From: Acidimicrobiaceae bacterium
GTDB taxonomy: Bacteria > Actinomycetota > Acidimicrobiia > Acidimicrobiales > RAAP-2
Assembly: GCA_003170315.1 (NCBI GenBank)
Contig: PNAH01000025.1
Location: 34,063 to 98,062 of the forward strand
Length of the DNA stretch: 64,000 bases
Direction: 5' to 3'
Shown here in pieces: positions 1-64,000 of the stretch (position 1 is the first letter of the stretch; each line of letters opens with the position of its first letter). A program made the translations under genes and the position numbers. The notes below the pieces were generated by a model that did not search any database, was not told where the DNA came from, and was given only the letters and a program-made list of their open reading frames with translations.

Positions 1-294
1 GACGAGGCCGTCGCCAATGAGGCGCATCGCGCGAGCGGCTACGTCGGCGCGCGAGTTCCACTCGGGAGAGCCGGGCGAAGCGTCGGGGCGACAACGCTTA
101 CAAGCGCGAAAGCCAGCCAATTGGGCGGCCGCGGCAGAGGGATAAAAGCGCACGTTCTTGCGCATGGGAGTCAGCGCCGGACAACTGGGTCGACAGTAGA
201 TGTGCGTCGAGGTCACCGCGGTGAAGAACCAACCGTCGAAACGCGGATCACGCGACTGCACCGCGAGATAACAGCGCTCAAAGTCTTCGACCAT
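1..294 (-). CDS. Ada-type metal-binding domain protein (Ada/AlkA family DNA repair), N-terminal part; runs off the left edge
   Basis: Minus-strand translation [79 protein letters not shown] carries the Ada Cys-rich motif (YCRPSC...CKRC). Confidence 0.9.
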
Positions 295-389
295 GCGAAG
301 AACCTACCGGTGCAGCGCATCTCCAACTAGCGGAAAAACGACATCGCCGTCAGGCTCTTCGGACCGTCGATTGCGGCGTCGTGTTTCCG

Positions 390-848
390 CTACAGGGACG
401 CTTCGGCGGGCGCGTCGAAGGGAGTCTGGAACGTGAAGGCGTACTCACTGGGACCGACGCGCTCCAAACCCTGCAGCCGAGCGACGGCTTCGGACGGCTC
501 GGGGATCGACCCGGCACGAATCCACCACATCGCAGATTGGACGCCGTCGAACCGGTCCGCCCACTGTCGCCGTTGGCGCAGCACATCTTTGTGACCACTT
601 CGATAGACGAAGTCCGCGAGAGCTTCCATCGACTCCCAGACGCTCAAGTTGAGCAGGATCTGGTCATCATCGAATACCCGAATGCTCGTCGCGTCGCCCT
701 CGTCGGTCTTCAATCGCCACACGAATCCCGGGGCCGCATCGGCCAGGTTGTTGACGGGGACCAGCGCCGCGACGAACCCGGCGACGACCGGGGAGTCGAG
801 GGGAGCTTTTAGCTTCACGATGTTGCACTGCGCGAGGTGAAAGGTCAT
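390..848 (-). CDS. DUF3291 family protein
   Basis: 152 aa ORF MTFHLAQCNIVKLKAPLDSPVVAGFVAAL..., typical DUF3291 pattern. Confidence 0.75.
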   Translation of the reverse strand: MTFHLAQCNIVKLKAPLDSPVVAGFVAALVPVNNLADAAPGFVWRLKTDEGDATSIRVFDDDQILLNLSVWESMEALADFVYRSGHKDVLRQRRQWADRFDGVQSAMWWIRAGSIPEPSEAVARLQGLERVGPSEYAFTFQTPFDAPAEASL

Positions 849-965
849 GGTTGGAGGCTAACGGCGGCTCCGTCAGGTGCCCGGAGCGCGGGTGACCCGG
901 GGTAAGTAGATTCTGACGTATTCACGCTTGGCGAAACGCTGAGCCCAACGGTGAGAGGTTGACGA

Positions 966-1280
966 ATGGCGAAGGCATACGAGATTTCAGTCTGGGAGCC
1001 GCTCCCGGGGAAGTTCGAAGAGTTCGAGGAAACGATCAAGAGTCTGGCCAAAGCCTTCGTCGAGTCGGGCGTCTCGAAAGTCGACCTGCTCGCCGGCGTC
1101 GCCGGCAAGGACGTCGGCCGAGTCGTGGTGATTCAGCACTTCAAGGGACTGGCGGACAACGGCGCATTGAACGAGACAATTATGGACAGCGTTCCGGTTA
1201 AAGCCTGGCGCGAAGCGCACTCGGGTGACTTTCCGGCGAAACTGATTTCGCACGACCTGTACTCAGAGATCGAAGGTTGA
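966..1280 (+). CDS. small dimeric alpha-beta barrel-like protein (antibiotic biosynthesis monooxygenase-like)
   Basis: 104 aa ORF MAKAYEISVWEPLPGKFEEFEETIKS... Confidence 0.5.
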   Translation: MAKAYEISVWEPLPGKFEEFEETIKSLAKAFVESGVSKVDLLAGVAGKDVGRVVVIQHFKGLADNGALNETIMDSVPVKAWREAHSGDFPAKLISHDLYSEIEG

Positions 1281-1314
1281 TCTCGACAATTCGGTATCGG
1301 GGTCGATTCACGAA

Positions 1315-1674
1315 ATGAGCCTGGAGGAGATCTCGGAATTCGCCTCGGAACTGTCGGGAGTCGTCGAAGAGCAGCCGTTTGGACCGGATGTCGACGTATT
1401 GAAAGTAGGGGGCAAGATTTTCGCCATTCTCTCGCCCGAGAGTTCGCACGAGGCGATCTCTCTGAAGTGTGATCCCGACCTGGCGATCGAACTCCGGCTT
1501 CGCTACGCCGCGGTGACACCCGGCTACCACCTCAATAAGCGGCTCTGGAATACCGTTCACCTGGACGGGACTATTCCGGACGACGAGATCCTTCGCATGG
1601 TCACTCACTCGTACGAGCAAGTTGTCGCGGGACTACCCAAGTCGGTGCGTCAGAGTCTCACCTCGTCGGACTGA
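1315..1674 (+). CDS. MmcQ/YjbR family protein
   Basis: ORF with VDVLKVGGKIFAIL...LKCDPDLAIELR...HLNKRLWNTVHLDG. Confidence 0.8.
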   Translation: MSLEEISEFASELSGVVEEQPFGPDVDVLKVGGKIFAILSPESSHEAISLKCDPDLAIELRLRYAAVTPGYHLNKRLWNTVHLDGTIPDDEILRMVTHSYEQVVAGLPKSVRQSLTSSD

Positions 1675-1700
1675 CGCGTTTCGTCGAATCGACGTCTCCC

Positions 1701-2582
1701 TCAGCGAATTCGAAACACTATGTCGATGGGCAGTACGCCAACGCCGTGCAGCATCGACGCCAGCGCTTCGACGCCGTCGACGAGTCGCGGTCCCGGTCGA
1801 ACCATTACCGCGTCGGCGTCAATCGCCCAGACCTCGGCATCATCAGGAAGCAGATCGAGGACTAGGCGAGCTTGTTCGCTGGCCCGCTGGAGACCAAAGC
1901 CGCAGGGCGCGACCACCACCACATCGGGCCGAGCGCTCGTGATCGCTTCCCAGGTCGTGGAGACTGATCGCTCACCGGCGCGAGCGAGTACGGGTTCTCC
2001 CCCCGCGGCCGTCACGAGGTCCGGTACCCAGTGGCCAGCGCCGAAGGGCGGATCGATCCATTCCAAAACGAAGACTCGGCGCCGGGGTCGCGCACGCACG
2101 GCGGCTTGAACATCGGCCAGGCGACCCCGCAGTGCGGCGACGAAATCGATGCCCCGTTGCGAAACGTCCGCCGCGGTCGCGATGGTCGCAATCGATTCGA
2201 GAACTTGCGGAAGCGTTTGCGGGTCAATTTGGAGCACGTCGGCGTGGCAGTTGAGGCGCTGCGTCGCCGCTTCGACGTCGCCGCTCGCTACCGCGCAGAC
2301 ACGGCATAGGTCCTGGCTCAGGATGAGATCGGGATCACATCGTTGCAACGCCTCGTCGTCAAGTGCGTAGAGGTCGAGCCCCGCGTCAAGTCTCTGACGA
2401 ACGAATGCATCGATTTCGCCCGGCGTCATGTCGGTGTCGGCAAATGTTCGGACCACAATCTCTCGGCCTTCTTGGACTCGGTTGGGCCAATTGCACTCGG
2501 CGGTGACACCCACCAGATCGTCTAAGAGACCCAAGTCGCACACGATCTCAGTGGTGGAAGGAAGCAGTGAAACGATGCGCAC
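1701..2582 (-). CDS. cobalamin-binding / BtuF-like helical-backbone metal receptor protein, no signal peptide
   Basis: MRIVSLLPSTTEIVCDLGLLDDLVGVTAECNWP...LILSQDLCRVCAV. Confidence 0.8.
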   Translation of the reverse strand: MRIVSLLPSTTEIVCDLGLLDDLVGVTAECNWPNRVQEGREIVVRTFADTDMTPGEIDAFVRQRLDAGLDLYALDDEALQRCDPDLILSQDLCRVCAVASGDVEAATQRLNCHADVLQIDPQTLPQVLESIATIATAADVSQRGIDFVAALRGRLADVQAAVRARPRRRVFVLEWIDPPFGAGHWVPDLVTAAGGEPVLARAGERSVSTTWEAITSARPDVVVVAPCGFGLQRASEQARLVLDLLPDDAEVWAIDADAVMVRPGPRLVDGVEALASMLHGVGVLPIDIVFRIR

Positions 2583-2764
2583 GTCGACATCCTACGAATG
2601 CTCTCCCCGGCGTCCTAGCGCGTGGGAGTTGGTCGGGGCACGCGACACCGGTCTGTTGTCGCCGTCCGCGGTCCTCAGTGATCGCGACCGCGCGATGCGT
2701 CAATCGCATGACCTCACCACGTCAACGCCGAACGACACCTCAAGTGATGATGCCAAACCATCTT

Positions 2765-3289
2765 TCAGTCGAGGTTGACGAGCCAAATACCGCGGATGGA
2801 GCTGTGGGCGCGCGGCGAGTACATGGCGACGTACTGACCGGGTTGGTCGAAGTAGTCGAAGCAGATATTGCCCCTTGCGACGCCTCCGGGAGCGATGAAG
2901 CCATCCTCGAGGGCGTGTTTCGCGGTGAAGTTCAGTACCGTCAGTTTGCTCTTCGGGGGGCGCAACGTCATGTTGAAATCATTGAAGAAGTACGTCGACT
3001 TGTTCTGGTTGCGAATCGTCACCGCAGCGCAAAGGTTGGTGAACCCGAACTTGTCGGCGGTAAGCGACCATTTCGCACTGACGACCGTGTCGTCGACGAA
3101 GACGGTGCTGTTGCTCAGCGCCACGCAGTCCGTCGCCTTCGATCCGGGGTAGGCGGTGGTAGCGGTCGCGCAACCCAGGGCGTGGCTGGCGTGACTCGAC
3201 ATCGCGGCATTGGCTATCGGAGAGGCCAGTGCACCCGCGACTGAGGTGGCCGCCAAGAGAAATGACGCGAGGGCGGCGCGCTTCACCAT
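2765..3289 (-). CDS. secreted protein with signal peptide (DUF4232/DUF4352-like)
   Basis: MVKRAALASFLLAATSVAGALASPIANA signal peptide followed by a beta-rich domain. Confidence 0.5.
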   Translation of the reverse strand: MVKRAALASFLLAATSVAGALASPIANAAMSSHASHALGCATATTAYPGSKATDCVALSNSTVFVDDTVVSAKWSLTADKFGFTNLCAAVTIRNQNKSTYFFNDFNMTLRPPKSKLTVLNFTAKHALEDGFIAPGGVARGNICFDYFDQPGQYVAMYSPRAHSSIRGIWLVNLD

Positions 3290-3474
3290 CTCTACGGGTG
3301 ACGAACCCTCGAGCATGCAGACAAGGTCGTTGTATCCATCGGCGCACACTCAGCATCCAACGGCGACTCCAGTACTTCAGTCATTGGGGCACTATATATC
3401 CGCGCCTCACCTTTGAAAAGACGCCCGGACACTTTTTGACGAGGGGGCTTGCGCCCCGGCGACGGCTCCGATAT

Positions 3475-3496
3475 TGTACAACCATATGGTTGTACA
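3475..3496. promoter_or_regulatory. 22-bp perfect palindrome over the start of an ArsR-type regulator gene (putative autoregulatory operator)
   Basis: TGTACAACCATATGGTTGTACA equals its own reverse complement; central ATG at 3486. Confidence 0.7.
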
Positions 3497-3830
3497 TAAA
3501 CTTTCAGATCGTGAAGTGGACCACGTGTTTCGGGCCCTCGCCGACACAACGCGACGAGACATATTCCAGCGCGTCATCGGCGGCGGCCTTTCGGTCTCTA
3601 CCCTCGCCGACGACTACGAGATGAGCTTTGCCGCGGTGCAGAAGCACGTCAGCGTGCTCGAGCGCGCGGCGCTGGTTACGAAGGAACGTCACGGTCGAGA
3701 ACAGATCGTTCACGGGAATCTCTCGACTCTCCGTCGAGCGGCGGCCTTGCTCGACGCCTTCGAAGAGATCTGGATCGGTAGGGCCACAAAGATCGCTGAG
3801 ATTCTCGGCGAGAAGGGAAGTGCAACATGA
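3486..3830 (+). CDS. ArsR family winged-helix transcriptional regulator (partner of SRPBCC protein)
   Basis: DHVFRALADTTRRDIFQRVIGGGLSVSTLADDYEMSFAAVQKHVSVLERAALVTKERHGREQ. Confidence 0.85.
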   Translation: MVVHKLSDREVDHVFRALADTTRRDIFQRVIGGGLSVSTLADDYEMSFAAVQKHVSVLERAALVTKERHGREQIVHGNLSTLRRAAALLDAFEEIWIGRATKIAEILGEKGSAT

Positions 3831-4321
3831 CAGTCATTTCAACAACGACGGACCCGGTCGCGTTAAGCCTCACGGTGGTCGCGGAATTCGCCGCGAGCCC
3901 GGAGCGTGTGTGGGCGGTCTGGGAGAATCCCCGTCAATTGGAACGCTGGTGGGGGCCGCCCACGTATCCGGCAACGTTCACGCGTCACGATTTCGCGGTC
4001 GGCGGCGAATCGCGGTACTACATGACCGGACCCCAAGGTGACACACCCCATGGGTGGTGGCGCATGGACATGATCGACGAGCCGCGTCGCCTCGAGTTTG
4101 CGAACGGTCTCGCCGGCGACGACGGCGAGCCCGTACCCGGCGTCGAACCGATGGCTGCACACGTCACGTTCGAGCCGATCGAGAGCGGCACGCGCATGAC
4201 CACGGAGAGCAAATTCGTTGACGAGGCACAGATGGAGAAGATGTTGGCCATGGGAATGTCCGAAGGAATGACCCAGGCGGTTTCCCAGATTCAAGGGCTA
4301 CTCACGTCCGAGGCCGCCTGA
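3827..4321 (+). CDS. SRPBCC / AHSA1 domain protein
   Basis: FAASPERVWAVWENPRQLERWWGPPTYPATFTRHDF; 4-nt overlap with the upstream ArsR gene. Confidence 0.85.
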   Translation: MTVISTTTDPVALSLTVVAEFAASPERVWAVWENPRQLERWWGPPTYPATFTRHDFAVGGESRYYMTGPQGDTPHGWWRMDMIDEPRRLEFANGLAGDDGEPVPGVEPMAAHVTFEPIESGTRMTTESKFVDEAQMEKMLAMGMSEGMTQAVSQIQGLLTSEAA

Positions 4322-4410
4322 AGCTTCAGGCAAGGAATCACGATCTGGCACCCACGTGGTGATTGGTTCCCGACCAGTCAATCGTGGTGTCCGCCAGATA
4401 CGGTGTGATT

Positions 4411-5058
4411 ATGAGACGGTCCCTTGGCTCGTGGATCGCGGCTATTGGATTGATCACCTTTTTACCGTTGACGGTGACGGGAACATCGGGCGTCGCTTCG
4501 GCGTCGGCACGGACGTCGTGCCACGTTCCGCGAATGACGGGTTTGACAGTTAGAGCGGCTCGCAGTAGAGCGAGGGTGGCCGGATGCCAATTGCGACTCA
4601 CGGGGGCTCGGGTCCAGATGCCCTCAATTCAGACAATCCATACGCAAAGCGAACGACCGGGTCAGGTTGCCCGAGTCGTCACGGTCTCGGTCAACCCCCT
4701 CTGTTCGGGCTCCGTGAATCCCGGACCACCTCCCGGCGAACCGATCTTGAAGCCGGGACCGACCGAAATAATCACCGGCCTCTTCATCGAAGGCGGAGCG
4801 TACATTGAGCGTTCGGCGCCGAACTGCAAAACCCTGGTGGGCAAGTCCAGCGCCGGGACCATCACGATCGCCAACTCGGTCGAGACCGTCATCGCCAACA
4901 CGGAGCTCACGGCGGGGCAGTTGTCATCCGTCACCGTGCCGGCCGGCACCTACACAATTTCTGGCGTATTCGCTGGCGGCAACAAAGTCGGTCCAACCAC
5001 GGTTACCGTTCCGTCCGGAGAGATCGTTCGACAGGACTTGGTCCTCGACGTTCCCTGA
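4411..5058 (+). CDS. secreted protein with PASTA-like segment
   Basis: Signal peptide MRRSLGSWIAAIGLITFLPLTV; VPRMTGLTVRAARSRARVAGCQLRLTG. Confidence 0.45.
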   Translation: MRRSLGSWIAAIGLITFLPLTVTGTSGVASASARTSCHVPRMTGLTVRAARSRARVAGCQLRLTGARVQMPSIQTIHTQSERPGQVARVVTVSVNPLCSGSVNPGPPPGEPILKPGPTEIITGLFIEGGAYIERSAPNCKTLVGKSSAGTITIANSVETVIANTELTAGQLSSVTVPAGTYTISGVFAGGNKVGPTTVTVPSGEIVRQDLVLDVP

Positions 5059-5258
5059 TCATTTCGACCTGGGAATCGATGAAAGTAGTCGAGTCACACG
5101 CCCCCGCGTCAACGTCGAGTGCGGATATGCGGACGGCAATCGGGTAGGTCACAATCGAAATGTGCCTCGGGGTAAACCCCTATGGCTCGATTCTCTGGTG
5201 CGAATTATCGTGCCTTCCATGAACCGGATGCTCGTCACGGATCGTTCGTCGAAAGAAT

Positions 5259-5759
5259 GTGACAATGGCCGTTCGATCTAGTGCGGGATCGCGCAAAGAC
5301 GCGATCTCGCGCAATCGCTGGATTGTCCACGTCGCCTTGATCGTTGGATTTCTGGCCGCCGTGGTTTCCGCCATCGAGCTTTCTAAGAAATACCTGGGCC
5401 ACTCTGGGGTCACTGATCACTCAATCATCGGCCTCGTCGTGTTTGCCCTCCTGGTCGTGCACCTCATCCAGCGGCGACACACGGTCGGGCGACTCATCGC
5501 GAGGTTCGCCGGTCATCGGGGCTCACCCGCGACGCGAAAACGCTTGGCCGTGTCTGACATGATTTTGTGGCTTCTCGCATTGAACGCCACGATTTCTGGC
5601 TTCGTTGACTTCGTTACTGGTCATACCATCTATCTGTCCATCCCCGGACCGGCCTTTGTTCAGAAGTGGCACGAAATGTCGGCGCTCGTGCTGATCGTGT
5701 ACGTCATCGTTCACGTGATTCGGCGCAGAGCTCGTCTCCGGACTTCGCGGATCAGGTGA
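5259..5759 (+). CDS. DUF4405-like membrane protein
   Basis: Hydrophobic helices with conserved His (VVHLIQRR..., KWHEMSALVLIVYVIVHVI). Confidence 0.6.
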   Translation: MTMAVRSSAGSRKDAISRNRWIVHVALIVGFLAAVVSAIELSKKYLGHSGVTDHSIIGLVVFALLVVHLIQRRHTVGRLIARFAGHRGSPATRKRLAVSDMILWLLALNATISGFVDFVTGHTIYLSIPGPAFVQKWHEMSALVLIVYVIVHVIRRRARLRTSRIR

Positions 5760-5825
5760 GGTTCGAAAATGGATCAAATGCTGCCAATGACTCTTGAAGA
5801 CGGTGTGTTTAATTCGACGTTGAAT

Positions 5826-6998
5826 TCATGAAGGTAGCAGTTCATCGATGAGCCCTAGCACGCGACTTTCAATCTCGTCGCGAATCGATCGAACGTCACC
5901 GATACTCTTGCCGGCCGGGTCAGTCAAGTCCCAGTCGACGTAAGTCTTTCCCGGATATACGGGACAGGCGTCACCGCAGCCCATGGTGACGATGACGTCG
6001 GCGCTCTGCCCCATTTGGTTGGTGAGCGCCTGCGGTGATTCATTAGAGATGTCAATACCCGATTCCTTCATCGCTTCCACCACGGCAAAGTTGAGTGTTT
6101 CTCCCGGCGCGGAACCGGCGGAGTGCACCACGACGCGGTCTCCACCGATCTGACGAGCGAAGGCGGCCGCCATCTGCGACCTCCCGGCGTTGTGTACGCA
6201 GAGAAAGAGGATCTCCGGTTTTGTTGGGCTCACCTCAGGCTCCTTTGTCGATACTCCTGAATGCTCTGCTTCGCCGACGATCTGTTCGTGCGCCACTGTC
6301 ACGGCCGCGGCATTCGTTTTGTCGAATCCAGGGTAGAGCGCTTTAGTCAGAAGGTAGGCCACGAAACCGCCCACCGCCTCCGCGGCGACGAACGCAGGAA
6401 CGGACGACGGAGCGATACCCGCGAAACTGTTGGAGAACATCCGACCGACGGCGATCGCGGGGTTGGCAAAGCTCGTCGAACTGGTGAAAAAGTACGCCGC
6501 GCCGATGTACGCGCCAACGGCCGCGGGAGCCTTATCGCCTCGACCGGTCCGGGCCAGCGCGAAGATGAGCACGAGTAGTCCCACGGTCGCTACGACTTCG
6601 GACAGCGCGTGGGCCGGTGTCGCCCTCGCGTGTGTGGAGATCGAGACCGCGGTCCGCGAAAACATGAGGTTCGCCACGACCGCTCCCGAGACGCACCCGG
6701 CAACTTGGACCAACAAATACGAGCAGGCATCGTTCCATGAGAGACCACCGAATGCGGCATCGACAAAGGAGACGATCGGGTTGAAGTGTCCCCCCGACAC
6801 CGAACCGAACATGAGGATGATGACGAAGAGTCCGGCGGCCGTGGCCGCGGCGTTCTCGAATAGTTCAAGACCGACGGCGTTGGGAGAAAGCCTCTGCGCG
6901 GCGATACCGGATCCAATCACGACGGCGGCGAGGAACAAGCTCCCCAGGTACTCCGCCAACAGGCGGCGCCAGAGATTCGGGAAGTCTGTTTTCGACAC
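5826..6998 (-). CDS. aquaporin/MIP channel fused to low-molecular-weight-phosphatase-type arsenate reductase (AqpS-ArsC fusion)
   Basis: N-terminal MIP domain with GGHFNPIVS and SFANPAIAVGR; C-terminal EILFLCVHNAGRSQMAAAFAR...SAGSAPG...VTMGCGDACPVYPG. Confidence 0.9.
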   Translation of the reverse strand: MSKTDFPNLWRRLLAEYLGSLFLAAVVIGSGIAAQRLSPNAVGLELFENAAATAAGLFVIILMFGSVSGGHFNPIVSFVDAAFGGLSWNDACSYLLVQVAGCVSGAVVANLMFSRTAVSISTHARATPAHALSEVVATVGLLVLIFALARTGRGDKAPAAVGAYIGAAYFFTSSTSFANPAIAVGRMFSNSFAGIAPSSVPAFVAAEAVGGFVAYLLTKALYPGFDKTNAAAVTVAHEQIVGEAEHSGVSTKEPEVSPTKPEILFLCVHNAGRSQMAAAFARQIGGDRVVVHSAGSAPGETLNFAVVEAMKESGIDISNESPQALTNQMGQSADVIVTMGCGDACPVYPGKTYVDWDLTDPAGKSIGDVRSIRDEIESRVLGLIDELLPS

Positions 6999-7015
6999 GA
7001 TTCGTAGGTCTTCCC

Positions 7016-7471
7016 TTAACAACAGTTCACTGACTCGGTAGAGTTCGAATTCGCTCCGGAGTTGCGAGGCGTGCAACAGGCGTGGTCGCCGGCCAATGTG
7101 GAGTCGCCGGCGTCTGAGAGAACCGTGTACACCTCCCAGCGGGAGCGGTCCGGTCCTTCAACCCACACTTTGTCTTGGACCGCGAAACAGCACGTGGTCT
7201 CTTCTTCGACGTCGGTAGCGAATCCCATCTCGAATAGGTATGAAATGGAATCCTGAACTTCTGCTTGCGAGAACACCTCAACGCCCAAGTGATTGATCGC
7301 GCCGGGCTCACCGCCGTTTTCAATCAATACGAGTTTGAGCGGCGGTTCGTCGATGGCGAAGTTGGCGTAGCCCGGTCGTATTTTGGACGGTTCACTTTTG
7401 AAGAACCGGGAGTAGAAATCGACCGCTTCCTCGAGGTTCGAGACATTCAGCGCTAATTGGATCCGACTCAT
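7016..7471 (-). CDS. ArsI/CadI family VOC metalloprotein (heavy-metal resistance)
   Basis: MSRIQLALNVSNLEEAVDFYSRFFKSEPSKIRPGYANFAIDEPPLKLVL...INHLGVEV; Cys-rich C-terminus. Confidence 0.85.
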   Translation of the reverse strand: MSRIQLALNVSNLEEAVDFYSRFFKSEPSKIRPGYANFAIDEPPLKLVLIENGGEPGAINHLGVEVFSQAEVQDSISYLFEMGFATDVEEETTCCFAVQDKVWVEGPDRSRWEVYTVLSDAGDSTLAGDHACCTPRNSGANSNSTESVNCC

Positions 7472-7511
7472 CACACGCTCCCTTAAATTGACAGGCGTCA
7501 ATCTGAAGAGT

Positions 7512-7526
7512 ATCAATTACATTGAT
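7512..7526. promoter_or_regulatory. inverted repeat ATCAAT-TAC-ATTGAT between divergent arsI-like and arsR genes (putative ArsR operator)
   Basis: Perfect 6-bp inverted repeat in the divergent intergenic region. Confidence 0.55.
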
Positions 7527-7552
7527 GATTGTCAATGGATAGAGTGTGAGTA

Positions 7553-7897
7553 ATGGCCCAGAGAATGTCAATCAAGATCAGCGACTCGGTCGTCGATTGT
7601 TGCGGCCCACTAAGTGAGAGCGCGCTCTCCGAGGTTGAGGCGGACGACATGGCCCAGATATTCGCCGCTCTCAGCGATCCAGTGCGACTTCGAATGCTCT
7701 CGCTGATTGCCGCGGAGGCCGAAGTCTGTAGCTGTGCCTTAGAAGAGCCGCTGGCCAAGAGTCAACCGACGGTTTCGCATCACACGCGAATACTTTGCGA
7801 GGCCGGACTCATCGTTGGCGAAAAGCGTGGCCGCTGGATGTGGTGGCGCGTCGTTCCCGAGCGGTTGAAGGTGGTTTCGCGAATCCTTTCGAACTGA
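7553..7897 (+). CDS. arsR: ArsR family arsenic-responsive repressor
   Basis: VDCCGPLSESALSEVEADDMAQIFAALSDPVRLRMLSLIAAEAEVCSCALEEPLAKSQPTVSHHTRIL; next to ars genes. Confidence 0.88.
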   Translation: MAQRMSIKISDSVVDCCGPLSESALSEVEADDMAQIFAALSDPVRLRMLSLIAAEAEVCSCALEEPLAKSQPTVSHHTRILCEAGLIVGEKRGRWMWWRVVPERLKVVSRILSN

Positions 7898-7948
7898 TCT
7901 GGCTGCAACGTTCAATGGGGGTAACCGAAGCCCTTCCACTTTCCAATG

Positions 7949-8632
7949 TCAAGATCGAGCGAGATCGTTTTTCGTGCGTTCGCGCCCCTGCACCAACAGA
8001 TAGCCGCCGAGGAGTATCAACCAGACCGTCTGGGGATACGCGACCAGCCGTTCGATGCCGCCCTCGCCGAGTCCGAGGTAGTGCGAGCTGGCGTAGAACA
8101 CTAGAGCCGCCAGTGCGACCGTGCCCAAGCTCAGCGTGACGAGGCGAAGCGCCCGAGGAAGCGTCAACGAGAGGCCGAGCACGATGACGCCCACGTTGCC
8201 GAAGGTGAAAGGCAACGTCGCGCCCAACCCGTGCAGGGCCGAGACGGTGTTCTCGGGAATGATCCCCACCACGACCACGCCCACTCCGGCGATCGCCATG
8301 AATAAGAAGCCGAGATTTCGGGCGCGCGTCGGTGGGAGCGCGTGACCAATCAAGACCGATCCAGCGATCATGGTCACACCCAGAACAATGAACGAGACGT
8401 TCATCAGGGTGTGGAGGGGCGAACACACGTATCGACCATTGAAACGACCGCACGCCGTATTACCCAAGTCGCTGATGGTGTTGTGGTGAAGGCTGAAGGC
8501 GGGTGACCAACGAAGGGACACCACGAATTGCACCACGAAGTATTGAAGATTCGAAAGGTACAAGTAGGGACCGAATCTCGATTCGCCGCCACCGGACTTA
8601 CGCAATCGTGCGAGTGCGCCTCGGCTCATCAC
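7949..8632 (-). CDS. DUF998 family membrane protein
   Basis: QYFVVQFVVSLRW...HHNTISDLGNTACG...PLHTLMNVSFIVLG...GIIPENT. Confidence 0.8.
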   Translation of the reverse strand: MMSRGALARLRKSGGGESRFGPYLYLSNLQYFVVQFVVSLRWSPAFSLHHNTISDLGNTACGRFNGRYVCSPLHTLMNVSFIVLGVTMIAGSVLIGHALPPTRARNLGFLFMAIAGVGVVVVGIIPENTVSALHGLGATLPFTFGNVGVIVLGLSLTLPRALRLVTLSLGTVALAALVFYASSHYLGLGEGGIERLVAYPQTVWLILLGGYLLVQGRERTKNDLARS

Positions 8633-8707
8633 TTGACGTTAGCGAGCAAATGGACATTGCTCCATTTCAACTATCCCTGGCAACCACTGATAAACGAAGT
8701 GAGGCGA

Positions 8708-9601
8708 TTACTTCGCTTCGGTACTCGCAAAGCGATAGACGGCGGAGAGATCGAGGTCGCCGGCACCGTTGTCGACGGCGCGTTGCCACGATGAGATCAG
8801 ACTCGCCGTCAACGCGAGTTCGTGGTCGACACTCTTGGCCGCGTCGAGCGCCAGCTCGGCATCTTTGACGGCGTGCTTCAGGGCGAAGTTCGTGGTGAAG
8901 TCTCCCTCGAGCATGCTGCGCGCCTTGGAAACCGCGTAAGGCGATCCGATGGGCGCGTCAGCGAGAATATCGACGATAATCCGTGGGTCGAGACCGAGGG
9001 CCTCGGTTATCGTGAGCGTCTCAACAACCATCTCGACGAGGTCGACCAACCAGTTGTTGAGTATGAGTTTCGCCCGACTGCCCGCACCCGCGGCGCCCAG
9101 CCAGAACGTTTGTCGCCCCATCGCGTCAAGGGCCCTTGTGGCCACGGGCTGTGCCGCCAAAGGTCCGCTGGCCAGAATGAGCAGCTCGCCGGTGGTGGCC
9201 GGCGCGACGCTTCCCGACACCGGTGCGTCGACGAACAGCACGCCCGCTTGCATGGCCCGAACGCCTAGGCGCGCGGTCCACTCGATGCCAATGGTGCCCA
9301 TCTGAAGCCAAAGGGCGCCTCGGGCCATCGTGGTAAACGCCCCGTCCTCGCCATCGATTACGGTCTCAATCGTGGGACCGTCGGGCAACATCGTGATCAC
9401 GACGTCGGCGCCGCTCGCCGCTTCGGCCGGCGTCGTAGCTTCGATTCCACCCAGCTGGACCAAACCCTCTAGGCGCTCAATCGATCGGTTCCATACCCGG
9501 ACGTTGAATCCGGCCGCGATCAGACGCGAGGCCATCGGCGTTCCCATTTGACCCGTTCCGAGAAACGCGATCGTCAAGTTGTTGGTTCTCTCTTTTTCCA
9601 T
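8708..9601 (-). CDS. NAD(P)-dependent oxidoreductase, 3-hydroxyisobutyrate dehydrogenase / 6PGDH family
   Basis: IAFLGTGQMGTPMASRLIAAGFNVRVWNRS...DAPVSGSV. Confidence 0.9.
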   Translation of the reverse strand: MEKERTNNLTIAFLGTGQMGTPMASRLIAAGFNVRVWNRSIERLEGLVQLGGIEATTPAEAASGADVVITMLPDGPTIETVIDGEDGAFTTMARGALWLQMGTIGIEWTARLGVRAMQAGVLFVDAPVSGSVAPATTGELLILASGPLAAQPVATRALDAMGRQTFWLGAAGAGSRAKLILNNWLVDLVEMVVETLTITEALGLDPRIIVDILADAPIGSPYAVSKARSMLEGDFTTNFALKHAVKDAELALDAAKSVDHELALTASLISSWQRAVDNGAGDLDLSAVYRFASTEAK

Positions 9602-9791
9602 TTCTTGCCTCCTTGGGCTTCATTACATCGACCGGCGTCGCGGTCAATTCCAGGACAGTGGATTCGAGGTGCCATCGGGCACCGGCCGTGCAGAGATTCG
9701 AGGACGTCGCTGCGTTCCCGGACACGGAAACCTCAAGTTGTTGTCGTATCCGAAGCTCATGATCAAACCTCTACCTCTCCGGTGCATTAAC

Positions 9792-9826
9792 AATACGGTA
9801 CGTCTCGTATTATATATCGTACGGTA
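9792..9826. promoter_or_regulatory. operator-like imperfect palindrome upstream of truncated tetR
   Basis: TACGGTACG...CGTACGGTA flanking an AT-rich core (cggtacgtctcgtattatatatcgtacggta). Confidence 0.45.
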
Positions 9827-10000
9827 ATGGTTGTGTCAACTGAAATTTCTTCAACCGGTCCGCCGCGGGGCCGTCCGCGTAGTGATCAGGTCGAACAAGC
9901 AATCCTGCGTGCGGCGTCCGACCCACTTTTCGAACGCGGTCTCGGCGCTATGACGATTGAGAACATGGCCGCTCGTGCCGGAGTGGGAGGATCGAACTAG
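9827..10000 (+). pseudogene. TetR family regulator truncated inside the HTH
   Basis: MVVSTEISSTGPPRGRPRSDQVEQAILRAASDPLFERGLGAMTIENMAARAGVGGSN*; stop right after the recognition-helix start, no downstream TetR-like frame seen. Confidence 0.7.
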
Positions 10001-10113
10001 GCCTCAACGCTCGGTCGATCTTGCGGGCATCGGCCATCACGACGAATCGTAAGCCACGAATATTCCGATCACGTTTTCCCGGTCGTCGACATCGTTGGTG
10101 ATACGTTCAGCGA

Positions 10114-10749
10114 ATGACAAACCTCCTCGACAAAGTACTTGAATCTTCGATAAGGGACCGCAAGTTGCTAAGCCATCCGTTCTATCAGCGATGGGAAGGG
10201 GGCGCTCTCTCGTTGGATGAGTTGCGACTCTACGCCGAGCAGTATCGGTACTTCGAGGAGATGCTCCCGCAATTCCTCGACAAGTTGGCGCAGGAGTTAC
10301 CCGATGGCTTCGCGCGCGAGTCCGTTCTCAAGAATCTCGCTGACGAAGAGGCGGCGCCGAGCCACTTGGAGCTCTTCGAACAGTTTGCGGATTTCTACCA
10401 GGCGTCGGTCGCGCCGATCTCATCAGCGATGCAAGATTTGGTTGACGCCTACGCCAACGTGCTAGTTCAGGGTCCGTCCGCCGCGCTCGCCGGTCTCTGG
10501 GCGTACGAAAGTCAGGGGGCGGCGATTGCTGATTCCAAGGCTGAAGGTCTCGCAACTCACTATGGCGCAAGCCGCGAGTCTCTAGCCTTTTGGTTGGCGC
10601 ACGGAACGATCGAAGAAGATCACGCGAAATGGACTCTCGAAGCGCTGGAACTGCTAGAGCCCGACGAGGAACTTGTACGCGAAGCGACTCGTCTGATCGG
10701 CGAAGCCTGGTGGGAGTTTTTGAATGAACGCGAGTTGGTGGCGTCGTAG
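10114..10749 (+). CDS. CADD/TenA-like haem-oxygenase-fold iron-containing redox enzyme
   Basis: LSHPFYQRWEGGALSLDELRLYAEQYRYFEEMLPQFL...LADEEAAPSHLELF...AYESQGAAIADSKAEGLATHYG...HGTIEEDHAKW. Confidence 0.8.
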   Translation: MTNLLDKVLESSIRDRKLLSHPFYQRWEGGALSLDELRLYAEQYRYFEEMLPQFLDKLAQELPDGFARESVLKNLADEEAAPSHLELFEQFADFYQASVAPISSAMQDLVDAYANVLVQGPSAALAGLWAYESQGAAIADSKAEGLATHYGASRESLAFWLAHGTIEEDHAKWTLEALELLEPDEELVREATRLIGEAWWEFLNERELVAS

Positions 10750-10928
10750 TTCGAGATGTGTGGTGACTCCCATGTCGGTGATTCGGCGCGCGAATGTGAG
10801 TCAACTGACTTTTTCATGCGCGTAGGGAAATACTTCGTCGGGGATACTTTCTTCGATTAGAGGTTGTTGACCCCGTCGTCCCACAAAGTGTGGTGAAGGT
10901 CATCGATGAAAAGGTTGCAGCGTGACAA

Positions 10929-11600
10929 CTACATTCGCGACCGAAACGCTGGCAGTCCGTCGCCCGAAAGGTCTTTGAGCACCGCCCGGCGACCGACCAT
11001 CGCCAGAATGAGCGACGCCAAAGGGCCTTCGACAGTGGGACCGTCTCCCGTCGACCAGTCGAAGTCCGTCGCCGTCATGCGTAGTTCGGCAATGCGGGTT
11101 TTGGTCTTTATCGGAAAACCGACACCCTTCATTGTGTTGGCGACCGTTAGCAACGTGACTTCGGGTACGCTCCGGCGCAAACCCGTTGGAAGCCGGATGT
11201 CCGCGCTATGACACACGAGGTCAACGAGCAGGATCTCGGGCTTCGCACCACGCATTATTTGACGCATCCCGATCGTCATTCTGAACTGTTCAAGGAGCGA
11301 ATCGGGGGGCGACGCGCCGATCGCCAAGCCCTCGCGTGCGACGTAGCGATTGAAGTTCATGCCGCTCTTCATCAATCCCATAAATACGGGACCGGCCTTC
11401 ATATCGGCGCCAAAGATCAGATGGCCGACGACGTGTCGGACTTTCCACGCTGCGCACAGCGATTGGGTCTCCCACTGAGTGCCGTCGAGCGTCGCTAGAT
11501 CATCGGCCAGGACCGATCGCTCCTCGTCCAATGCCTGCCACGTGTCCACGGGTTCCTCCCAATCAGTGATGGAGACTAATCCAATCACTACCTGAAGCAT
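10929..11600 (-). CDS. maleylpyruvate isomerase / mycothiol-dependent (DinB-like) family protein
   Basis: WQALDEERSVLADDLATLDGTQWETQSLCAAWKVRHVVGHL. Confidence 0.75.
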   Translation of the reverse strand: MLQVVIGLVSITDWEEPVDTWQALDEERSVLADDLATLDGTQWETQSLCAAWKVRHVVGHLIFGADMKAGPVFMGLMKSGMNFNRYVAREGLAIGASPPDSLLEQFRMTIGMRQIMRGAKPEILLVDLVCHSADIRLPTGLRRSVPEVTLLTVANTMKGVGFPIKTKTRIAELRMTATDFDWSTGDGPTVEGPLASLILAMVGRRAVLKDLSGDGLPAFRSRM

Positions 11601-11646
11601 GTGGCCGCTCAACGGCAGGTGGGGCGATTTGCAGCTCGCGATCCAC

Positions 11647-14001
11647 TTAGGCAGCGGCGATGTATTCGCCCTTCGCGCTGGCGCGAGGGTCGTTCCCAAG
11701 TGCCGGGCGTAGCACGTCAGCAATCGTGCCCGCGAGGTGGAACGTCATGGCGTTGCGAACCTCTTCGGGGACGTCTTCGAGGTCGGGCCCATTTCGCTCC
11801 GGCAGGACGACTTCGGTCAATCCCGCACGGTGCGCCGCCAGGACTTTTTGCTTGACTCCGCCAATGGGCAGCACGCGGCCCTGGAGGGTAACCTCCCCGG
11901 TCATGCCGACGACCGGTCGCACGGGTTCGCCTCGCAACAGACTGACGAGGGCCGTCGTCATGGTGACACCGGCGGAGGGGCCATCCTTGGGAACGGCGCC
12001 CGCGGGCACGTGGACGTGGAATCGCTTTCCGGAGAAGGCCATCGGATCGATTTTCAACTCCTCGGCGTGGCTACGCACGTACGACATGGCGATCTCCGCC
12101 GACTCCTTCATGACGTCACCCAATTGACCAGTGAGGGTCAGACCTTCCGGACCTTCGGACACGCTGGCTTCGACGAAGAGTACGTCGCCGCCGGCGCCAG
12201 TCACGGCCAGTCCGGTTGCTACCCCGGGCACGCTGGTGCGATCGGCCGACTCGAAATAGAAGTGGGGCCGGCCGAGCCACTCGCGCACCTCGGTCGCGTT
12301 GACGTGAATCGGTGCGGCCCGCTCGCCGGCGGCCAGTTTCGTTGCCGCCTTTCGAAGTAGTCGTCCGATCTCTCGCTCTAGGTTGCGCACGCCTGCTTCA
12401 CGGGTGTAGTCGGCCACGATGGTTTGCAACGTCTCGTCGTCGAACGTGACTTCATCGTCACGCAGCGCCGCTCGGGCCAATTGCCGTCCGAGGAGGTGGT
12501 GACGGGCGATCGAAACCTTCTCGGATTCGGTATAGCCGTCGAGTCGAATCACTTCCATGCGATCGAGCAGCGGTCCGGGAATGGTGTCGATCACGTTGGC
12601 CGTCGCCACGAACATCACTCGAGAGAGGTCGAGGTCGACTTCTAGGTAGTGGTCGCGAAACGTGTGATTCTGCGCCGGGTCGAGGACTTCAAGCAATGCC
12701 GACGAAGGGTCGCCACGATAATCGGATCCGATCTTGTCGACTTCGTCGAGCACGATCACCGGATTCATGGTGCCGGCCTCTCGCAAGGCTCGCACGAGTC
12801 GACCGGGCAGGGCTCCGACATACGTGCGTCGGTGTCCTCGAATCTCCGCCTCGTCGCGAACGCCACCAAGCGCGACCCGGACGTACTTGCGTTCGAGCGC
12901 GTTCGCGATCGACTGACCGAGCGAAGTCTTGCCCACGCCCGGGGGGCCGACGAGCGCGAGAATGGCGCCCGAGCCCCGACCGTCGACGGGCGTCAAGCCC
13001 CGCTCGGCCTGGAGTTTCCTTACCGCGAGGTGCTCGAGGATTCGATCCTTCACGTCCTCGAGCCCATCGTGATCGGCGTTCAAGATTCGTTGCGCTTCGA
13101 GGACGTCCAAGCGATCATCGGACTCGATGCCCCACGGGATCTCCAAGATGGTGTCGAGCCACGTGCGAATCCAACCGGTCTCGGGACTCTGGTCATTGGT
13201 GCGTTCCAGTTTGTCAATCTCTCGAAGGATGGCCGTGCGGACGTGTTCGGGAAGGTCTCGATCGGCGATCTTGGCTCGGTAGTCGTCGGGGTCGACCTCG
13301 TCCTCGCCGAGTTGGCCCAACTCCTTTTTGATGGCGTCGAGTTGTCGGCGCAGAAGGAACTCACGTTGAGTCTTTTCCATTCCCTCTTCGACGTCGTTCT
13401 TGATGCGGTCGCGCAGTGTCAGGTCGGCCAACGTGTCGCGGGCCCAGCCGAGCACCAGTCGAAGTCGGGCTTCGACGTCGACGGTCTCGAGGACTTCCAC
13501 CTTTTGGGCGAGCGTGAGGTCGGGGGAGTAACCGGCGACGTCGGCCAGACGTCCGGGTTCGGTGATCTCGCGCAGTTGCGCGGCAATTTGACGTGCGCCG
13601 CGACTGAGCAAAATGTTCTCCAAGACAGCTCGGTACTCACGGGCTAACTCGACGACGTTCGGGGTCGACTCGCCGTCGTCTTGGGGTTCGGCTTCCACCC
13701 ACAGGGCGTCGCCAGTCCCGGGAACGCCGGTGCCGATCATGGCGCGCTGATCGCCGCGGATGACGATCGCTTCCAGGCCACCGGGCAACGAACCCTCTTC
13801 CATCACTTCGGCGATGACGCCGATATTCGCGTAGCGACCCTCGATGTGCGGGACCAACAAAAGTCGACCACCGGCGGAACGGGCGGCCTCAACCGCGACG
13901 CGCGCCTCGTTCGATTCGAGGGCCATGGAGAAGACCATGCCGGGCAGGATGACGCCGGACTTCAGAGGAAGTAGCGGCAAGGTGACCTTCGTATCCGTCA
14001 T
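11647..14001 (-). CDS. lon: ATP-dependent protease La (Lon)
   Basis: Walker A GPPGVGKTSLGQSIA, HVPAGAVPKDGPSAGVTMTTAL catalytic Ser motif, full-length Lon architecture. Confidence 0.97.
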   Translation of the reverse strand: MTDTKVTLPLLPLKSGVILPGMVFSMALESNEARVAVEAARSAGGRLLLVPHIEGRYANIGVIAEVMEEGSLPGGLEAIVIRGDQRAMIGTGVPGTGDALWVEAEPQDDGESTPNVVELAREYRAVLENILLSRGARQIAAQLREITEPGRLADVAGYSPDLTLAQKVEVLETVDVEARLRLVLGWARDTLADLTLRDRIKNDVEEGMEKTQREFLLRRQLDAIKKELGQLGEDEVDPDDYRAKIADRDLPEHVRTAILREIDKLERTNDQSPETGWIRTWLDTILEIPWGIESDDRLDVLEAQRILNADHDGLEDVKDRILEHLAVRKLQAERGLTPVDGRGSGAILALVGPPGVGKTSLGQSIANALERKYVRVALGGVRDEAEIRGHRRTYVGALPGRLVRALREAGTMNPVIVLDEVDKIGSDYRGDPSSALLEVLDPAQNHTFRDHYLEVDLDLSRVMFVATANVIDTIPGPLLDRMEVIRLDGYTESEKVSIARHHLLGRQLARAALRDDEVTFDDETLQTIVADYTREAGVRNLEREIGRLLRKAATKLAAGERAAPIHVNATEVREWLGRPHFYFESADRTSVPGVATGLAVTGAGGDVLFVEASVSEGPEGLTLTGQLGDVMKESAEIAMSYVRSHAEELKIDPMAFSGKRFHVHVPAGAVPKDGPSAGVTMTTALVSLLRGEPVRPVVGMTGEVTLQGRVLPIGGVKQKVLAAHRAGLTEVVLPERNGPDLEDVPEEVRNAMTFHLAGTIADVLRPALGNDPRASAKGEYIAAA

Positions 14002-14064
14002 TGCAATTCCCTTTCCAGTGTTCGATTTCACCTGTTGGACTGCGCTGGCCACAAGGCGGAATCC

Positions 14065-14099
14065 TTCCTTCCCGGATTCGGGGAGGATCCGGAAAGGAA
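14065..14099. promoter_or_regulatory. 13-bp inverted repeat (1 mismatch, 9-nt spacer) upstream of lon
   Basis: TTCCTTCCCGGAT-tcggggagg-ATCCGGAAAGGAA. Confidence 0.45.
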
Positions 14100-14355
14100 G
14101 CCGAACCGAAGTTCGGGACGTCAAGCATATCGGTCCGTTCGGGATTTCTGGCAGTCTCGGAAGGCGAGTGCCAATCGACCCCGGTAACCGCGGAAAACGC
14201 GTTCGTTTGGGCCGAATTCGTGTGGCGAGTACCCGTGTCGCCGATCAATCAAAAGCCAGATGGCGAGTCAAGCGACCGGTGCGAGCCGTGAAGAGGCGTC
14301 TTATACTCGCCCTCAATTCATAGTGCGTCGAAGAGATGTTTTCGGAGGAACTCAG

Positions 14356-14811
14356 ATGGCATTGGAGACTGGAGTCGTGGCACCGGAGTTTGGACTGCTC
14401 GCGACACCCGATCAAAAGGTGGCGCTGTCAGAGTTCGACGGTCCGGTCGTCCTCATCTTTTACCCGGCCGATTGGAGTCCGGTGTGTAGTGACGAGCTGT
14501 CGGTCTTCAGCGCCGCGAGCCGGTTGTTTCACGCCCGCGGCGCGCAACTGCTCGGTATCTCGGTCGACGGACCGTGGTGCCACGAGGTCTTCAAAGAACA
14601 GCGCAAGGTGGCCTTTCCGCTTCTGGCGGACTGCAACCCCAAGGGCGAGGTCGCGAAGGCCTACGGGGTGTATCGAGAAGACGACGGCACTTCGGAGCGC
14701 GCTTTATTCGTAATCGACCGCGACGGCAAGGTCGCGTGGAGTGAGGTGTCGCCCGTCGGTGTCAATCCCGGCGCCGACGGCGCCCTTCGAGCGGTAGAGG
14801 CGTTGTCATGA
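14356..14811 (+). CDS. peroxiredoxin (AhpC/TSA, redoxin)
   Basis: VAPEFGLLATPDQKVALSEFDGPVVLIFYPADWSPVCSDELSVFSA. Confidence 0.9.
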   Translation: MALETGVVAPEFGLLATPDQKVALSEFDGPVVLIFYPADWSPVCSDELSVFSAASRLFHARGAQLLGISVDGPWCHEVFKEQRKVAFPLLADCNPKGEVAKAYGVYREDDGTSERALFVIDRDGKVAWSEVSPVGVNPGADGALRAVEALS

Positions 14812-15347
14812 GTGAGCGAGCCCTCCTTTCGGTTCCCGTAGGACCGGAGGATCATTCGCGCGGCCCTCTGGACGCGAAACTGACCGTCGTTGAGTACGGC
14901 GATTATCAGTGCCCCTACTGCGGCCAGGCGTATCCGATCGTGGAGAAGTTGATGACTACGTTCGCCGACTCCATGCGCCTCTTGTTTCGCAACTTGCCGC
15001 TCGCCGACGTGCACCCTCACGCCGAAGCCGCGGCGGAGGTGGCCGAGGCGGTCGGACTGCAAGGCAAGTTCTGGGAGATTCACGACACCCTGTTCGAGAA
15101 CCAGCGTGACCTCAGTGCCGCCGCTCTCTTACGATACGTCGCTGACGTCGGCGCCGATGTCAAGGAAGCGACGAAGGAGATCGCCGACGGAGGACCGCGT
15201 CAACGGGTCGAGGCGGATTTCGAAAGTGCCATTCGTAGCGGCGCGAACGGAACGCCGACTTTTTTCGTGAACGGCGTCCGGTACGACGGCTCGTGGCAGT
15301 ATGAACCGTTCGCTGAGTACTTGACGCAACTACCCGATGGTTCGTAA
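14808..15347 (+). CDS. DsbA family thioredoxin-fold oxidoreductase
   Basis: LTVVEYGDYQCPYCGQAYPIVEKL...NGTPTFFVNGVRYDG; 4-nt overlap with the peroxiredoxin gene. Confidence 0.9.
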   Translation: MSERALLSVPVGPEDHSRGPLDAKLTVVEYGDYQCPYCGQAYPIVEKLMTTFADSMRLLFRNLPLADVHPHAEAAAEVAEAVGLQGKFWEIHDTLFENQRDLSAAALLRYVADVGADVKEATKEIADGGPRQRVEADFESAIRSGANGTPTFFVNGVRYDGSWQYEPFAEYLTQLPDGS

Positions 15348-15620
15348 TTGACGCACTGGAGTTCGGCAGTACCAACTCAAAGCGTCTACTTCGCAGCACA
15401 CACCAACCGGAAGCAGTCCGTCTAGGCACATTTCCAACCACGGTTATCGCTCCGACGGTCCACTTGATGGCAGCAAGCATGGTCTTCGTTGCCGATTGGC
15501 CCGTCGGACAATTAAAGATAGAATTGGCTATTCGCGAACTTGGCGACGCGGTGCAAAGACGGACCTGCAACTCGATGTCCATCATTGGTGAAGCCTGAAA
15601 ACAGTTGGAGGTGTCGCCGA

Positions 15621-15743
15621 ATGAAGTTCCGCCGTCGAAGGTTATTCCGCCGTCGGATGAGGCTCAACCTTCGCACTCTGATTGGATTAGCCGTCCTATG
15701 CCTGATCGTGGTGCTTATTCTTAAGGAACTCAACGTCATTTAG
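15621..15743 (+). CDS. small (40 aa) Arg-rich single-TM protein
   Basis: MKFRRRRLFRRRMRLNLRTLIGLAVLCLIVVLILKELNVI; GGAGG about 10 nt upstream of ATG. Confidence 0.45.
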   Translation: MKFRRRRLFRRRMRLNLRTLIGLAVLCLIVVLILKELNVI

Positions 15744-15824
15744 CGGTCGGGCGTCAACCGGACACGTAAACCGACATCAGCCCTGTACTCATTCGCACTG
15801 AATTATTCTGCGCCGCTTGAAACT

Positions 15825-17555
15825 TCAAAGGCGCTGGTGAGCTGCGAAGCGTCGCGCTCGCAACCAAGCTCCATTGTTGACGTCGACCACGCGCTCGTGC
15901 GTCAACGGCGAGCTCGACGCCAGCACTTCTTCGTCATCGCCGACGCAGAAGGGTTCGCCTGAGAAATTCACGACGCAGCGAAAGTCGGGACCACGTCGTA
16001 AAACGAGGACGCCCGTTGGGCTGGGTTCCCAAGTGATGGCCCACTCGTCATTATTGAAAATGGTCGAGCGCCACGCCAGAACTGACCTAAAGAAGTGCAA
16101 CGTTGACGATGCGTCGTTGAGCTGCGTAGCCACACTCACGTCGGCCCAACTTTGCGGTTGAGGCAACCAGGTTTCATGCCGCGCACTGAAGCCGAGGGTA
16201 GGTCCTTCCTTCTCCCACGGCAGTGGCACGCGACAACCGTCTCGTCCGAGTTCTTGCTTGCCGGTGCGGAAGTAAATAGGATCTTGCAGCCTGTCCTCGT
16301 GAATGTCCATGACTTCCCAAAGACCTAGTTCTTCACCTTGATATATGCAAGCTGAACCCGGGAGGGCCAATGCCAGCAAGTACGCGGCCCGAGCACGCCC
16401 GTGTCCGGTCGGCGTGACGTCGCCCAGCACGCCCTCGGCGGGACCATCTTGTGAGTAGCGCGACACCGTGCGCTTCTCGTCGTGACTCGACAGCGTCCAC
16501 GTCATCCACGAATGACCCTCGAAGCACGCGCCGTGCAGCGTGTTGATCATTTGACGAAACGCGTCGGCGTTCCAGACAATCTTGGACAGGTCGAATGACA
16601 ATGTTGACTGCAGTTCGTCGCGGCGCAGATAACGGGCTAGTCGATCAACGTCACGCACCACAACTTCGCCAACCAGGAACTTCTCGGTCGGGTACTCCCG
16701 AGCAACGCGGCGCCACCGTCGCAGGACGTCGTGCACGCCCTCGGCGTCGTAGAACGGAACCGGACCCCAAATGTCGGGTCGGTACAAGTGGTCGGGCGCA
16801 AAACCCATGTCGCGGTAATCATCGTCCTTGCCTATTGCCGACACGGCGTCGAGTCGGCAACCGTCAACGCCTCGATTAAACCAGTACCGCAGAATTTCGT
16901 CGAATTGGACCAGCACTTCCTCGTTCTTCCAGTTCAGATCCGGCTGGCTGGAGTCGAAGAGATGGAAAAACCACTGACCGGGCGTATCGTCATGATTCAG
17001 GGTCCGGGTCCACGCGGGTCCGCCGAAGATGCTCTTCCAATCGTTAGGCGGTTCGTCTCCACCCTCACCTTGACCATCTTTGAAGTAAAACCATTCACGT
17101 TCCCTTGAACCTTCGGGCGAGCTCAGTGCCGATTGGAACCAGGGGTGCTGGCTTGAACAGTGATTCGCGACGAAATCAAGAACGACCCGAAGTCCTAGTT
17201 GGTGACTGGCGTCAATCAGGTCTTGGACGTCTTCGAGCGAACCAAAGAGAGGATCGGTGTCGACGTAGTCTCTGACGTCGTAGCCCCCGTCGAGCATGGG
17301 CGATGCGTACCAAGGAGAAATCCACACGGCATCGACGCCGAGTTCTTTGATGTAAGGCAAACGACTGATCAATCCAGCGATGTCGCCCACGCCGTCATCA
17401 TTGGCGTCGGCGAAACTTCTCAAATAGACCTGGTACAGAACTGCTTTGTGCCACCACTTCAGCGACGACTGGATGTCGATGTCGGGCCATGCGACGTGAC
17501 CCGGTAAGTGAATCGAATCGAGGATTCGCTTTTGCGCTTCTTCTTCGACAATCAT
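15825..17555 (-). CDS. GH13 alpha-glucosidase / oligo-1,6-glucosidase-like
   Basis: WWHKAVLYQVYLRSFADANDDGVGDIAGLISRLPYIKELGVDAVWISPWYASP; GVDGCRLDAVSAIGK; SSHDEKRTVSRY. Confidence 0.93.
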   Translation of the reverse strand: MIVEEEAQKRILDSIHLPGHVAWPDIDIQSSLKWWHKAVLYQVYLRSFADANDDGVGDIAGLISRLPYIKELGVDAVWISPWYASPMLDGGYDVRDYVDTDPLFGSLEDVQDLIDASHQLGLRVVLDFVANHCSSQHPWFQSALSSPEGSREREWFYFKDGQGEGGDEPPNDWKSIFGGPAWTRTLNHDDTPGQWFFHLFDSSQPDLNWKNEEVLVQFDEILRYWFNRGVDGCRLDAVSAIGKDDDYRDMGFAPDHLYRPDIWGPVPFYDAEGVHDVLRRWRRVAREYPTEKFLVGEVVVRDVDRLARYLRRDELQSTLSFDLSKIVWNADAFRQMINTLHGACFEGHSWMTWTLSSHDEKRTVSRYSQDGPAEGVLGDVTPTGHGRARAAYLLALALPGSACIYQGEELGLWEVMDIHEDRLQDPIYFRTGKQELGRDGCRVPLPWEKEGPTLGFSARHETWLPQPQSWADVSVATQLNDASSTLHFFRSVLAWRSTIFNNDEWAITWEPSPTGVLVLRRGPDFRCVVNFSGEPFCVGDDEEVLASSSPLTHERVVDVNNGAWLRARRFAAHQRL

Positions 17556-17787
17556 AAATCTTCCTTTTAATCTGAATTGTTGCGACACGTTGACGGCCAC
17601 AATATTGAACGAACTACTCCCAACGAAGCGTCGATGCCTCGCTCAATTCTTAAAGCTTCGAACTCGCTACACCTCGTGTTGAACGAGCCCCGACTTTGGT
17701 GACCACCGTCGCCAGAACATTGCATCCACGTTCAAAGTTCCGTCGTATTCGACTTGACACTGATATTAGTGCTCTGTATCATGCCAT

Positions 17788-17799
17788 GGAACCGGTTCC
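17788..17799. promoter_or_regulatory. palindrome GGAACCGGTTCC upstream of lacI-type gene (putative operator)
   Basis: Perfect 12-bp palindrome in the divergent region between GH13 and LacI-family genes. Confidence 0.45.
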
Positions 17800-17841
17800 G
17801 AATTGGGAGTGTCGTACCGGATTTCTTGGGGGGAAGCCGCT

Positions 17842-18942
17842 GTGAGGAAGCGTACGATCAGCATCGCCACCGTGGCCGCAGAAGCCGGGGTGGGCGTCGG
17901 CACTGTTTCGCGCGTACTCAATGGGAGCGATCAGGTCAGCGAGGCGACCCTCAAACGCGTCCTCGGCACGATAGAACGTTTAGATTATCGACCCCTTCGC
18001 AGTGCCTCGTCGCTCTCGAAGGGACGCACCGATGCCGTCGGCATTCTCGTGTCGGTGATCACCCGACCGTCAGTCATGGCGCGTCTGGTTGGCGTAATCG
18101 ATGTCCTGAGCGACGCGGGCCTCGACGCGGTCGTCTTCAACGTCGAGAATCGGGCGCAACTCGAACGACACCTTTCCTCGATCATCGATCAGCGTCGCGT
18201 TGACGGCATTATTGCGATCTCACTCCGCATTCCCAAAGAGCGCATCACGCGCATCCGCAAACTTGCCATACCCCTCGTGCTCGTCGACAACAGTCTTCCT
18301 AATCTTCCCTGCGTCTACATCGACGACGTTGCGGGCGGCAAAATGGCGACGGAGCACCTCCTTTCACTGGGTCATCGGCGAATTGGATTCATTGGCGACA
18401 ACGCGAGATCTGACTTGGGTATGTCCGCGTCAGAAAACCGCTACGCCGGCTATCTGATGGCCTTGGAAGCGGCCGGAATCGGACCTGACTTTGACCTGGT
18501 GGCGCGCGGTCCCCACTCTTCGGAAGCCGCTGCGGTTCTCGCCAGTGCACTGTTCGAACTAGGTAAGCGTCGCCCAACGGCGATCTTTGCGAGTTCCGAC
18601 ACCTTGGCCGTGGGTGTGATCAAAGAGGCACAGCAACACCGACTGAAGATCCCTGATGACTTGGCCGTCATTGGTTATGACAATCTTGAAGTTTCTTCCA
18701 TTCTCGACATCTCTACCGTGAACCAGCCGCTGCTGGAGTCGGGAACCAAGGGAGCGTCAATGATGGTCTCGCTGCTCAATGGCGAGATCGCAAAGCCTCA
18801 TCGAGAGGAACTTGTTCTCGATGTTGTCCCCCGAGGAAGTTCCTTGGGGATCCAAAGGAACAGTCCCACCAAGCTCTACGGCGTCGTGGAGGGCCCGCAA
18901 GGCCTCCAGATTCTTCAGGGGGGAGAGGAGCTGGTGTCTTGA
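17842..18942 (+). CDS. LacI family transcriptional regulator
   Basis: RKRTISIATVAAEAGVGVGTVSRVLNGSDQVSEATLKRVL. Confidence 0.93.
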   Translation: MRKRTISIATVAAEAGVGVGTVSRVLNGSDQVSEATLKRVLGTIERLDYRPLRSASSLSKGRTDAVGILVSVITRPSVMARLVGVIDVLSDAGLDAVVFNVENRAQLERHLSSIIDQRRVDGIIAISLRIPKERITRIRKLAIPLVLVDNSLPNLPCVYIDDVAGGKMATEHLLSLGHRRIGFIGDNARSDLGMSASENRYAGYLMALEAAGIGPDFDLVARGPHSSEAAAVLASALFELGKRRPTAIFASSDTLAVGVIKEAQQHRLKIPDDLAVIGYDNLEVSSILDISTVNQPLLESGTKGASMMVSLLNGEIAKPHREELVLDVVPRGSSLGIQRNSPTKLYGVVEGPQGLQILQGGEELVS

Positions 18943-18971
18943 AAGAGATAATCAAAACGAAAAGGGGAGTT

Positions 18972-20342
18972 ATGAGTATGAACTTATTTGGGAGGGCGAA
19001 GGCGTCTCGCAAGGCCCTGATAGCCGCCGTAGCTTTAACGACCGTAGCCAGTATGTCCATCATTTTGTCGAATGGACCCGCGTTGGCGGCATCGAAGAAG
19101 ATAGGCGGCTCAGTGTCGATATGGGCCGAGTGGACGAGCACCGAGCAGCAAGATTTCAAGGCGGTATTGCAGCCCTTCGAGGACTCGACCGGCATCACGG
19201 TTCATTACACCGGTAAGGGCAGCAATATGGATACGGCGCTTGACGCGGCAGTCGCCGGCGGTTCTCCGCCCGCGGTCGCCCTGGTCCCGGATCCCGGCAC
19301 CCTCGACACGCTCGCAGCCAAGCACGCCATAAAGCCGCTGGCTTCAATTATTGGTTCCGAGTCGAAGAACTACGGGACCGCCTGGAGCGCCTTGGCCACC
19401 TACAAGAAGAAGTTGTACGGAATCTGGTTTAAGGCCGCTAACAAGAACACCGTCTATTACAACCCGGCCGTGTTCAAGGCTGCGGGCATCTCGTCGGCGC
19501 CGACCTCGTGGTCGCAGTTGCTGACGGACGAGACGACGATTGCCAACGGCGGTACCTACGCTCCGGTCTCGCTGTGCACGGACATCGGATGGCCCGTCGC
19601 CGACCTCTTCCAGAATCTTTTCTTGAAGCTGAACGGCGCAACTGCCTACGATCAACTGGCGACGCACAAGATGAAGTGGTCAAGTTCCGCCGTGACCAAT
19701 ACGTTCGCCGAAATGGCTCAGTTGACCGGTGCCAGCGGTGCAAACCTGCTCGGTGGCATGAAGGGCGCTCTGGCCGACGGCTCGTGGCCGAACTGCACCA
19801 CCAGCGTGTTCCCAGCATCGGGCTCGCCGACAGCCGCGATGGTGTTCGAGGCTGACTTCCTCACGAGTAACGTTCCGTCGAACTACACGCCAGGTAACGG
19901 CAGTTCGTGCACGTTGAGCGCGAAGGCCTCACCGTGTTACGACACGTTCAACTTCCCGGCGCCTACCGGTAGTGCCTACGCGGCCGACATCCAGGGCTCG
20001 GGTGACGTGGCGATGTTGCTGACGTCGACTCGTCAGTCCAAAGCGCTGATCAAGTACTTAGCGTCGCCGAGTGCGGCGTCCATTTGGGCCAACCTGGGTG
20101 GTTTCGTCACGCCCAACAAGAAGGTGGCCCTTGGTTCATACCCGGACAGCGTATCCAAGGCCGACGCGAGGGCCCTGACCTCCGCCAAGGCCTTCGTGTT
20201 CAGCCTCGATGACTTGCAGGTTGGTTGGGAGCCGGCATTGTGGGCTGACATGCTCAACGTCTTGCAAAACCCGTCGGCGTCCAACGTCACCACGGTGGAG
20301 GCACTGATGGACACGCAGGCGACGGCAGCGCTCGGCCACTAG
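18972..20342 (+). CDS. ABC transporter sugar-binding (family 1 extracellular solute-binding) protein
   Basis: Signal peptide then SVSIWAEWTSTEQQDFKAVLQPFEDSTGITVHYTGKGSN. Confidence 0.92.
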   Translation: MSMNLFGRAKASRKALIAAVALTTVASMSIILSNGPALAASKKIGGSVSIWAEWTSTEQQDFKAVLQPFEDSTGITVHYTGKGSNMDTALDAAVAGGSPPAVALVPDPGTLDTLAAKHAIKPLASIIGSESKNYGTAWSALATYKKKLYGIWFKAANKNTVYYNPAVFKAAGISSAPTSWSQLLTDETTIANGGTYAPVSLCTDIGWPVADLFQNLFLKLNGATAYDQLATHKMKWSSSAVTNTFAEMAQLTGASGANLLGGMKGALADGSWPNCTTSVFPASGSPTAAMVFEADFLTSNVPSNYTPGNGSSCTLSAKASPCYDTFNFPAPTGSAYAADIQGSGDVAMLLTSTRQSKALIKYLASPSAASIWANLGGFVTPNKKVALGSYPDSVSKADARALTSAKAFVFSLDDLQVGWEPALWADMLNVLQNPSASNVTTVEALMDTQATAALGH

Positions 20343-20405
20343 GCCACCAAGAGTTGCCGCGAGAAGGATCATCGTGAACGTAAGAGAATCGCACGTCGCC
20401 GAGAG

Positions 20406-20441
20406 CCGCTCCACCCCTGACTTCTTTCAGGGGTGGAGCGG
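20406..20441. other. intercistronic perfect hairpin (15-bp stem, 6-nt loop)
   Basis: CCGCTCCACCCCTGA-CTTCTT-TCAGGGGTGGAGCGG between solute-binding protein and permease genes. Confidence 0.85.
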
Positions 20442-20465
20442 ACCTCGGCGCGATGGGCTGACCTT

Positions 20466-21893
20466 GTGACGTCGGTAACCGCCGAGGGCCTGAAAGTCGG
20501 CGCACCGAGAGCCTCGCGCCAGCACGGTTGGTGGCGTCGGAACTGGGTCTCCATAGCGTTTATCGCGCCGGGAATCATTTGGCTCTTGGCGATCGTGGTC
20601 TACCCGACCATCGCGACGGTCAGATTCAGTTTCTACAACGAGTCGGCGACGAAGTTCGTCGGGCTTCACAACTTCGCATCGGTCTTTTCAACTGACACGA
20701 TTCTGACCGCGTTCAAGAACAACGTCGTCTGGGTGCTGATCTTCCCATTCTTCGTCACCTTCATTGGCCTGATGGTCGCGGTGCTCACCGAGCGCATTCG
20801 CTGGGCCACGGCCTTCAAGGCCATCATCGTGATGCCGATCGTCTTCAGCACTACCGCCTCGGCGCTGGTCTGGCGCACCATTTTCGACCTTGATCCTCAC
20901 GTTGGCGTCGTCAACGCTATCGAGCAGACGGTGAGCGACTGGTTCTCAACGCCGGGGGCGTATCCACTCAATTCGGCAATCGGCCAAACGGCTGTGTCCC
21001 TCGCCTCATTCAATACGACGGGGGCCCCGGGAGGCGCACTGGCCAGCAAGTCCGCGGTTCAACCGGGCGGCACAGTGATGATGGGCCTGACCAGAATTAG
21101 TTCCGCCACGCTGCAAACACTGGGAGCCAAGACGCCGGTGGCGCCGCAGACGATCGCGGGCGGGATCGCCGGAGTGGTGTGGAACGACTTCTCGCCGTCG
21201 CAGACGTCCAATACGACGACCATCGTGTCGGACGAGCACGGGCTGCCGAATCTGCGACTTTCCCTCGTCAATTCGACTGGATCCAGCGTCGCCTCAACCG
21301 TGACGAACTCCAGCGGCGACTTCAGTTTCTCGCACGTCGCGCCGGGTAGTTATCACGTGGAGGTACCGGCCTCAAACTTCCAGACCTCGTTCGTGGGCAC
21401 CTTCTGGCTCGGATCGCAATCGATTACGCCGGCCAGCGGCCTCAACCAGACCGCCCAATCCTTGCTCAGCGTCCCCTTGATCGACCTGGCGATGATCATC
21501 TCCTACATCTGGATCTGGGCCGGCTTCGCCATGGTGTTGATCGGCGCCGGACTCGCGGCGCTCAACCGTGAAGTCCTGGAGGCCGCGGAGATCGATGGCG
21601 CCACCGAGTGGCAGACCTTGCGACGGGTGACAATTCCGATGCTCGCGCCGGTGTTGACGGTGGTATTCGTCACCATGGTCATCAACGTATTGAAAGTCTT
21701 TGACATCATCTTGAACATGGCTCCGGGGTCCTCCCAAGGGCCGGCCACCACGCTGGCCCTTTCGATCTACAACGATGGCTTCACCGGGGGCATCCACTCG
21801 GGTGTCGCGAGCGCCATCGCCGTGATCCTGTTCCTCCTGGTCGTCCCCGTCATGTTTTGGAATCTTAGGAAGCTCAAGGGGGGAAGCGCGTGA
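20466..21893 (+). CDS. sugar ABC transporter permease with extracytoplasmic Cna-B/carboxypeptidase-regulatory-like insertion
   Basis: WVSIAFIAPGIIWLLAIVVYPTIATVRFSF...EAAEIDGATEWQTLRRVTIPMLAP; insert GLPNLRLSLVNSTGSSVASTVTNSSGDFSFSHVAPGSYHVEV. Confidence 0.9.
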   Translation: MTSVTAEGLKVGAPRASRQHGWWRRNWVSIAFIAPGIIWLLAIVVYPTIATVRFSFYNESATKFVGLHNFASVFSTDTILTAFKNNVVWVLIFPFFVTFIGLMVAVLTERIRWATAFKAIIVMPIVFSTTASALVWRTIFDLDPHVGVVNAIEQTVSDWFSTPGAYPLNSAIGQTAVSLASFNTTGAPGGALASKSAVQPGGTVMMGLTRISSATLQTLGAKTPVAPQTIAGGIAGVVWNDFSPSQTSNTTTIVSDEHGLPNLRLSLVNSTGSSVASTVTNSSGDFSFSHVAPGSYHVEVPASNFQTSFVGTFWLGSQSITPASGLNQTAQSLLSVPLIDLAMIISYIWIWAGFAMVLIGAGLAALNREVLEAAEIDGATEWQTLRRVTIPMLAPVLTVVFVTMVINVLKVFDIILNMAPGSSQGPATTLALSIYNDGFTGGIHSGVASAIAVILFLLVVPVMFWNLRKLKGGSA

Positions 21894-22801
21894 CCATCGA
21901 CGCCCCAGTGAAAGAGAACAGAGTTGGAGGCCTGGCGAAGCGGCTCCATCTCTCGAAGGCCGTGGTGAATGTCATTCTCGCACTGGTGGCCATCTTCTGG
22001 TTGGTTCCCACGATCTCGCTCCTCGTTATCTCGCTGCGTCCGGAGTCGCTCTTCGGGGTCTCGGGCTGGTGGAAGGTCTTCACCGATCCTTCGCAACTCA
22101 CTTTTGGCAACTACTCCACGATCTTTTCCCAGGGGTTCGCCACGGGTGGCGTACTGGACTCCCTCCTCACCTCGCTCGAGATCACGATTCCCGCGACGCT
22201 GCTGGTCACTATGATTTCGTGCCTGGCGGCCTACAGCCTCGTGTTCGGTTCGTGGCGTGGTCGAGACATGATCTTCTTCGGAATCGTGGGACTGATGGTC
22301 GTGCCGCTCCAAGTGGCGCTGATTCCCGTCGTTCAGTTATACCGGGAGATGGGCAACCTCTTCGGGCTCAATCCCTATGGGACGATTCCCGGTGTCATCA
22401 TCTTCCACGTCGCCTTCGGTCTGCCCTTCGGCATCTTTCTCATGCGCAATTTCCTGACCGGCATCCCGAGGGACCTCCTCGAAGCGGGGCGCATCGAAGG
22501 CGCGGGCGAGTGGAAGATCTTCTATCGCATCGTGTTGCCCCTCGCCCTCCCCGCGATCGCGTCGCTGGCGATATTCCAATTCATCTGGGTGTGGAACGAC
22601 CTGTTGGTCGCGCTGGTGTTCCTCGGCGGCAACGTGCACTCGCCCCTCACGATCTTTCTCTACGATCAGACCCGATCGTTGGCGGCGAACTACTGGATCG
22701 TGTCCACCGGTGCCGTGGTGTCCATCTTCGTGCCGCTGATCGTCTTCTTCTCCTTCCAGCGTTACTTCGTCCGTGGTGTCCTAGCGGGTGCCGTCAAATG
22801 A
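21890..22801 (+). CDS. carbohydrate ABC transporter permease (MalG-like)
   Basis: FGLPFGIFLMRNFLTGIPRDLLEAGRIEGAGEWKIFYRIVLPLALPAIAS. Confidence 0.93.
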   Translation: MTIDAPVKENRVGGLAKRLHLSKAVVNVILALVAIFWLVPTISLLVISLRPESLFGVSGWWKVFTDPSQLTFGNYSTIFSQGFATGGVLDSLLTSLEITIPATLLVTMISCLAAYSLVFGSWRGRDMIFFGIVGLMVVPLQVALIPVVQLYREMGNLFGLNPYGTIPGVIIFHVAFGLPFGIFLMRNFLTGIPRDLLEAGRIEGAGEWKIFYRIVLPLALPAIASLAIFQFIWVWNDLLVALVFLGGNVHSPLTIFLYDQTRSLAANYWIVSTGAVVSIFVPLIVFFSFQRYFVRGVLAGAVK

Positions 22802-22811
22802 GTGAGGCCTA

Positions 22812-23915
22812 ATGTCCAGTGTCACCCTGAGGGAACTGACCAAGCAGTACGCCGGTAACGCCGCGCTCTCGCTCGACGCGGTGAACCTCGACGTAGCCCA
22901 CGGCGAGTTCGTCTGCCTCGTGGGTCCGTCGGGCTGTGGCAAGACCACCGCGCTTCGGATGATTGCGGGACTCGAGTCGGTGACCAGTGGCGATATCGAG
23001 ATTGGTGATCGAGTGGTCAACGATCTGTCGCCTCGCGATCGCGACATCGCTCTCGTGTTCCAGAGTTACGCGCTCTACCCGCACATGACCGTCTTCGACA
23101 ACATGAGTTTTGGTCTCAAGCTCCGCAAAGTCCCCAAAGATGAGATCAAGGCGGCCGTCACGGACGCGGCGCGCATACTCGACCTCGAGCTGTATCTCGA
23201 TCGCAAGCCAGCCCAGCTATCGGGCGGCCAGCGCCAGCGCGTCGCCTTGGGTCGCGCGATCGTGCGCAACCCCGCCGCCTTCTTGATGGACGAGCCCCTT
23301 TCGAATCTCGACGCCAAGCTCCGAGTACAAACACGCGCCGAGATCGCTCGGTTGCACCACCGCCTGGGCGCGACGATGATCTACGTGACTCACGACCAGG
23401 TCGAGGCCATGACGATGGCCGATCGAATCGCCGTCATCAACTTGGGCAAGCTCGAGCAGGTGGGTTCACCACGAGAACTCTACGACCGGCCGGCGAACCA
23501 GTTCGTCGCGGGCTTCATCGGTTCGCCATCGATGAACTTCGTGCCGATGCACGTGGAGTCGATTGACGGAGGAATTCGCGTGGTGAGTGCCGGGGGCGAC
23601 ATGGACGTCATTCTCGACGACGTCGAATCGGCCATCATCCGTAGCGCTGGCGTGAGCGACGTCGTCCTTGGCGTCCGCCCGGAGCATATCGATAGCCAGC
23701 CGCGAAGTGGCCGCGGTTTGCAGTTGCGAGCCTCCGTCGAGGTCATCGAGTTTCTTGGTAACGACGAACACGTCCACCTCTCGTCCGGAAGCCATGAGCT
23801 CGTCGCTATCGTCGACGCTCGCACGCCCTTGACTATTGGGGACTCTGTGACACTGAGCGCTTCAATCGAGGCGATTCACCTCTTTCACCCTGAGACGGGC
23901 GTAACGCTGAAGTAG
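22812..23915 (+). CDS. sugar ABC transporter ATP-binding protein (UgpC/MsmK/MalK-like)
   Basis: GPSGCGKTTALRMIAGLE, LSGGQRQRVALGRAIVR, TOBE-type C-terminus. Confidence 0.95.
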   Translation: MSSVTLRELTKQYAGNAALSLDAVNLDVAHGEFVCLVGPSGCGKTTALRMIAGLESVTSGDIEIGDRVVNDLSPRDRDIALVFQSYALYPHMTVFDNMSFGLKLRKVPKDEIKAAVTDAARILDLELYLDRKPAQLSGGQRQRVALGRAIVRNPAAFLMDEPLSNLDAKLRVQTRAEIARLHHRLGATMIYVTHDQVEAMTMADRIAVINLGKLEQVGSPRELYDRPANQFVAGFIGSPSMNFVPMHVESIDGGIRVVSAGGDMDVILDDVESAIIRSAGVSDVVLGVRPEHIDSQPRSGRGLQLRASVEVIEFLGNDEHVHLSSGSHELVAIVDARTPLTIGDSVTLSASIEAIHLFHPETGVTLK

Positions 23916-23995
23916 TCGGGTTACTCGTGGCCCCTCGTGGTCGCTCGTGGTCACATGAAAGCCCTTATAAATTAAGGGTGTGGGCGAATTTCCTT

Positions 23996-24091
23996 CGCAC
24001 CCCACGGTGGTTGTAGTTCAAACTCCTGTCATCGAGTGGTTGCGTTGGCTCGATGCCGTGGCAGAGTTCGTCAAAGAGCGGGATTAGCACT
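23996..24091. repeat. direct repeat copy 1 (about 95 bp, diverged) of sequence at 25792-25886
   Basis: gcaccccacggtggttgtagttcaaactcctgtcatcgagtggttgcgttggctcgatgccgtggcagagttcgtcaaagagcggg. Confidence 0.7.
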
Positions 24092-24258
24092 AAAGGTCAC
24101 TGGGAATCTTTGTCTTAGAACCATAGAAGGACAGCTCCTTGAGGTCCCAATGGCCGAACCGCGACATCGTCGTGAAGGGACCGTTGGCGCGTCGCCATTT
24201 TGCGATGTAGACCTGTAGGGAGTTTTGCCATGTTGGTGGAGGAGAAGGGGGATGCCCG

Positions 24259-24651
24259 ATGGGTGCTCATGACAACGGAGAACTGATTCGCAGCGGATAC
24301 GAGGCGTTTTCTAAAGGGGATATGGAGACGATTGCCAAGATTTTTGGACCGGACATCCGCTGGAGCACCAGTGGCCGCAACCTGATTTCTGGGACCTGTA
24401 ACGGACAAGAAGAGACGTTTGCATTCTTCGGTAGGCTCATGGAGCTTACGGACGGTACCTTCACTGTCGCTATTCACGATCTGCTCGCCACCGACGACCA
24501 TGTGGTTGTGCTCGCTAAGGAGTCCGCGAGCCGTAACGGTAAGAGTCTGGAGGCTGATGACGTCCACGTTTGGCACCTCGCTAACGGAAAAGCGGTGGAG
24601 TTCTGGGGGATATCTAAAGATCAGCACGAGGTCGACGAGTTCTGGGCGTAA
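24259..24651 (+). CDS. NTF2/SnoaL-like polyketide-cyclase-fold protein
   Basis: NGELIRSGYEAFSKGDMETIAKIFGPDIRWSTSGRN...DVHVWHLANGKAVEFW. Confidence 0.85.
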   Translation: MGAHDNGELIRSGYEAFSKGDMETIAKIFGPDIRWSTSGRNLISGTCNGQEETFAFFGRLMELTDGTFTVAIHDLLATDDHVVVLAKESASRNGKSLEADDVHVWHLANGKAVEFWGISKDQHEVDEFWA

Positions 24652-25092
24652 CGAGAGTCGTCCCGCGCCCGTTCGCTCCGTCACCAACTAGTGGTTCAGG
24701 GCGATATGGCGGCAGGAACCGCGTAGATCTCGACCCAGTTGAGGGACCCCGCATGTTGGCGAGCGAAGTTTCGCGAGGGTCGGGACTTAGGCGTCGCGGC
24801 AACGCTGACTCAGTATCGACAACGGCGGTGCGATTGTGCACCTAATGGGAGTCGACATGGGTCGGTGGCGGGCGGTTCTCGATTGGCGAAGTCTTTGAGA
24901 GTGCCGGAGGTCCAGCATAATTCGTCGCACCCAAAACAGTTTGAGTTGGAACCAAGTTCTTAATTGGGTTTTGGGATTGGATCAACTCAGAGGCTGGCTT
25001 GAGAGGCCCAATTGAAGTGGCTCCTGTCAAGAACCCTTTCCCGGACGGAAGACTTAGTAGGTTGCTCCTAAAGCCGAGAGGTGAGGTGAGAA

Positions 25093-25740
25093 GTGATTTC
25101 AACGTCATCAGTGGGAGCGATTGCGGGCACCTACGTCTCAGTGCTCGTGCTGTTGAGCGTGCTGTCGAGTGTTGGCAGCATCGTTACGTACATCATCATC
25201 GTGGTGGCAAATCGGGCCGAGCCCGATCCAACGGGTAATCGCACCAGCGCCATCTACCACGTGGGAACCGCGTTCATTGCTCTGTGGCTGGAGATCGCCG
25301 GGGCCATCACGATTTTCGTTACGTTGTTCGCCCTCATCGGAGCAGGTAACAAAACCTACTTTTCGACCGAAGTTCACCCGCTCGGGGATTCGACAATCAG
25401 GGGAATCACGATCGGACTTCTCCTATCGATTGTGGGTGGCTACACGGCGCTCACGCATCGTGCGAAGGCCATCAACCTTGCCAGCAGTGATGTGCTAGAG
25501 ACGAGTCCATCTAAGCGCGTTGTTCGCAGCTACGCAGCGGTTGTCAGCTTCATCTGTGTGATCGTCGTCGTCATAACTTTGCTCGCGTTTGCGTGGTCCG
25601 TGTTAGGCCTCATTGCTCCTGGCGTCTATCGGACCGGAGCTCGTACCGACGATCTTCGTATGCTGTTGGACGAGTCGGCTGTGTTGGCGGTTTTCGGGTG
25701 GGTCTTCTCGACTCACCGGCACCTAGTGGGAGTCCACTAG
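25093..25740 (+). CDS. multi-pass membrane protein of unknown function
   Basis: Several hydrophobic segments; upstream RBS-like gaggtgag. Confidence 0.5.
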   Translation: MISTSSVGAIAGTYVSVLVLLSVLSSVGSIVTYIIIVVANRAEPDPTGNRTSAIYHVGTAFIALWLEIAGAITIFVTLFALIGAGNKTYFSTEVHPLGDSTIRGITIGLLLSIVGGYTALTHRAKAINLASSDVLETSPSKRVVRSYAAVVSFICVIVVVITLLAFAWSVLGLIAPGVYRTGARTDDLRMLLDESAVLAVFGWVFSTHRHLVGVH

Positions 25741-25791
25741 GCCCTAGACAGACATGAGGGTGGTCGCACAAAAGCGGGTAAGGCTAGTTGG

Positions 25792-25886
25792 CACCCCACA
25801 GCGGTTGTAGTTCAAACTTCCGTCATCGCGTGGGTGCGTTGGCTCGATGCCCTGGCAGATTTCATCAAAGAGCGGGCAGTGAACAA
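25792..25886. repeat. direct repeat copy 2 of 23996-24091
   Basis: gcaccccacagcggttgtagttcaaacttccgtcatcgcgtgggtgcgttggctcgatgccctggcagatttcatcaaagagcggg. Confidence 0.7.
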
Positions 25887-26083
25887 CACTGAGATTCCTC
25901 GTCGTTGTTCGTCGACCTAGCGCCCTAAATTGTCCAGCCATACCGCCTGCCCATCAGTTCGTATTAGTGTGCGCATACCTCAGCTACTGCGCTCGTGCCA
26001 AATCAAGAGGTACCGATTCCGCGAAGATTATTGGCGTCAGTAGAATTTCGGGCGTTCAGGGGCGGAGCAAGAGGGGGTCTGCA

Positions 26084-27253
26084 GTGAGGGCATCTCGAAC
26101 TGATGATGGGGATGCTGCCGTACCAACCGTAATCTTCTTGGATGAGATGAAATGGGAGGCGTTCTTTCAGATCGCCGCCAAGATTCGAAAGAGCGGCGTG
26201 CGATGCGTTCGCGTCACGTCGATACCGCTAAGAACTTCACGAATTGCTTCACGACTTGTCTTCGCCAGGTGCGTATACCTACCTGCCTCGAAACAAGAAG
26301 AGGTACTTCGATCGGTTTTGCGCAGTGAGAACGTAGCTGACCTCCAATTCTCAGAAAACTTCGCCGATCTTGTGCAGCGGTGTGCCACGGAATTGCCAGC
26401 ATTACTCGTTGACCAAATTATGAGTCGCGTCAAACTGATGGACAAGATTTCAGCCGGTGAGTTGATGACACGAGCGGGAGTCCAGACACCCGCTCGAATT
26501 GCGTTGTCAAGCCCAGATCTTGATAGCTTCATCCAGGCCCATGGCCTGCCACTGGTACTGAAGAACCGGATCGGGTACGGCGGAAGTGGCGTCACGATCA
26601 TCAGCGATCGCGACACTCTGATCGATCAGATTCGACTAATAGGTGACACGGGCAACGAGTATTTCATCGAGGCGTACGTGAAGGGGAGCAGGTTGAATTA
26701 TGGCGCGGCGGTTGTCAACGGAACCGTGGCGCAAGAAACCTGCTACGCGACCACTAAATCGGCAAATCCACTCGGACCTTCGTCGCAAATTGTAACGGTC
26801 AGAAATACCGAAGTTCTATCTCTCGGTCGGCGCATAGTTCTCGCCTCCAAGTGCAACGGGTTAATGAACATCAACTTCATGCAAGATGAGCAGGGTACGT
26901 GCTGGCCAGTCGACTTCAACCTACGAACCTTCGGAAAGGTTGCGAGTTTTCAGAAGGCTGGTCTCGATTTTCGAGAGGGCTATCTTCGTAGCCTTGGGAT
27001 GGGGGCACGCGTCACTGCATCACAGGCTCAGGTCGGCGTTACGTTGGACTCCTATCCGGAAGCTCAGCGAACGCTTATTAGTGAGGGCCACCTACTCGAG
27101 GGACTGGCGAGCCTAATTACTAAGGCGCCCGAGAATGTGCGCTTCCTGGGTTGGCGATACACAACACTTGAGGCTCTCGCACTCATTACCCTGGTGCGCG
27201 AGATCCGAGGTCAGCGTGTTGCGGACAACCTTCGTGACAGTCGACGCCATTAA
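26084..27253 (+). CDS. ATP-grasp domain protein (carboxylate-amine ligase-like)
   Basis: LPLVLKNRIGYGGSGVTIISDRDTLIDQIR...YFIEAYVKGSRLNYGAAVVNGTV...NINFMQDEQGTCWPVDFNLRTFG. Confidence 0.75.
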   Translation: MRASRTDDGDAAVPTVIFLDEMKWEAFFQIAAKIRKSGVRCVRVTSIPLRTSRIASRLVFARCVYLPASKQEEVLRSVLRSENVADLQFSENFADLVQRCATELPALLVDQIMSRVKLMDKISAGELMTRAGVQTPARIALSSPDLDSFIQAHGLPLVLKNRIGYGGSGVTIISDRDTLIDQIRLIGDTGNEYFIEAYVKGSRLNYGAAVVNGTVAQETCYATTKSANPLGPSSQIVTVRNTEVLSLGRRIVLASKCNGLMNINFMQDEQGTCWPVDFNLRTFGKVASFQKAGLDFREGYLRSLGMGARVTASQAQVGVTLDSYPEAQRTLISEGHLLEGLASLITKAPENVRFLGWRYTTLEALALITLVREIRGQRVADNLRDSRRH

Positions 27254-27367
27254 CGGCGACGCCGAAATGCTCGAAGGGCGCGAAAAGTTATGGCAGGAGT
27301 TATGGCGGTGTTGGTAGAACCGAAAGTCCGAGTAACTGAAAGTGCACCCAACAAGCAATAACGTGTC

Positions 27368-27415
27368 GCACCCCCAACGGGATTCGAACCCATGCCGCCA
27401 CCTTGAAAGGGGTGG
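27368..27415 (-). repeat. tRNA-Glu 3' fragment (att site A)
   Basis: gcacccccaacgggattcgaacccatgccgccaccttgaaaggggtgg: matches 51344-51390 with 1 substitution and 1 inserted g. Confidence 0.9.
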
Positions 27416-27493
27416 CAAAGAAACCGACCAAAAGTGTTAGTAGTTCCTGATGAGATGCAAGTTATCCGCTCTACATTCACTGCGAATTCTATC

Positions 27494-27515
27494 TTGGGCA
27501 TCGAACGGGCCTTAA
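27494..27515. repeat. 11-bp-phased GGGCAT pair next to att A
   Basis: ttgggcatcgaacgggccttaa. Confidence 0.6.
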
Positions 27516-27720
27516 CACATTCGCTTGGCAACTTAAACACGTGCCTTCAAGGCGCCGGGTTTAACGAACCCCACGAAGACAGTCCGCTACGCACAGAGGG
27601 CATTTCGGAGATTGTGATGGTCCAGTCACGGAATCCAGTTGGAGAGTACCTCACCCGTCTCGACGACATAGGTGGCCACCTCTCGCAACTGCTTTCAGGT
27701 CACGGCAAACTTGGCCCGTG

Positions 27721-28089
27721 TCAGTCGAGGATCTCTGTTGCCAAGCAGAACGGGTGACCCGCCGGGTCGAGAAGGATTCGCCACAGCTCCGGATTTGTCT
27801 GCTCTGTCGCGACTCGAGCACCCAAACGCACCGCGTCCGTTTGTGCTGCGTCAAGGTCGTCGACTTTCAAGTGCAGATGCATCTGTTTCGGCACGGCCGG
27901 GTCCGGCCATGTGGGCGGCTTGTAGTCCTGCACTTTGACAGCGACCAACATGCCTCCGTCCGCCTTGACAGCGCAGAACTCGTCGTTGCGATGTGTGACT
28001 TCGCCGCCGAGCAGCGCCGCCCAGAAGTTAGCGAGGACCGAAGGGTCAGAGCAGTCCAGCGCCGTTAAACCCAATCGCGCCGTCGCCAT
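27721..28089 (-). CDS. VOC/glyoxalase-like protein
   Basis: LGLTALDCSDPSVLANFWAALLGGEVTHRNDEFCAVKADGG...MHLHLKVDDLDAAQTDAVRLGARVATEQ. Confidence 0.85.
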   Translation of the reverse strand: MATARLGLTALDCSDPSVLANFWAALLGGEVTHRNDEFCAVKADGGMLVAVKVQDYKPPTWPDPAVPKQMHLHLKVDDLDAAQTDAVRLGARVATEQTNPELWRILLDPAGHPFCLATEILD

Positions 28090-28360
28090 TCCTCAAAGCC
28101 TACGGCCATGAAGAATGATCGAGTCGGTCGCATTACGTGCTCAGAGACATTGAGTTGGAGGCGTGCGGCGATGGGGTCCAGGGCGTAGTACAGCGTCTCG
28201 GCGGCAACGATTCCCAGACAGGCATAGGGACGCGATGGACTGAGCGCTAGTGAAGAGAACTGACCTGCGTCTTCAGTTATCTGTTCCCCGACGTTTTGCG
28301 AGATTTCGGAGTCGGGATGGGCGGGCCAGCAATCTCACCAAACAGATCTGTCGCAACATA

Positions 28361-28570
28361 GTGAACACCACCTGACGGTGGTGCCGAGTCTTACGGTCAC
28401 TTCGTGGCCACGTCTGGAGTCCGCGAGCGTCCGGCGCCACCAAATATCCGCTTCGACGTGGATTTGGGCATTAAATGGGCATTAACGGCAACATGTCCGC
28501 GAGGAAAACGGCACTTCTTGATGCGCACGAGTCAAGGGGAAATTGTCCGTGATCAGGAATTACGAAGCAC
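28361..28570. repeat. decayed element right-end module (homologous to 51136-51350)
   Basis: gtgaacaccacctgacggtggtg ... tttgggcattaaatgggcattaac ... caggaattacgaagcac, same order and near-identical spacing as at 51136-51347. Confidence 0.7.
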
Positions 28571-28592
28571 ACCTTCTGTACGTCTGATGTCG

Positions 28593-29291
28593 CTATCTCG
28601 ACTGAACGATTCCTTCGATTCCGTCAAGAATGAGATCAAGCCCAAACTCAAAGTCACCTATTTCTTCGGAGTCTGACTCCTTCAAATGCTCGAGCAGGTG
28701 TTCGCCTAAGAACGGGTAGCTCGCGTAATCGAACTGACGAATGAACGTACCGAGAAGTTCGCCGGATGAGTCGTCCGGGATCGTGTGACCGAGTTCCCAA
28801 AGAGTGAAACCGAGAATATGACTGTCGATCGCGTGATATCCGCGCGAGGCCGCGGAGGGCGAAAATCCAGCAGCGCGAAGTCGAGCCAGAATCGACTCGA
28901 TATAAAGCATCCGTGACGGAATGGCCCTGAGATTCGGCGATAGAACAAGTCCGCACGTCCACGGGTGCCGTAACAGGGCTTCGTGTGCCGAAATTGCGCT
29001 CGCGCGCAATGACGCCTTCCAGTTTTCCGAACATGGAGATAGATCGATCTCGCCCAAAACGAGGTCCACGATACCGTCCAGGATGTCCGCCTTCTCGTGA
29101 ACATGGCGATAGAGCGCCATCGCCTCGACATCAAGGTCGTGGCCAAGCTTCCGCATCGTTAAGGACCCGAGACCCTCCTTGTCCATGATTTCTACCGCGA
29201 CATGCAAGATTCGATCCCGACTAAGCGGAAGCCGCACCGGCTGGCTTGTCGAAGTATTCTGATTCACGCTTGACATGTTTACATTGTACAC
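28593..29291 (-). CDS. TetR/AcrR family regulator (TetR_C-type)
   Basis: LSRDRILHVAVEIMDKEGLGSLTMRKLGHDLDVEAMALYRHVHEKADILDGI. Confidence 0.92.
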   Translation of the reverse strand: MYNVNMSSVNQNTSTSQPVRLPLSRDRILHVAVEIMDKEGLGSLTMRKLGHDLDVEAMALYRHVHEKADILDGIVDLVLGEIDLSPCSENWKASLRASAISAHEALLRHPWTCGLVLSPNLRAIPSRMLYIESILARLRAAGFSPSAASRGYHAIDSHILGFTLWELGHTIPDDSSGELLGTFIRQFDYASYPFLGEHLLEHLKESDSEEIGDFEFGLDLILDGIEGIVQSR

Positions 29292-29323
29292 ATATACTGA
29301 CGTGAATAGTTTACAATGTAAAC
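29277..29323. promoter_or_regulatory. inverted repeat operator between divergent tetR-type gene and alcohol dehydrogenase gene
   Basis: GTTTACATTGTA ... TACAATGTAAAC, perfect 12-bp arms. Confidence 0.75.
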
Positions 29324-29342
29324 ATCTGAAGGGACCAAATCC

Positions 29343-30308
29343 ATGAAAGCCATCATTCGCACTCGCTATGGACCGCCGGAATCCCTGCGATTAGTCGAGA
29401 CCGAGGCGCCCTCGGTGGGCGACGATGAGATCTTGATCAAAGTCGTCGCAAGTTCTGTCAACCCTTATGACTGGCACGCCACTCGGGGTCAGCCCTACCT
29501 CATCCGCCTCGAGGATGGACTCCGAACTCCGAAGAACCCGGCGGTGGGAATCGACGTAGCGGGGATAGTGGCGGAAGTAGGCAAGGACGTGCGCGCGTTC
29601 AAACTCGGGGATGAGGTCTTCGGGAGGGGCATTGGGGCTTTGTCCGAGTTCGCTCTGTCGGATGAGAAGCATCTTGCTCGTAAGCCGAGTGAGTTGACGT
29701 TCCAATCGGCGGCATCGATTCCCTGCGCCGGAGTTGCCGCGCTGCGGGGACTCCGCGATAAGGGCCAGGTCCACGAAGGACATTCCGTTCTCATCAATGG
29801 TGCATCCGGTGGAGTAGGAACATTCGCCGTTCAGATCGCAAAGGCGTTCGGGGCGAGCGTGACAGGCGTGTGCAGCACTAAGAATCTGGAGTTCGTCCGT
29901 TCGATTGGAGCCGTCGATGTCGTGGACTACACGGTTACCGACTTCACTCGACTCGGAACTACATATGACGTAGTCCTCGACCTCGTCTGTAATCGATCAC
30001 TCCGAAATCTTCGGCGTGCTCTGAAGCCAGAAGGAGTACTGGTTATTGCGGGAGTCGGGACGGGAAAGTGGTTCGGTCCCGTGTTACGCATGTTGAGAGC
30101 AAAGGTCACGTCGCCCTTCGTGCGCCAACAGTTACGACCGCTCGTGGCACATGTCTCGACTACGGATTTGAATGATTTATGTTCCCTGTATCAACGGGGC
30201 CAACTCGTTCCGGTCATTGATAGGACCTTCTCCCTCAATAATGCACCTGACGCAATTAAGTATGTGGGGGCCGGACACACGCGGGGGAAAGTCGTAGTCG
30301 TCAACTGA
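29343..30308 (+). CDS. NAD(P)-dependent alcohol dehydrogenase / quinone oxidoreductase (MDR family)
   Basis: MKAIIRTRYGPPESLRLVETEAPSVGDDEILIKVVASSVNPYDWH...VLINGASGGVGTFAVQIAKAFG. Confidence 0.93.
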   Translation: MKAIIRTRYGPPESLRLVETEAPSVGDDEILIKVVASSVNPYDWHATRGQPYLIRLEDGLRTPKNPAVGIDVAGIVAEVGKDVRAFKLGDEVFGRGIGALSEFALSDEKHLARKPSELTFQSAASIPCAGVAALRGLRDKGQVHEGHSVLINGASGGVGTFAVQIAKAFGASVTGVCSTKNLEFVRSIGAVDVVDYTVTDFTRLGTTYDVVLDLVCNRSLRNLRRALKPEGVLVIAGVGTGKWFGPVLRMLRAKVTSPFVRQQLRPLVAHVSTTDLNDLCSLYQRGQLVPVIDRTFSLNNAPDAIKYVGAGHTRGKVVVVN

Positions 30309-30334
30309 GGCGTTCAACGACACAACACCTCTCT

Positions 30335-30356
30335 ATTGGGCACACTTCGGGCATTA
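30335..30356. repeat. 11-bp-phased GGGCA(T) pair just left of att B
   Basis: ttgggcacacttcgggcattat. Confidence 0.55.
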
Positions 30357-30438
30357 TTGGCGCTGGCGTTGCATCGATTTCGCACTCTTGAGGCGATCAG
30401 AAGAGCGGTAGAAATACATCTTTATTGGGAATAACGTC

Positions 30439-30485
30439 GCACCCCCAACGGGATTCGAACCCGTGCCGCCACCTTGAAAGGTTGG
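30439..30485 (-). repeat. tRNA-Glu 3' fragment (att site B)
   Basis: gcacccccaacgggattcgaacccgtgccgccaccttgaaaggttgg, 1 mismatch to 51344-51390. Confidence 0.93.
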
Positions 30486-30562
30486 ACGATGTTGACCGAG
30501 GGCGGTCGCGAAAGTACTGATCAACGATTCTTTCCACGTGACGAATCTGCGCAATTTTTCGT

Positions 30563-30586
30563 TTTGGGCATCCTACGGGCATTAAC
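30563..30586. repeat. 11-bp-phased GGGCAT pair next to att B
   Basis: tttgggcatcctacgggcattaac. Confidence 0.65.
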
Positions 30587-30668
30587 GCATTTCACCAAGT
30601 CTCTCAATCTGAACGAGAGACAAGTGTGTCCGTTCGCAGCGACGAACGGTAGCGACGATCAGTGGGAA

Positions 30669-31379
30669 CTATCGAAGAATAAGGCCGCCATCCAGACAGA
30701 GGACTTGTCCGGTCATGGCGGCCCCTTCGTCTGAGGCTAAGTAGGCAACAGCGGCGGCAGTGTCGTCAGGAGTGAGGCGTCGGTTGAGGGCCTGCAGACC
30801 TACGACCGTGTCAAAGTCGGCCTCAGTATTCGCAGTCCGAGAGCCTGGTGTATCAGTGAGGCCCGGCGCCACTGCGGACACGGAGATCCCACTATCACCA
30901 AGTGACACAGCGAGGGTGCGCATGACGCCGATCAAAGCGCCCTTGCTTGCCACGTACGGAAGCATCGCTGGTCCAGGCGGGGACCAGATCGTGTCCGAAA
31001 CCACGAAGATGATTCTGCCGAATCCTCGTTCGGCCATTCCCGGCGCGAATGCCTGCGCAAGCCAGAGCACTGACTCGACATTGACCGCTTGGACATGACG
31101 CCAGAGCGTTGAATCAATATGGATGAGATCGGCCAAGTCGAACGCTGCCGCACTGTGCACCAACACATCGCACCGCCCGAATTTAGCCATCACTTGCGCA
31201 GCTGCCTCCCGAGTGGATTCTTCAGACGACAGATCACATTCGATGCCTCCACTGCGGTCGATCACATCGGTTCGATGGCCGGTTGATCGCAGGCGGCTCA
31301 CAATCGCGCCGCCGATGCCGCCACTTCCGCCGGTCACGACTGCCACGCGGGCGTCCGAGCTCTCGTGAGCCGAGTTCAT
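30669..31379 (-). CDS. SDR family oxidoreductase
   Basis: VAVVTGGSGGIGGAIVSRLRSTGHRT...LPYVASKGALIGVMRTLAV. Confidence 0.9.
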   Translation of the reverse strand: MNSAHESSDARVAVVTGGSGGIGGAIVSRLRSTGHRTDVIDRSGGIECDLSSEESTREAAAQVMAKFGRCDVLVHSAAAFDLADLIHIDSTLWRHVQAVNVESVLWLAQAFAPGMAERGFGRIIFVVSDTIWSPPGPAMLPYVASKGALIGVMRTLAVSLGDSGISVSAVAPGLTDTPGSRTANTEADFDTVVGLQALNRRLTPDDTAAAVAYLASDEGAAMTGQVLCLDGGLILR

Positions 31380-32329
31380 GAACTTGGCCCGATGGGGAAG
31401 TGACGATCTATCTCCGCACGGGTCGCCTCGTCGAGTCGGATTGAACCCGATCCGATATTTTCAAAGAGGTGTTGTCGGGTGCGAGTGCCGGGTATTAGCA
31501 AGATGTTGGGCGCGAGGTCGAGAAGCCACGCGAGCGCGATTTGCGCGGGAGTGGCAGCCAATCGCGTGGCGATGTCGATGAGTGCTGGGCTCGTAAGAAT
31601 TTCGTTTTGAACGCCACGGGGCCAGCCCAAGGGGCAGAACGGTACGAACGCGATTCCCCACGATTCGCAATCGTGCAAGATGTCCAGCGAACGTTGATCG
31701 GCAAGGTTGAACAGATTCTGGACACACGCGATCTGCGTTTGAGCGAGAGCGCGGTGCAGGTGTTCTCGAGCAATGTTGCTTAGTCCGATTCCGCCGATCA
31801 ATCCTTCGTCATGGGCCTGGACGAGTGAAGCGAGTTGCGCGTCAAAGCGGTCTCCCGGTTTCGAACCGTCCATAATGCGTAAGTTCACTGCGGCCAGTTG
31901 ATTCACGCCGAGCGACTCCAGGTTTTCCTCAATGCCCGCGCGCAACTGATCTGGATCGTCGTAGGCCAGGACTGCACCCACTTCGTCCCGACGCGCCGCC
32001 ACTTTGCTGACGATTGCTAGGTCGTTCGGATATGGAAAGAGCGCCTCGCGGATGACCTCGTTGACGGTGTCGGGTCCGTAGAACTGCGCCGTGTCGATGT
32101 GGTTGATGCCGCTTTTGATTGCGGCGCGCAGCACCTGCAGCGCTTCGTCGCGGTCGCGAGGTGGCCCGAAGACGTTGTCGCCGGCGAGTTGCATTGCGCC
32201 GTATCCGATTCGATTGACCCGAAAGTGTCCGATTGCGAAGGTGCCGGACGACTCGACCGTTGGCGACGCGTTCACTCGATCCGCACTTTCGCTGCCACGG
32301 CGCGTAACGTCGTTATTCTCCGAGGTCAC
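31376..32329 (-). CDS. aldo/keto reductase
   Basis: VNRIGYGAMQLAGDNVFGPPRDRDEALQVLRAAIKSGINHIDTAQFYGPDTVNEVIREAL. Confidence 0.92.
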   Translation of the reverse strand: MTSENNDVTRRGSESADRVNASPTVESSGTFAIGHFRVNRIGYGAMQLAGDNVFGPPRDRDEALQVLRAAIKSGINHIDTAQFYGPDTVNEVIREALFPYPNDLAIVSKVAARRDEVGAVLAYDDPDQLRAGIEENLESLGVNQLAAVNLRIMDGSKPGDRFDAQLASLVQAHDEGLIGGIGLSNIAREHLHRALAQTQIACVQNLFNLADQRSLDILHDCESWGIAFVPFCPLGWPRGVQNEILTSPALIDIATRLAATPAQIALAWLLDLAPNILLIPGTRTRQHLFENIGSGSIRLDEATRAEIDRHFPIGPSS

Positions 32330-32331
32330 GA

Positions 32332-33027
32332 TCAGGCTCCATACGCGGGGAGAATTGCGCCGCTCACCGGCGCCGCCGCGTCGCTCGCCAAGAAAGCCAC
32401 GACTTCGGCGATCGCTTCGGGAGCGACGGCGTGTAACAATGCCTCTTTCGGGAGCAGCGCTTGATTTCTTGCGGTCGCGATCAGTTGAGGTGCGACGGCG
32501 TTCACGCGAATGCCAAGGGGACGCAACTCGAGGTCGAGGACGCGCGTCAAGTGGACCAAGCCGGCCTTGCTGACTGCATACGCGGCCAGGCCAGCCGTCG
32601 GTTCGAGACCGGGGCGCGACGCGATGTGCACGATGGCCCCGGAACCCTTTGTCTGCATGTAGGGCGCCACCGCCTGACTCAGCCACAACGCAGGTGCGAG
32701 GTTGACATCGATCATGAGGCGAAATTGATCGGGCGTCGTCGTCATCGCGTCGGCGATCTCGAATGCTCCGAGGGTGTTGACCAAGACGTCGGGAACACCG
32801 ACGTTCTGGACGATGTGTTCGATCATGGGCGCTACGGCAACTGGGTCCGTGGCGTCCGCCAACTCGCGGACGATGCCCTTGGGGAGTAATTCCAATCCGG
32901 AAGTACTGCGATCGACCGCGACGACAGTCATCCCTTGACTGGCAAGTTTGACGGCCGTTGCTCGACCGAGCTCTCCGCCCCCGACCACGACGGCGACGCG
33001 GTCCACTGGAGGAAGGCTATTTGGCAT
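32332..33027 (-). CDS. SDR family oxidoreductase
   Basis: VAVVVGGGELGRATAVKLASQGMTVVAVDRS...YAVSKAGLVHLTRVLDLEL. Confidence 0.9.
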   Translation of the reverse strand: MPNSLPPVDRVAVVVGGGELGRATAVKLASQGMTVVAVDRSTSGLELLPKGIVRELADATDPVAVAPMIEHIVQNVGVPDVLVNTLGAFEIADAMTTTPDQFRLMIDVNLAPALWLSQAVAPYMQTKGSGAIVHIASRPGLEPTAGLAAYAVSKAGLVHLTRVLDLELRPLGIRVNAVAPQLIATARNQALLPKEALLHAVAPEAIAEVVAFLASDAAAPVSGAILPAYGA

Positions 33028-33046
33028 ATTCCGTACCTGACTTTCT

Positions 33047-33646
33047 ATGTCTGTTGAGAAAATGGTTTTGAAATGCCGCCGTCACGGTGGCCTCCCGGTG
33101 CAACCACGTTGCTTGGCGAAGCAAGTTAAAATAGTGGGAGTGCCCGCCATCGAACCGCTCACTCCAGACGAAGATGCGCTCTGGCGTGCTCAGATGCGAA
33201 TACTCAAAATACTGCCACGACTCCTCGACAGTGACCTCGTCCGAGGCGTGGGACTGACGGCGAGCGAGTACACAACGATCATGCATCTCTCGGAAGCCCC
33301 GAATCGTCAGTTGAGAATGGCGGACCTCGCCAGCGCGACTGACCTGTCGGCGAGCCGGACCACTCGCTTGGTGGCCGAGCTCGAATCGCGTGGACTCGTG
33401 ACGAAGACCACCAGTTCTTCCGACGCACGAGGCAACGTCGCGAAACTCACTCCTCGGGGGATGGCCAAGATGAGGTCCGCGTGGCCCGTGCACCTCGCGA
33501 GCGTTCGGTGCCACTTCTTCGATCACATCGATACGAGTGACGTCGTGAGCGCCGCGAAGGCTCTTTCTGATGTGGCGGCTCGCCTTGAAGAAGCGTCCAT
33601 CGAATCGCGAGTGCGACGTTTGGTCCTTCATCTCCCAACGGTGTGA
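33047..33646 (+). CDS. MarR family regulator (true start probably near 33134)
   Basis: GLTASEYTTIMHLSEAPNRQLRMADLASATDLSASRTTRLVAELESRGLVTKTTSSSDARGNVAKLTPRG. Confidence 0.88.
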   Translation: MSVEKMVLKCRRHGGLPVQPRCLAKQVKIVGVPAIEPLTPDEDALWRAQMRILKILPRLLDSDLVRGVGLTASEYTTIMHLSEAPNRQLRMADLASATDLSASRTTRLVAELESRGLVTKTTSSSDARGNVAKLTPRGMAKMRSAWPVHLASVRCHFFDHIDTSDVVSAAKALSDVAARLEEASIESRVRRLVLHLPTV

Positions 33647-33902
33647 AACCATCGGTAGTACTCGGAGCGACAATCGTCGCTCGTGCTCGAATTCGTGCGA
33701 CTTCGGTTGCGTCTCTTCAGCAGTGGCCACAGCCCAACAATAATTGCTTGCCCACGCAAGCAAAGTCAGGTATGGTCCTAAGTGTTGGCGCGACCGTGGG
33801 GGTGTCTCACCTTCAGAAAGGAGCGGCGTGGGTCCAGTGTGCGCGTTGCTCGAACCGTTGCCGACGGTGACGTCCATGGTGGTTCTCTGGGGGAGCGATT
33901 GT

Positions 33903-34526
33903 TCAGATGCCCGCGTGGAGGCGCGAGGTCAGGACAAGATCGACAACTTGGGGAACCGTGTCGACACGTGCCCAGTCGCGCTGGAGCTCGCACGCCAACG
34001 TCACCCAACTAATTGGCTGTGCCCCCGCTTGGACAATTCGTTCGAGGCCGGCGCGGTGTGCCTCGAGAGATGTTCCTCCCACGGCGTCGACGACGGGGAA
34101 GACCTCGTAACCCTCTCGCATGGCGTCAAGCGATGGATAGGCGAGGCAGACCTCGGTCCACAAGGCGGTCATGATCAACTTGTTGCGCCCGGTCGCCTCT
34201 ATCGCCTCGCGAAACTCGACGTCCTCCCACGCGTTGATTTGTGTTCGATCGAGCTCAACGGAGTCCGAAAGGACGTCTCTAAGTTCCGGGAGAGTCGGCG
34301 GCTGTCCGTTCGCGACAACGTTTACGGTCGACAGCACGATGGGGAGTCCGTACGTCTTGGCAAGACGTGCAACCGTGACGATGTTGCGGGTCAACAGCTT
34401 CGTGTCCATCGAGGTGACTGTCGCCAATTGAGCCGGCTGGTAGTCGATGATGACTAAGGCACTGTTGGCCGGAGTCAAAAGTGCGTCGGTAAGCGGGTCT
34501 CGAATCGGTTCGCTCGTCATTGACAT
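33903..34526 (-). CDS. isochorismatase-family hydrolase
   Basis: LTPANSALVIIDYQPAQLATV...KLIMTALWTEVCLAYPSLDAMREGYEVFPVVDAVGGTS. Confidence 0.9.
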   Translation of the reverse strand: MSMTSEPIRDPLTDALLTPANSALVIIDYQPAQLATVTSMDTKLLTRNIVTVARLAKTYGLPIVLSTVNVVANGQPPTLPELRDVLSDSVELDRTQINAWEDVEFREAIEATGRNKLIMTALWTEVCLAYPSLDAMREGYEVFPVVDAVGGTSLEAHRAGLERIVQAGAQPISWVTLACELQRDWARVDTVPQVVDLVLTSRLHAGI

Positions 34527-34663
34527 CTCTCTTTCTGGTCAAATGTCCTTCCATTGTGCGAGGGAACGGACGTGGCAGGCATCTAGGAAACCCATAGTTC
34601 CGATCACGTGTGACTCGGTTCGAACCGCGGACGTAGGGTCGTCATCGCCGTTGACCATCTGCA

Positions 34664-37435
34664 GTGGAGGGCGCTGAGATGCTGATCGGTCGACGTAACG
34701 AAAGCGACGCACTGGAGCGGGTGCTTACTCAAGCGCAACGAGGCCAAGGCGAGGCGGTAATCGTTCTCGGCGAGGCGGGTATTGGTAAGACAGCACTGAT
34801 TGATCGCGTCGTCGCGTCCGATGGGGACTTTCAACTCCTTCGTAGTACCGGCAACGAAGTGGAGATGGAGTTGCCCTTCGCCTCGTTGCAGCGACTCTGC
34901 AGTTCCGTACTCGACAGGCTGCCAGGTCTTCCCGAACCACAGAGTCGCGCGTTGACGATCGCCTTCGGCCTCGCTCCTGGTGAGCCACCAGACCGACTGA
35001 TCGTGGGCGTCGCTTTGGAGAATTTGCTCAGCCAGTTGGCGGCAGAGCGGCCAGTCGTCTGCGTCCTCGACGACGCCCAATGGATCGACCAAGCATCGGC
35101 CCAGGCAATAACGTTTGCCGCTCGCCGCGCGTCCGGCATGTCAGTGTCCTTCCTCTTTGGAGCGCGGTTTCTTACGAAGGAGTTGCACGGAATGCCCACA
35201 ATGCTCCTGGAAGGACTGCGCGATGATGCAGCGCGCGAACTGGTTAACTTGGCGCTCATGCATCGGATGGATGAACAGGTCCTCGAGCGTTTGGTTGTTG
35301 AGGCTCACGGCAACCCGCTTGCACTGCTTGAACTGCCGCGCAGTCTCTCGCCCGCTCAGATCGGCGGCGGATTTGGCTTGCCGATGTCGGTCCCCCTCCG
35401 TGGACGAATCGAGGAGAGCTTTCGGCGTCGCCTTCGTCGACTCCCGCCGCTATCGCGACAACTATTGCTGGTCGCGGCAGCCGAACCCACGGGCGAATCA
35501 ACGCTTATTTGGCGAGCAGCTGAACTCTTGGGGATACCAGACTCGGCCGCGGATCCGCCAAAAGCTGAACGGTTGCTTGATCTCAGTGCGGGGATCGTGT
35601 TTCGTCATCCGCTGGTCCGATCAGCGGTCTACAGCGCGGCGTCTTCACTGGATCGGCGACAGGTGCATCGCGCGCTGGCCGACGCCACCGATCCCATTGT
35701 CGATCCTGATCGACGGGCATGGCACCGAGCTCAGTCGACGAGCCGCCCCGATGAGGACATCGCTCAAGAGTTGGAGGTCTCCGCAGAACGGGCCCAATCC
35801 CGTGGCGGCTTCGCTGCGGCCGCGGCGTTCATGGAACGCTCCACCGAATTGACCCCGAATATGGAGCTCAAAGCGGAACGAGCATTGCGAGCCGCCGATG
35901 CCAAGCGCGTCGCCGGTGACTTAGATGCCGCCCTCGGGCTCGCGAACATTGCTCAGCGCGGACCGCTGGACTCATACCAGCGCGCGCGACTCGACGTTCT
36001 ACGAGCGCAGATCTTATTTGGTTCGCACCGCGGCAACGAGGCGCCGCCGCTCTTGTTGCAAGCGGCGTATCGCCTCGAGCCGCTTGACCCAAAGGGCGCA
36101 CGAGAGACATACCTGACCGCGCTGACCGCTGCACTCTTTGCGGGTCGATTCTCCAGCGGGGCGAGCGCCCATGACGTTGCGCGCGCTGCCCACACTTCTC
36201 CGAGACCCGCAGGTCCAGCGAGGGCTTCCGATCTTCTGCTCGACGGATTGGCGCTTCTCATTATCGAGGGGCCCGTCACTGGCACGCCAGCCATGCGACG
36301 GGCACTGGAAGCGTTTCGAAGCGACGAGGTGAGCAACGAAGAGCAACTGCGCTGGTCGTGGTTGGCCGGGCGGGCTGCGGGGCACATCTGGGATTACGAA
36401 AACTGGGATTTTCTCACCGCCCGTCAGGTTGAATTGGCCCGGGATGTGGGAGCGCTCAGCGTGTTGCCTTTGACGCTGAGTACCCGAGCGGGCTTGAAAC
36501 TCTTCGCCGGGGAGATCGACGCAGCGAAGTCGCTCATGGAGCAGGTTCAATCATTCGCTGACGTAATAGACACGCAAACGGTGCCGTACGCAGGATTGAC
36601 GGTAGCCGCCTTTCGCGGCGATGAGCCCAAGGTCCAGTCTCTCCTTAGCGAAACTCACCAGGACTTGATCGAGCGAGGTGAGGGCGTGGGAGTGTCGCTT
36701 TCGCAATGGGCGACCGCGGTGCTCTACAACGGTCTCGGCCAGTACGACCGAGCATTCGTGTCTGCAGCACAAGCGGTCGAAAAGCCGAATGAGTTCTGGT
36801 TCCTTCCGTGGGCGACCGTGGAACTCATTGAAGCAGCGAGCCGCACCGGCAACGGCATCCAAGCGGCATCCGCGCTGACTCGTTTGGCCGAGGGAACAAC
36901 GGCGAGCGGCACCGACTGGGCAGGTTCGATCGAGGCACGGTGTCGTGCGCTCCTCACCGACGGGCACGCTGCTGAGACGCTCTATCGGGAGGCGATCGAT
37001 CGAGTGACGGACACGCCAATTCGCTGGGACCTCGCCCGAGCCCGGCTCGTCTACGGTGAATGGCTCCGACGCAATCGTCGCACCAAGGAAGCGCGAGAGC
37101 AGTTGCGTGAGGCCGAAGAGTTGTTCAGCGATTTCGGCGCTCGAGGCTTCGCCGACCGGGCTCGAGTTGAACGGCTTGCCACAGGAGAGCATGCTCGGAA
37201 GCGCTCACCGGCGACGAGATTCGATCTCACTCCCCAGGAGTCGCAGATTTCTCGAATGGTGGCTCAGGGTTCGACGAACAGAGAGATAGCGTCGAAACTT
37301 TTCATCAGTGCCAGCACTGTCGAGTATCACCTTCACAAAGTCTTCCGCAAGCTCGGTGTGCGTTCGCGGTCACAGTTGGCTCAACGCGTCCTCCAATCGG
37401 CCGCACTCTTCACACCGCCCGAGGGTGAGTTCTGA
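34664..37435 (+). CDS. LuxR family large ATP-binding regulator (LAL/AAA-LuxR)
   Basis: IGRRNESDALERVLTQAQRGQGEAVIVLGEAGIGKTALIDRV; C-terminal LTPQESQISRMVAQGSTNREIASKLFISASTVEYHLHKVFRKLGV. Confidence 0.95.
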   Translation: MEGAEMLIGRRNESDALERVLTQAQRGQGEAVIVLGEAGIGKTALIDRVVASDGDFQLLRSTGNEVEMELPFASLQRLCSSVLDRLPGLPEPQSRALTIAFGLAPGEPPDRLIVGVALENLLSQLAAERPVVCVLDDAQWIDQASAQAITFAARRASGMSVSFLFGARFLTKELHGMPTMLLEGLRDDAARELVNLALMHRMDEQVLERLVVEAHGNPLALLELPRSLSPAQIGGGFGLPMSVPLRGRIEESFRRRLRRLPPLSRQLLLVAAAEPTGESTLIWRAAELLGIPDSAADPPKAERLLDLSAGIVFRHPLVRSAVYSAASSLDRRQVHRALADATDPIVDPDRRAWHRAQSTSRPDEDIAQELEVSAERAQSRGGFAAAAAFMERSTELTPNMELKAERALRAADAKRVAGDLDAALGLANIAQRGPLDSYQRARLDVLRAQILFGSHRGNEAPPLLLQAAYRLEPLDPKGARETYLTALTAALFAGRFSSGASAHDVARAAHTSPRPAGPARASDLLLDGLALLIIEGPVTGTPAMRRALEAFRSDEVSNEEQLRWSWLAGRAAGHIWDYENWDFLTARQVELARDVGALSVLPLTLSTRAGLKLFAGEIDAAKSLMEQVQSFADVIDTQTVPYAGLTVAAFRGDEPKVQSLLSETHQDLIERGEGVGVSLSQWATAVLYNGLGQYDRAFVSAAQAVEKPNEFWFLPWATVELIEAASRTGNGIQAASALTRLAEGTTASGTDWAGSIEARCRALLTDGHAAETLYREAIDRVTDTPIRWDLARARLVYGEWLRRNRRTKEAREQLREAEELFSDFGARGFADRARVERLATGEHARKRSPATRFDLTPQESQISRMVAQGSTNREIASKLFISASTVEYHLHKVFRKLGVRSRSQLAQRVLQSAALFTPPEGEF

Positions 37436-37636
37436 CCGTATCGCGCTGGGGTCAATTCACATCGGGTGAGTCGTCGTTTGTTACTACACAGCCTCAATGT
37501 CGACCAGCAAACCGTCGGGTCAGACTACGGGTTTCCTAGATGCCAGTGAAGTCAACGTTGACCGACAATGACACCGCGCGGCTCGGTGTGGTTGGGCGTC
37601 GACGTTCGCGCGAATTCGAAGGAGAGGAGGCCGTAG

Positions 37637-38083
37637 ATGGCGCCACGTAACGAGGAGATCGTCCGACGGGCCTACCAGACCGCGGAAGAGAAGGACATCG
37701 CCGGCTTCGTTGGTTGTTTCACCGACGACGGAACGTTCACTGACGAGTCCATCGAGGTCACGTACGTCGGTACCAACGAGTTGGGCAAGACGGTCGAAAT
37801 CTACGGCGCAGCGTTTCCTGACATGCACCGTGAGCTCTTCCAGATGTACTCGTCTGGGGACATCGTCGTGGTGCAACTCGCCCTCCAGGGCACTCACCTC
37901 GGGCCACTCGAACTGCCCAAGGGAGTAGTTCCACCGACGGGCAAGCGAATGAATGCGCCCTGCTGCGACGTTTTCGAGTTGACGAACGGAAAGATCAAGC
38001 GCTTCGACTGCTATCCATCCGGGACGGTGGTACTCACCCAACTTGGCGTACTCGCAAACCTGGACGCAGTTCTCCAGCACTGA
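37637..38083 (+). CDS. SnoaL-like ester cyclase
   Basis: NEEIVRRAYQTAEEKDIAGFVGCFTDDGTFTDESI...FPDMHRELFQMYSSGDIVVVQLALQGTH. Confidence 0.85.
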   Translation: MAPRNEEIVRRAYQTAEEKDIAGFVGCFTDDGTFTDESIEVTYVGTNELGKTVEIYGAAFPDMHRELFQMYSSGDIVVVQLALQGTHLGPLELPKGVVPPTGKRMNAPCCDVFELTNGKIKRFDCYPSGTVVLTQLGVLANLDAVLQH

Positions 38084-38084
38084 G

Positions 38085-39272
38085 ATGACGAACGGACCGA
38101 TCACAATCGGCTACAGCCTTCCTCTGACCGGACCGCTGGGCGCGAATGGTCAAACGGCTCGGCTCACGCACCAGATCTGGCAGGAGGACGTCAACGCGCG
38201 CGGCGGACTGTTGGGCCGTGAAGTCGCACTGGTGTGCATCGATGACGAGTCGAACGCAGCATCCGTGGCGGGAATCTACGAGACATTGCTCTTCGAACAT
38301 CGTGTCGACCTGCTGCTCGGTGGCTACGGCAACAATTCGATTAGTCCCGCCATGCCATTCGTAGTCAAGAATGCGAAATTCTTCGTTGGTCTTATGGGAC
38401 TGGGAGTGAACAACGATCTGCACTACGACCGTTACTTCGCGATGATTCCTACCGGATCTGATCCGAACGTCGCGCTGACCGAGGGCTTCTTTTACACGGC
38501 CGCTCGACAGTCGCCCCGGCCAAAGACGGTCGCGATTCTCGCTGCGGATGCCGACTTCACTAAGAACCCGATTACCGGAGCGCGAATCAACGCAGCGCAA
38601 TTCGATTTTGAGGTTGTGTCCGAGACCAAGTACAGCTTGGCGACCACCGACTTCGTCCCCATCCTGCAAGCGCTGGAACCACTGAACCCCGACGTGCTCT
38701 TCCTGTGCTCGTACTTGAACGACTCCGTGGGTCTCGTGCGCGCGATCCGCAATTCCGGCATTGCGCCGAAGGTAATCGGTGGCGCCATGATCGGCCCTCA
38801 GAGCACGTCGGTTCAAAAGCAACTAGGACCGCTCTTGAACGGCGTGGTCAATTACGAGTACTGGCTACCCACGGGGAAGATGGCGTTCCCCGGCGTCGAA
38901 GAACTCATCGCGAAGTATCAAGCACGAGCCTCGGGAACGACGGCTGACGAGCTCGGGTACTACGTCGTCCCGATGGCGTACGCCCAGTTGCAAGTGGTCG
39001 AGCAAGCCGTCAGGGAAACCGGGGGGCTCGTCGACGCCGACCTCGCCGAATACACGCACGCCGCGAGATTCCAAACGGTCGTGGGCGACGTGCGGTTCGC
39101 GGAATCAGGCGAATGGGCTCAGCCTCGCGTCCTTACGGTGCAGTTCCAGAACATCACGTCGAACGACGTCGCAGAGTTCACGAATCCCGACGCTCAAGCG
39201 GTGCTCTACCCCGCGGAGTACGTGAGCGGCACGATGACCTATCCGTACATTGCGCCTAGGGACAACGCATGA
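38085..39272 (+). CDS. periplasmic-binding-protein-fold (Leu/amide-binding, AmiC/UrtA-like) protein without signal peptide
   Basis: MTNGPITIGYSLPLTGPLGANGQTARLTHQIWQEDVNARGGLLGREVALVCIDDESN. Confidence 0.88.
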   Translation: MTNGPITIGYSLPLTGPLGANGQTARLTHQIWQEDVNARGGLLGREVALVCIDDESNAASVAGIYETLLFEHRVDLLLGGYGNNSISPAMPFVVKNAKFFVGLMGLGVNNDLHYDRYFAMIPTGSDPNVALTEGFFYTAARQSPRPKTVAILAADADFTKNPITGARINAAQFDFEVVSETKYSLATTDFVPILQALEPLNPDVLFLCSYLNDSVGLVRAIRNSGIAPKVIGGAMIGPQSTSVQKQLGPLLNGVVNYEYWLPTGKMAFPGVEELIAKYQARASGTTADELGYYVVPMAYAQLQVVEQAVRETGGLVDADLAEYTHAARFQTVVGDVRFAESGEWAQPRVLTVQFQNITSNDVAEFTNPDAQAVLYPAEYVSGTMTYPYIAPRDNA

Positions 39273-39616
39273 GCGTGTTGAACATCGCCGTCGTCGTGGC
39301 GAGTACCAATCATGATGCTGCGGTCGCGCGGTACAAGGAGCTGCTCGGGGCTGACGTCATCACGCAATTCGAGCTACCCGGCGGATCCTTCACGGTGAGC
39401 GTGCTGCCGGGGATATCCATCTTGAGCGGCAACGAACAGGTCCTGGCCCCCGTTCGAGAGTTGCGGGCCTCGTTGATGGTTGATTCACTGGCGCTCACAC
39501 GCGAACGATTGGAGCACACGGGATGGATTGTCGATGGCACTCTTGGGGCGCCAGGGAGTTTCATTGCGCGTGATCCTGACGGGAACGTCGTGGAGTTCGT
39601 GGAACGCTCGCCGTAG
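39269..39616 (+). CDS. VOC family protein
   Basis: LNIAVVVASTNHDAAVARYKELLGADVITQFELPGGSFTVSVLP...ARDPDGNVVEFVER. Confidence 0.85.
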   Translation: MSVLNIAVVVASTNHDAAVARYKELLGADVITQFELPGGSFTVSVLPGISILSGNEQVLAPVRELRASLMVDSLALTRERLEHTGWIVDGTLGAPGSFIARDPDGNVVEFVERSP

Positions 39617-39743
39617 AGGTGTCCCTTTTCGCAGTGGCCGTGCGCGACACGACTAAGGCTTTCCTAGATGAGACGCCTCGTACCAGCACTCTACGGTCGA
39701 CACGAGCCAAAGAAATACACGTTGAGCAAGCAAGGAGAGAACA

Positions 39744-40721
39744 ATGACGGTTGATACCGGCGCCGCAGGTGCCTTCGTAACGCGAGATTTTGCGCCGGTG
39801 CCCGAATCATCGCTCGGGCCCGTCGTCAACGATCAGGGTTATTACGTTGGTCGCATAGAGCGCAATCTCTATTGGGTGACCGATGGCGTCTACCAGTGCG
39901 GGTTCTTGACCACGCCAGACGGCGTCATCCTGTTGGACGCTCCGGCGACACTCGGTCACAACATCCAGCGCGCGATCGACGAAATCGCTTCCGCAAATGG
40001 CGTCAGCAACAAAGTGACCTATCTCATTCACTCTCACCACCACGCTGACCACGGAAGCGCGTCCTCATTGTTTGGCACGGACATTGTTCGCATTGGCCAC
40101 GAGGAAACGCGCAAGCTCATGCTCCGCGATAACGACCCGAACCGACCGGCGCCCGAAGAAACCTTCCAGGATGAACGCACCCTCGAGATTGGTGGTGAGC
40201 GCATCGAACTCGGCTGGCACGGCTCCAACCATTCGCCCGACAACAGTTACATCTACCTGCCGAATCACGACACGCTGATGCTCGTCGACATCATCAACGT
40301 TGGCTGGGTCCCGATCTACAGCCTCAATCTCGCTGTCGACGTTCCCGGGTACATCGCCGCCCCCGAAATCGCACTCGGTTACGAGTGGTCGCACCTCATC
40401 AGCGGTCACATGGGAAGGCTCGGCTCGCGCGACGACGTCGTCCTTCACCAGCAGTTCATCGGAGAGATCGTCGACAACTTGAGGGAGGTCTTCACCACGT
40501 TCGATCCCACGCAGTACTACCAGAAGTACTGGCCCAACATGTGGGCGTCGGTCTCTGAGCACCTGGACGAAGTGGCCCGCCGTGCCTGTGCGCCGCTCGC
40601 CGCAAAGTACGCCGGCCGAATCGCGGGCGCCGATATTGACTCATTCGTCGTGAGCACGGCGATTTGGATCCTCGAGTCGCTGCGACTGGACCTCGGTCTT
40701 GGAATTCAGGTTCACCCCTAA
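39744..40721 (+). CDS. MBL-fold metallo-hydrolase
   Basis: LIHSHHHADHGSASSLFGTDIVRIGHEETRKLML; metal motif HxHxDH intact. Confidence 0.92.
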   Translation: MTVDTGAAGAFVTRDFAPVPESSLGPVVNDQGYYVGRIERNLYWVTDGVYQCGFLTTPDGVILLDAPATLGHNIQRAIDEIASANGVSNKVTYLIHSHHHADHGSASSLFGTDIVRIGHEETRKLMLRDNDPNRPAPEETFQDERTLEIGGERIELGWHGSNHSPDNSYIYLPNHDTLMLVDIINVGWVPIYSLNLAVDVPGYIAAPEIALGYEWSHLISGHMGRLGSRDDVVLHQQFIGEIVDNLREVFTTFDPTQYYQKYWPNMWASVSEHLDEVARRACAPLAAKYAGRIAGADIDSFVVSTAIWILESLRLDLGLGIQVHP

Positions 40722-40739
40722 ACAAATAAAGGAGTTCAT

Positions 40740-41309
40740 ATGACTCGCATCGGCATCATTCTTGGAAGCACCCGACCCGGGCGGCGCGGCGAAGTGGTCG
40801 CGGAGTGGGTGAACGAGATCGCCCAGAAACGAACGGACGCTGAATTCGACCTCATTGATCTGGCGGACTACCCGCTACCGCACCTCGACGAGCCGATGCC
40901 ACCGGCCATGGGCCAGTATCAGAATCAGCACACCAAGGACTGGGCGGCGACCATCGCCCAATTTGATGGCTATGTCTTCGTGACGCCGGAATATAACCAC
41001 TCGACGTCCGGCGTACTGAAGAACGCAATCGACTATCTCTACGCCGAATGGAACAACAAAGCTATGGGTGTGGTGTCCTACGGCGTCATCGGTGGGGCGA
41101 GAGCTGCGGAGCACCTTCGACTGATCGCCGGCGAGCTGAAGATGGCGGCTGTGCGCACCAATGTGACCTTGTCATTGATCACCGACTTTAAGAACTTCAC
41201 GGACCTCGTACCTGGTGAGTATCAGGCTCCCGCGCTTGACACATTGCTCGGTGAGGTGATCGCCTGGAGCGAGGCACTCGCGCCGTTGCGCAACGTGGAA
41301 ATCGCGTAG
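40740..41309 (+). CDS. NADPH-dependent FMN reductase family
   Basis: RIGIILGSTRPGRRGEVVAEWV...VFVTPEYNHSTSGVLKNAIDYLYAEWNNKAMGVVSYGVIGGARA. Confidence 0.93.
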   Translation: MTRIGIILGSTRPGRRGEVVAEWVNEIAQKRTDAEFDLIDLADYPLPHLDEPMPPAMGQYQNQHTKDWAATIAQFDGYVFVTPEYNHSTSGVLKNAIDYLYAEWNNKAMGVVSYGVIGGARAAEHLRLIAGELKMAAVRTNVTLSLITDFKNFTDLVPGEYQAPALDTLLGEVIAWSEALAPLRNVEIA

Positions 41310-41330
41310 AGGGATAAAAGGAGCGAACGA

Positions 41331-42230
41331 ATGAGTGAGCAACAAAAAGCCGATCTCGACGTCACACTTCGTCAACGACCATTTGATCTCAGCGGTGACC
41401 TCGCAGCCTTACGGGCCGGCTTCGATGAAGTAATGAGGCATATTCCCGTTGCGGACGATGTCCGAAAGACTCGTATTGACCTAGGAGGAGTTGGGGCGGT
41501 CGAAGTCTCAATCGGCGGTATGGACTCTTCGAACGTGATCCTCTACTTTCATGGTGGCGTGTACGTGATCGGATCTGCCGACGCGACGATTCCGTTGGCC
41601 AGCGACCTCGCTCGGCGATCAAATGCCAAGGTCGTGAGCGTTGACTACCGACTTGCGCCAGAAAATCCCTATCCAGCTGCCGTCGAAGACGCCCGGACGG
41701 CCTACGAAGGACTGCTATCCCAAGGGATTGAGCCCAGCAATATCGCTGTGGCTGGCGAGTCGGCAGGTGCGGGCCTTGCAATCGCGCTCATGCTCGCTCT
41801 ACGAAGCGCAGGAATGCCGATGCCTTCATCAGGGTTCTTGATGTCGCCGTACGCTGATCTGACACTTTCTGGCGACTCCATTGTCGACAAGCGCGACGTC
41901 GACCCGCTTTTCACAAAAGAAGTCCTTCTCATGCGAGTGAGTGACTACGTCGCCGGGGGAGATCCTTCGAACCCATTCATCAGCCCGATATTCGGTGACT
42001 TGAGTGGACTGCCACCCTTGTTGATTCAAGTCGGCTCGCACGAGCTGCTTCTAAGTGACGCAGTTCGACTTGCGGAACGGGCGGCCGAAGATGACGTGGC
42101 CGTCGTCCTCGAAGTTACGCCCGGAGTGCCGCACGTGTTCCAGGGGTATGCGGCCATTCTGGACGAGGGTGACGCAGCGCTCAATCGAGCTGCGGAGTTT
42201 CTTATGGTCCATTTTTCTAAGAGTCGGTGA
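41331..42230 (+). CDS. alpha/beta hydrolase (HSL family)
   Basis: NVILYFHGGVYVIGSADATIPLASDLARRSNAKVVSVDYRLAPENPYPAAVEDARTAYEGLLSQGI...AGESAGAGLAI. Confidence 0.93.
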   Translation: MSEQQKADLDVTLRQRPFDLSGDLAALRAGFDEVMRHIPVADDVRKTRIDLGGVGAVEVSIGGMDSSNVILYFHGGVYVIGSADATIPLASDLARRSNAKVVSVDYRLAPENPYPAAVEDARTAYEGLLSQGIEPSNIAVAGESAGAGLAIALMLALRSAGMPMPSSGFLMSPYADLTLSGDSIVDKRDVDPLFTKEVLLMRVSDYVAGGDPSNPFISPIFGDLSGLPPLLIQVGSHELLLSDAVRLAERAAEDDVAVVLEVTPGVPHVFQGYAAILDEGDAALNRAAEFLMVHFSKSR

Positions 42231-42241
42231 GGAGGTACGAG

Positions 42242-43735
42242 ATGACAGACGGTCCAATCGATTCAATGCCAGATATTTCAGTTGGGGCCGGTCCCGACCC
42301 GAAACGATGGTCCATCCTCCTCGTCGTCGTCATTGCTCAATTGATGGTGGTGCTAGACGCTTCGATCGTGACCATAGCGCTGCCATCGGCGCAGCGATCG
42401 CTGCACTTTTCGGTCGCGAACCGACAGTGGGTCATCACGGCATACTCGTTGGCCTTCGGAGGCCTGTTACTTCTTGGCGGTCGAATTGCCGACTTCGCGG
42501 GCCGGCGAAGGATTTTCATCGTTGGATTGATCGGCTTCGCGGCCGCGTCAGCGCTGGGCGGCCTAGCTGTGGACCAGGCCATGCTCTTTGGGTCTCGAGC
42601 CCTGCAGGGCGCTTTCGCAGCGTTGATGGCTCCCGGGGCGTTGTCCATATTGACGAATACTTTCCAGGACAACCCAGGAGAACGCGCCAAGGCCTTCGGA
42701 GCCTACGGAGCCGTGGGGGGCGCCGGAGCGGCAATCGGGGTGCTCGCAGGAGGGCTCCTCACCGAGTACGCATCGTGGCGGTGGTGCTTTCTGATCAACG
42801 TACCCATTGCCTTGCTCACGGCGGTGGCCGCATCACGCGTTGTCCGAGAAACTCGGTCCATCGGAAAGACCGGATACGACATCCCTGGCGCAGTGCTTTC
42901 AACGGCGGGAATCGTCAGTCTCGTTTACGGCTTCACGAAGGCCGTCGCGGACGGCTGGTCGTCGGCAACGACGCTGAGTCTCGTCATTGGGGGTGTGATC
43001 CTATTAGTTGCCTTTGTGGTGGTGGAGGCCCGCTCGGCTTATCCACTCTTGCCGTTGCGCGTCGTCCTGGAACGGAATCGTGGGGGTGCCTACTTAGCGA
43101 CGTTGCTCATCGTCGTGGGAATGTTCGCCATGTTTCTGTTCGTGAGCTACTACATGCAGCTAATCCTTCATTACTCGGCTGCCAAAGCGGGCGTGGCCTT
43201 TCTTCCATTCGCGCTCGGAGTGATCGTCGCCGCCGGGTTGGCGACCCCACTCGTGCCAAAAGTTGGCCCCCGCATTGTCATATCTTCCGGCCTACTTATT
43301 GCCGGCGGGGGCATGTTGTGGTTGACCCAGATCGGCGTGCACACCTCGTATTGGACTCACCTGCTGCCTCAACTGATAGTCATGAGCCTCGGCATGGGTC
43401 TGGCTTTCCCCGCACTGAGCAGTACCGCACTGACCAAAGTGAGACCGGAAGATTCCGGTGTGGCGAGTTCGCTGCTCAATGCTTCGCAACAAGTTGGTGC
43501 GTCCCTCGGAGCGGCGCTGCTCAACACCATCGCCGCCACAGCGACAGCCAGTTATATCGTCGCTCACGGAACGAGTCTCACGGAAGAGGCAATAGTGCAC
43601 GGGTTTACAGTGGCCTTTGCCGTTGGGGCCGCAATTCTGGCGGCGGGCGCGATCGTCAGTGCACTGCTCGTCCAGGGCCCGACGAAGGCATTTCTGAACC
43701 CGGTGGCCGCGAGTGCTAGTGAACTCCAACCATGA
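42242..43735 (+). CDS. MFS transporter, DHA2 (14-TM drug exporter) family
   Basis: LMVVLDASIVTIALPSAQRSLHFSVANRQWVITAYSLAFGGLLLLGGRIADFAGRRRIF. Confidence 0.94.
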   Translation: MTDGPIDSMPDISVGAGPDPKRWSILLVVVIAQLMVVLDASIVTIALPSAQRSLHFSVANRQWVITAYSLAFGGLLLLGGRIADFAGRRRIFIVGLIGFAAASALGGLAVDQAMLFGSRALQGAFAALMAPGALSILTNTFQDNPGERAKAFGAYGAVGGAGAAIGVLAGGLLTEYASWRWCFLINVPIALLTAVAASRVVRETRSIGKTGYDIPGAVLSTAGIVSLVYGFTKAVADGWSSATTLSLVIGGVILLVAFVVVEARSAYPLLPLRVVLERNRGGAYLATLLIVVGMFAMFLFVSYYMQLILHYSAAKAGVAFLPFALGVIVAAGLATPLVPKVGPRIVISSGLLIAGGGMLWLTQIGVHTSYWTHLLPQLIVMSLGMGLAFPALSSTALTKVRPEDSGVASSLLNASQQVGASLGAALLNTIAATATASYIVAHGTSLTEEAIVHGFTVAFAVGAAILAAGAIVSALLVQGPTKAFLNPVAASASELQP

Positions 43736-44160
43736 GTTCGCCGATAGACGAACTTCACGAATGGAATCGCAAGATGGTTGAAGAGTTTCGCGCCAACGGA
43801 GGCAAGCCCGGCGGGCCCTTTGCGGGATCGCCCTTGCTGTTGCTCCACACGATTGGTGCCCGTACCGGTGAAGAACGTATCAATCCCTTGATGTATCAAG
43901 ACCTCATGAACGGCAAGGTCGCGGTGTTCGCTACTGCGAATGGTGCGCCAACTCACCCTGACTGGTACTACAACCTCGTCGTAGACCCGAACGTCAGCGC
44001 GGAGATTGGGATTGAGTCACGCCGGTTTCGTGCATCCACCGCACTCGGCGAAGAACGAGAAGAGGTCTGGTCTCTACAGAAGCTACGCTTCCCAAGTTTC
44101 GCCGATTTCGAGGAATTGACGGTCCGACAGATCCCAGTTGTCATCCTCGATCCAAGGTGA
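43732..44160 (+). CDS. nitroreductase/deazaflavin-dependent (Ddn-like) oxidoreductase
   Basis: NRKMVEEFRANGGKPGGPFAGSPLLLLHTIGARTGEERINPLMYQ...HPDWYYNLVVDPNVSAEIG. Confidence 0.92.
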   Translation: MSSPIDELHEWNRKMVEEFRANGGKPGGPFAGSPLLLLHTIGARTGEERINPLMYQDLMNGKVAVFATANGAPTHPDWYYNLVVDPNVSAEIGIESRRFRASTALGEEREEVWSLQKLRFPSFADFEELTVRQIPVVILDPR

Positions 44161-44296
44161 TTCGGCGACAAGAGGTTGCGTTGATGTCATCCCACGACGA
44201 ACCAACATTCGAAGAGAAGGGAGAGAACTCACCGCTTCCACCCTCGCCTGAGTGCTCCACCTCAACAAATTGGGTCGCAACTCAGAATCATCCTCC

Positions 44297-44890
44297 TCAG
44301 GCCAGCGGACCCTGCTGTCTGATCGTCTCCACCGACTCCATTGCTTTGCGGAGTTTAAGTAGCCACTCGTCGGCGTTTGTCGCAACCAATTTGACGCACC
44401 AAGCCAACGCATCGGAACGACTGCGAGCTACGCCGCTATCGACCAGCGTGTCGAGAACCGTTCGCTCGGATTGGCGAAGTCGGGTCATTACCGGTATCGA
44501 CAGGTTGGTGAAGATTTCTTTGGTGCCGCCGATCTCGGCCCCCCAGCTAATGATCTTGCCGAAGTGATGCTGACCTTCTCGGGCTATCGTCATTCGCTCC
44601 TCTCGAGTCTCTTCACGGAACCTCTCAATTCGACCGGCTTCAGCGGCCGCTTTGGCTACGGGGTCGACCTCGTCGCCCAAGTCGGGCGCGGCTAGGCGTC
44701 CAATGATCAGTATTTCGTCGTGATCGATGGTCAGCGTCGGCGCCTGCTCGAACCAACTTTCGGGCAGGCGACCGATTATCCAGCCCGAAATCTTCTCGGA
44801 CGAGATTATCTCCGTCCCGCCTGCTGCTCGAGAGGGTCGTTCTCCTCGGGCACTTCTCTTCGATCGACTCGCAGATTCACGTGACTCCAT
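44297..44890 (-). CDS. hypothetical protein, C-terminal ribbon-helix-helix-like segment
   Basis: 197 aa; NLSIPVMTRLRQSERTVLDTLVDSGVARSRSDALAWCVKLV; AT-rich upstream region. Confidence 0.5.
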   Translation of the reverse strand: MESRESASRSKRSARGERPSRAAGGTEIISSEKISGWIIGRLPESWFEQAPTLTIDHDEILIIGRLAAPDLGDEVDPVAKAAAEAGRIERFREETREERMTIAREGQHHFGKIISWGAEIGGTKEIFTNLSIPVMTRLRQSERTVLDTLVDSGVARSRSDALAWCVKLVATNADEWLLKLRKAMESVETIRQQGPLA

Positions 44891-45079
44891 TAGTGTCTCC
44901 TATTAATAATTACTTAATTACAGTATATCAACTTACGAAGGTGGTGACGACGTCAGCGGCGGAATTACTAGCACGACTTTTGGTAACTTGATGCATCCGG
45001 TGAGCTACTGAGGAAGTGATGTCGATCGATCTGGTCCAGGCTCCATGCAGGACGTCGGTCCTCATCTGACAAACGACCA

Positions 45080-46153
45080 GTGCCTGTAAGAAGAGATCCT
45101 CAGAAAGGTAAAAGTCGAACCCGACAATTGTTCCGGATCGGCTTAGAAGTCCTGATCCTCGGAGCGTTGACAGTTTCTGTTTGGCTCGGGCGTGCGACCG
45201 TCATCCAATCAATCGGGATTGTTGAGCGGGCAGAGTGGATTTGGCTGCTTGCTGCGTGTGCCTTTGAACTCCTGTCGATGATGGCTTTCGCCCGTACTCA
45301 ACGAATAGTTCTACGAGCGGCGGGCGTTCGCGCGTCGATTCCGTCGGTGGCTGCAACAGCCCTGGTCGGCAATGCGATCTCGGTTTCGATACCCCTTATC
45401 GGTCCGGGAGCTGGGAGTGTTTTTACCTTCGGTCGATTTCGCCAAGTGGCCCATGATCCGGCGCCTGCCACCTGGACGCTGCTGATTTCTGGATTGATCT
45501 CCAATTCGGTTTGGATTCTTCTGATCGCGATTGGAGCGACTGTCTCTGGCAATGCACTGGCCGCCTTCGGCGGAGTGTTTGGCGGCGCTGCGGTAGTTCT
45601 CACGACAGTTGTTGGAGTATTGGCTCTGCATCGACCGCGTGCGAGAAAACTGATCATTCGAGGTGGAGCTCGAGTACTCCGTTCTGTTCAACGAGTGTGG
45701 GGCCGTCCCGCCGGAGACCCTGAGGACGTGACGCGGGCGACCCTCGACGAACTGTCCGCTTTTCGAATGCGACTTCGTGATTGGGTGCAAGCGTTCGGCC
45801 TCTCTGCCATTAATTGGCTCGCGAGCGTGGGTTGTTTCGTGGTTTCGGTTCTGGCCGTCAGATCCAGCGTGCCGTGGACAAGTGTCATCCTTGTCTATTG
45901 CGCTGGCGCCGCCGCGAGCAGTTTCAATATTACGCCAGGGGGTTTGGGAGTAACCGAGGGTGTGCTCACAGCAGGACTCGTCGCCTCGGGAATGAAACCG
46001 GGGGCGGCGCTCGGGTCCGCGTTGATCTTTCGGTTGGTCAGCTTTTGGCTCGTCACGCTGGTGGGCTGGATCATCTATTTCGGTCTTCGTCGAGGTACAG
46101 CGCTGCGTGGGCGAAATAACGAATCTGACGAACACGAAAAAGATGAGGGATGA
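45080..46153 (+). CDS. YbhN/UPF0104 lysylphosphatidylglycerol synthase TM-region-like membrane protein
   Basis: NAISVSIPLIGPGAGSVFTFGRFRQ...SSFNITPGGLGVTEGVLTAGLVASGM. Confidence 0.88.
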   Translation: MPVRRDPQKGKSRTRQLFRIGLEVLILGALTVSVWLGRATVIQSIGIVERAEWIWLLAACAFELLSMMAFARTQRIVLRAAGVRASIPSVAATALVGNAISVSIPLIGPGAGSVFTFGRFRQVAHDPAPATWTLLISGLISNSVWILLIAIGATVSGNALAAFGGVFGGAAVVLTTVVGVLALHRPRARKLIIRGGARVLRSVQRVWGRPAGDPEDVTRATLDELSAFRMRLRDWVQAFGLSAINWLASVGCFVVSVLAVRSSVPWTSVILVYCAGAAASSFNITPGGLGVTEGVLTAGLVASGMKPGAALGSALIFRLVSFWLVTLVGWIIYFGLRRGTALRGRNNESDEHEKDEG

Positions 46154-46361
46154 TAGGCACCAGTGAAATTCCTTTCACAGAAGCACCACCTGGCAATATT
46201 CAGTTCATCTTTGACATCGTTCAAACAAAACTTGACAAATGAAGTCATGCAAACCCGGTGAAAGCTTTGGATTCGGCAAGCAGAATTGGTCGAGCCTCTT
46301 GGCGTCACCAGCTTCCTAAGCTAAGGCCTTATAAATAGAGGGTTTTAGGCCAATTTCCAGA

Positions 46362-46408
46362 GCACCCCCAACGGGATTCGAACCCGTGCCGCCACCTTGA
46401 AAGGGTGG
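46362..46408 (-). repeat. tRNA-Glu 3' fragment (att site C)
   Basis: 47 bp identical to 51344-51390. Confidence 0.95.
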
Positions 46409-46485
46409 ACCAAGTGATATTTGGAATCCTGTGAAAGTGCTGATCAACTTGATGTTCTAATGACTCGTGTCGTCGTAGATTTCGC

Positions 46486-46509
46486 TTTGGGCATTCTACG
46501 GGCATTAAC
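46486..46509. repeat. 11-bp-phased GGGCAT pair next to att C
   Basis: ctttgggcattctacgggcattaa. Confidence 0.65.
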
Positions 46510-46567
46510 ACTATCCACTGCGTCCGCGACTTCTCCCGGAACCAAATTGGCGAGCGAAATGTGGTGC

Positions 46568-47476
46568 TCATTGACCTTCGGTATGTTGCTCCAAGTTAAT
46601 GTCAATACGGTTGCTATCGCGATAGTCCGCAGCGCAGACCTCTCGGTCAGTTCCACAGGATCGAACTGAGCATGGAACGCCTATGTCGTTGCCGACGGAT
46701 TCGACAACGTCGCCGATGAGCGCCCGAATGGTTTCGGCATCGATACCGGTGTGCGGCGTAATCAATACCAACTCCAACTTGGTCGGATTGGAGATGCTGT
46801 CAGTGATGACACGAAACTGGACGCCACGCAATGACTCTTCGGCGTCGATGACGGCACGCTCCAACGCCGGAATCATCTCGTCGTCCACTACCGTCGGAAG
46901 CGCCGGACGGTCTGCGCGATGCCCCAGTTCTTGGCCAAACTCGATCTGATCTTCACGGCTAGCGAATGCCGAAATGACATCACGCCCAACTAGGACGCCT
47001 TTGTCGAGCGGGATTTGGATACGAAGGTCAACTAACCATGCCCAATCGTCGGGATCAGATTTCCTTTCTTGCTCAGCAGTTTGGGCATTGGTCAAGTAGT
47101 TCTTCAGATTCGGAGCGGTTACGGCGTAGTAGTACAAGAATTGTGTGCGGCTCCTAATGCGCTGGATCTCGCCTGCCTTGAAGTGCTTCGAGCCGTTGAA
47201 CACGGGCGACGCGTGAATGAAGGGGATGTTCAACTTCTGAACGTCGCATGTTTGGTCGCGGATAATGAAAAACGGAGGCTCAGGTTCTGAGCCGACGCCA
47301 CCAACCTCAAGTGACCTCGGAGGATTGGGAAACACATGGTCCGTGGCCCAGCTCGATGCAACTACACCGGCTCGCGCAACATAAGCGGTCAAAGGGTTGA
47401 GTAGCAGGTGGCCCTGTTCAAAACGACCGCAAGCGGCAACCAAATCGGAATCGAATGGCAGAACGCTGCGCAGCAC
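46568..47476 (-). CDS. uncharacterised protein with FIIRDQTCDVQ motif
   Basis: 302 aa ORF, 2-nt gap to upstream HTH gene (operon). Confidence 0.65.
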   Translation of the reverse strand: MLRSVLPFDSDLVAACGRFEQGHLLLNPLTAYVARAGVVASSWATDHVFPNPPRSLEVGGVGSEPEPPFFIIRDQTCDVQKLNIPFIHASPVFNGSKHFKAGEIQRIRSRTQFLYYYAVTAPNLKNYLTNAQTAEQERKSDPDDWAWLVDLRIQIPLDKGVLVGRDVISAFASREDQIEFGQELGHRADRPALPTVVDDEMIPALERAVIDAEESLRGVQFRVITDSISNPTKLELVLITPHTGIDAETIRALIGDVVESVGNDIGVPCSVRSCGTDREVCAADYRDSNRIDINLEQHTEGQ

Positions 47477-47478
47477 GA

Positions 47479-48207
47479 CTACCGACCCTCGTCCAGCGTC
47501 TCCGGCTCGTCGTCATTCTCGAAGCGGACAGAACGCTCCCCCCGACGAGGACCGGAGAGCAGTTGATCTAGCTCGTGAGCGACGGAACCGATGTCGCCCG
47601 AGAGGATCAGTTCAGCGCGCGACGGCGTTTTCTCGGCAAACCATTCTTGAGCCCCTCGCAATCCGAAGACCTTGACAGCAACGCCCGTCACGCCAAAAAT
47701 GCGATCCAGGCCACGGCGCGATGGGGGCCTTGGCACCGTCGTTCCTTTTGCCCAAGCAAAAAGACTGGCCCTGCTTACTCCAGCAGCGTCGCCGATTTCT
47801 TCTGCTGTAGCACCTAGCACAATGCGCGCCTCATATAAACGTCGCGCGATGACTCCGGTCTCGTGAAGAGTTTCTGTGGCTGCCGGGAGAGCCGACGGTC
47901 GAAGAAAATGATCGCGGGTCAAGGTAAAGACAAAGACTGGTTGTTGCAGCGTTAGACCGGTTGCAATCAAGTACTCAGATTGAGGTGGTCGAACTACTTC
48001 AGCAGCCGTCGCCTTCAGTCCAAGAGCCCAATGAATGAGGGACCCACTCTCCGGCCACTCGAACTCACTCGTTTCAATGCGGCGCAAGTCAACGTAAGTT
48101 GGAACAGGAAAGCCGATCTTCTGCTCGTAACTGTCCTCTTCGTCGACAGACGTGGTTTGGTCCGGACTCACAAGAGTTGCAACACTGCTTAGAGAACGCA
48201 TTGTCAC
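47479..48207 (-). CDS. HTH-containing protein (XRE-like HTH; Xre/ParS-antitoxin-like C-terminus)
   Basis: IVLGATAEEIGDAAGVSRASLFAWAKGTTVPRPPSRRGLDRIFG. Confidence 0.65.
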   Translation of the reverse strand: MTMRSLSSVATLVSPDQTTSVDEEDSYEQKIGFPVPTYVDLRRIETSEFEWPESGSLIHWALGLKATAAEVVRPPQSEYLIATGLTLQQPVFVFTLTRDHFLRPSALPAATETLHETGVIARRLYEARIVLGATAEEIGDAAGVSRASLFAWAKGTTVPRPPSRRGLDRIFGVTGVAVKVFGLRGAQEWFAEKTPSRAELILSGDIGSVAHELDQLLSGPRRGERSVRFENDDEPETLDEGR

Positions 48208-48959
48208 TTGCCTACGCGCAACTTTTCGAAGTACTCCGAGGTGAGGCAGCCGATGAAGACTTGATCCGCCTTGGCATGGAATGATTCATAAACCTTGCGC
48301 ACACTCGAACCGTCGTAAGCGCCCTTCACCTCTCGGAAAAGGTCGGTGTCGATGATGTAGTGACTGTTCAAGGGCGGTGCGGTTGAATATCCGTGCCGGA
48401 GAAGACAAGTCGCATCACCATCGAAGGAAAAGATGACTCGTTGCTCGATTGTCGTAATCTCAGACCCAATATCGGGATGCAGAATCGGTCCCAAAAGTTC
48501 ATCTCGAACAAAACCATTCCACGATGCTTCGACACCCTCTATTGAATCGAGCTCGTCGATATATCGCAAACCAACACGTTGTTCCGTGGCAGGTTGAACG
48601 AGTTCCTCGACTGCGCCCAAAAGTCTCTCAAGTTGAGCGCGGAAATTGCTCCAGTCGAGGTAGCGAGTGACCTCTAGAGCGACTGAACTCTCTAGAACCA
48701 CGATTTTCGCATCATCGGAACTCAGCGACCAACCGCCTTCTGCGGAATCCGCGACGGTTACCATCCCCGCAGGACTGGCCGTGATCTGACGAACATTCGC
48801 TTGTTCAATGACGGAGAACTCGTCTCCAACCTGTTTGGCGAGACGCGTGACGAACCCCGCTTCGGCCACCTCTGCATGACGTTCGAAGCGAACCTGGGCC
48901 ACCACGAGTTTCACCGGAGCGTTTGCCAGGATGCCCTTCATTTTTTTGGTCGTCGCCAT
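48204..48959 (-). CDS. TIGR04255-like family protein
   Basis: APVKLVVAQVRFERH...GWSLSSDDAKIVVLESSVALEVTRYLDWSNFRAQLERLLGAVEEL...QRVGLRYIDEL; 4-nt overlap with next gene. Confidence 0.65.
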   Translation of the reverse strand: MATTKKMKGILANAPVKLVVAQVRFERHAEVAEAGFVTRLAKQVGDEFSVIEQANVRQITASPAGMVTVADSAEGGWSLSSDDAKIVVLESSVALEVTRYLDWSNFRAQLERLLGAVEELVQPATEQRVGLRYIDELDSIEGVEASWNGFVRDELLGPILHPDIGSEITTIEQRVIFSFDGDATCLLRHGYSTAPPLNSHYIIDTDLFREVKGAYDGSSVRKVYESFHAKADQVFIGCLTSEYFEKLRVGK

Positions 48960-49122
48960 CTAATCTCCTAAACTGGACTCGTTCTGGACTCTATCGTATC
49001 CGCCTGACAGTTACACCCCGGGAGGGACTCTCCGGACAGTTGGGAGGGAAAGAGCGTACGAACTAATGGGAAGTGCCGATCCCTCCTGCGTGACCGCGAA
49101 AGACCACGAATATCCGGCGCTA

Positions 49123-49154
49123 CATGCCCATATACGCCCGTGGTATGCCCAAAC
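49123..49154. repeat. inverted-orientation phased GGGCAT cluster inside element 1
   Basis: catgcccatatacgcccgtggtatgcccaaac; reverse complement GTTTGGGCATACCACGGGCGTATATGGGCATG. Confidence 0.55.
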
Positions 49155-49254
49155 TTAATCTTCAGAGCCGACTGAGTCTTCGTGCCAAAGGTCTAATTCA
49201 GGGAGACACGTCTACCATTTGATTCACTCGAGAACGTGTGGGACGGTCATCAAA

Positions 49255-50736
49255 ATGAAGATTCTCGTCGACACAAATGTCTTCATTGCGGCGGAGGACA
49301 TTTCGCGAGACAGCGTTCACGTCAATGCCGAACTCGCAACGGAGTTTGTATCGCTTTGCAGACGGGTTGGTGTCGAACTGTTTGTTCATCCAGCGACGCG
49401 CGACGACATCCGACGCACCGACGACCAAGACCTGAGACGTGCGTCGGAGATGAAACTTCGACAGTGGGGAATGCTCCGAGAATCGCCGACGCCTTTCGAT
49501 CTAGCCGCGCGAGCCGGATACACTCGACCGCTTTCAGAAAATGACCAATCTGATCTGCAACTTCTTACAGCTCTTGAGTCGCGCTCAGTCGATTTGTTGG
49601 TAACGGAGGATCGGGGGCTACTGCGTCGAGCCGCTCGTGCTGGCCTCGAAACGAGGGCAATCCGCCTGTTGGGGTCCATCGACTATTTGAAGCAACTGTT
49701 CGGCGAACTTGTTACGCCCCCGGCAGTCGAATCGGTTCTGGCCTACGAGATTTCACCGGATGAAGGAATTCTGTCATCCGTTCGGGATGAATACACGACA
49801 GCTGGCGATTCATTTGACGCGTGGTTCGACAAGGTTCGCGGTGAGCACCGTGAGTGTCGAGTGATTCGAACACCGTCCGGTCCGATTCAAGGACTTGCCA
49901 TCTACAAAACGGAAGTCGATCATCCCTTTGGTATCCAAGGTAAGACTCTCAAAATATGCACTTTCAAAATTGCGCCCGATGCTGTAGGTGCGAAGCGCGG
50001 TGAACTTCTGTTGAAGGCGACGCTGCAATATGCAAACGCAACAGAAATGGACGCAATCTACGTAACGCTCTTCGAGCGTCACACGGGGCTCGCCAACCTT
50101 CTTGAGCGATTCGGATTCGCCCAACTCGAGGAACGTTCTTCGCGAGGAGAGATCGTCTACGTCAAATCCATGCGACCGGACGAATTTGAGGAAGAACTGA
50201 GCCCTCTCGACTTTCATATTAAATTCGGTCCGCCTGCACTAAAAGTCCGCCGAGCATTCGTCGTTCCCATACAACCGGAGTATCACGACATTCTCTTTCC
50301 GGAGGCCGCCATCAGGCCCTCGATGTTCGGGCCCGAGCCATCAGGGAACGCAATCCTGAAAGCGTATTTGTGTCGGTCACCAACCACTCTGCTCCGAGCT
50401 GGCGACGCGCTTCTTTTCTATCGTTCACATGATTTGAGTGCGGTGACTGCGATTGGTGTTGTCGAGTCGGCAGAACGCATTTTCGAACCTACCGCCGTAC
50501 GCGAGCGAGTCGGATTTCGAACGGTATATCCCGATAGTGAGATACGGGCAATGTTCTCTCGTGGGCCTTTTGTACTGACCATCCTCTTTCGCCAGGACAG
50601 ATTGGTTAATCCTGTATGGGGGATCAATGAACTGAAACATCGTGGTGTAGTGCGATCGGCACCTCAGTCGATTGTGCAGGTTACTGACAATGGAGCGATG
50701 GAATGGGTAAGGGATCAACTCGAAGGACAGCCCTGA
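49255..50736 (+). CDS. PIN nuclease - GNAT - EVE/PUA-like multidomain protein
   Basis: N-term MKILVDTNVFIAAEDISRD...LLVTEDRGLLRRA; middle LKICTFKIAPDAVGAKRGELLLKATLQYANATEMDAIYVTLFERHTGLANLLERFGF; C-term AGDALLFYRSHDLSAVTAIGVVES. Confidence 0.75.
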   Translation: MKILVDTNVFIAAEDISRDSVHVNAELATEFVSLCRRVGVELFVHPATRDDIRRTDDQDLRRASEMKLRQWGMLRESPTPFDLAARAGYTRPLSENDQSDLQLLTALESRSVDLLVTEDRGLLRRAARAGLETRAIRLLGSIDYLKQLFGELVTPPAVESVLAYEISPDEGILSSVRDEYTTAGDSFDAWFDKVRGEHRECRVIRTPSGPIQGLAIYKTEVDHPFGIQGKTLKICTFKIAPDAVGAKRGELLLKATLQYANATEMDAIYVTLFERHTGLANLLERFGFAQLEERSSRGEIVYVKSMRPDEFEEELSPLDFHIKFGPPALKVRRAFVVPIQPEYHDILFPEAAIRPSMFGPEPSGNAILKAYLCRSPTTLLRAGDALLFYRSHDLSAVTAIGVVESAERIFEPTAVRERVGFRTVYPDSEIRAMFSRGPFVLTILFRQDRLVNPVWGINELKHRGVVRSAPQSIVQVTDNGAMEWVRDQLEGQP

Positions 50737-51107
50737 TGTCTATTAGACCCGAGTACGTGGAAGCGATTATTTCGGGCGCGAAAACCGTTGAGTTCAGGAA
50801 GCAGCGACTTGCCCCAGACGTTGAGACTGTGGTCATTTACGCGACATCGCCAATTAAGGCGGTCGTGGGAGAATTTGAAATTACGTCGCAGGTTTCTAAG
50901 TCACCAGCGGGTCTGTGGCAGGAGTTCAAACTGGTCTCCGGCATCGACCGGCGACGTTTTTTCGAATATTTTCGTGGACGATCCAGCGGTGTCGGAATCG
51001 TGATTGGAAATGTGACTGCCTACGCTCCCCAGAAGCGACTGGAGGACATAGCTCCAGGATCACGTCCGCCGCAAAGTTTTCGATATCTTGAGGATTCGGC
51101 GGCGTAG
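50736..51107 (+). CDS. ASCH domain protein
   Basis: MSIRPEYVEAIISGAKTVEFRKQRLAPDVETVVIYATSPIKAVVGEFEI; TGATG stop/start overlap with PIN-GNAT gene. Confidence 0.8.
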   Translation: MSIRPEYVEAIISGAKTVEFRKQRLAPDVETVVIYATSPIKAVVGEFEITSQVSKSPAGLWQEFKLVSGIDRRRFFEYFRGRSSGVGIVIGNVTAYAPQKRLEDIAPGSRPPQSFRYLEDSAA

Positions 51108-51135
51108 AAGGTCGGTCACTTCTTGTGGCGACAAA

Positions 51136-51344
51136 GTGAACACCACCTGAGATCGGTGGTGGCAGAGTTGAGGCCTAAACCATTGACCCGTAAGGATTCT
51201 CCGGCCGCTTGAATCAATTTCGAGTCAGTTTTGGGCATTGAATGGGCATCAGTTGGGCATTAACTGCTCCATTTCGGAGAAAATATCGCAATTTCGTGGC
51301 GTCTGCCCAATTGCAGAAATGAGCCATCACCAGGAATTATGAAG
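51136..51344. repeat. element right-end module next to tRNA-Glu: hairpin + three 11-bp-phased GGGCAT repeats
   Basis: gtgaaCACCACCtgagatcGGTGGTGg ... ttttgggcattgaatgggcatcagttgggcattaac ... caggaattatgaagcacccccaacggg. Confidence 0.7.
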
Positions 51345-51417
51345 CACCCCCAACGGGATTCGAACCCGTGCCGCCACCTTGAAAGGGTGGTGTCCTAGGC
51401 CGCTAGACGATGGGGGC
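51345..51417 (-). tRNA. tRNA-Glu(TTC)
   Basis: GCCCCCATCGTCTAGCGGCCTAGGACACCACCCTTTCAAGGTGGCGGCACGGGTTCGAATCCCGTTGGGGGTG cloverleaf. Confidence 0.96.
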
Positions 51418-51448
51418 CTGCACTGCGTGTCACCTGGTACTTCGTTGG

Positions 51449-51525
51449 TGGTCGGGCTGCCGGGATTTGAACCCGGGACCTCTGCGTCCCGAACGCAGCG
51501 CGCTACCAAGCTGCGCTACAGCCCG
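51449..51525 (-). tRNA. tRNA-Pro(CGG), CCA encoded
   Basis: CGGGCTGTAGCGCAGCTTGGTAGCGCGCTGCGTTCGGGACGCAGAGGTCCCGGGTTCAAATCCCGGCAGCCCGACCA. Confidence 0.96.
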
Positions 51526-51583
51526 CAGCGAGTTGCCTCGCAGCCAGATAATGCTAGTCGGTGGCTGGTGAATCGAACAACGC

Positions 51584-52417
51584 TCACATGATCGAGGGCA
51601 TCTCCGGCGCGACCGGTTTGTGATACTCAATCACGATCTCACTTATTCGACGTCGTTCCACCGATTGCACTCGAAACGTCCAGTCCTCGTAGGTGTAGGT
51701 CGTGCCGGCCTGCGGTATTTCCCCGGCCAGATCGAGGATGAATCCGGCGATAGTGACGTACTCGCCTTCGGGAATCGAGATGCCGAGCGCCTCTTCCACC
51801 TCATCGACGTGGGTCTGCCCGTCGACCAGCCAGCGGTCTTGGCGGATGCGCACGATCGTGGGCTCCTCGTCCTCGTCGAACTCGTCGTTCAGATCGCCCA
51901 CCAACTGTTCGAGGATGTCGCGGATCGACACGACGCCCGCGACACCACCGTGTTCGTCCAGCACCAGCGCGAAGGTCCGCCGCTTCTCTCGCATCTCACT
52001 GAGACTCTCCAACAGGTCCATGGTTTCGGGCAACATGAAAGGGCGTCGGATCTTGCGCGCGATTTCACTCGCTGACGGCAAGGAGACCCCGATGGCTCGT
52101 TTGGCGGTGGTGCTGCGAAACAGGTCGTTGACGAAGAGGACGCCTTCGACCTCGTCGAGGTCGCCATTGACCACCGGGAAACAGGAGTGTCCGGTGTCGC
52201 GGATCGCCTCGGCGATGAGTTCCGGCGTCACCGGCGTAGTGAGGAAGTCGACGTCGGTGCGTGGCGTCATAACGTCGCGAAGTTCGAGCTCGCTCAGTTG
52301 ATCGACCCGCTCGTGGATGGCGATGGCTTCGGGCGACTTCGGGCGAGACTCTTCTCGTCCGACGATGCGCTTACGAAGCCGAGACAGTCCCGACGAGGGG
52401 GGCTGTGGGGCGCTCAT
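51584..52417 (-). CDS. CBS-domain HlyC/CorC family protein
   Basis: LELRDVMTPRTDVDFLTTPVTPELIAEAIRDTGHSCFPVVNGDLDEVEGVLFVNDLF. Confidence 0.92.
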   Translation of the reverse strand: MSAPQPPSSGLSRLRKRIVGREESRPKSPEAIAIHERVDQLSELELRDVMTPRTDVDFLTTPVTPELIAEAIRDTGHSCFPVVNGDLDEVEGVLFVNDLFRSTTAKRAIGVSLPSASEIARKIRRPFMLPETMDLLESLSEMREKRRTFALVLDEHGGVAGVVSIRDILEQLVGDLNDEFDEDEEPTIVRIRQDRWLVDGQTHVDEVEEALGISIPEGEYVTIAGFILDLAGEIPQAGTTYTYEDWTFRVQSVERRRISEIVIEYHKPVAPEMPSIM

Positions 52418-52845
52418 TGAACGTCGGCACTCCCGACGCGAACGGTCGCGGGGCGCAGTGATTCGTCCTCGTACTCTTCGCCGCGCAAGAGCGCGCGCAC
52501 CGCGCTCCGCAGCCGCTGGGGATCGAGCGGCTTTACGAGGAATCCCTCGGCGCCACTGCGACGAGCGAGGAAGACATCCGGGCGGCGATCGAGCAGCATC
52601 AGTACCGCGACCGGTTCGGCTGCGCCGTAGGACTCCTCGTGTCGCAGGTCCATGCAGATGGCCATGCCGCCCATGGTGCCGATCTGCAGGTCCACCACCA
52701 CGAGGTCGACCCCGCCCTGCTCGACGCGGGCAATGACTTCGGGGCCACTGGCGACCTCTTCAATAAAGAGATCCGGTCCTTCGAGCGTGGCGCGCAAATC
52801 CTTGCGCAGAGAGGCGAGGTCGCTCGCCAGAAGAACAATGGCCAT
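52414..52845 (-). CDS. response regulator receiver-like domain protein
   Basis: VIARVEQGGVDLVVVDLQIGTMGGMAICMDLR...GAEGFLVKPLDPQRLRSAVRALL. Confidence 0.8.
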   Translation of the reverse strand: MAIVLLASDLASLRKDLRATLEGPDLFIEEVASGPEVIARVEQGGVDLVVVDLQIGTMGGMAICMDLRHEESYGAAEPVAVLMLLDRRPDVFLARRSGAEGFLVKPLDPQRLRSAVRALLRGEEYEDESLRPATVRVGSADVQ

Positions 52846-52973
52846 GGCGTCAGCGTAGCGGAGCAAGAAAATGGCTCCAGGTTGGTGCGAACGTCGGAGC
52901 GAAAATTACTCTTGCCCGTTCGCCGGTGAGTGGTTATCCTGCGGTTCTAGGTCAAACCGAGGGGGAGTGACTT

Positions 52974-53222
52974 ATGGCGATTACGCCTTTGGATTGGACT
53001 GACGCCGCCGCATGTCGAAACTGTGAAGGCGCGCTGTTTTATCCGGCCGATAGCGCGGAGCGCAAAGAAGATCGGTTGGAACGAGAGTTGGTGGCCAAGC
53101 GCATCTGCGCGAGTTGCGGTGTGCGGGAGGAATGCCTGGAAGCGGCGCTCGCCCGACACGAGTCCTACGGGATCTGGGGCGGACTTAATGAGATTGAACG
53201 GAGAGGATTACTCCGTACGTGA
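52974..53222 (+). CDS. WhiB family iron-sulfur regulator
   Basis: [70 protein letters not shown]. Confidence 0.95.
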   Translation: MAITPLDWTDAAACRNCEGALFYPADSAERKEDRLERELVAKRICASCGVREECLEAALARHESYGIWGGLNEIERRGLLRT

Positions 53223-53678
53223 CGTCACCCACCCGAGTTGGGCCGGGCTCACACGGGTGAGCACGATGAGGAGCGCGAACGTCACGATGTGAACCCCGGT
53301 GCAGTACAAGCACAGGTTGTCGATGATGATGAGTTCGGCGTAGAGGAGCCAGAGCACGAAGCACATCGAGATGATGGCGATTACGAAGCGCGCGACGTGA
53401 ATCCAATAGCTCTTCGCCCGCCATCCCCACGGCGAATTGAGCACCGTCATCACCAGGAACGTGCCTAGACCGAGGAACGCCACCGGGATGCCGAGCAATC
53501 GAGACTGCGCCGAAGTCGTGACGGCCCCGCAGTTGATGAATCCCTTGTCGGTGCAGAAGAGGGCCTGTGGTTCGAAGTGGGTGATCGTGAGATACGTCGC
53601 CAGGGCCAGGCCGATCAGACTTAAGGCGAACGTCGTAGGGACCGCCCAAGCGGGAACCCGTCCTAGCGTCCGACTCAC
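53208..53678 (-). CDS. vitamin K epoxide reductase (VKOR) family
   Basis: [49 protein letters not shown]...[15 protein letters not shown]. Confidence 0.92.
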
Positions 53679-54652
53679 TTAATCTTCATGGCCGTTTTCG
53701 CGGCCATCACGCCGGAACTCGTGCACACGTTGGACGGCAGGTTGTTCGTCAACGAACAGATCGCGGCGCTCTGATAGTTCGCCGACGCGATAATCGCGTC
53801 CGTGACGGGACTCGTCGGATCACTGAGTCCCGTCGCGATGTTGGCGCGCGACAAATTCGTCAAGGCGTCCGGGGAGAAACTCGCCCCGGAGACGAGGAAC
53901 TTGTTGTCCATGGTGATGAAGGGAATCGGATTGCCCTGTGATTTGGTGAGACCGGGAATGTACTTCGGCGTGTCGTACTTCTGCACCAGCGCCCTCTGCG
54001 CTTTGGTCGGAGTTTGGAGGAGCTGGTAGTTCGAGCCCGCGGCGTTCAAGTAGTTGGTGTACTCCTCGACGCTCTTGAAAGCGATGTACTTCGAGGTGTA
54101 GGAGGACTTCACGAACGTAAACGTCGGTGTGTTGGGATACGTGTCGTGGGCGTAACTGGCCATGTTGCCCAGACCCTTCCATGTGCCGAATCGACTGAGG
54201 GCGATGATCGTGGACCAGCGCTGCGCGGCGCAGTACGGGCAGTATTCCGCGCCGAGGTAAAAGACCTCGGGGACCGTCGTGCCCGAATTCGTTTGCGCCG
54301 TGAGGATTGGCTGGCCCTTCACCGAGATCGGTGGGCTTACCTGCACCACTTGGGAGGTCACACCGACCGTGTTGAAGACTGACATAGGTACGCCGGTGAT
54401 CTGGGCCATGGTTGTCGCATCGACCGGCGAGAACGTTCCGTTTCCCTTCGTCGATGGAGAACCGCTCAAGACCTTGACGAGCACGAGTGTCGCCACGATG
54501 ACCACCACGAGTCCGATCACCAGCCACGTGAAGAGTCCGGCCGGCCGACCACTCGAGGACTTCACCGGCGCCTTCGCGGGCGCTCGCTTGGCCGCCTGCG
54601 TCGCCGGGCGGTTGGAGGCGATGTTCTTCTTCGATGCGGGGGACTTGGCCAC
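53675..54652 (-). CDS. DUF929 family membrane-anchored thioredoxin-like protein
   Basis: [34 protein letters not shown]. Confidence 0.88.
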
Positions 54653-54738
54653 GTTGCTCCTTGGTGCGCTTAGGACAACAAACTTAGTGGACAGGGCATT
54701 GAGGCCAACTGCAGGCTCGGTGCTGAGTAGTTTTCACT

Positions 54739-55533
54739 ATGGCCGAAATTTTGAGTCCCCGTCCGGCCGCGACCGTGATCACCGTACGTGACCGTTCCAA
54801 TGGTTACGAAATTCTTATGCTCCGTCGCAACCTCAACAGCGATTTCGTCGGCGGCGCGTACGTCTTTCCGGGCGGTCGCGTCGACGAAGCAGACGCCGGC
54901 CCGGCGGCTCAGCGTCGCACGCTAGGACTCACCGACGCCGAGGCGTCGCGACGTCTCTCTCTGGAAGGTGGTGGCCTGGCGTACTACGTCGCGTGTTTGC
55001 GAGAGCTCTTCGAAGAGGCCGGACTGTTAATCGCGTGTGACGAAGATGGCGAACCGGTTCGGCTCCGTGATGATGAGTCGGTTCTTCGTTTCGCCGCCAG
55101 TCGCCGCGAGGTGAACGCCGGCACGCTCAACTTCATTTCGATGATGGAGCGAGAGCGACTCCTGCTGGACCTGCGCGGACTGGAGTACGTGGCCCACTGG
55201 GTGACGCCCGTAGGACCGCCCCGGCGCTACGACACCCGCTTCTTCGTGGCGCTCGCTCCGAGCCGCCAAGTGGCCACGCACGACGCCGGTGAAACCGTCG
55301 CCGATCAGTGGATACGGCCCGTCGACGCCCTGGAGGCGTACGCTCGTGGCGAACTCGAGATGATCTTCCCGACGATCCGCAACCTTGAGGCGATCGCGCA
55401 CCTTGACTCGTCGCTCGAGGTCCTCGAATACGCGCGATCACTTAAGAACGTCGCGCGCGTGGAACCGAGGATCGTGACACGAGGTGGCGAGGTGGCGATT
55501 CTGCTACCGGGTGACGACGGTTACGACGACTGA
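54739..55533 (+). CDS. NUDIX hydrolase
   Basis: VGGAYVFPGGRVDEADA...ACLRELFEEAGLLI. Confidence 0.9.
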   Translation: MAEILSPRPAATVITVRDRSNGYEILMLRRNLNSDFVGGAYVFPGGRVDEADAGPAAQRRTLGLTDAEASRRLSLEGGGLAYYVACLRELFEEAGLLIACDEDGEPVRLRDDESVLRFAASRREVNAGTLNFISMMERERLLLDLRGLEYVAHWVTPVGPPRRYDTRFFVALAPSRQVATHDAGETVADQWIRPVDALEAYARGELEMIFPTIRNLEAIAHLDSSLEVLEYARSLKNVARVEPRIVTRGGEVAILLPGDDGYDD

Positions 55534-56666
55534 GAGTCGCTCGCGACGGCCTTCGTGATGGCGTCGAGCATGCGGGCCGAACAGCCGATGGCGCCGAAGG
55601 GCGGGGCGACGTCGTTCAGGATTCTTTGCGCCAGTCGATGCAAAACGCCGCCGTCGGACTCGGCCAATACGGCTGGCTCTCCGTGATCACCACCTTCGGC
55701 GATGGCCGCGTTGAGTTCGATCTCGGCCAGGAGTGGCACGTTCAGTTCTTCGCTGAGTGAGCGACCGCCGCCCTCGCCGAAGAAATTGTGTCGTTCCCCA
55801 CAACGGCACGTGAAGCCACTCATGTTCTCGATGACGCCCAGGACACGGATGTTCGATTTGCGCGCGAAGTCCGCGGCGCGCGCGGCGACGCGTTGTGCGG
55901 CGATCGTCGGGGTGGTCACCACCAATTGGCCCATTTGGGGCAGCAGCCGAGCGAGCGTCATCGCGATGTCGCCGGTTCCTGGTGGGGTGTCGATTAAGAG
56001 GTAGTCGATGCCCGACCAGTCGGCGTCTTCGATGAACTGCGCGACGGCCTTTTGCACCATGAGTCCGCGCCACAAGAGGGCTTGATCTTCGTCGGCGAGC
56101 AGACCCATCGACAACAACTTGATGGATCCGGCGCCCACGCGTCGCTCGAGTGGCTGCATCTTGCCGCCGGTCGCTTCCACGTCGCCGTGAATACCCAACA
56201 GTCGACTCAACGAGAATCCCCAGATGTCGGCGTCCAACACGCCCACGCATCGACCGGTCTGGGCAATGGCGACCGCGAGGTTGGCCGTGATCGACGACTT
56301 GCCGACTCCGCCCTTGCCCGAGGCAATCATCAGGACCGGCGTGTGGGTGGGAATGGAGGTGGACGGCGCGCTTCGTTGGGCGATGGTCCTCGCTCGCCGC
56401 ATTAGCGCGGCTTTGGCCGGGGCGTCCAGCACGCCCATGACGAGATCGACCGTGTCAATGTCGTCGAGCGAGAGGACGGCCTCTTTGACGTCGCGTTCGA
56501 TCTGCGCGCGCAAGGGACAGCCCACCGTGGTGAGCGAGACGTGCACCACCGCGCGACGTTCAGAAACGGCGATCTCGCCGACCATGCCCAGTTCGACGAT
56601 GGAGGCCCCGAGTTCGGGATCGAGCACCTGACTGAGGCGTTCACGCAGTCGATCGGAGGTTTGCAC
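55521..56666 (-). CDS. Mrp/NBP35 family Fe-S carrier ATPase
   Basis: ASGKGGVGKSSITANLAVAIAQTGRCVGVLDADIWGFSLSRLLG...DYLLIDTPPGTGDIAMTLA. Confidence 0.95.
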   Translation of the reverse strand: MQTSDRLRERLSQVLDPELGASIVELGMVGEIAVSERRAVVHVSLTTVGCPLRAQIERDVKEAVLSLDDIDTVDLVMGVLDAPAKAALMRRARTIAQRSAPSTSIPTHTPVLMIASGKGGVGKSSITANLAVAIAQTGRCVGVLDADIWGFSLSRLLGIHGDVEATGGKMQPLERRVGAGSIKLLSMGLLADEDQALLWRGLMVQKAVAQFIEDADWSGIDYLLIDTPPGTGDIAMTLARLLPQMGQLVVTTPTIAAQRVAARAADFARKSNIRVLGVIENMSGFTCRCGERHNFFGEGGGRSLSEELNVPLLAEIELNAAIAEGGDHGEPAVLAESDGGVLHRLAQRILNDVAPPFGAIGCSARMLDAITKAVASDSQSS

Positions 56667-56752
56667 GTAGCGACGCTACCGGCGAATGAAGTGAGGTGTT
56701 CAAGGAGGAAATCCCTCACTATCATGGAACGAAGAACTCTCGAAGGAGCGCC

Positions 56753-57127
56753 ATGTCCAACATGACCACCACCAGCGTGAACTTAACCAAGAAGGATCCC
56801 AACCCGATCAACTTGACCGATGGCGCCGCCGTGAAAGTGGCCGAACTGATCGCTGCCGAAGGCGTCGACGAAGTGTTGGCGTTGCGCGTATCGGTGAAGC
56901 CGGGCGGCTGCTCGGGCTTCAACTACGACATGTACTTCGACTCGGAGTTCGCCGAGGACGACATCGTTCGCGATTTCGCCGGCGTCAAGGTTGTGGTCGA
57001 CGCCTCAAGCGCGGAGCTGCTCAACGGCTCCACGCTGGAGTACTCCGACTCGCTACAGGGCGCCGGATTCCACATAACGAATCCCAACGCGACGCGCACC
57101 TGCGGCTGCGGCAACTCCTTCAGTTAA
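56753..57127 (+). CDS. ErpA/IscA-type Fe-S cluster insertion protein
   Basis: LTDGAAVKVAELIAAEGVDEVLALRVSVKPGGCSGFNYDMYFD...TRTCGCGNSFS. Confidence 0.95.
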   Translation: MSNMTTTSVNLTKKDPNPINLTDGAAVKVAELIAAEGVDEVLALRVSVKPGGCSGFNYDMYFDSEFAEDDIVRDFAGVKVVVDASSAELLNGSTLEYSDSLQGAGFHITNPNATRTCGCGNSFS

Positions 57128-57136
57128 GAGACAGTC

Positions 57137-57502
57137 ATGCCCGAAGCGTTCGGTCCTTACTCTCATTGGCGTCGTGCCGGGGACCTGGTCGTGATATCGG
57201 GTCAACTGGGCGTCGTGCCCGGTCACGACAAGCCGACCATGATCGACGGTGGCGCGCCCGAGCAGCTGCGCCAGGCGCTGGTCAACGCCCGCGCCGTGCT
57301 GGCCGAAGCCGGCGCCACGTTTGATCAAGTCGTGAAGGCGATGTTGTTCATCACTGATATGAGTGTGTTCGTCGCGTGCAACGAAGTGTGGATCGAAGCG
57401 TTCGAACCACCGCGCCCTGCCCGGTCGGCCGTCGCCGTCGCCCAGCTCCCCCTCGGCGCCCTCGCCGAAGTCGAGCTCTGGGCTTACGCGCCCCTCGACT
57501 AG
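57137..57502 (+). CDS. RidA family protein
   Basis: PEAFGPYSHWRRAGDLVVISGQLGVVPGH...AMLFITDMSVFVACNEVWIEAFE. Confidence 0.92.
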   Translation: MPEAFGPYSHWRRAGDLVVISGQLGVVPGHDKPTMIDGGAPEQLRQALVNARAVLAEAGATFDQVVKAMLFITDMSVFVACNEVWIEAFEPPRPARSAVAVAQLPLGALAEVELWAYAPLD

Positions 57503-58197
57503 ACCGAGTATTCGTTCGGCGACGTGCCGAACTTGTAGCCGACCGAGCGCACCGTCTGGATCAGGTGGGCGTACTCCTCACCCAACTTCGCGCGTAGTCG
57601 CCGCACGTGCACGTCCACCGTTCGAGCCCCGCCGTAGTACTCGTAGCCCCACACGCGGCTGAGCAGGGTCTCGCGGGTGAAGACCCGATTCGGGTTGGTG
57701 GCGAGGAAGCGCAGTAACTCGTACTCCATGTAGGTGAGGTCCATGACCCGTCCGACGATCGAGGCCTGGTAGGTCTCCAAGTTCATCGACAGGCCGCCGT
57801 GCTCGATGCGCGGAGCCACGCTCTCGTTGCCGGCGCGGCGCAGGCGATGGCGCAATCGGGTCGCCAACTCGCTCACGTCGAAGGGCCCGACCACGAAGTC
57901 GTCGAACAGGTCCTCGCGAAAGGTGAGCTCGTCGAGTTGGTAGTGGTCGAGGAGCAAGATGATCGGGCCGACGCCGCGACTGCGCGCCCGAAGCTGTCGA
58001 CAGAGGTTCATGGCCTCGGTGAAGGGGAACGCCGCCGCATTGATCACGGCGCCGGCGAAGCCGTCGGTCGGTTCGAGGGCGGTGACCTCATTCAGCCGGC
58101 CGGTCACGGCCACCGCGGGCGTCACCCCCGTGACGTCAAAGGCTTTTCGTACCGGCCCTTCGCACGAGGGCACGCAGAGTACGACGTCGAAGTTCAC
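57499..58197 (-). CDS. OmpR-like winged-helix response regulator
   Basis: DLTYMEYELLRFLATNPNRVFTRETLLSRVWGYEYYGGARTVDVHVRRLRAKLG. Confidence 0.92.
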   Translation of the reverse strand: MNFDVVLCVPSCEGPVRKAFDVTGVTPAVAVTGRLNEVTALEPTDGFAGAVINAAAFPFTEAMNLCRQLRARSRGVGPIILLLDHYQLDELTFREDLFDDFVVGPFDVSELATRLRHRLRRAGNESVAPRIEHGGLSMNLETYQASIVGRVMDLTYMEYELLRFLATNPNRVFTRETLLSRVWGYEYYGGARTVDVHVRRLRAKLGEEYAHLIQTVRSVGYKFGTSPNEYSV

Positions 58198-59492
58198 AGC
58201 AACGGGAGGTAACGCTCGAGTTCGAAGGGGGTCACTTGCCCGCGGTAGGCGTCCCATTCGGAACGCTTGTTGCGCAAGAACCACTCCACCTGGTGTTCAC
58301 CCAGCGTCTCGTGCAACAACTTTGAGCACTCCATGAGATCCAACGCCTCGGCGAGCGACTGGGGCAATGGTGCCATGCGTTCGCCCTCGGTGGGCAACTC
58401 GTAGTCGCCTTGTACTCCGCGAAGACCGGCCGCGAGAATGACCGCGAAGGCGAGATACGGATTGGCGGCCGGGTCCGGCGAGCGGTACTCAATACGCGTG
58501 GAGTCGACACGCCCGGGCTTGACCGACGGGATACGCACGAGGGCTGCGGCGTCGAAGCGCGCCCACTTGGCTTCTACCGGCGCTTCGGCGCCGGGCACCA
58601 GTCGCTTGTAGGAGTTCACCCACTGGTTTGTCACCGCGGTGATCTCGGGCGCGTGACGGACCAGCCCGGCGATGAACTTGGTGGCCACCTCACTGAGGCC
58701 GTAGGGACCGTCACCGATGAAGGCGTTCTGGTCATCGCGCCAGAGCGACAGGTGCGTGTGCATGCCCGATCCTTGGACGTTGGCCAACGGCTTGGGCATG
58801 AAGCTCGCCGAGACGTCGGCCTGGCGGGCCAGTTCCTTCACGACGTGTCGCACCGACATCACGGTGTCACCCATGGTGAGGGCGTCGGTGTAGCGCAGGT
58901 CGATCTCGTGTTGTCCGGGGGCGTCTTCGTGTTGGGCGTGCTCGACGCCGATGCCCATTTCCTCGAGGGTCAAGACGGTACGACGACGCAGTTGGCTCGC
59001 GGTGTCATCGGGCAGCAGGTCGAAGTAGCTGCCCCGGTCGATCGGCACCGGCGTCGTCGTCGTGTTGAGGCCTTCGAAGTAGAAGTACTCGATCTCGGGC
59101 GCGACGAAGAAGGTGTAGCCCTGGGCGCGGGCTTCACCCAGTACTCGTCGCAGCTGCTGGCGGGGACAGCCGTCGAAGGGCGTGCCGTCGATATTGACGA
59201 TGTCGCAAAAGACGCGCGCCACGCCGGCCCCCTCTTCGTACCAGGGCAGAAGCTGGAAGGTCGTGAGGTCCGGACGAGCCAGGACGTCCGACTCCTGGGT
59301 CCGCGAGAAGCCGTCGATGGAACTGCCGTCGAAGGTCATGCCCTGATCGAGGGCGTCCTCTAGTTCGGCCGGCGTGACGTGGAACGCCTTGTGACGGCCG
59401 AGCACGTCGGTGAACCACAGCTGGACGAAGCGGATGCCGCGCTCTTCGACGGTTCGCAGTACGTACTGAGCCTTGCTGTGCATAGGGACCAT
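58194..59492 (-). CDS. glnA: glutamine synthetase, type I-like
   Basis: GIRFVQLWFTDVLGRHKAFHVTPAELEDALDQGMTFDGSSIDGF...VNSYKRLVPGAEAPVEAKWA. Confidence 0.95.
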   Translation of the reverse strand: MVPMHSKAQYVLRTVEERGIRFVQLWFTDVLGRHKAFHVTPAELEDALDQGMTFDGSSIDGFSRTQESDVLARPDLTTFQLLPWYEEGAGVARVFCDIVNIDGTPFDGCPRQQLRRVLGEARAQGYTFFVAPEIEYFYFEGLNTTTTPVPIDRGSYFDLLPDDTASQLRRRTVLTLEEMGIGVEHAQHEDAPGQHEIDLRYTDALTMGDTVMSVRHVVKELARQADVSASFMPKPLANVQGSGMHTHLSLWRDDQNAFIGDGPYGLSEVATKFIAGLVRHAPEITAVTNQWVNSYKRLVPGAEAPVEAKWARFDAAALVRIPSVKPGRVDSTRIEYRSPDPAANPYLAFAVILAAGLRGVQGDYELPTEGERMAPLPQSLAEALDLMECSKLLHETLGEHQVEWFLRNKRSEWDAYRGQVTPFELERYLPLL

Positions 59493-59533
59493 TCTCGCAC
59501 CTTCCCGCAAGTCCCACTTCTGGTCCGCAAACT

Positions 59534-59567
59534 ACGAAACCCGCCGCACGTCGGCGGCGGGTTTCGT
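59534..59567 (-). terminator. hairpin between glnII-like and glnA genes (terminator-like)
   Basis: ACGAAACCCGCCG-cacgtcgg-CGGCGGGTTTCGT, 13-bp perfect stem; weak U tract. Confidence 0.5.
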
Positions 59568-59576
59568 ACGCGGTTC

Positions 59577-60677
59577 TTAGCGTCGACTGGCTGCTTTCTT
59601 CGCCGGAGCCTTCTTCGCGACCACCTTCTTCGCCGGAGTCTTCTTGGCCGCCACCTTCTTCGCCGGCGCCTTGGCGCTCGCCGCGCCGCAGGCCGTTTCG
59701 GTGATCAAACGAGCCACGACGTACGGGTCGACGTTGGAGTTCGGGCGTCGGTCCTCGATGTAACCCTTCTTTTCGCGAGCGACTTGCCCGGGGATGCGCA
59801 CCGACGCACCGCGGTCCGACACGCCGTAGGAGAACTTCGACCAGTGTTCGGTCTCGTGTACGCCGGTGAGCCGTTCTTCGATGCCGTCGCCATAATTCGA
59901 GATGTGCTCCTTGATGCGGGTGCCCAGTGATTCGGCCGCCGCCACCACGGCGGCGTAGCCGCCGGTCGCGCGCATTTGCTTCGTGGAGAAGTTGGTGTGC
60001 GCACCGGCGCCGTTCCAGTCGCCCTTGATGGGTTTCGCGTCGAAGCTGACGTCGACGCCGTACTCCTCCGCGATGCGCTCGAGCAACCATCTCGCGAGCC
60101 AGAGTTGGTCGCCGATCTCGACCGGCCCGAGCACGCCGACCTGAAACTCCCACTGGCCCATCATCACTTCGGCGTTCGTGCCCTCGATACCGATGCCGGC
60201 GCGAATGCAGGCCAGCGTGTGGGCCTCGACGATGTCACGTCCGGGCATCTTCGCGCCGCCGACACCGCAGTAGTACGGGCCCTGCGGCGCGGGGAAGCCG
60301 TCCTCGGGCCACCCGTACGGACGACCCTCCTGGAAGAAGGTGTACTCCTGCTCGATACCGAACTTCGGCTCGAAGCTCGCGTACCGCTTGGCGACCGTGG
60401 CCGTCGCGGCGCGCTCGTTGGTGACGTGGGGCGTAAAGTCGGCGTTCAGCACTTCGCACATAACCAGTACATCATTGGAACCACGTAGTGGGTCGGGAAC
60501 CGTGAAGACCGGCCTGAGTACGCAGTCCGAAAAGTGACCGGTCGCCTGGTTCGTGCTCGAACCGTCGAAGCCCCATACGGGTGGCTTCTGTCCAACGGTG
60601 ACGATCTTGGTCTTGCTGCGCAACTTGCGGGTGGGCTCGCTTCCGTCAATCCAGATGTATTCGGCCTGATACTTCAA
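59577..60677 (-). CDS. glnII: glutamine synthetase type II (eukaryotic-type) with Lys/Ala/Pro-rich H1-like C-terminal tail
   Basis: YIWIDGSEPTRKLRSKTKI...PVWGFDGSSTNQATGHFSDCVLRPV; tail AKAPAKKVAAKKTPAKKVVAKKAPAKKAASRR. Confidence 0.93.
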   Translation of the reverse strand: MKYQAEYIWIDGSEPTRKLRSKTKIVTVGQKPPVWGFDGSSTNQATGHFSDCVLRPVFTVPDPLRGSNDVLVMCEVLNADFTPHVTNERAATATVAKRYASFEPKFGIEQEYTFFQEGRPYGWPEDGFPAPQGPYYCGVGGAKMPGRDIVEAHTLACIRAGIGIEGTNAEVMMGQWEFQVGVLGPVEIGDQLWLARWLLERIAEEYGVDVSFDAKPIKGDWNGAGAHTNFSTKQMRATGGYAAVVAAAESLGTRIKEHISNYGDGIEERLTGVHETEHWSKFSYGVSDRGASVRIPGQVAREKKGYIEDRRPNSNVDPYVVARLITETACGAASAKAPAKKVAAKKTPAKKVVAKKAPAKKAASRR

Positions 60678-60822
60678 AGTCGCTCCTCACAGATGTCAGT
60701 ACGCACCGCGTGCGTTCCCATCCAGTCTGGTCCAGCGTCGTCGCATCTCAACCCCAGTTTTGTTAACCGCGTGTGAACGTTGGCCAGAGTTCCCAGGGCC
60801 GTGCCCCATTAGGCTCTCGTTC

Positions 60823-62598
60823 GTGCCGGTGATCAGACTCGCAATGGCCCAAATGAACGCGGTCGTGGGCGGATTTGCGCAGAACGTCGAAACGCTCGGG
60901 CGTTTTCGCACCCAAGCTGCCTCGGCGGGCGCCGATCTCGTGCTCACTCCTGAACTGTCGTTGATGGGCTATCCGCCGGAGGACCTGCTCTTGAAAGAGG
61001 GCTTCATCGAAGCATCCCGAGTGGCGTTGATTGAAATGGCGCTCTTGGACAACGTGCCCCCGGTCCTGGTCGGCACGGTGGTGAGTGAAGGTCTTGAAGA
61101 TGTTGCCCTGGCGCCCTCGAGCGACGGACGCGACGTCGCGCGACCGGCCTTTGGCGAACTCGGATCGCCCCATATCGCCAACGCCCTGGTCGCCTTAAGC
61201 GATGACGGCGTCGTCGCCATCGCCACGAAGCGACTGCTCCCGAACTACGACGTTTTTGACGAGCAGCGCTACTTTCATCCGGGCGTCGGACCCCACACGA
61301 TCATCAACGTTCGCGGCGTCGCCGTCGGGCTTTTGATCTGCGAGGACGTTTGGATTCGAAACGGTCCGGCCGCCGAGTTGGCCCGTCAGGGCGCGACGAT
61401 GTTGGTCGTCGCGAACGCCTCGCCGTTCGCGCGCGGACGGCGCGAAGAACGTGAGGCGGTTCTGCGCGAGCGCGCTCTCGAGACGAACTGTCCCATCGCG
61501 TACGTCAACCTCGTGGGCGGTCAAGACGAACTCGTGTACGACGGTCAGAGCGTCGTCGTAAATGCGCAAGGTGACGTAATCGCGCGCGCGACAGCCTTCA
61601 GTGAGGAACTGTTGGTCTGTGACATCGACGCGCGCGAATCGACCCAAGGCGTTCCCCTCAACATCGGTTACGCCCGTGACGACGAACGCTTGACCGCGTT
61701 GCACGTGAACCGGATCGCCGAACCGATAAGCGACGTCGAAGAGGTCTACCAAGCTCTGGTGATGGGAACCCGTGACTACCTTCGAAAGAATGGCTTTCGA
61801 ACGGCGGTCATCGCGCTGTCGGGCGGCGTCGACTCCTCGTTAGTGGCCGCCATCGCCGTTGACGCCGTCGGGGCGCGCGCGGTCCGGGGCTTCGCCATGC
61901 CGTCGCGCTACTCGTCGGACCACTCCGTGGCCGACGCCGAAGAGCTGGCGTCACGACTGGATATCGACATCACCACCATTCCGATCGAGGGTGCCCATTC
62001 GGCCCTCGGCACCGCCCTCGGCGACGTCCTCGACGGAGAGCCCCGAGGAATCACCGACGAGAACCTGCAGTCGCGCATTCGCGGCGTCCTGCTGATGGCC
62101 ATCTCGAACGACACCGGGGCGATCGTGTTGACGACGGGAAACAAATCCGAGATCGCGACGGGTTACTCCACGCTCTACGGCGACTCGGTAGGCGGCTTCG
62201 CGGTCATCAAGGACGTGCCCAAGACGCTGGTCTACGAACTCTGTCGCTACCGCAACGACATCGCCGCCAAGGCCGGCGACCCCGAGCCGATTCCGGCGGA
62301 CGTGTTGACCAAGGCTCCGTCGGCCGAACTTCGGCCGGACCAACGAGACGACCAGTCGCTTCCGCCCTACGACGTGCTCGATCCTTTGCTCGAGCTCTAC
62401 GTGGAGGACGACGCCACCGCCGAAACGATGATCGCCAGCGGTCACGATCCCGATCTCGTGCTGCAAATCACCCGACTGGTGGACCGCAGTGAGTACAAGC
62501 GCCGCCAGATGGCCCCGGGGGTACGGATCTCCAAAAAAGCCTTTGGGCGAGACCGACGAATGCCGATCACCAACGCCTTTCGCCAAGAGACCCTGTGA
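60823..62598 (+). CDS. nadE: glutamine-dependent NAD+ synthetase
   Basis: IRLAMAQMNAVVGGFAQNVE nitrilase domain; AVIALSGGVDSSLVAAIAVDAVGA synthetase domain. Confidence 0.96.
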   Translation: MPVIRLAMAQMNAVVGGFAQNVETLGRFRTQAASAGADLVLTPELSLMGYPPEDLLLKEGFIEASRVALIEMALLDNVPPVLVGTVVSEGLEDVALAPSSDGRDVARPAFGELGSPHIANALVALSDDGVVAIATKRLLPNYDVFDEQRYFHPGVGPHTIINVRGVAVGLLICEDVWIRNGPAAELARQGATMLVVANASPFARGRREEREAVLRERALETNCPIAYVNLVGGQDELVYDGQSVVVNAQGDVIARATAFSEELLVCDIDARESTQGVPLNIGYARDDERLTALHVNRIAEPISDVEEVYQALVMGTRDYLRKNGFRTAVIALSGGVDSSLVAAIAVDAVGARAVRGFAMPSRYSSDHSVADAEELASRLDIDITTIPIEGAHSALGTALGDVLDGEPRGITDENLQSRIRGVLLMAISNDTGAIVLTTGNKSEIATGYSTLYGDSVGGFAVIKDVPKTLVYELCRYRNDIAAKAGDPEPIPADVLTKAPSAELRPDQRDDQSLPPYDVLDPLLELYVEDDATAETMIASGHDPDLVLQITRLVDRSEYKRRQMAPGVRISKKAFGRDRRMPITNAFRQETL

Positions 62599-63110
62599 CG
62601 CCGACGAATCGCGAGATCGGCGAACACCTCCTCGCGTGCTACGACACTATTTATATTGTCCTCGGCGAGAGTGCTCCGGCCCTCACCAACGACGCTTACC
62701 TGGTGCGCACCTACGAGACCGCTCGCGCCTACGGCGACCTGGCGCTGGAGATGCGAGAGCACCTGGGCGATCCGAAAATGGCGCCGCTCCCGGTGCTCGA
62801 CGACGTCCTGCGCCGCGCCGTCGCCAGCGACGCCTCGGGCGCCCTGGTGCTCTACGCCATGGCCATGGTCGTGGGTCCCAGACTCCTGGTGACGTTGTTG
62901 GACGCGCGAACGGCGCTGACGAACGATTCGGAACTGACCGAACTGAGCAATCACGCCTCGATGGTCGGCGTGAGAGAGATCCGAGCGACCGGCGAGGTCG
63001 CGAAGGACCAGGCGCCGATTGAGGATATCGAGTGGCAATCGTTGGCTCGGGCGCTCTCGGAGACGTTGGACGCGGCTGGCAACGCTGAGAGTCTGGGCAT
63101 TTCCCGGTAG
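62595..63110 (+). CDS. hypothetical protein, translationally coupled to nadE
   Basis: 171 aa ORF overlapping the nadE stop by 4 nt. Confidence 0.65.
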   Translation: MTPTNREIGEHLLACYDTIYIVLGESAPALTNDAYLVRTYETARAYGDLALEMREHLGDPKMAPLPVLDDVLRRAVASDASGALVLYAMAMVVGPRLLVTLLDARTALTNDSELTELSNHASMVGVREIRATGEVAKDQAPIEDIEWQSLARALSETLDAAGNAESLGISR

Positions 63111-63173
63111 GTTGCCTACGTCCGTATAACTAGTAGTACCGGAATCTCCGGTGTCGGGTATCAAGGGAGAGCC

Positions 63174-64000
<827 letters not shown>

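Follow-up and report, generated by a model that had tools for sequence, protein, structure and literature searches.

In the window, the whole 64,000-nt stretch of an Acidimicrobiaceae genome that was analysed, a gene for a three-domain fusion protein (gene A) overlaps a gene for a small ASCH protein (gene B) on a segment integrated at a tRNA gene. What does such a pair do, and is the combination new? An earlier note on this DNA had proposed a defence or toxin module directed at RNA, and had called the combination unusual. We consider it moderately probable that the two genes form an anti-invader module that works like a toxin-antitoxin system and belongs to the PDC-M11, or (PIN)-GNAT-EVE + ASCH, family. 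Its features are as follows:

49255-50736, + strand: gene A, PIN-GNAT-PUA/ASCH-like fusion of 493 aa, PADLOC PDC-M11A, longer homologue of GevT
49255-49692, + strand: PIN-like domain, about residues 1-146, with conserved acidic residues D6, D51, D97, D100 and D119 plus N8 (Pfam, family alignment, predicted strands and helices)
49768-50169, + strand: GNAT domain, about residues 172-305, motif A G245-x-K-x-G249-E250 (predicted structure, Pfam, alignment)
50230-50733, + strand: C-terminal PUA-superfamily (ASCH/EVE-like) reader domain, about residues 326-493, with a PQS motif common to gene B (fold and profile comparison)
50703-51107, + strand: gene B, ASCH protein of 134 aa from the likely ATG at 50703 (123 aa from the ATG at 50736), PDC-M11B, relative of GevA and ZmASCH

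Conservation and distribution of gene A

In the open reading frame list of the 64-kb window, gene A starts with an ATG at 49255 and its stop codon ends at 50736. Both the 493-aa protein and the ASCH-domain gene of the earlier note were found in place, the latter with a Pfam ASCH match above the cut-off. An Acidimicrobiaceae MAG (L001) has a copy of gene A at 94% identity; comparison of the two across 421 codons gave a dN/dS of 0.07. Gene A is under strong purifying selection and is a real, conserved gene.

A scan of genome contigs with the single protein gave one relative, and the remaining family was drawn from other sources. Relatives at 24-49% identity retain the PIN and GNAT signature residues. 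Most matches to PDC-M11A in a search of the phylum were generic GNAT or PIN proteins, at E values of 1e-3 to 1e-6, and were dropped. Full-length gene A was present in 3 of the 346 genomes sampled from the class, a sporadic distribution as would be expected of mobile defence or toxin genes. Promoter and terminator scans of the locus returned nothing above chance level.

Domain organization of gene A

The PIN-like domain proposed earlier for the N-terminus was borne out by the family as a whole. On the gene A protein, Pfam PIN_3 matched residues 2-120 (profile positions 1-114 of 115) at E=0.0096, which is under the curated cut-off; it was detected in 18 of 23 family members, with a best E value of 4e-6. 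D6, N8, D97, D100 and D119 are invariant in all 21 PIN-bearing members, and position 51 is Asp or Glu in each of them. The N-terminus of the predicted structure shows a PIN-like alternation of strands and helices. No PIN fold was present among the 50 structural matches listed for the gene A model, so that the PIN assignment is based on profile matches of the sequences and on conserved positions.

The GNAT-like middle likewise gained support from the relatives. The Pfam match of the gene A protein alone was weak (E=0.03); Acetyltransf_1 was detected in 18 of 23 members (best E value 1e-9), and both glycines of the GxKxGE motif are kept in 23/23. Foldseek matches of this part in the PDB include NatD, NAA50 and the bacterial toxin 7byy.

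For the C-terminal segment, the earlier label "EVE/PUA-like" was right as to the PUA-superfamily fold, but EVE proper was not established: Pfam EVE had no match in the gene A protein and matched 4 of 23 relatives, at best with E=0.007. In the model this domain is beta-rich, and no PDB entry matches it better than ZmASCH, which reaches a target TM of up to 0.82. As modelled, it is nearer in fold to ASCH than to EVE. The predicted structure, built from a nine-sequence alignment, has a mean pLDDT of 79 and a pTM of 0.51, the latter too low to fix the arrangement of the domains.

Gene B and its start

Gene B was predicted with a pLDDT of 91 and matches ZmASCH at 1.7 A rmsd (E=2e-12); its family profile finds ZmASCH at E=8e-34. 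Conserved residues in the family alignment are K27, R32, Y46 and S125. ZmASCH is a nucleic-acid-binding protein that cuts single-stranded RNA, to which Tyr47, Lys53 and Ser128 contribute (PMC5615036); by motif, these three residues correspond to Y46, K52 and S125 of gene B. Across the aligned gene B family, Y46 is invariant, S125 nearly invariant and K52 not conserved. By analogy with ZmASCH, which is an RNase, gene B could be an enzyme rather than an inhibitor.

In a profile comparison, gene B and the C-terminal domain of gene A aligned over nearly the full length of gene B (probability 84%, pairwise E=8e-6), and a PQS motif lies close to the end of both. This alignment and the shared motif suggest that the partner is probably homologous to the effector's own C-terminal reader domain.

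The earlier note had the two genes meet in a TGATG, with the start of gene B at 50736. The genes do overlap, but the start is more likely at 50703, and coupling through the TGATG was judged less likely than through a 34-nt overlap. The ATG at 50703 overlaps gene A by 34 nt and gives MGKGSTRRTALMSIRPEY, matching MGTEAVGRVALMSIHPEF in the viral L062. The same 34-nt overlap occurs in the window, G512, G535 and L062, and overlaps of 23-32 nt in several other relatives; such overlaps being common in the family, the start at 50703 is favoured. A start at 50736 would truncate the predicted first strand of gene B. A purine-rich stretch precedes both ATGs.

The ASCH fold also brings up a different enzymatic role, in which the GNAT domain would N-acetylate a nucleobase, to give for example N4-acetylcytidine, and the product would be removed by the ASCH partner, as YqfB does. 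YqfB is an ASCH protein with ac4C amidohydrolase activity (PMC6972931) and is found among the fold matches of gene B (9kyf), and K27 and R32 correspond by motif to its catalytic K21 and R26. Acetylation of DNA bases was proposed by Iyer et al., according to the passage in PMC7641849 that cites them. At four rhizobial loci, the PIN-GNAT-EVE gene is accompanied by another ASCH gene in antisense orientation, with a KxxTxR motif like that of YqfB. In gene B itself, however, the position of the YqfB nucleophile Thr24 is occupied near-invariantly by Glu (E30, in KTVEFR), and the loss of this Thr weakens the case for ac4C writing and erasing; the fold match to YqfB is also weak (E=0.008, versus 2e-12 for ZmASCH). 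We regard such a pair as decidedly unlikely. The second rhizobial genes are:

L048:9491-9874, - strand: second ASCH gene
L049:9515-10006, - strand: second ASCH gene
L060:9521-10015, - strand: second ASCH gene
L059:9515-10012, - strand: second ASCH gene

The second rhizobial ASCH gene is followed by a small ATPase (AAA_17 in L048), and a link to ac4C amidohydrolases is possible; a sequence search with this second ASCH did not find YqfB. A profile comparison between the gene B family and these sequences was set aside as circular, since the alignment held two of them.

Pairing of genes A and B

In 31 of 31 complete gene A loci examined, gene B is adjacent and on the same strand, usually overlapping. 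These loci come from six genomes (the window's included), 15 plasmids, 2 phages and 8 viral contigs, two of the last probably being one sequence, and they span Actinomycetota, Pseudomonadota, Halobacteria, phages and viral contigs. Gene B lies either downstream with an overlap, as in the window, or upstream with an overlap in alphaproteobacteria, where it is often fused to an HTH domain. The only exception to the pairing is L001, a contig that stops inside gene A.

Five places carry a broken gene A with an intact gene B (psiM2, G113, a Helicobacter prophage, L054 and L070) and none the reverse, an asymmetry with a chance expectation of about 30% under neutrality and not significant after length correction, because gene A is 3.7 times longer than gene B. 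In psiM2 (L136:2197-2893) the ASCH gene is kept and the PIN-GNAT-EVE gene is reduced to about its last 40 codons; its relative psiM100 (L044:3001-4846) has both genes whole. A deletion in psiM2 may account for what is termed the "inserted fragment IFa" in psiM100. In G113 (L005:1501-1974), gene A has lost an internal part in frame, so that its PIN domain runs straight into its final 45 residues; the ASCH gene is intact.

On two contigs from the same genus the protein is a variant of 684-685 aa, in which an additional GNAT domain comes first, followed by PIN, a degenerate-looking GNAT-like middle and the reader domain (L034:1393-3450 and L035:1387-3441, both - strand). It keeps its ASCH partner (L034:954-1493 and L035:948-1421, both - strand), and restriction genes adjoin. 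In streptococcal and oenococcal phages, a GevA-like ASCH gene stands behind a short GNAT-fragment gene (L134:2706-3384, L135:2656-3363, L131:2516-3372), in L134 and L135 upstream of terminase; an origin of these fragments as decayed gene A was not supported by the gene A profile.

Neighbourhoods of the relatives

Known defence genes recur beside the relatives, as counted by eye and without a background rate. In G084 (L114:2454-8793) the pair directly follows pglZ and brxL at the end of a BREX operon. Other relatives adjoin an Mrr endonuclease (G535), a type IIG restriction-modification gene (the G537 variant), or an Eco57I-type methylase with an SNF2/PLD helicase (the G531 variant). On a Halalkaliarchaeum plasmid the pair is near type I-B cas genes, in R. 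etli near NACHT and ABC-three-component genes, in S. meliloti near VapC, in S. garamanticum near AbiEii and in P. ureafaciens near a methylase and a restriction endonuclease. The window's own segment holds no further known defence gene according to the PADLOC profiles.

Such neighbours would also suit a restriction system for modified nucleic acids, in which genes A and B act as a sensor-effector with two readers, not as toxin and antitoxin: the PUA domains would recognise phage-specific modified bases, bring the PIN RNase, along with acetylation, to the RNA or DNA of the phage, and leave host molecules that lack the modification untouched. EVE, ASCH and PUA domains do read modified bases (PMC7641849), each module has two reader domains, and relatives adjoin restriction and BREX genes. 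On the other side stand the GNAT-EVE forms that lack PIN. They retain the same ASCH partner, so that the nuclease is dispensable to the pairing, and they are carried by phages themselves. We consider this form of restriction unlikely.

The neighbourhoods agree with what the earlier note had put forward as a candidate defence or toxin module, as do PDC-M11, the prediction of Bell et al. and the GevT/GevA record discussed below. That note had also named in advance what would speak against it, namely missing PIN acidic residues, a missing GNAT fold or homologues in housekeeping contexts only; the residues and the fold were found, and the contexts are not confined to housekeeping.

A mobile segment at tRNA-Glu

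The placement on a mobile element next to a tRNA gene, also noted earlier, was corroborated by an exact repeat of 48 nt from the tRNA-Glu 3' half at both ends (48/48 nt identical), which encloses a segment of 4.98 kb with the A/B module. Its parts outside the module are:

46361-46408, no strand: left copy of the attachment site, identical over 48 nt to the 3' half of tRNA-Glu
46486-46509, no strand: putative integrase arm-type repeat TTTGGGCATTCTACGGGCATTAAC, inside the left end
46568-48959, - strand: co-carried, tightly packed cassette of three genes, for a 302-aa protein, an HTH protein (242 aa) and a TIGR04255 family protein (251 aa)
51230-51264, no strand: related arm-like repeats, TGGGCAT three times, ending in GGGCATTAAC, inside the right end
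51343-51390, no strand: right attachment site, within the intact tRNA-Glu(UUC) gene (51344-51417, - strand)

Within the genome itself, exact matches to the pattern of the TTTGGGCATTCTACGGGCATTAAC repeat occur only beside attachment-site copies. Two of these copies have a 24-nt motif, TTTGGGCATnCTACGGGCATTAAC, behind them at about +125 nt. Elsewhere in the genome the motif has a single match, with three mismatches, some 1.1 kb beyond the copy near 27369. Repeats related to TTTGGGCATnCTACGGGCATTAAC are also present inside the right end of the segment and, in several relatives, next to tRNA-Glu. This placement fits arm-type integrase sites.

Extra copies of the tRNA-Glu 3' end were found at 30439-30481, where 43 nt agree exactly, and near 27369, where a 31-base pattern has one mismatch. 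The genome has no further ones; all are on the window's contig and in a single orientation. The copies at 27369, 30439-30481, 46361-46408 and 51343-51390 delimit segments of about 3.1, 15.9 and 5.0 kb. A search for tyrosine integrases gave no Phage_integrase match on the window's contig. The tandem tRNA-Glu array is an integration hot spot that gathers cargo without an integrase. In two genomes of the same genus (L116:2973-3016, L117:4133-4176) the tRNA-Glu lacks about its middle 32 bases including the anticodon, by deletion or assembly error.

L001 starts at the same tRNA-Glu fragment, has other genes ahead of gene A and lacks the window's three-gene cassette, and in G535 a tRNA-Glu fragment follows the A/B pair. 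With the attachment-site copies and the lack of a tyrosine integrase on the contig, these layouts indicate that the pair is carried as cargo by a segment that is non-autonomous or decayed, and that the genes beside the pair are exchanged.

Carriage on an integrase-less segment flanked by attachment sites, and in relatives on plasmids and prophages, would also be expected of a cassette that merely stabilises its carrier by addiction and has no anti-phage role. Defence neighbours, however, occur on non-plasmid genome contigs too, and addiction and defence are not mutually exclusive; to addiction as the whole function we give very little probability.

Proposed function of the module

The anti-invader module proposed at the outset draws on what was observed: the domains, their active-site residues, the strict pairing of A and B, the defence neighbours of relatives, the similarity of gene B to the reader domain and the tRNA-integrated segment. 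From these we infer toxicity, an antitoxin role for gene B, the acetylated substrate and protection against phages. Gene A would be the toxic effector. Its PUA-type C-terminal domain would hold a nucleic-acid target and the GNAT domain would acetylate it, the leading candidates being aminoacyl-tRNA or an RNA base; the PIN domain may cut RNA. The RNA-targeting role in the earlier note is plausible by analogy, given the PIN domain and the ZmASCH relative. Gene B, translationally coupled to gene A, would restrain it, most likely by binding it or by competing for its ligand, and infection or loss of the segment would upset the balance.

The likely homology of gene B to the reader domain of gene A suggests ligand competition or direct pairing. 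More specifically, gene B may be a paralogue of the effector's reader, catalytic or RNA-binding like ZmASCH, that exerts control by mimicking it as a decoy or pseudo-dimer on a shared nucleic-acid ligand, a tentative idea on the unlikely side. If true, it would imply a toxin-antitoxin logic unlike that of the known GNAT-RHH systems, and the solved ZmASCH would mean that an antitoxin-side structure of the family is already in hand.

Comparison with known systems

The combination has already been described and is widespread in bacteria, archaea and their viruses. Since PADLOC, Bell et al. and, for the PIN-less form, a phage record already list this architecture, "unusual" in the earlier note does not stand; the window's pair adds a member. 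Gene A matches PADLOC PDC-M11A (PDLC04421) at E=4e-159 over profile positions 1-485 of 486, and gene B matches PDC-M11B (PDLC04425) over the full length at E=1.5e-44. The window thus agrees with PDC-M11, itself a candidate system, in both full-length proteins and in the adjacency of the genes.

Bell et al. (2020) described PIN-GNAT-EVE fusions with an ASCH partner, predicted a toxin-antitoxin function and noted an association with type I restriction-modification; none of these modules had been characterised at that time (PMC7641849). The window shares the PIN-GNAT-PUA order and the ASCH partner with these operons, and its relatives share the defence neighbourhood. In contrast, neither an AAA_17 ATPase nor type I restriction-modification was found on the window's segment, and the fold of the C-terminal domain lies nearer to ASCH than to EVE. 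A literature search found no toxicity or defence experiment on the PIN-GNAT-EVE + ASCH architecture.

In Escherichia phage PhiR47_2 (PV340567), a PIN-less homologue is annotated as "GevT toxin" and its partner as "GevA antitoxin"; both match the PDC-M11 models. A literature search gave no paper on GevT/GevA, and both names trace to this one database record. The GNAT-EVE region of GevT is homologous to gene A over residues 170-445 (25.8% identity), the ASCH proteins are 40% identical and the genes overlap as in the window, but GevT has no PIN domain.

ZmASCH (ZMO0922, PDB 5gus/5guq), a single-stranded RNase, resembles gene B in profile, fold and the Tyr, Lys and Ser residues of its cleft; the RNase activity is that of ZmASCH, which gene B resembles in sequence and predicted fold. 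GNAT-RHH (DUF1778) type II toxin-antitoxin systems likewise combine a GNAT effector with a small partner gene, and the toxin 7byy is among the fold matches of gene A. The window differs from them in that the partner is ASCH, not RHH/DUF1778, and in its additional PIN and PUA domains.

The locus contributes a divergent actinobacterial sequence to a family widespread in bacteria, archaea, plasmids and phages, and it illustrates cleanly how a small segment of cargo can occupy a tRNA hot spot without an integrase. Through the comparison, three questions become open to direct test: which of the two halves is toxic, whether the ASCH protein works by mimicking the reader or as an RNase, and whether ac4C-type acetylation plays a part.
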